From a virus: a stretch of DNA of 20,667 nucleotides. Both the position numbers and the translations under genes were made by a program. This document shows, piece by piece, positions 1 to 20,667 of the stretch (its first letter is position 1; each line of letters begins with the position of its first letter). Location of the stretch: IMG/VR virus record IMGVR_UViG_3300030333_003493, positions 10,223 through 30,889 of that record. The stretch is one strand, 5' to 3'. A model generated the notes under the pieces. The model had not been told where the DNA came from. It made no database searches and saw only the letters and a program-made list of their open reading frames with translations.

Positions 1-1
1 C

Positions 2-253
2 AATATAAATGATGGAGGGCATAAACCCTTTGGTGTTGATATTGATCCTAATAAAAATCTTAAACATATAACTAATCCTGATGGAAGTTATGATGCTTAT
101 TATAAAGATTCTAAAATGGATTTCAATGATTATATTGATGAAATGCAAGATAGATGTGAAAAGAATAAAGCAGGAAAAGATTTTACATCAAGAGGTATTG
201 GTTTATTTGGTGGTTTTGGTAAAGGAACATTAAGAAAACCTTATGAAGATTGA
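2..253 (+). CDS. 3' end of an unrecognised gene upstream of the capsid gene (partial)
   Basis: The frame starting at base 2 is open to a TGA at 251-253 and gives the last 83 residues of a protein whose start lies outside the window. The visible part is hydrophilic, rich in Asp, Lys, Asn and Gly, with a Gly/Phe-rich tail (GLFGGFGKGTLRKPYED). I see no catalytic motif. Its position just before the major capsid gene makes a scaffold, protease, decoration or other head-morphogenesis protein possible, but that is inference from position only. The reading frame is clear; the function is unknown. Confidence 0.7.
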   Translation, partial: NINDGGHKPFGVDIDPNKNLKHITNPDGSYDAYYKDSKMDFNDYIDEMQDRCEKNKAGKDFTSRGIGLFGGFGKGTLRKPYED

Positions 254-262
254 TAAATTAAA

Positions 263-301
263 GCACTCAAAATGAAGGCTAACAAGCAGTTGAAAGAGTG
301 C
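263..301 (+). promoter_or_regulatory. Inverted repeat in the capsid gene leader
   Basis: GCACTC at 263-268 is the exact reverse complement of GAGTGC at 296-301. This would allow a 6-bp stem with a long loop ending nine bases before the capsid ribosome binding site. The 68-base gap holds no convincing gene. The stem could influence translation or stability of the capsid mRNA, or it may be chance. Confidence 0.25.
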
Positions 302-321
302 AAAAATAGAAGGAGATGCCA

Positions 322-1221
322 ATGGCTCTAAGTGATGGTGCAACAACTACAAGCACAATAGCAGGTGGTATCGGTGTTACTATTGGTGATGCCGTAGTTG
401 CTTTCAACAAAACAAATGTATTTTTACCCTTAATAACTTCAAAACAAGCAGCAAGAGGTTCAGGTTCAGTTGAATTTTCTGATTGGACTGCTGTTGCTTT
501 AGCAGATGTACCTGCATTAACAGAAGGAACAGCAGGAACTGCACAAGCATTAGCAACAACTGCTAGAACTGCTACAATTAGTGAACACGGTATTCAAGTA
601 GATATTACTGATTTATCTCAAATGGGATATGGTGCAGGTTCATTAAAAGAAACAGCAGGTGCAGTTATAGGTAATGCAGTTGCTATGAGATTAGATGATG
701 ATATTGCTAATTTATTTGCAGCAGGTTCATTAACAAATGATGTTTGTGGAGCAGGAAATACTTTAGCATTAGAGCATATATTTGATTGCTTGAGATTATT
801 AAATGCAAATGGCGCCCCTGCACCTTTAAATCTTGCACTTGGAACAAAACAAGTGTGGGGTACAAAGGGTGTTAGGAAGTTAATTACAGATGTTGCTGTT
901 ACAGGAACAAATGCAAAACCATACTCTAGTTTTGGTGCTGCACAAGGACAAGAACTTGCTAGTAACGGATTTGTTACAAGGTTAGCAGGTTTTGATGTAT
1001 ATACTTCTCCACAAATCACAGAAATAGGTGGTGATGATGAAGAAGGATGTGCCTTTAGTGCAGGTGCTTTTGGTGTTGGAATAGGAGTAGATGGATTGAT
1101 AAGAATAGAAGAACAAAGAAATGCTGCTAAAAGAGCAACAGAAATGGTTGCAACAGGATTTTGGGGTGAAACTATGATTAAAGATTTATTTGCTGTTTCT
1201 TTAACATCAGATGTTTCATAA
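322..1221 (+). CDS. Major capsid protein, HK97-fold type
   Basis: This 299-residue protein is the shell subunit that would form the icosahedral head. An early segment (VFLPLITSKQAARGSGSVEF) is followed by the Ala/Thr/Gly-rich stretch ALTEGTAGTAQALATTART, then ISEHGIQVDITDLSQ and a helical RLDDDIANLFAAG segment. This matches the arrangement I recall for major capsid proteins of marine tailed phages. Two in-frame ATGs lie at 316 and 322. AAGGAG at 310-315 touches the first, so 322 (MALSDGAT, six bases after the Shine-Dalgarno) is the better start. A strong hairpin follows the stop, as expected for a very highly expressed gene. No separate scaffold or protease gene is visible here. The identification rests on remembered family resemblance and gene order, not on a search. 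Confidence 0.82.
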   Translation: MALSDGATTTSTIAGGIGVTIGDAVVAFNKTNVFLPLITSKQAARGSGSVEFSDWTAVALADVPALTEGTAGTAQALATTARTATISEHGIQVDITDLSQMGYGAGSLKETAGAVIGNAVAMRLDDDIANLFAAGSLTNDVCGAGNTLALEHIFDCLRLLNANGAPAPLNLALGTKQVWGTKGVRKLITDVAVTGTNAKPYSSFGAAQGQELASNGFVTRLAGFDVYTSPQITEIGGDDEEGCAFSAGAFGVGIGVDGLIRIEEQRNAAKRATEMVATGFWGETMIKDLFAVSLTSDVS

Positions 1222-1240
1222 TAGTTAAGTTGTTTAATCT

Positions 1241-1273
1241 TAATAGGGGAGTAGTCGGATTGCTCCCCTATTA
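1241..1273 (+). terminator. Hairpin terminator after the capsid gene
   Basis: TAATAGGGGAG (1241-1251) and CTCCCCTATTA (1263-1273) are perfect reverse complements. They form an 11-bp stem with a GC-rich core and an 11-base loop. The following TTAATTA is only weakly U-rich, so termination may be partial, leaving capsid mRNA in excess while some transcripts read into the downstream genes. The stem would also protect the 3' end of the capsid message. Confidence 0.72.
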
Positions 1274-1289
1274 TTAATTAGGAGAGAAA

Positions 1290-1430
1290 ATGGTTAGAAA
1301 ATTTAAAAAACCTTCAGGATATATTTGTATATATGATCCAAAAGTTCATAGCTCTAAATATTTAGAAGAATTAAAAAGTAAATTTGATGAAGTAAAAAAA
1401 GAAAAACCTAAATCATCTAAAAAGAAATAA
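1290..1430 (+). CDS. Small basic hypothetical protein (46 aa)
   Basis: An ATG at 1290, with AGGAG at 1280-1284 just upstream, opens 46 codons ending in TAA. The peptide begins MVRKFKKPSGYICIYDPK and ends in a Lys-rich tail (KKEKPKSSKKK). It is strongly basic, with no membrane segment and no recognisable domain. It lies three bases before the lysozyme gene and shares the same transcript. The Shine-Dalgarno, the tight spacing and the lack of any competing frame support a real gene. Function unknown; nucleic-acid or virion binding is only a guess from the charge. Confidence 0.62.
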   Translation: MVRKFKKPSGYICIYDPKVHSSKYLEELKSKFDEVKKEKPKSSKKK

Positions 1431-1433
1431 TAA

Positions 1434-1886
1434 ATGTCTTTAATAGATAGTATAAAGAAGCACGAAGGTTTCAGTCCTGTTGTATATAAGTGTACAGCAG
1501 GATATGATACTATTGGTTATGGCAAAAGGATCAAGTATCTTAAAGTAACTGAAGAACAAGCAGAAGAATGGCTTAAGGAAGATCTTGAACATTTAAAGTA
1601 TGTACTAGCAGATAAGTATGAATGGTTCTTACCTGCCCCTCAAGAAGTAAGAGATATTGTTATAGAAATGGCATATCAACTTGGGGTAAAATCCTTTAGT
1701 GCTTTTCGTAAAACTATATATTTAATAGCAAATAGAGATTATAAAGGTGCTTCTATTGAGATGTTAGATAGTAAATGGGCTAGGGTTGATACACCTCGTA
1801 GAGCATTAGAATTATCTAATCAGTTAAGAAAGTTTATGGATTTAGAATTATTAAAAGATAATCCACATAGTATTGAAGAAGAATGA
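1434..1886 (+). CDS. Endolysin, T4-type lysozyme (GH24 muramidase)
   Basis: This 150-residue enzyme should cleave the N-acetylmuramic acid to N-acetylglucosamine bond of peptidoglycan and release progeny at lysis. It aligns without gaps to the N-terminal part of T4 lysozyme: Glu11 in KKHEGF, Cys20 where T4 has Asp20, and Thr26 in YDTIGYG. The E-x8-(D/C)-x5-T catalytic spacing of GH24 is therefore intact. Cys at the second position is a known natural and functional variant. Length is close to T4 lysozyme (164). There is no signal peptide or N-terminal membrane anchor, so export would need a holin; candidates lie at 3105, 4479 and 4896. The start has no strong Shine-Dalgarno and follows the previous stop by three bases, suggesting translational coupling. 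Confidence 0.92.
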   Translation: MSLIDSIKKHEGFSPVVYKCTAGYDTIGYGKRIKYLKVTEEQAEEWLKEDLEHLKYVLADKYEWFLPAPQEVRDIVIEMAYQLGVKSFSAFRKTIYLIANRDYKGASIEMLDSKWARVDTPRRALELSNQLRKFMDLELLKDNPHSIEEE

Positions 1887-1911
1887 AAAACATAGATTAA
1901 TATAGAATAAT

Positions 1912-3108
1912 ATGCCAAATGATATAGTTTGTCCTAAGTGTTATAATGTTGGAATGACAAAGAGTGGATGGTTTGAGGACAGGCAAAGGTATCAATGTAA
2001 GGTTTGTAATCACAGAACAATACACGGTATAGAAGATCCTGATTTAGTTATAGAGAATGTTAAACTTGCTAAACAAAAGCAATCAGCACAAGATCTAAAC
2101 AGGATAGAAAGAAAATCTTTTAGGGAACACGCAAGAATTGAGAATGCTGTTTCTGAATATAGTAAAAGTTTAGTTGGGCTTTTTGAAAAATACAAACTAT
2201 CTACATATGTTAAGAAGCATAAGGAAGACAACTCTTGTGTTGGTGTAATACAATTCTCTGATGTTCACTTTAATGAGTTAGTAAATCTTGAACACAATAA
2301 ATATGATTTTAGTGTAGCATCTTCAAGATGCAAGTTGTTTGTTGATAAAGCAACAACATATTTCAAGGCTATGGGTGTTACTAATGTGTTAATGGTACAA
2401 TCAGGTGATTTATTAAATTCAGATAGAAGATTAGATGAATTACTACAAATGGCCACTAATAGAGCAAAAGCAACATTCCTAGCAGTTGATATACTACAAC
2501 AAGTAATCTTGCATTTAAACACCAATTTTAATGTTTCTGTGTGTATGGTAACAGGTAATGAAAGCAGAGTTAAGAAAGATTGGGGTTGGAGTACACTTAT
2601 AGCAACAGATAACTATGATTATACAATATTTCAGACATTAAAGTATTTATTTAGAGGTTCTGATATTAGTTTTATTGATGGGGATCCTACTGAGGTAGTG
2701 GTTGAGGTTGCAGGACAAAACTTATTAGTATTGCACGGAAATGGTGCTATTAAAAGAACAGGCATTGAATCTTCTATTAATCAAATGGTTGGAAGATACA
2801 GAATGAGAGGAACAAAGATTGATTATGTTATATTTGGGCATATTCATTCAGCAAGAGTTGGTGATAATTATTCTAGGAGTAGTAGTATGGTAGGAGCAAA
2901 TGATTATTCAGAGAAGGCACTTAACTTGGCAGGTAGAGCATCACAAAACTGCTACATATTTTATAACAATGGAAACAGAGATGGTATTAAGGTTGATTTA
3001 CAAAATTATTCTGATGGGTACGATATTGACAAATCATTGGAATCCTATAATGCTAAATCAAGTGATAAGATTAATCAAGGCACTACTATATTTAAGGTGG
3101 TAGTGTGA
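1912..3108 (+). CDS. Zinc-ribbon plus calcineurin-like metallophosphoesterase
   Basis: This 398-residue protein has two parts. Residues 7-34 form a zinc ribbon (CPKC...CKVC), like the one that precedes transposase DNA-binding domains of the IS1 InsA type. A helical, charged linker (about 45-105) follows. Residues 110-320 carry the ordered metal-binding motifs of the calcineurin/Mre11 phosphoesterase superfamily: FSDVH (Asp117, His119), SGD (Asp166), TGNE (Asn216), LHGNG (His275) and FGHIH (His310, His312). The third motif reads GNE where most relatives have GNH. It probably hydrolyses phosphodiester bonds, perhaps DNA ends, with two metal ions. The zinc ribbon suggests nucleic-acid binding. 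There is no good Shine-Dalgarno. The stop overlaps the next GTG start. Its place among lysis-like and virion genes, not replication genes, is unusual. Confidence 0.87.
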   Translation: MPNDIVCPKCYNVGMTKSGWFEDRQRYQCKVCNHRTIHGIEDPDLVIENVKLAKQKQSAQDLNRIERKSFREHARIENAVSEYSKSLVGLFEKYKLSTYVKKHKEDNSCVGVIQFSDVHFNELVNLEHNKYDFSVASSRCKLFVDKATTYFKAMGVTNVLMVQSGDLLNSDRRLDELLQMATNRAKATFLAVDILQQVILHLNTNFNVSVCMVTGNESRVKKDWGWSTLIATDNYDYTIFQTLKYLFRGSDISFIDGDPTEVVVEVAGQNLLVLHGNGAIKRTGIESSINQMVGRYRMRGTKIDYVIFGHIHSARVGDNYSRSSSMVGANDYSEKALNLAGRASQNCYIFYNNGNRDGIKVDLQNYSDGYDIDKSLESYNAKSSDKINQGTTIFKVVV

Positions 3109-3359
3109 ATTGGTTAGATATATTAGAGAAATATGGTATTGCTGTTCTAATGAGTATTGGAATGGCATTTTATATATGGAAAAGCACAAAATTTATTCAA
3201 GATGAATTACAGAAGGAACTAAGAGAATCCTTCAATAGGTTGGAGAGTATAATTATAAAATTGATTGATAACAGCAAGAAGCAGGAGATTAAGCAGGAAG
3301 GTTTGATCAAGAGTTATAAATCATTGGTAGATATAATTACAAGGCTATGGAATAGATAG
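3105..3359 (+). CDS. Holin-like small membrane protein (one TM plus amphipathic helix)
   Basis: This 84-residue protein has one hydrophobic segment (about 9-25, YGIAVLMSIGMAFYIW). A long charged helical tail (about 30-82) has heptad-like hydrophobics. The layout resembles BhlA/UviB-type holin-like peptides: a short outside end, one membrane span and a cytoplasmic helix. The start is a GTG overlapping the previous TGA, with AAGGTGG at 3095-3101 as a clear ribosome binding site, so the GTG is well supported. A role in letting the upstream lysozyme reach peptidoglycan is plausible from context but unproven. A generic membrane-anchored coiled-coil scaffold is the alternative. Confidence 0.62.
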   Translation: MNWLDILEKYGIAVLMSIGMAFYIWKSTKFIQDELQKELRESFNRLESIIIKLIDNSKKQEIKQEGLIKSYKSLVDIITRLWNR

Positions 3360-3368
3360 AGGAATATA

Positions 3369-3827
3369 ATGGGTGATAGTTTAGATAATGTGTTTCAGGG
3401 GATCTATAAATCAATAGTAGAAGCACAGAATACAATAGAGCAACATTATGTAGGTGAAGTAAAAGAGGATTACTTTGATAAAGATGGTAATCCATATATG
3501 CTTCCTGTTAAACTACCTAATGGTAATAATGGAGAATTAAAAACAATTAATATACCTGTAATTACATTAGTACCTCATAATGGTATGGCAATTAAAGAAG
3601 TAGAAATTGAAATGGAAGTTGCATTATCTCAGGGAGAATCTGAAGAAATAAATAAAAGTAAGGCAACAAAAAAGAAGCCTAGTAAGATTCACAAATTCCT
3701 AACAGATTTAAGTAAAAGAAATAAGGGCCGAGAAATGGCCAAGATAAAAGTGAAGTTTAATGGGCAAGATGCTCCTGAAGGACTTGCTAGAATTAAAGAT
3801 TCACTTGTTAAGATAATACCTAACTAA
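3369..3827 (+). CDS. DUF2589-type protein, short form
   Basis: This 152-residue soluble protein shares its layout with the next gene product. It has an N-terminal helix (SIVEAQNTIEQHYVG, 15-29). A beta segment follows (INIPVITLVPHNGMAIKEVE, 60-79), and a C-terminal helix is preceded by APEG (135-138, then LARIKDSLVKII). The matching segments in the neighbour are MPVISLVNIP...DTMEIDFTMEV and PAEGMARFTQILSSVI. The pattern matches DUF2589 as I remember it, a family without an established function. The middle (88-122) is Lys-rich and lacks the Ser/Gly linker seen in the longer copy. The start follows AGAGGA. The neighbours are small membrane and coiled-coil proteins. Confidence 0.6.
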   Translation: MGDSLDNVFQGIYKSIVEAQNTIEQHYVGEVKEDYFDKDGNPYMLPVKLPNGNNGELKTINIPVITLVPHNGMAIKEVEIEMEVALSQGESEEINKSKATKKKPSKIHKFLTDLSKRNKGREMAKIKVKFNGQDAPEGLARIKDSLVKIIPN

Positions 3828-3840
3828 ACGGAGAAAGATA

Positions 3841-4479
3841 ATGGCAAAACAAGACACAACAGTTAAAGCATTTGTAGGACTACCAATAGAAGAATTAATA
3901 TGTAATCCTATTATAGGTGCTGCTAAAGGGCAAAGAGCATTAGCACAAGAAACATTAAGTTTTGTAGAAGATTTGGCTTTTACAGGTAAAGACAATAAAG
4001 ATGGTTCTAAAAATGCAAATATAATTGATGTTAGTTTAGATAGATTAACAAACTCATCAACAACAGGTGAGGTAGCACACGTTAATCAGAAGATCCAAAT
4101 GCCTGTAATATCTTTAGTTAATATCCCTAACTTTGCTATGGACACTATGGAGATTGATTTCACTATGGAAGTTAAGCAGAGTTCTGCTAATACATCAACT
4201 TCATCTAAGAGTAAAACAACAGATAGTGGTGCAGAGGTTAAGGCTAGTGCATCTTGGGGTTGGGGTAGTGCATCAGTAAAAGCACATCATAATGTATCAG
4301 GTACAGTATCTTCATCTAAAGAAAATACAAGAACATCTGATTTTAGTGCTAAGTATAATGTAAGTGCTACTGCTAAACAATTACCACCTGCTGAAGGTAT
4401 GGCTAGATTCACTCAGATATTATCATCCGTTATAGAACCTATTGACACTTCATCAGCAGCAGGAGAAGCATCCTTATAA
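3841..4479 (+). CDS. DUF2589 family protein, long form
   Basis: This 212-residue protein has the full DUF2589 layout. An N-terminal helix block contains PIEELICNPIIGAAKGQRAL (15-34) and then ETLSFVEDLAF. The beta segments QKIQMPVISLVNIP (83-96) and DTMEIDFTMEV (101-111) follow. A Ser/Thr/Lys-rich linker (112-135) leads to a Gly/Trp/Ser stretch (ASASWGWGSASV, 135-146). The C-terminal part has KYNVSATAKQLPPAEG and a helix (ARFTQILSSVIEPI, 188-201). No signal peptide or membrane span is evident. The family has no established role that I know. It is adjacent to a shorter paralogue, suggesting a hetero-oligomer or an old duplication. GGAG at 3831-3834 serves as the ribosome site, and the stop overlaps the next ATG by one base. 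Confidence 0.78.
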   Translation: MAKQDTTVKAFVGLPIEELICNPIIGAAKGQRALAQETLSFVEDLAFTGKDNKDGSKNANIIDVSLDRLTNSSTTGEVAHVNQKIQMPVISLVNIPNFAMDTMEIDFTMEVKQSSANTSTSSKSKTTDSGAEVKASASWGWGSASVKAHHNVSGTVSSSKENTRTSDFSAKYNVSATAKQLPPAEGMARFTQILSSVIEPIDTSSAAGEASL

Positions 4480-4688
4480 TGAGTAAAGAATTGGACAATT
4501 ACAGAAGGGAAGTAACTATACACCTTAAACATCATAGTGAGAAGATTGATGTTGTAATTGCTCATTTAGAAAAGATAAATGGTAGATTACAAAAAGCAGA
4601 AAGAGATATTACTACACATAAAACAGTAGGAATAACAATATCTACTTTTGTAGGTTTTATCTTAACTTACTTAGGCATAAAGGAATGA
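4479..4688 (+). CDS. Coiled-coil protein with C-terminal membrane anchor (XhlA-like)
   Basis: This 69-residue protein has an N-terminal charged helix with a heptad pattern (about 10-46, IDVVIAHLEKINGRLQ). A single hydrophobic segment (49-66, TVGITISTFVGFILTYLG) and a very short tail follow. This is the shape of XhlA-type lysis accessory proteins, which are tail-anchored with the coiled coil on the cytoplasmic side. The ATG overlaps the preceding TAA (TAATG), and the stop overlaps the next start (ATGA), so the genes are translationally coupled. Lysis is the leading inference. Partnership with the DUF2589 proteins is an equally open possibility. Confidence 0.58.
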   Translation: MSKELDNYRREVTIHLKHHSEKIDVVIAHLEKINGRLQKAERDITTHKTVGITISTFVGFILTYLGIKE

Positions 4689-4894
4689 CTGAGAAAGAAT
4701 TTAAACAAGCAGTAAATGATATAAAGTTATCTATTCACGAATTAGGACAAAGGATTACAAACCTAGAAAGAGATTCACATCCTCCTATATTCAAGAAAGA
4801 TACTTTAGATGAAATGGATGCTAGATTACAGGTAATTGAAGCATTCTATAATAATATAAAACTTATAACAACAGACAATAAGGAGATTCAATAA
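4685..4894 (+). CDS. Small coiled-coil protein of unknown function (69 aa)
   Basis: The product is 69 residues, charged, and predicted helical in two stretches: about 3-28 (KEFKQAVNDIKLSIHELGQR) and about 39-60. They are separated by a Pro-containing turn (SHPPIFKK). It has no hydrophobic segment long enough for a membrane, and no signal peptide or lipobox, so it does not look like a spanin. The start ATG shares four bases with the upstream stop, and AAAGGA precedes it. The heptad-like spacing suggests it pairs with the coiled-coil membrane protein immediately upstream. Not assigned to a family. Confidence 0.6.
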   Translation: MTEKEFKQAVNDIKLSIHELGQRITNLERDSHPPIFKKDTLDEMDARLQVIEAFYNNIKLITTDNKEIQ

Positions 4895-4895
4895 T

Positions 4896-5174
4896 ATGGA
4901 ATTTTTTACAAACAATGTTAACTTATTTGCAGGTGGTGGTGCATCAGCTATTGCACTATGGTTATTAAAAAGAATACCAAATGAAGATTTATACTCTTGG
5001 GTAGAAACAGGTGCTTATTGGGCAGGATCTGTGATTACTTTAGGATTAGGTAAGTGGAAATGGACTAAGGGGATATGGAACTCTACCGTTGAAAAATATC
5101 TGATTGATCTTGTTGATAATACAGCAGGAGCAGCAGTTGAAGGGTTCATTAAAGGGCTTAGAAGCGACAAGTAA
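4896..5174 (+). CDS. Small two-span membrane protein, holin candidate
   Basis: This 92-residue protein has two moderately hydrophobic stretches, about 10-24 (LFAGGGASAIALWLL) and about 38-53 (ETGAYWAGSVITLGLG). Trp and Lys clusters follow, then an amphipathic C-terminal helix (VEKYLIDLVDNTAGAAVEGF). Two short spans with a basic tail fit a class II holin, but the family is not recognised. AAGGAG (4882-4887) precedes the start. It closes the run of small proteins before the virion appendage genes. An alternative is a minor virion or membrane-associated protein. Confidence 0.5.
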   Translation: MEFFTNNVNLFAGGGASAIALWLLKRIPNEDLYSWVETGAYWAGSVITLGLGKWKWTKGIWNSTVEKYLIDLVDNTAGAAVEGFIKGLRSDK

Positions 5175-5177
5175 TTA

Positions 5178-6047
5178 ATGAAATTATCTGATATAATAAA
5201 ACACACTAAAAAATTCTTTGAGAAGAAAAGAAAGAACCCTGTACAACTTGAAAATGACAGCAATTTGGAATCAAATCTTAAGTTCTTAAAGGTTAGTGAT
5301 AAATCTACACCTATACAAATATCAGATGATACAATAAACATTCAGGGCAGTTTAACTGTTAATGGTGATTCTGTACAAACAGGAACTGATGCAGGTGCTA
5401 CTGCCCTAAATGAACTATCAGATGTAACTTATTCTAGTGGTGATTTAACTATTGATTCATTGGATAAAATAATTTCAGGGAATCTTACTATTGATTCATC
5501 AGGCACATTAACAGTAGATACTGATGGAACGGTTTCTATGAAAAAAGATGGTACTGAGTATAGTGTAGCAAATAGTGCTTATGCAGGAATGATACTTGGT
5601 TACAGGATGATTGGTGAAGATGCAGGGGATGATTCTTATACTTTGACAACATCTTATGCAGTACCTGATGCTGATATGACAGTTAGATTTGTTGCTCCTC
5701 CAAGTGGATGTGTAGAAGTTATGGTTCAGATACACGCAAATGCTTCAAGCAGTAACAGGATTGTATATTTTGGTTTATCAGATAACGCAACTTACAACTC
5801 CATAGGAAACAGTTATGAACAAATGCACAGGATGCCTGATGAAACTGATGATGAGGTTTGTCAACACTATTGGACTATCACAGGATTAACAGCAGGTTCA
5901 ACTTATAATTATTGGTTTGGTGCAAAAACAAGTTTAGCAAATGCTTTTTTGAATTGGGGTGGAACAGGTGCTAATAGATATGCAGATTTTATTATGAAAG
6001 TAACAGCATTACCTGCTACAACAAGTGATTTTGCAGAATATGATTAA
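5178..6047 (+). CDS. Beta-rich virion appendage or receptor-binding protein (289 aa)
   Basis: Residues 1-45 are basic and helical. Residues 45-135 consist of short beta repeats (DTINIQGSLTVNGDS, SGDLTIDS, SGNLTIDSSGTLTVDTDG), as in thin trimeric fibre shafts. From about residue 140 a globular domain begins (SYTLTTSYAVPDADMTVRF, then VAPPSGCVEVMVQIHAN). I recall this type from tips of marine phage fibres. Together these suggest a head or tail fibre whose C-terminal domain may bind the cell surface. Its position between the capsid and connector genes makes a head-attached fibre possible. The start lies three bases after the preceding stop and has no clear Shine-Dalgarno. There is no enzyme motif. 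Confidence 0.6.
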   Translation: MKLSDIIKHTKKFFEKKRKNPVQLENDSNLESNLKFLKVSDKSTPIQISDDTINIQGSLTVNGDSVQTGTDAGATALNELSDVTYSSGDLTIDSLDKIISGNLTIDSSGTLTVDTDGTVSMKKDGTEYSVANSAYAGMILGYRMIGEDAGDDSYTLTTSYAVPDADMTVRFVAPPSGCVEVMVQIHANASSSNRIVYFGLSDNATYNSIGNSYEQMHRMPDETDDEVCQHYWTITGLTAGSTYNYWFGAKTSLANAFLNWGGTGANRYADFIMKVTALPATTSDFAEYD

Positions 6048-6059
6048 AAAATAAATATG

Positions 6060-6089
6060 TTTAAAAGTTTAAATATTATGTTATATTAT
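6060..6089 (+). promoter_or_regulatory. Possible promoter before the second appendage gene
   Basis: TTTAAA (6060-6065) and TATTAT (6084-6089) are separated by 18 bases, in a 65-base gap of very AT-rich sequence. They fit -35 and -10 boxes with two and one mismatches. The base composition makes such matches easy to find, so this is weak evidence. It is one of the few gaps long enough for a promoter. Confidence 0.25.
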
Positions 6090-6112
6090 AAAGACAATAA
6101 TGGGGTAAATAT

Positions 6113-6898
6113 ATGGCTTTGACTAGCAAAACACCTGAAGGAACTTTCAAAGATTTATTAACTATTGAGAATAGTAACAACGGAGTTGATAGCACTTTAC
6201 GTTCCGTTAATACAGGTAATGGATCTTCAACATCTACAAGTATATCTGATAGAGCATTAAAGGTAAAATCTGCAACAGATAACACGACTGCACTTGATAT
6301 ACAAAATTCATCAGGTTCAACTAAATTTGTTGTAGATACCACAAACAGTCAGGTTAAAGCATTAGGAAATCACGTCAATACACAATATGCTTATTTTGGC
6401 ATAGAATCAGGTGAAAATGCAAATTATCTTGCAAATGTACATTATGCTATTCCTTTTAATATGGCTGCATATCCAAATGTTTTATATACATTGGACATTG
6501 GTACAGGAACTGATCCTGATACATCATTTACAACTGCTAACACAAACACACAAAGGGCATCTACATTACAAACCTGTATGTGGTATGTTCCTGATGCTAT
6601 TTCAATAGATGGTGTTTATTCAACGGAAGGTGCTGATACAGCAACAGGTGATACAACTAGAATGCACTTAATGAGTTATACTTTTAATTCAGGAAGCACA
6701 TCAGCATTAGCAGATGGTACTTTATTGGCACATAATTCAGATGTAACAAACGCAGGTAGTGAGCAGGTATATCTATCAACTTGGACAGTAGATAGTGCAA
6801 CTGTAACAGCAGGTAAAGTAATTTTAGCAACATTTAGATCAGATTCTGTTAATTCAGATTATTCAATAGGTATAACAGTAAAATATCATTTAACTTAG
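6113..6898 (+). CDS. Virion appendage protein (261 aa)
   Basis: The N-terminal 85 residues contain TPEGTFKDLLTIENSNNGVD, then a Ser/Thr-rich stretch, ALDIQNSSGSTKF and VVDTTNSQVKALG. I recall this beta-repeat arrangement from fibre-type proteins of marine siphophages. Residues about 90-261 form a separate, probably globular beta domain (YAYFGIESGENANYL at its start, ITVKYHLT at the end). There is no catalytic motif, membrane span or signal. A weak GGGG precedes the start. It is adjacent to two other appendage-like genes with similarly Ser/Thr/Asn-rich composition, so the three probably make one structure. It is structural by inference only. Confidence 0.58.
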   Translation: MALTSKTPEGTFKDLLTIENSNNGVDSTLRSVNTGNGSSTSTSISDRALKVKSATDNTTALDIQNSSGSTKFVVDTTNSQVKALGNHVNTQYAYFGIESGENANYLANVHYAIPFNMAAYPNVLYTLDIGTGTDPDTSFTTANTNTQRASTLQTCMWYVPDAISIDGVYSTEGADTATGDTTRMHLMSYTFNSGSTSALADGTLLAHNSDVTNAGSEQVYLSTWTVDSATVTAGKVILATFRSDSVNSDYSIGITVKYHLT

Positions 6899-6912
6899 GA
6901 AGGAAAAAATTT

Positions 6913-8658
6913 ATGGCATATAGGAGTAGAAGTGGAACAGGTAGAAGAATATCAAGTGGTTCTGCTAATATAAATTTAAATATTAATACAACTGATGGTG
7001 ATTATTTATGCGAATCAAATAAAGTATATACAGAAAAATCAAGTATTATACAAGATTTAGACAATTCTGATGCTTTTATAACTATATCATCTTTTAGTAA
7101 GAGTTTAGGTGCTTTAACAGTTCAGAATGCTAAGGCAATAGTATTAAAGAACATTAGTGATATATGTCAAGAGGTTATGATTACTATGTGGGATTGGAGA
7201 AATGATAGTGGTAGCACCACTATGGATTTGCATAATTCTGTTGATATGAATGAAGAAAATTCAGCAGGAGAAGAAACAGCACAGAGAAATGTTAGTATCA
7301 TTTTACCAGCAGGTGAGTTTATATATCTTCCAAATAATAGAATGCTTGGGTATTCACCACTTGCATCATCTACACTTGAATCAGCAGCAAAATCAGCAGC
7401 AGGAACAATAGCAATAGAACCTAAAGATATTAATAGTGGTAATGAATATGTGGATATGCACGTATTTTCAGGAAGCACATATAATAGTGGTGCAGATATA
7501 CAAGTAACAGAAGATGTTGCGATAGCAGAAACTGCTATTGATGTTGATGATGGTGATTTTTTTGAAGTAGGTGATTTAATTATGATTAATTCAGAAGTAA
7601 TGTCTATTGAATCTATATCTACTAACACATTAACAGTTAAGAGGGGATTATTAGGTTCAACAGAAGCAGCACACTCAGATGATGATGATTTAAGGTTTTT
7701 CTTTGGTAATGAACACTTAGCTTTTGATAACGGTAAATGCCAAACAGATGCTAATGGAAGGTTTAAACAAAGAGGAGCATTTTTTGGGTACGGTAGAACT
7801 TCAGGTGCAACAGGAAATTTAGCAGATGGAATAGTTGCAGGTAGTGTAGCAATAGGGCCATTTTATACTGAGGGTGGTTATTTAGATTGGGGATTAACAG
7901 GTATAAAAGCATCTGATAAAACAGGTTTAGCAGCATCAACAACTTATACATTTCATATTGTAGTGGATGAGTATAATGTAGGTGGTATTGATTCAGTATC
8001 AAGTGAAACAGCAATAGCATTTACAACAGATGCAAGTGATACCACGTTTGCAGGATCAGGCAACGCAGTATTGCCAAAGGTGCAATCTGTACTAGACGAA
8101 AAATTTTATGATGCTTCATCAGGATTATTTAATAAGAAAGTTACTATTGGATTACATAATGGAGATATTAGGGTAACATCACATTCAAATAATAGTGATA
8201 CAAGAGTTGGGATAGCAAATGTTTCAGGAACTACACCATTTGGTGTTGGTAGATTCCCTGCATTATCAAGTAGTGTTCCTGTTTTATTAGGTAGCCCACA
8301 CGGTGGTGGAACAACAGACACTATTGTATATGGCCCTGCATCAACATTAGCATCTGAAACAATAACTGATGCTGTTACAGGAAAAGAAATACAGAATTTA
8401 TCAGCATTTATTCTTGATGATGGGAATGGTAATTTATTACATAATGGTGGTATTGTTGGTAGCATATCATATGTTACAGGACATTGTGAATTTACACACG
8501 TACCTTATGGTGAATTTAAAATATATGCAGAATCATTATCAGCACATTCAGGTGGTTCTAAATATGTAACACAAGCATATAACACAATCACAGCAATAGA
8601 TGCTAGAAGTATGAATCCAAAAGCAGATAGTAAGATAGAAATGTTATTATTAGGATAG
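6913..8658 (+). CDS. Large multi-domain virion structural protein (581 aa)
   Basis: The N-terminal region is basic (YRSRSGTGRR). Residues about 40-190 form a beta domain of unknown type. Residues about 195-262 contain a motif I recall as widespread in phage structural proteins (TAIDVDDGDFFEVGDLIMI, then NTLTVKRGLLGSTEAAHSD). Residues about 330-380 resemble a fibronectin-III/Ig-like strand set (AASTTYTFHIVVDEY...TAIAFTTDAS). The C-terminal part has FILDDGNGNLLHNGGIVGSI followed by FTHVPYGEFKIYAES, typical of fibre or decoration proteins. The start is well marked by AGGAAGGA. It probably assembles with the two preceding proteins into a head or tail appendage. No enzyme motif is seen. Confidence 0.62.
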   Translation: MAYRSRSGTGRRISSGSANINLNINTTDGDYLCESNKVYTEKSSIIQDLDNSDAFITISSFSKSLGALTVQNAKAIVLKNISDICQEVMITMWDWRNDSGSTTMDLHNSVDMNEENSAGEETAQRNVSIILPAGEFIYLPNNRMLGYSPLASSTLESAAKSAAGTIAIEPKDINSGNEYVDMHVFSGSTYNSGADIQVTEDVAIAETAIDVDDGDFFEVGDLIMINSEVMSIESISTNTLTVKRGLLGSTEAAHSDDDDLRFFFGNEHLAFDNGKCQTDANGRFKQRGAFFGYGRTSGATGNLADGIVAGSVAIGPFYTEGGYLDWGLTGIKASDKTGLAASTTYTFHIVVDEYNVGGIDSVSSETAIAFTTDASDTTFAGSGNAVLPKVQSVLDEKFYDASSGLFNKKVTIGLHNGDIRVTSHSNNSDTRVGIANVSGTTPFGVGRFPALSSSVPVLLGSPHGGGTTDTIVYGPASTLASETITDAVTGKEIQNLSAFILDDGNGNLLHNGGIVGSISYVTGHCEFTHVPYGEFKIYAESLSAHSGGSKYVTQAYNTITAIDARSMNPKADSKIEMLLLG

Positions 8659-8666
8659 GAGAAATT

Positions 8667-8759
8667 ATGCCAAAAGGCAAGGGAACATATGGAAGAAAAA
8701 GAGGAAGGCCGACAAGGAAACCTAAAATAAAAGTTTATGCTAAGAAAAGGAAGAAATAA
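8667..8759 (+). CDS. Very basic 30-residue peptide with AT-hook-like core
   Basis: An ATG at 8667, eight bases after AGGAG, opens a 30-codon frame ending in a TAA that overlaps the next ATG (TAATG). The peptide begins MPKGKGTYGRKRGRPTRKPK, and about half of it is Lys or Arg. The KRGRP core looks like an AT-hook, which binds the minor groove of AT-rich DNA, as this genome is. I recall similar MPKGKGTYG peptides in marine phage genomes near head-joining genes. It may bind packaged DNA or neutralise charge in the capsid. The coupled position and Shine-Dalgarno support a real gene; the function is inferred. Confidence 0.66.
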   Translation: MPKGKGTYGRKRGRPTRKPKIKVYAKKRKK

Positions 8760-9742
8760 TGGCAACAAATTTTAAATACGCAGGAATTTCAGATTTAACT
8801 AAATACTTTAATAGAGTTAATGATTTTGATTCTAAGGTTCAAATCTTCCCTACATTAACATCAGGTAATCTTCATTTATTTAGAGATTGTGGATATGTTG
8901 ATAAATTGTTTGTAAATGGTGAGGAGTTAGCAGCAGCACAATCAACATCAGGTGCTGTTGATAGTAATGGTGAATGGTTTTATGCAAGTGCAACAAATCA
9001 AGTAGAATATTATAATAGCAATTATTCATCTACTACTATAAATGAACAAGTATTTGAAGTAGGACAAGATTTTACAGATTTTTTAAATCAAACATTAGTA
9101 GATGCTAGTTTAGAATTACATAATTATTTAGATGCAAGATATTCAACACCATTAGAGAAAAATAAGCAAGTTGATTTAGATACAGTTTTAGATTCTGAAG
9201 CAGAAGAATATGATCCAATTATTATTAAATCAGTATGTTATATTGCAACATCTAATCTTATCAGAGCAAAAGAAGGGCCAAGTGAAGAAGCAGATTATTT
9301 TATGAGTTTAGTAACTAATCCTGAAAGAACAGGTTTAGTGGACAAATTAAATGATGGTATATATAAACTATCTAATGAAGTAGATGCTAATGATAAGAAG
9401 GGTTCTATAAGATATAGGAATGTAGCAGGATCTATGGATATAGCTGAACTTGCAGGAGAATATCACGGAGAATCATATGATTTACTTAGAGTTGAGATTG
9501 AAGATACAGGAATTTATGGAACTGCAACTTTTAAAGTAAGTTATTTATCTAATGATAGATTGAGGGGTGGTACTACAACTAAAGAAAAGATTACAGGTGG
9601 ATTACAACATATACACGGTGGTTTATATGGTAGATTTCAGGGTGCTATTGCAGAAGATGGTGATTATTGGGATATAGAAGTATTTGGTAGTAACAGAAAA
9701 CAAACTAATAAAAGTAATGCAACTATTGAGATGATCAGATAA
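8759..9742 (+). CDS. Head-tail connector (adaptor) protein candidate
   Basis: This 327-residue protein has an N-terminal segment GISDLTKYFNRVNDFDSKVQ. In the middle it has a helical region SLELHNYLDARYSTPLE (about 117-133) followed by IIIKSVCYIATSNLIRAKEG. This hydrophobic pair of helices, with a DARYxxPL turn, recalls DUF1320/gp6-type adaptors, in which a small helical bundle docks below the portal. The C-terminal 100 residues add a beta-rich domain (LLRVEIEDTGIYGTATFKVS), so it is longer than simple adaptors (about 100-150). Its place just before the tail terminator and tail tube genes fits. The start overlaps the preceding stop. Confidence 0.58.
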   Translation: MATNFKYAGISDLTKYFNRVNDFDSKVQIFPTLTSGNLHLFRDCGYVDKLFVNGEELAAAQSTSGAVDSNGEWFYASATNQVEYYNSNYSSTTINEQVFEVGQDFTDFLNQTLVDASLELHNYLDARYSTPLEKNKQVDLDTVLDSEAEEYDPIIIKSVCYIATSNLIRAKEGPSEEADYFMSLVTNPERTGLVDKLNDGIYKLSNEVDANDKKGSIRYRNVAGSMDIAELAGEYHGESYDLLRVEIEDTGIYGTATFKVSYLSNDRLRGGTTTKEKITGGLQHIHGGLYGRFQGAIAEDGDYWDIEVFGSNRKQTNKSNATIEMIR

Positions 9743-10182
9743 TGTCAGTTCGCTATACAAATAATTGGAAGAACATTTTAACTGCATTAAAGAGCAAAAT
9801 TAGGGCAGAAATGAAATGTCCTGTATATAGTGATTGGTTTGATGAAATTAAAGCAAATCAATTTATAAGAATTATTCCAACAGGTTCTAATCAGTTAGAG
9901 AAGGCAACTTTTATGGAACAAAGGGAATATGAAATGAGTTGTCAGTATTATTTTTTAAATAGAAAAGATAAACAATTTCAGAATTATGTTTTAAATCAAG
10001 TAAGTATATTAGAAGCATTAGTACACGATAATATGACACTTACTTTATCAGATGAGCAAAATTCAAGAGCCTTAGATGTTACATTAGGGGATCTTGAATT
10101 TAATGTAGATATAGAAGATTATGATGATTATTTTGTATGTCAATGGACATTGACTTGCATTCATTTTAGTAATATGGAATAA
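9742..10182 (+). CDS. Tail terminator / tail completion protein candidate
   Basis: The 146-residue product begins SVRYTNNWKNILTALKSKIR and continues with short strands (FIRIIPTGSNQL, REYEMSCQYYFL). It ends in a strand-rich segment (DDYFVCQWTLTCIHF). The mix of one N-terminal helix and a sheet, together with its length and place between the connector and tube genes, fits tail terminator proteins that cap the tail tube and join it to the head. Sequence similarity in this group is low, so context carries most of the weight. The ATG overlaps the previous TAA by one base, without its own strong ribosome site. Confidence 0.55.
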   Translation: MSVRYTNNWKNILTALKSKIRAEMKCPVYSDWFDEIKANQFIRIIPTGSNQLEKATFMEQREYEMSCQYYFLNRKDKQFQNYVLNQVSILEALVHDNMTLTLSDEQNSRALDVTLGDLEFNVDIEDYDDYFVCQWTLTCIHFSNME

Positions 10183-10190
10183 GGAGATAT

Positions 10191-10388
10191 ATGAAAATTA
10201 AAGCAAATCATAAGTTTAGAGATAGGCTTGATAGTACATCTTCACCTTGTAGTAGGGTTGAATATTCAAAGTTATGTAAAGGTGAGATTGTAGATGTTAA
10301 GGATGAGGTTGGAAGTAAATTGATAAGGTATGGTTTAGTAGAAAAAATTAATTCTCCTAAACCTAAAAAAGTAAAGGAGAAAAAATAG
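10191..10388 (+). CDS. Small basic protein between tail terminator and tube (65 aa)
   Basis: This 65-residue protein starts after a good AAGGAG (10182-10187). It contains the compact motif CKGEIVDVKDEVGSKLIRYG followed by LVEKI, and ends in a Lys/Pro tail (KPKKVKEKK). A 'new value, then GLVE' pattern of this kind is common in small proteins of phage head-tail regions; their function is generally unknown. It lies directly before the tube gene, whose ribosome site falls inside its Lys tail. Confidence 0.6.
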   Translation: MKIKANHKFRDRLDSTSSPCSRVEYSKLCKGEIVDVKDEVGSKLIRYGLVEKINSPKPKKVKEKK

Positions 10389-11504
10389 ATGGCGATAGAT
10401 ACAACAGTTAAAAATGCCCAAGATGCTCAGGTTGGTATCTTATCAGAAGCAACTTTTGGTGTTTCTTTAGATGCAGATGCAGATGCAGACAATACAGATA
10501 GTAGTGCATATAGAAGAATACCAATGGCGACTGTAACAAAACCAACATTTGAAGTTCTTAGGGAAAGCAGAATGCTCTCAGGGAGAGGAAGTATTAAAGA
10601 TGCAGGTGATACATTATTAGTTACAAAGGGTGGACAGGTTACAATGCCTTTTGAATTTATTGCCACACCTGAACTTATGCTCCAACATTTAATGATGGTT
10701 GGGCAAGATTATACTGCAGATGGAAGTGATGTATATACAGTTGAATGGGATGGTTCTAGTAATAAGGTTGCAATAGGAGGTGCTGTAACAGACAGATTAC
10801 CACATACAGTTAATTTAGCATATATGCCATCAGCTTCATCACACGCAGATGGAATAAGAATTAATGGGGTTATGGTTTCTGATATGACAATTAAAGGTGA
10901 TTATGGTACAAACGGTGGTGCAATTACTATTAGTGGAAATTATTGGAGTGGTTTTTCACATTGTACAGCAGGTGATGGAATTGCAAAATCACAGTTGGAA
11001 CAAACATTTGATGGAACTTGGGTTGATCCTGATGAAAATGTTTTTTTCCATATGTCTGATTTAAAGACAAAAACATTAGATATTGATGGTGCAACTAATA
11101 GTGATATGTTGATTAAATCATTTGAAATTAATATTGTAAACAATGTACAACAATTAGGTGGTGATGGGCTTGGATTCCCTGAAATGTATGTTATACCACA
11201 ATTTGATATTACAGGTAATTTGGTAATAAAAGATGATAGACAGTTTGATTTGTCAGCAGGAACTAATGTATTACAATCATTTTTTGATAAAACAACACTA
11301 TCATTAGCGCTTAAATTTGGTGATAATACAGTTAGTAGTGTTGGTGAAATGAATATATTAGCTGAAATTCAATTAACAGGTGATCCAACACAAGACACAT
11401 CAAGTGGTGTCTTTTGGAATTTACCATTTGAATGTTTGCAAAATGGATCAACAGAAGCACTTAAAATACAACTGTTTAGCGATACAGCACCAACAGGTAT
11501 GTAA
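10389..11504 (+). CDS. Major tail tube protein
   Basis: This 371-residue protein is the likely subunit of the stacked hexameric rings that form the tail tube. It begins MAIDTTVKNAQDAQVGILSE, and contains alternating beta segments (GQVTMPFEFIATPELMLQHL, MVSDMTIKGDYGTNGGAITI, KSFEINIVNNVQQLGG). A C-terminal half follows with FDITGNLVIKDDR and LALKFGDNTVSSVG. The internal segment SFEINIVNN...G is of the kind I recall from siphophage tube proteins. AAGGAG (10374-10379) gives a good start. The two-frame chaperone gene and tape measure follow directly, which is the classic siphovirus order and the strongest support. A run of Asp-Ala repeats sits near residues 28-33. Confidence 0.75.
   Translation: MAIDTTVKNAQDAQVGILSEATFGVSLDADADADNTDSSAYRRIPMATVTKPTFEVLRESRMLSGRGSIKDAGDTLLVTKGGQVTMPFEFIATPELMLQHLMMVGQDYTADGSDVYTVEWDGSSNKVAIGGAVTDRLPHTVNLAYMPSASSHADGIRINGVMVSDMTIKGDYGTNGGAITISGNYWSGFSHCTAGDGIAKSQLEQTFDGTWVDPDENVFFHMSDLKTKTLDIDGATNSDMLIKSFEINIVNNVQQLGGDGLGFPEMYVIPQFDITGNLVIKDDRQFDLSAGTNVLQSFFDKTTLSLALKFGDNTVSSVGEMNILAEIQLTGDPTQDTSSGVFWNLPFECLQNGSTEALKIQLFSDTAPTGM
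10470..10487 (+). repeat. Three tandem copies of GATGCA
   Basis: GATGCA is repeated three times without gaps and followed by GAC, coding Asp-Ala repeats in the tail tube protein. It is too short to be a regulatory array, and may vary in copy number between relatives. Confidence 0.6.
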
Positions 11505-11539
11505 TAAACAATCAGTTTGGCGACTGAGAGAGGAGAGGA

Positions 11540-11791
11540 ATGAGTAAAGTAAAAGTAGAGGGTAAGGATATTAAAACCTTTGAAGTTGAATTTAAAGAGT
11601 TAAACCTTACAGAAAGAGCAGAAGTAAATGATATAATATTTGATCAGGAATCACAGAAAAACTTTAGTTTTTGGATAGATATTATAAAAAGAGGAACTAC
11701 ACTTACAGATGATGAAATACATAAGTATTCAAATGAAGAAATATATTCATTGGGTGCTAAAATCATCTCAGAGATGAATAAAAAAAAATAG
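11540..11791 (+). CDS. Tail assembly chaperone, short form (G-like, 83 aa)
   Basis: This 83-residue protein sits between the tube and tape measure genes, where siphophages encode the gpG/gpGT chaperone pair that coats the tape measure protein during tail assembly. It starts after a strong AGGAGAGGA and has a beta-then-helix layout: VEGKDIKTFEVEFKELNLTE, then ERAEVNDIIFD and a C-terminal EEIYSLGAKIISEMNKKK. The last three Lys codons are the nine-A run that should allow frameshifting into the next frame. The upstream 35-base gap holds a small 5-bp hairpin (11512-11527). Confidence 0.72.
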   Translation: MSKVKVEGKDIKTFEVEFKELNLTERAEVNDIIFDQESQKNFSFWIDIIKRGTTLTDDEIHKYSNEEIYSLGAKIISEMNKKK

Positions 11792-12204
11792 AAGAATGTA
11801 TTTTTTGCATTAATATAAGTGTTTCTCTTAATGGGTTGAATAATAATGGTGATAATGGTTTTTCATACCCATATAAAGCATTATCTCCTGTAACAGGTAA
11901 GACAAAAGAATTTGCTTCAATAGATGATGTATATGGAGAATTATTGAATTGTTACCAAGAATTATTGGATAAAAATATAGACAATGTTGCTGATTCATTA
12001 TATTCAGAGCATTTTTTCTTTTGTAATACAAGTGAATTACTTGATCCTAAAATTCAACAAAGAATAAAAGAATATAACTTCTGTAAATCATTTAATTGTC
12101 CTCCATACCCATCATTACAAGAAACTCCTGCTAGAGTGGTAGATGATTTCTTACAAATAGATAATATTGTTAATACTATGAAAAGAGAAAAATCAAATGG
12201 CTAA
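11540..12204 (+). CDS. Tail assembly chaperone, frameshifted long form (GT-like, about 221 aa)
   Basis: A -1 shift on the A run at 11780-11788 would read AAA then ATA GAA GAA and continue without a stop to TAA at 12202-12204. This adds 138 residues (starting IEECIFCINISVSLNG) to the 83 of the short form. The second frame alone has no ATG until late and no ribosome site; only an internal TTG at 11836 could start it. This argues that it is expressed as a fusion. The added part contains SYPYKALSPVTGKTKEFASI, CNTSELLDPKIQQRIKEYNF and CPPYPSLQETPARVVDDFLQ. The last is the kind of Pro-rich then helical ending I recall for T domains. The frame overlaps the tape measure start by eight bases. In lambda the G and GT proteins bind the tape measure and recruit tube subunits. 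Confidence 0.72.
11780..11788 (+). promoter_or_regulatory. Slippery A9 run for -1 ribosomal frameshift
   Basis: Nine consecutive A's directly precede the 0-frame TAG at 11789-11791. In the 0 frame they read AAA AAA AAA, so A AAA AAA (11782-11788) is a canonical X XXY YYZ heptamer for tandem tRNA-Lys slippage. The -1 frame beyond it is open for 139 codons. I see no obvious strong downstream stem-loop; the stop codon next to the site could itself promote pausing. Confidence 0.72.
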
Positions 12205-14059
12205 AAATACACATATAATAGAAGTCAAAACAGTTGGTGCTACAAAAGCAAAAAAACAAGTTGATGGTGTTGGTAGCAGTTTGAAGGGAATGGCTGCTAA
12301 AGCAACTGCTGCTGTTGCTACTGCATATGCCTTTGGTAAAGCGATACAGGTTGCAACTGATCTTGCAAAACAAGCTGCAAAAGTAAAAGATTTAGAGAAT
12401 GGTTTTGATGCACTAGGGAAAAAATTAGGATTTACAAGTGGTTCATTAGATAAACTAAGAGGTGCTGTTAATGGTACTGTAAATGATATGGATCTAATGG
12501 AACAGGCAAACAATGCTATGTTGTTAGGAGTTGTTGATTCAGATGAACAAATGGCACAATTATTTGATACTGCACAAAGGTTAGGACAGGCACTTGGTGT
12601 AGATGCTACTGATGCTGTTAATTCACTTGTTACAGGTATGGGTAGGCAATCCAAACTGATGCTTGATAATTTAGGTATTATGATTGATACCAATGGAGCA
12701 TATGAAAGATATGCAGAAAAACTTGGAATTGCTACTGAAGCATTAGATGACAATCAAAAGAAACAAGCCTTCAATGAAGAAGTATTAAGAGCAGCTAGTT
12801 CAATGGTTGATGAGTTAGGTGCTGAAGCAGAAACAAGTGCTATGAGATTTGCACAAATGCAAACTTCAATATTCAATGCAGGAACAGCATTAGGTGAATT
12901 ATTTGCACCTGCTGTTGATTTAGGTGTAATTGCTATAACAGGATTAGCAGATGCTATTTCAAGTGCTATAAATTGGCAGGAAGAACTAAGAAGATCAATG
13001 GAAGAAGATGTTGTTGTATATACACAATCTGCACAGGCCTTTGATGATTGGAAAGAATCAATGCAAGGTGCTACTAAGGCACAAATTATAGGTGAACTTG
13101 TTGATTTAGGGATTGTTATGGAAGACATAAACAAGGCAACACTTAATGGTAAGGATATGATGCAGGAATATACAACTGCTATGGAAAATTCATTAAAACC
13201 TAGTGATGATTTTAAAATTATTTGGGGTGAAACAACAGATGATTTAAATGCAAACAATGAACAATTATTATATTTAATAGAATTATTAACATTGTTAGAA
13301 GAATCACAAACAGCATCAAACACTACAAGTAATGAAATGTTGACTACTTTAGAGGAAATGAATGCTAAAGAACAGGAAAGAATAGAATTAAAAGAATATC
13401 TATCTGAACTAACTGTTGAAGAATTAGAGAATATGGGATTATTTGCACTTGCAGCACAAAAAGAAGCAGAGGAACTTGAAAATTTAACAGATGCTTGGGA
13501 TAATTTTATTAAAGGGTTACAGGAAAATGCAAAGAAACAGGAACAAATAGATAAACAGGTTCTAAGAGATAAGAAAGGGCATTGGGGAGATTTAATTGGT
13601 AATTTGCAGATAGTAGGTGAAGAATTTGAAGCATTCCATAAAGTATATAAAGCAGCAGCTATTGCTAAAACAATTTATGACACTTATGAGGGCGCACAAG
13701 CAGCATACACAGGGATGGTGGAAGCATATAAAGGACAGCCTTTTGCACACGCGCTTGGGGTTGCAGCAGCACTTGCAGCAACAGCAGCAGGTTTAGCGAG
13801 GGTTCAACAGATAAGAAGGGCAGCCACAGGTGCTGATTATATAACAGATGGGCCTGAAATAATTATGGTTGGTGATAACCCAAGTGGGAGGGAGAGAGTT
13901 CAGGTTACACCTTTAGGAGGTGATCCTAATATAGATGGGCCACAAGGTGGTGGAATTACACTCAATATATCAGGAAATGTATTAACTGATGATTTTGTTG
14001 AAGATGTGTTAGTTGATAAATTACAAGAAGCCTTGAGAATGGGAGATACACTTAACTAA
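12197..14059 (+). CDS. Tail tape measure protein
   Basis: This 620-residue, largely helical protein sets tail length. An Ala-rich start (GMAAKATAAVATAYAFGKAI, 31-50) is followed by a region typical of tape measures (QALGVDATDAVNSLVTGMGR then QSKLMLDNLGIMID, 131-164). A hydrophobic stretch lies near 230-260 (LFAPAVDLGVIAITGLADAI). The long charged coiled-coil middle runs to about 480. A C-terminal Ala-rich helix precedes the ending ADYITDGPEIIMVGDNPSGR, which is common at the end of tape measures. At about 0.15 nm per residue the tail would be roughly 90 nm (estimate from the general rule). The start overlaps the chaperone frame by eight bases. The long antisense frames here are shadows. Confidence 0.88.
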   Translation: MAKNTHIIEVKTVGATKAKKQVDGVGSSLKGMAAKATAAVATAYAFGKAIQVATDLAKQAAKVKDLENGFDALGKKLGFTSGSLDKLRGAVNGTVNDMDLMEQANNAMLLGVVDSDEQMAQLFDTAQRLGQALGVDATDAVNSLVTGMGRQSKLMLDNLGIMIDTNGAYERYAEKLGIATEALDDNQKKQAFNEEVLRAASSMVDELGAEAETSAMRFAQMQTSIFNAGTALGELFAPAVDLGVIAITGLADAISSAINWQEELRRSMEEDVVVYTQSAQAFDDWKESMQGATKAQIIGELVDLGIVMEDINKATLNGKDMMQEYTTAMENSLKPSDDFKIIWGETTDDLNANNEQLLYLIELLTLLEESQTASNTTSNEMLTTLEEMNAKEQERIELKEYLSELTVEELENMGLFALAAQKEAEELENLTDAWDNFIKGLQENAKKQEQIDKQVLRDKKGHWGDLIGNLQIVGEEFEAFHKVYKAAAIAKTIYDTYEGAQAAYTGMVEAYKGQPFAHALGVAAALAATAAGLARVQQIRRAATGADYITDGPEIIMVGDNPSGRERVQVTPLGGDPNIDGPQGGGITLNISGNVLTDDFVEDVLVDKLQEALRMGDTLN

Positions 14060-17000
14060 TGATAGATTTATCTAAAAATTTCTTATCAGATGTTATATCA
14101 ACTAATGTAAATCTAAAACCTGTATTAGTTATAACTGAACAGAATAGTATAGATATACTAGAAGTTCTAACTTCTGATTCAGAACATATAACAACACCTG
14201 AAAATCCATTAGAACAATCATCTTTTATACCCTGTATTAAAAACGTATCATCAGTAAAGACATCTATTGATTATGAGAAGGGTAAATTAAAAGTCAATAG
14301 ATTAAGATGTAATCTTTATAATTATTATGATTCAAATACTACACTAGCAGAGTATTATGGAGAAACAACAACTTCTTCATCACCTATACTTATAAATAAG
14401 GATATATATTTATTTTACAAATCTCCATCAACTTACAAGCTAAATCTAGCAGATGTTATAGGTGAGGGTTCACCAACAGATAGTGATTGTGCATTAATTT
14501 ATAAAGGAACTATAAGTAGGGTTGAGTATGATGATAAGACAATAAGTATATTTGCTGAGGATCAAACACAATTAAAAATAACTGATAAACTTATTCCTTA
14601 TGCAGGGATAGAAACATTAGATCAATCAACACAAGATAGAATATTTGAGAATTATAAAGGTGAAGATACAACTGTACCAATGACTTTTGGCAGTATGAAT
14701 AGAGCATTTACACTTCCCTATTTATCTGATTTAACTGAACAGGCTATGACTGTATTATTAGATACACAGCCAACAACAGATAATTTTAGAACTGCAAGAA
14801 TACCAAAAATGTTAGAATCTACTCCTACTGAACTTCCTTATTGTCTTTACATTAAAAAAGATAATGATTATGTTGTATGGGATCATCACAATCAAACTCT
14901 TAATAGACAATATCAATTATATTCAAATTTTCATATAAATACAATAGCAGGTTCATACAGTACACTTATTGCACCTGAATTAGCACCTGTAAGTGAATAT
15001 GTCTATGGCTTATGGGATGTTAGGGGTTATATAGAAAGATATTTTGATATGTATCATTATAGTGGATCAAACAATAATACTATTCTTGATATAGATGAGC
15101 AAACACACGATACCTTAACAGGTACATTATATACTCCTGAAGGTTTAAATGATAATGGTGGATTGCCTAGAATATTTTTCAGAGCAGAAGATTTTGGTAC
15201 AGATAAACTTGTTGTTAATGCAGAAACAGCAAGAATACCATTGGCAACATCTAGGATAAAAACATCAACTAATGCAGGTGTTGGTAGATATTTATTGTTG
15301 AGATTATCACAGGGTATAGATTTACCTTTAGCAAATATATCTTATAATGGTGCTTGGGCAGGAAATACATTTTGGGCATCAGATTATATGGTATATCAAG
15401 ATCCAAATCAAGATCATCAAGGACTTCAAAGTTCTGCTCAATACTTTTTTAACGAGGCTTGGACAACAGGAGGTTTTTATTCAGGATGGTATGTTTCAGC
15501 ACTTGCTCCTGATGTTTGGTTAAAATTAATACCTGCTTTAGAAGAATTTTGGGGAAATGAATTTGATACAGATACTGCTAAACAACAACTTCAAAATGCA
15601 ATAAAACTTGGAACTGATTTACAACTAGAGGATGGTATAAGTGATCCTAGTTCTTTGAATGATTTAATAATAGATAGTACAGCAAGTATATATAGTCAAT
15701 CTCAGATGAGAAATTGGAAAAATAGTTCAAATTCAGTAGGTAATAAGTATTTTGGAAGCCAAACATCATTATCACTTGATGGGCTTGATGCAGGAAGTGA
15801 TGTTCCATATAACTATATAGAAGAATCAGATCCAACTTGGAAAAGAATATACGGATTAAATTTTGGTGCAACAGGTAGTGCTTTATCAGAAGAACAGGTT
15901 ATATCAAGTTCAACAGATATGGATGGAATAGCTATATATGAATATTTACCTCCTGAATTAGAAGATTCAGAAAAATATCAACAGGGATTAAATCTATCTA
16001 ATACAGGTTTAATACAATCTGTATTTGTTGAAAATATAACAGAAAGAGATATTTTTGCTTCTATAACAGGTAGAAAAAATTATCCGTTCTGTGAACAATT
16101 AAGTTCTACTTATTTCTCATTAAATTTAGAGAGTGTACCTGCTACAAGTCTGTTTGTAGATTTACCTACAAGTGATACTCAAATGTTAGATGGTTTTTAT
16201 GCTTTGTTCAGTTCTTGTTGGGAAAATGTTTTTGAATTTTGGGCAACAGGTAATTCATTGGGTGATGGTGTTAATGAAGGTGGCCCAACTAATGATGATA
16301 TAGAATCAGCTATTGATGAATTTTTAGAGGGTGGAGAAGTTGATACTGTTTTTGCAGATAATTTATCAGCTATTACAGGATTATCAGATGCACCTGTTTG
16401 GAACAATTACTATCTTTGGAAAGAAGTTGTATTTAAACTTATGGGATTTCAACTAAGATTAATGATGACATCTGAATTTAATATAACACAAAATTCATAT
16501 CAAGCTGTTGTAGAAGGAACAGGTGGAAACATACAAACTGTTGATCGTATATATTCAGTAGAACACTTTAGATCACTATTTAGTGAACAATGGTTAAAAT
16601 CATTTGGAAAGGTAGTAATAGAATATATCATACAAAGGCCTGTTGAGTATGATCAAAACTATTTATGGAAATTAGATTTTGCAGGTACAAGAGAACTTGA
16701 TGTAGGTTTTAGTTCGATTTTTCTTGATGTTTGGGAATCATTAGAAAAAGATTTAACAGAGAGTGTATATAGTAAGAGAACATATACGGACTACACAGAT
16801 TTGTCTTTACCAAGTTTAGATGATGATTCTTTTCTTGATTCATATATAAACAATATGTGGATCTATTTTGATGATTATGTTGATGCAATTAACAGGGCTA
16901 TGGTTGCATCTATTGATACTGCTGAAGAATTGGGCCTTACCTATGGTAGCCCTGCTGATGATCTTTCAGGATTTACTCCAAATGTTATGGGTTTTGATTT

Positions 17001-18402
17001 TGACTATAATAATATGTACACAAATTATGATTTTATTTCAGGACTACAAGGAGTAGAAGGAACTGAGGTTTTCAAAGAACAATTATTAGCATTTTATAAT
17101 ACAAGCCTTGAAGGTATTGATACAGGTGTTGAATATGCTACTACTGATGGGGTTATAACAAAACCATCTGATATAGTTATGAATATACTTGTGAATGAAA
17201 TGGAATTTGGAAAACATAATGAAGATATGACAGCAGGAAACAATATATTATATCCTGATTATACAAAATTTGATATTAATTCTTTAGAATTATCTAGGAG
17301 TGAACACTCTGATTGGAAATTATCATTATCTTTAAATAAAAAGAAAGATGGCAAAAAAATAATAGAAGAAATATTAAGAGAAAGTAAATCATATCCTAGA
17401 TTTACTGAAGATGGTAAATTTTCATTTATAACTATAAAAAATAAATACACTAATGATGATATAACTGAAACTATAAATGTATCAGATATAATATCTCATA
17501 AATTTACAACTACAAAAAGAGAAAATATTATTACAAGTGGAAAGTATTTATATAGATATGATGTTGGAACAAAGAGTTATGATTTAGAATATGATTTAAA
17601 TATTGAAGATATACTACCTGAATATGGGGTTAGTGGATATGATTATTATAATATTAAACCTGAAGATGGACATAAAGAGGTTAAACTTAAATATCATCAC
17701 CATATTCCAACTGCAAAGAATTTTGCTAAATATGACTTATTAAACAGGTGTAATCAACATAATGTAATTGAACTTTCTTTATCATTAAATTATTGTTCAC
17801 TACAAATAGGTGATATTATACATATTCCATTAATTGATGGTAAAAAAGTTTTTGGATTGGATTATAGTAAGGTTGAAATTTTAAATGGACAGCCTGTTTA
17901 TCCTCTTTGGATTATAAATGAAACAAGATTGGATCTTAAAGCATTTAAGATAAAAGCAACTCAATTACACTATTTAGGAACAGATGGGGATCACGGATTT
18001 GAAACAGCAGAAGAAGAATATCACATAGTTGGTAATATGAATCGGTTAAGCAATCAAACTTTTACAACAGGGGAAAGAATACCTAATTGGAATTTTAACC
18101 CTCTTGCAACTCAACATAATAATTTAGAAATAGCTTATTTTGATTTTAATGGTGATGGTGCTGTCAATATTGTTGATATTGTGGATGCAGTAAATACTAT
18201 ACTTGATTCTAATCCTAATATAACAATTTCACAATTACAGAGAATGACAAGATACACATATGATGGATCATACAATGGAAACAATTCTATTGATGTTACT
18301 GCTATTATTAATTTGGTAAACATTATACTTATTCAAGGTGATAATTGGTTTGATGGCTATGAATCTGTATTGTCAGGAGAAGAAGATTTGGGGGAAAGAT
18401 AA
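14059..18402 (+). CDS. Large tail hub / tail tip protein with C-terminal dockerin-like domain
   Basis: This 1447-residue protein follows the tape measure. Residues about 1-200 look like a hub or distal-tail start (LKVNRLRCNLYNYY, ALIYKGTISRVEYDDKTISI, TFGSMNRAFTLPYL). The central 250-1050 part is Tyr/Asn/Ser/Asp-rich and unassigned. About 1080-1330 matches the hub C-terminal region I recall from marine siphophages: DGKKIIEEILRESKSYPRFT, INVSDIISHKFTTTKREN, YHHHIPTAKNFAKYDLLNRC at 1212, then LQIGDIIHIPLIDG. Residues about 1355-1425 add a dockerin-like pair of calcium loops: DFNGDGAVNIVDIVDAVNTI at 1362, and a degenerate DGSYNGNNSIDVTAIINLVN at 1402. It probably forms the tail tip around the tape measure end and contacts the host. 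The start overlaps the tape measure stop. Confidence 0.78.
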   Translation: MIDLSKNFLSDVISTNVNLKPVLVITEQNSIDILEVLTSDSEHITTPENPLEQSSFIPCIKNVSSVKTSIDYEKGKLKVNRLRCNLYNYYDSNTTLAEYYGETTTSSSPILINKDIYLFYKSPSTYKLNLADVIGEGSPTDSDCALIYKGTISRVEYDDKTISIFAEDQTQLKITDKLIPYAGIETLDQSTQDRIFENYKGEDTTVPMTFGSMNRAFTLPYLSDLTEQAMTVLLDTQPTTDNFRTARIPKMLESTPTELPYCLYIKKDNDYVVWDHHNQTLNRQYQLYSNFHINTIAGSYSTLIAPELAPVSEYVYGLWDVRGYIERYFDMYHYSGSNNNTILDIDEQTHDTLTGTLYTPEGLNDNGGLPRIFFRAEDFGTDKLVVNAETARIPLATSRIKTSTNAGVGRYLLLRLSQGIDLPLANISYNGAWAGNTFWASDYMVYQDPNQDHQGLQSSAQYFFNEAWTTGGFYSGWYVSALAPDVWLKLIPALEEFWGNEFDTDTAKQQLQNAIKLGTDLQLEDGISDPSSLNDLIIDSTASIYSQSQMRNWKNSSNSVGNKYFGSQTSLSLDGLDAGSDVPYNYIEESDPTWKRIYGLNFGATGSALSEEQVISSSTDMDGIAIYEYLPPELEDSEKYQQGLNLSNTGLIQSVFVENITERDIFASITGRKNYPFCEQLSSTYFSLNLESVPATSLFVDLPTSDTQMLDGFYALFSSCWENVFEFWATGNSLGDGVNEGGPTNDDIESAIDEFLEGGEVDTVFADNLSAITGLSDAPVWNNYYLWKEVVFKLMGFQLRLMMTSEFNITQNSYQAVVEGTGGNIQTVDRIYSVEHFRSLFSEQWLKSFGKVVIEYIIQRPVEYDQNYLWKLDFAGTRELDVGFSSIFLDVWESLEKDLTESVYSKRTYTDYTDLSLPSLDDDSFLDSYINNMWIYFDDYVDAINRAMVASIDTAEELGLTYGSPADDLSGFTPNVMGFDFDYNNMYTNYDFISGLQGVEGTEVFKEQLLAFYNTSLEGIDTGVEYATTDGVITKPSDIVMNILVNEMEFGKHNEDMTAGNNILYPDYTKFDINSLELSRSEHSDWKLSLSLNKKKDGKKIIEEILRESKSYPRFTEDGKFSFITIKNKYTNDDITETINVSDIISHKFTTTKRENIITSGKYLYRYDVGTKSYDLEYDLNIEDILPEYGVSGYDYYNIKPEDGHKEVKLKYHHHIPTAKNFAKYDLLNRCNQHNVIELSLSLNYCSLQIGDIIHIPLIDGKKVFGLDYSKVEILNGQPVYPLWIINETRLDLKAFKIKATQLHYLGTDGDHGFETAEEEYHIVGNMNRLSNQTFTTGERIPNWNFNPLATQHNNLEIAYFDFNGDGAVNIVDIVDAVNTILDSNPNITISQLQRMTRYTYDGSYNGNNSIDVTAIINLVNIILIQGDNWFDGYESVLSGEEDLGER

Positions 18403-18909
18403 TTGGCAAATATTAATATACAAACACTAAACAATGATTTATATATATATAAGGACAGGGTATCAATAAAATCTGATTATGCTTTTCAGGGAATATTAAT
18501 AGATTATAATGAATCAAAACCTAGTGGATCAAGGCCATCATTTTCAAGTTTATTACCTAATAACTATATAGTAAGATCAGGTTTAAATAAAATACTTATT
18601 TTAAAATTAAACCATCAAAATGAAAATCAATATGTTGGAACTGAAACAGATTTATTCACAAAACAAGATGATTTTTATATCACTAATGCTGTTCTTGTTA
18701 GACAAGATTTAGGAAAATCCAACTTAGCAATAAATTATAGTTCTATTGAAACTTGGGATAATCTTGATATGACTTGGGAAACATTAACAAGAAAATGGGA
18801 AGATATTTCTTATGATGGTAAATCAAAAATACCAAAATGGCATAGAGTTAATTCCTTTGATAAAGAATTAAACAAAGTAACACAAAAAAAAGAATTGAGG
18901 AATAAATGA
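18403..18909 (+). CDS. Tail-associated protein with Trp heptad repeat (168 aa), TTG start
   Basis: This frame begins immediately after the hub TAA in the same reading frame, so the first usable codon is TTG at 18403. No in-frame ATG occurs until well into the conserved-looking region, so TTG is the most likely start; GGGGG lies upstream. The first 70 residues are Asn/Ser/Ile-rich. Residues 118-132 show Trp at seven-residue spacing (WDNLDMTWETLTRKWEDI; W118, W125, W132), with another Trp at 146. I recall similar spaced-Trp motifs in marine phage tail proteins. The C-terminus is Lys-rich. It lies between hub and distal tail protein, so it is probably a minor tail-tip component. No family is assigned. 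Confidence 0.62.
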   Translation: MANINIQTLNNDLYIYKDRVSIKSDYAFQGILIDYNESKPSGSRPSFSSLLPNNYIVRSGLNKILILKLNHQNENQYVGTETDLFTKQDDFYITNAVLVRQDLGKSNLAINYSSIETWDNLDMTWETLTRKWEDISYDGKSKIPKWHRVNSFDKELNKVTQKKELRNK

Positions 18910-20087
18910 CAACAAATTACTATCAAACACCAACAAGGCCTACATTATATGCTTCTTACTTATTATACCAATATGCTTCAGGAGCATTAGATAAATATGG
19001 AGTACCGGCAGGTATATCTATTGGAACACATCCTGAAACATTACAAGATATGGAAATTCCTGCTGAACCATATTCACCATTAGAAATGATAAGAATGTTA
19101 CAACTAGAACCATCAAGAACATCATATATTTATGATCCTGAAGATAGAGGACAAATTACTATGAATTATAAACTTGTTCCTGATAATTTTTCTTGGACAC
19201 CTGAGTTAGGTAATGATATATGGAAAAATATAAATTCTTTATTTTTATTAGGACATAATTTTGCTGATTGTGAAGCATCTATTACCTTTGGTGGTGGTGA
19301 TACTGATTCTGAAGATGATTTTACAGAAATAGCAACTTCTAATGCTGTTAATAATATATCTGAACCTGAATATAATGGTTGGAGTTTAACAAATTTTTCT
19401 GAATCTGCTAATTATCAATATTTTAAGATAAGAATTAGATCAAGAGCATATCAAGATGATTTTTTAAATCCATTTGTTCAACAGCCTTTAAAGTTAGGTT
19501 CTTTGTTTTTAGGAAACAGATATACATTCCCTATAAATTGTAATATGAATACAAAAACATCTTATGATTATGGTGTTAAAAGAAGTAAAACAATTTCAGG
19601 AAAAACTTTAAGTAAAGCAAATTGGACAAAACCAAACTCTTGGGGTGGATATGAACCATTTGGACTTAGTGTTCCATTTGATCCAAGTAATAATGATGAT
19701 AATTTTTTAAGAAGAACAGGTTTAAGAACTTGGAGTATATCATTTGATAGTTTAAATCCTAGTAAAGTTATGAATCAAAATCCTATGCTTAATACATATG
19801 GTTGGACTTCACAAGACACAGAAAACGACAATATAACAGGTGAGGGTGATAGTTTGGATAATATTATAGGTGTAACATCTACATTTGCATCACCTGAAGG
19901 AAATGATTTCTTTACTTCCATTGTACACCGTTCACTAGGTGGGCATCTTCCAATGTTATTGCAGTTAGACAGAGATAATTATTCTCCACATAACTTTGCA
20001 ATAGTTCGTATGAATCCAAATTATACAATAACTCAAAAATCTCCTAACTTATATAATATAAAGATAGTATTAGAAGAACAAGTTTAG
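18906..20087 (+). CDS. Distal tail protein of the marine siphophage type
   Basis: This 393-residue protein overlaps the previous stop by four bases (ATGA) and has GAGGA upstream. Its C-terminal third contains LRTWSISFDSLNP, then NDFFTSIVHRSLGGHLPMLL and PHNFAIVRMNPNYTITQKSP, ending NLYNIKIVLEEQV. I recall this order (TWS-F strand, then F-VI-H---GG-LP, then -FAI-R, then YN-K) from tail proteins that close the tail module in marine siphophages. Its N-terminal part is more variable (YSPLEMIRMLQLEPSRTSYI). It is probably a ring or adaptor at the tail tip, or a spike base. A terminator follows it, marking the end of the structural operon. Confidence 0.62.
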   Translation: MTTNYYQTPTRPTLYASYLLYQYASGALDKYGVPAGISIGTHPETLQDMEIPAEPYSPLEMIRMLQLEPSRTSYIYDPEDRGQITMNYKLVPDNFSWTPELGNDIWKNINSLFLLGHNFADCEASITFGGGDTDSEDDFTEIATSNAVNNISEPEYNGWSLTNFSESANYQYFKIRIRSRAYQDDFLNPFVQQPLKLGSLFLGNRYTFPINCNMNTKTSYDYGVKRSKTISGKTLSKANWTKPNSWGGYEPFGLSVPFDPSNNDDNFLRRTGLRTWSISFDSLNPSKVMNQNPMLNTYGWTSQDTENDNITGEGDSLDNIIGVTSTFASPEGNDFFTSIVHRSLGGHLPMLLQLDRDNYSPHNFAIVRMNPNYTITQKSPNLYNIKIVLEEQV

Positions 20088-20116
20088 GCTTCCTCTACCT
20101 CTCAAACGAACAAGCC

Positions 20117-20157
20117 ACAAGGATCTCTTTTATAGGGATTCTTGTATCTTTTATTTT
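20117..20157 (+). terminator. Rho-independent terminator ending the tail operon
   Basis: ACAAGGATCTCT (20117-20128) pairs with AGGGATTCTTGT (20134-20145) as a 12-bp stem, including two G-U pairs and a 5-base loop. A T-rich tract (ATCTTTTATTTT) follows immediately. It sits 29 bases after the last tail gene and 84 bases before the next gene. Confidence 0.8.
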
Positions 20158-20163
20158 AAATAC

Positions 20164-20193
20164 TTAAAATAATTGTTTGTTTATATATATATT
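20164..20193 (+). promoter_or_regulatory. Possible promoter for the small-gene operon after the tail module
   Basis: TTAAAA (20164-20169) and TATATT (20188-20193) are 18 bases apart, in an extremely AT-rich stretch between a terminator and a gene with its own good ribosome site. A new transcript start is expected here from the layout. The individual boxes are weak evidence in such AT-rich sequence, and TTGTTT at 20173 is an alternative upstream element. Confidence 0.35.
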
Positions 20194-20241
20194 ATTTTGT
20201 ACTTTCATTTAGGGAAAACAAAAAACAAACAAGGAGTAACA

Positions 20242-20433
20242 ATGGAAAAAGGAATTAAAATTACAAAAATAGAATTAGTTGAGAGAGCAGGACAATATAC
20301 TAATTTGAAACCTGAAGAACATACAGACGGTTTTAAAGCATTATTGCAATCAAGGGCTACTATGGAAACTAGAATAAGTCCTTATGAATTTGGTACAGAA
20401 CCTGAAAAATATTTTACAAGGGAGGTTAAATAA
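20242..20433 (+). CDS. Hypothetical protein, first gene of the downstream operon (63 aa)
   Basis: The start chosen is ATG 20242, six bases after AAGGAG (20231-20236). A longer frame back to 20173 has no ribosome site and crosses the AT-rich promoter-like stretch. The 63-residue product (MEKGIKITKIELVERAGQYT at the start, PYEFGTEPEKYFTREVK at the end) is charged and soluble, with no recognisable domain. The stop overlaps the next start by one base (TAATG). Function unknown. Confidence 0.7.
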   Translation: MEKGIKITKIELVERAGQYTNLKPEEHTDGFKALLQSRATMETRISPYEFGTEPEKYFTREVK

Positions 20434-20597
20434 TGGAAGAAGCAACTTATTTAATCATACATATCATTTCTGAGGTATGGAAGATAGTATTTCAAGCAGT
20501 TTTATTGTTTTTGATATATAGGCTTATCTCAACAATAATAAGGCGAACAAGTACCAAAAAACAACTTCCTAATATTAAATGTAAGGAGAGCAAATGA
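20433..20597 (+). CDS. Small single-span membrane protein (54 aa)
   Basis: ATG at 20433 overlaps the preceding TAA, with GGGAGG (20420-20425) upstream; TGA at 20595-20597 ends 54 codons. The peptide has a hydrophobic helix (about 16-36, WKIVFQAVLLFLIYRLISTI) followed by a basic tail (IRRTSTKKQ). That predicts one membrane span with the C-terminus inside. It is coupled by overlap to genes on both sides. A regulatory, exclusion or holin-like role is possible, but nothing here decides. Confidence 0.66.
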   Translation: MEEATYLIIHIISEVWKIVFQAVLLFLIYRLISTIIRRTSTKKQLPNIKCKESK

Positions 20598-20667
20598 ATC
20601 AGGAAATGATTAAACTTAAAAATGGTGTTAAAAAGTATTTGAAGGATCTAGGATTAGATATGAGTAA
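20594..20667 (+). CDS. 5' end of an unknown gene cut by the window end (partial)
   Basis: ATG at 20594 overlaps the preceding TGA (ATGA), and AAGGAG lies at 20583-20588, a well-placed ribosome site. Only 24 codons are visible (MNQEMIKLKNGVKKYLKDLG, then LDMS). They form a basic amphipathic helix. Too little is present for assignment. The segment faintly recalls the start of small histone-fold-like proteins, but that is a weak impression. Confidence 0.68.
   Translation, partial: MNQEMIKLKNGVKKYLKDLGLDMS

Follow-up and report, generated by a model that had tools for sequence, protein, structure and literature searches.

A gpJ-type phage tail hub ending in a dockerin-fold domain with a possible role in receptor binding

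The predicted central tail hub encoded in a 20,667-nucleotide stretch of viral DNA (hereafter the window) ends in a dockerin-fold domain, and we are highly confident that gpJ-type hubs ending in such a domain are a family-wide feature of the large, uncultured marine phage family to which the window belongs. Bacteria employ dockerins, which are built around calcium loops, to link their secreted proteins with each other or with the cell surface. The window copy is a divergent dockerin-fold domain and not a canonical type I dockerin, since its second repeat has lost the aspartate (D) at positions 1 and 12. The initial annotation of this DNA had offered three readings, namely that the domain binds a cohesin-like host surface protein, docks another tail protein or gives calcium-dependent stability, and binding to a host-surface cohesin is the leading option among them.

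The window comprises bases 10223-30889 of the 30,889-base IMG/VR record IMGVR_UViG_3300030333_003493, so that its last base is also that of the record. Encoded in it is a head-to-tail cassette including a major head protein and an exonuclease-like gene (both by PHROG), tube, tape-measure and hub genes and genes downstream of the hub, as well as a Mu gp36-like gene with a Pfam score below the cut-off and a gene which we take from its sequence to be lysozyme-like. The features considered here, in window coordinates, are the following:

12197..14059, + strand: tape-measure gene, immediately 5' of the hub gene (PHROG 3779, E 2.5e-16)
14059..18402, + strand: predicted tail hub gene following the tape-measure gene directly, open reading frame of 1447 aa, product lambda gpJ/gp27-like
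17137..17988, + strand: conserved hub core, residues 1027-1310 (AlphaFold2 model residues 1-284, VIA, core profile)
17989..18141, + strand: linker, residues 1311-1361, joining the hub core to the dockerin (model and alignment)
18142..18177, + strand: Ca-loop 1, residues 1362-1373 (sequence; all five side-chain ligand positions intact)
18169..18204, + strand: dockerin helix 1, residues 1371-1382 (secondary structure in both models, H345-356 and H32-43)
18226..18249, + strand: dockerin linker helix, residues 1390-1397 (secondary structure in both models, H364-371 and H51-58)
18268..18303, + strand: degenerate loop 2, residues 1404-1415 (sequence and alignment columns; ligand positions 1 and 12 changed to S and A)
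18295..18351, + strand: dockerin helix 2, residues 1413-1431 in the domain model (H74-92) and 1413-1438 in the longer model
18403..18909, + strand: downstream gene p18403, 168 aa, with homologues retained in dockerin-less relatives
18906..20087, + strand: downstream gene p18906, 393 aa, with homologues close to the hub in many relatives

In sequence searches with the hub protein, Pfam scores stayed under the cut-off, PHROG had nothing at E<=0.01 and tblastn against the phage collection came back empty; the assignment of the protein comes from structure modelling. The AlphaFold2 model of residues 1027-1447 has a mean pLDDT of 88.1, with most hub-core blocks above 90. The hub core matched tail-tip and baseplate chains of lambda, JBD30 and Chi (8iyk_F, 8rk3_b and 8vjh_A) at Z 17.6, with an rmsd of 3.5-3.6 over 235-238 residues, and tail-tip chains of T5 at Z 12.0-11.5, the fold matches covering model residues 1-287 in almost every row. 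On the evidence of this model the 1447-aa protein is a gpJ/gp27-type central tail hub, gpJ and pb3 being the names of the lambda and T5 hub proteins. The receptor-binding part of lambda gpJ lies at its C-terminus and the modelled hub fold is lambda-like, so the terminal dockerin (residues 1362-1424) would sit where a receptor-binding part is expected.

The initial annotation had placed at 18142-18330, which is exactly residues 1362-1424 of the 1447-aa hub, a strong type I loop-helix followed by a degenerate second repeat. As far as the loops are concerned this description stands. Repeat 1 (residues 1362-1382, DFNGDGAVNIVDIVDAVNTIL) has all of its Ca ligand positions 1, 3, 5, 9 and 12 in place (D1362, N1364, D1366, N1370 and D1373), and repeat 2 (SYNGNNSIDVTAIINLVNIIL), beginning at residue 1404 and thereby 42 residues after the start of repeat 1, has an incomplete ligand set with S1404 at position 1 and A1415 at position 12 in place of D. 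A correction concerns the strength of the match, with Pfam Dockerin_1 (PF00404) giving E 0.0056 and 17.3 bits on the last 100 aa of the hub and E 0.14 and 12.9 bits on the whole protein, both below the curated cut-off of 22.9 bits. In an alignment of 52 hub tails, all of them selected because they have the domain, the columns of D1362 and D1373 hold D in 52/52 and position 5 holds D in 49/52; in repeat 2 position 1 is D in 40/52 and position 12 in 45/52.

A profile of 62 Marinimicrobia tandem dockerins, including zero phage sequences, scored the last 108 aa of the hub at 42.8 bits, and the best E among the other 30 proteins of the window and upstream was 0.37. Chance similarity to dockerin was ruled out by shuffling, the best of 1000 shuffles reaching 8.2 bits with the same profile. 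Further, the hub tail of a sibling (L026) matches the solved dockerins of xylanase Y (2ccl_B, 2.6e-9; 1ohz_B, 7.3e-8).

The AlphaFold2 model of the dockerin domain, built with the 52 hub tails in the alignment, has a mean pLDDT of 86.5, with values above 80 in every block except the last, and its layout of loop-helix, linker helix and loop-helix contains the paired fold that the initial annotation expected. In a Foldseek search against the PDB, the top 8 of 16 rows were dockerins, with probabilities of 0.97-0.51 but E-values of 0.42-3.4. In a VIA comparison with 41 chains, the top 14 rows were dockerins (Z 7.5-5.1 over 52-67 residues), the next row had Z 3.5, and a type II complex chain had Z 2.2; a VIA Z below 8 is not decisive alone, and the argument lies in the uniformity of the dockerin rows. 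The fold search with the long model (residues 1027-1447) returned hub folds, and the dockerin emerged when the domain was folded alone. Since both the host-only profile and the model matches concern the window sequence, the predicted dockerin fold is supported for the window copy itself and does not rest on its relatives only.

When used as single queries, neither the window hub nor its last 100 aa found confirmed relatives in viral_contigs, and a search of the phage collection with the hub end of a sibling came back empty; it took DNA patterns and a small alignment to reach the family. Route one, a dockerin-loop DNA pattern in viral_contigs, yielded at least 120 stretches, and among the matches listed the hub-core profile matches a frame in 46/120 of these loci, the dockerin-bearing frame itself matching the hub core by BLAST in 44. 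Route two was independent of the dockerin and combined a hub-core pattern (110 stretches, 92 new loci) with an alignment search, from which 80 of 106 loci were kept. The hub-core profile matches 138 viral frames, and clustering at 95% core identity resulted in 130 clusters, of which 124 have a complete 3' end and 97 of these contain a route-two locus. According to a hub-tail profile built from members of the same set, 82 of the 97 clusters carry the dockerin, which lies at the very C-terminal end in 80 and behind the core in 2; the other 15 lack it. This count is conservative because seven further core-pattern loci, already known from route one and left out of the 97, all bear dockerins. Absence from all relatives, an outcome that the initial annotation had considered, is thus not what was found. 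One of the 15 without the domain by the hub-tail profile (L139) has a Pfam dockerin match over the cut-off inside the hub ORF.

An independent Pfam tally of hub tails collected via the hub core, from which three dockerin-less stubs were excluded, found Dockerin_1 at E<=0.01 in 75/94, so that the profile search proposed earlier succeeded in the relatives but left the window copy at 17.3 against 22.9 bits. The host-only Marinimicrobia profile matches 107/120 hub tails from both routes combined, and the hub dockerins are thereby of a host-like sequence type. In 49 viral records, which were selected for their hubs and may be fragments, PF00404 occurs at E<=1 in 40, at 47 places all within the hub ORF; 46 of these places (39 records) were confirmed by coordinates and the 47th is the window hub, and 30/49 records exceed the Pfam cut-off. 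The dockerin is shared by hubs with cores only 27-49% identical to that of the window hub. The dockerin-type domain at the end of the tail hub is, in sum, borne out by the host-only profile, the model and the relatives.

The domain has also been gained and lost within the family. Four close relatives from the window's clade (L221, L222, L223 and L225, representing three clusters with L223 and L225 in one) end three residues past the core, with the p18403 homologue immediately next, and since they lack the dockerin so cleanly, the domain is, judging from these sequences, dispensable in this clade. In a quick hub tree the starred set that contains the window has 12 rows, of which 9 have the dockerin and 3 lack it, and starred branches force at least seven changes of the dockerin label. 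Dockerin-less hubs also occur in other clades, and the stretch after the hub core differs widely in length among relatives.

With regard to the host, a stricter hub-type dockerin pattern was found in genome_contigs at a minimum of 114 loci, which counted by eye include 75 titled Neomarinimicrobiota or Marinimicrobia, 8 titled 'bacterium TMED' and 31 others. The 'bacterium TMED' genomes G054, G065 and G073 belong to the phylum of G055, as does G075, the source of 3 of the 31 others (titled 'FCB group'). In 25 Marinimicrobia genomes, chosen by carrying the hub-type dockerin, PF00404 is present in all 25 at 1-105 places each, and the cohesin family PF00963 is present at E<=1e-3 in 23. Hub-core homologues reside in 4/245 genomes of the Neomarinimicrobiota (SAR406) phylum (best E 9.6e-51; contigs of 31-502 kb), and these loci appear prophage-like because in one of the genomes (G246) homologues of terL, portal, p8759, tmp and hub lie together on a 93-kb contig. 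As controls, Bacteroidota, the phylum of a Bacteroidales genome, gave weaker hub-core matches in 2/395 genomes (E 1.3e-15 and 5.7e-9), and the phylum of a genome titled Proteobacteria gave none in 398 with the same query that gave matches in the other two phyla, an absence that carries little weight on its own. A hub-core scan of genome_contigs found no relative.

The hubs in the four Marinimicrobia genomes are all without the dockerin, and these genomes have few dockerin places (G171, 0; G245, 2; G246, 0; G247, 1) compared to 55 and 50 in two dockerin-rich genomes, which, with n=4, fits a pattern where dockerin hubs go with dockerin-rich hosts. As these hubs lack dockerins and their genomes hold 0-2 each, the host link of the dockerin-bearing phages is one of analogy; we consider it fairly probable that Marinimicrobia are their hosts. 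The terminase gives no host because its matches, all below 60% identity, span 930 phage records of many hosts. Assigning the host by dockerin type alone was rejected, since size-matched profiles (7 sequences each) fail to separate Marinimicrobia from other bacteria: the window scored 34.1 bits (range 29.2-40.8) with Marinimicrobia versus 36.3 with other bacteria, and among 118 sequences (hub tails and window) the Marinimicrobia profile gave the higher score for an average of 75.6 (range 55-91), the median margin being 2 bits.

The search for cohesins suggested in the initial annotation had opposite outcomes in phages and hosts, with none over the cut-off in the 49 viral records, where a single weak match reached 12.6 bits, and the 23/25 Marinimicrobia genomes given above. 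A partner outside the virion is for this reason likelier, the absence from possibly fragmentary viral records being weak evidence. Many Marinimicrobia cohesin frames are of about 250 codons. Six short cohesin proteins of about 250 aa, two of which are 96% identical, each have an N-terminus that is hydrophobic by eye, a single cohesin match and, at the other end, an NYPNPFNP-type sequence. Their matches to Cohesin are modest (6/6 at E 1.8e-4 to 2.5e-7, 5/6 over the cut-off), and all six match Por_Secre_tail at E<=7e-4, two of them over its cut-off; such type IX secretion system (T9SS) sorting tails predict surface attachment. A profile of the cohesin part matched 73/245 genomes of the phylum at E<=1e-6; 29/245 have a match at E<=1e-17 with a frame length of 221-292 codons, and 21 of the 25 dockerin-rich genomes belong to these 29. 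In G059 the match is weaker and falls in a 295-codon frame, and in G067 (49 dockerin places) it falls in a long frame only. G063 and G072 (4 and 1 dockerin places), whose membership in the 245 is not given, are not among the matches, and a 293-codon cohesin frame in G063 is built differently, being lipoprotein-like with a Cys after the hydrophobic start and, by eye, no T9SS-type end.

Dockerin positions 10, 11, 17 and 18 face the cohesin. In 159 hub and 40 host repeats, respectively, position 11 is L in 50% and 95%, position 14 is V in 75% and 72%, position 18 is N in 61% and 87% and position 20 is I in 75% and 80%, all four positions having been left free by the search expressions. The likeness of hub and host at recognition positions may partly reflect fold constraint.

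In the mechanism that we propose, the hub dockerin would dock via its calcium-loop helices onto a cohesin on the host surface, which would serve as the receptor. The partner would probably be a short protein secreted by marine Marinimicrobia that are rich in dockerins, composed of a signal peptide, one cohesin and a T9SS sorting tail, or another host cohesin, and the phage would imitate the host's own dockerin-tagged exoproteins. That Marinimicrobia are the hosts, that this very pair binds and that the binding serves adsorption is something we infer, and we regard receptor binding of the hub dockerin through such a host cohesin as evenly poised. The fuller proposition, in which an entire marine phage family has turned a captured dockerin into its receptor-binding module and gains entry to Marinimicrobia by way of exoprotein-displaying cohesins, in effect plugging into a surface system that resembles a cellulosome, is put forward tentatively, as falling somewhat short of an even chance.

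The calcium loops could alternatively form a partnerless terminal cap that only folds or protects the C-terminus of the hub or its trimer. Sea water is calcium-rich, the two aspartates of loop 1 are invariant in the chosen tails, and loop 2 has decayed in the window and some relatives, all of which would suit such a cap. We nevertheless judge it rather unlikely, as both loops are kept in most tails (the repeat 2 counts above), the hub tails keep host-dockerin residues at free positions, clean losses of the domain occur, and many of the matched PDB dockerins sit, by their titles, in cohesin complexes. Docking inside the virion, where the dockerin would hold another tail protein such as a side fibre with an unrecognised cohesin-like fold, would draw on dockerins being assembly plugs and on the further genes 3' of the hub, where p18403 and p18906 are both without a match in PHROG and p18906 is also without one in Pfam. 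This reading of the initial annotation is not favoured and we consider it unlikely, given that no cohesin exceeds the cut-off in the viral records and that relatives without the dockerin (G045 and G046) still have homologues of p18403 and p18906.

It would be more improbable still that the dockerin captures soluble host cohesins or binds shared extracellular scaffolds on particles, outside the cell receptor step. Marinimicrobia do have cohesin matches in long frames (1000-3000 codons) and in a protein that combines cohesin with dockerin, but the sorting tails matched in 6/6 short cohesin proteins predict attachment to the surface. We give very little credence to the domain being a recently acquired, functionless passenger from host secreted proteins; the forced label changes on the quick hub tree would agree with recent traffic of this kind, but the dockerin is common to hubs with widely diverged cores, is carried by the large majority of clusters (82/97) and has conserved ligand positions.

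For phages infecting uncultured marine bacteria, few receptors are known. A dockerin at the putative receptor-binding end of a hub names a receptor class, cohesin, together with a short list of candidate host proteins which can be tested with purified domains and with no need for a host culture. Should the hub indeed bind a host-surface cohesin, the cohesin-dockerin pairing familiar from the assembly of cell surfaces would also give phages a way into the cell, and phage selection would act on the large sets of dockerins and cohesins in SAR406 bacteria.

Among the papers listed in our literature search, which covered titles and abstracts of open PMC texts, none is on a dockerin in a phage tail hub. 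In Vibrio phage VvAW1, homology of gene 40 to a dockerin type I protein has been reported, and in the passages available the gene is discussed with a possible attP site and not as a tail hub (PMC3558961); where dockerin comes up in the available passages of PMC5967307 and PMC9377139, the context is a different one. A cohesin system with dockerin-tagged secreted proteins is described from Cloacimonadota, with the C-terminal domain of the cohesin protein inferred to anchor it to the organism's own cell surface (PMC8542988). That cohesin protein is scaffoldin-like with 3755 aa, whereas the short ones of Marinimicrobia have a single cohesin in about 250 aa, and the system is, in the available part of the paper, described without a phage (PMC8542988).

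The dockerins of Marinimicrobia have the same tandem layout as the hub domain, are often very C-terminal and have residues similar to it position by position. They differ in residing on what we infer to be exoproteins, as opposed to a part of the virion, and their type is common to other bacteria. Cellulosomal type I dockerins (PF00404; 1ohz_B, 2ccl_B) share the tandem loop-helix fold and the Ca ligands of repeat 1, and the sibling hub tails are homologous to them in sequence. They are also C-terminal in many enzymes, but those enzymes are secreted, whereas the dockerin in the window is on a predicted phage tail hub and has a degraded second loop. At positions 10/11 and 17/18, the hub repeats mostly have V/I-L and V/I-N, compared to S-T and K-R in the clostridial 1ohz_B. 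The hubs of lambda, Chi, JBD30 and T5 share the modelled core fold (Z 17.6-11.5, about 235 residues), and the place of the hub gene directly after the tape measure is likewise that of gpJ/gp27-type hubs, from which the hub described here differs in having a dockerin as its C-terminal module.

The major head protein of the window (316-1221) shares 47-50% identity with its counterparts in three relatives (G014, G028 and G043) and 29-31% in five others (G022, G024, G044, G045 and G047), while the portal holds steady at 64-80% in the relatives whose major head protein varies. This disparity suggests, from sequence comparison, that head protein genes may have been swapped among the relatives. The head protein gene is directly followed by another gene, which we take to be lysozyme-like judging from its sequence:

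1434-1886: lysozyme-like gene, directly after the head protein gene and within the structural cassette

Immediately before window base 1, a few bases are unread at the junction in the source contig (G000:C1; four X in translation).

Dockerin-type loops were also observed in other viral proteins. Among the matches listed, tandem dockerins lie in protein ends resembling one another in four viral contigs (L059, L064, L078 and L079), three of which are 52-113 kb in size, and in L064 and L078 the tandem is preceded upstream by a presumably trypsin-like stretch, with YPGVYSKI and YPGVYSRI respectively. Two further listed viral loci, L056 and L100, carry a single dockerin-type loop (DLNLDGKVNVEDI, DINHDGEINVDDI) internal to a frame that we assume, from its appearance, to be a phage muramidase. 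A separate kind of use of dockerin/EF-hand-like loops is found in short frames of 80-134 codons, recurring among the matches listed from viral_contigs, which combine DVNxDGKVNxxDVK-type loops with Lys-rich ends and, in several cases, a hydrophobic N-terminus:

L006, L010, L011, L024, L033, L062, L065, L073, L076, L077, L104: small loop-bearing frames in viral_contigs

Cohesin frames in Marinimicrobia differ in build. One (L443, G066:C9) has a cohesin followed by a tandem dockerin at the C-terminal end; another (L457, G063:C18), of 293 codons, has a lipoprotein-like start. By their predicted architecture, the latter possibly represents a second mode of cohesin anchoring, and the former looks as if it were an adaptor.
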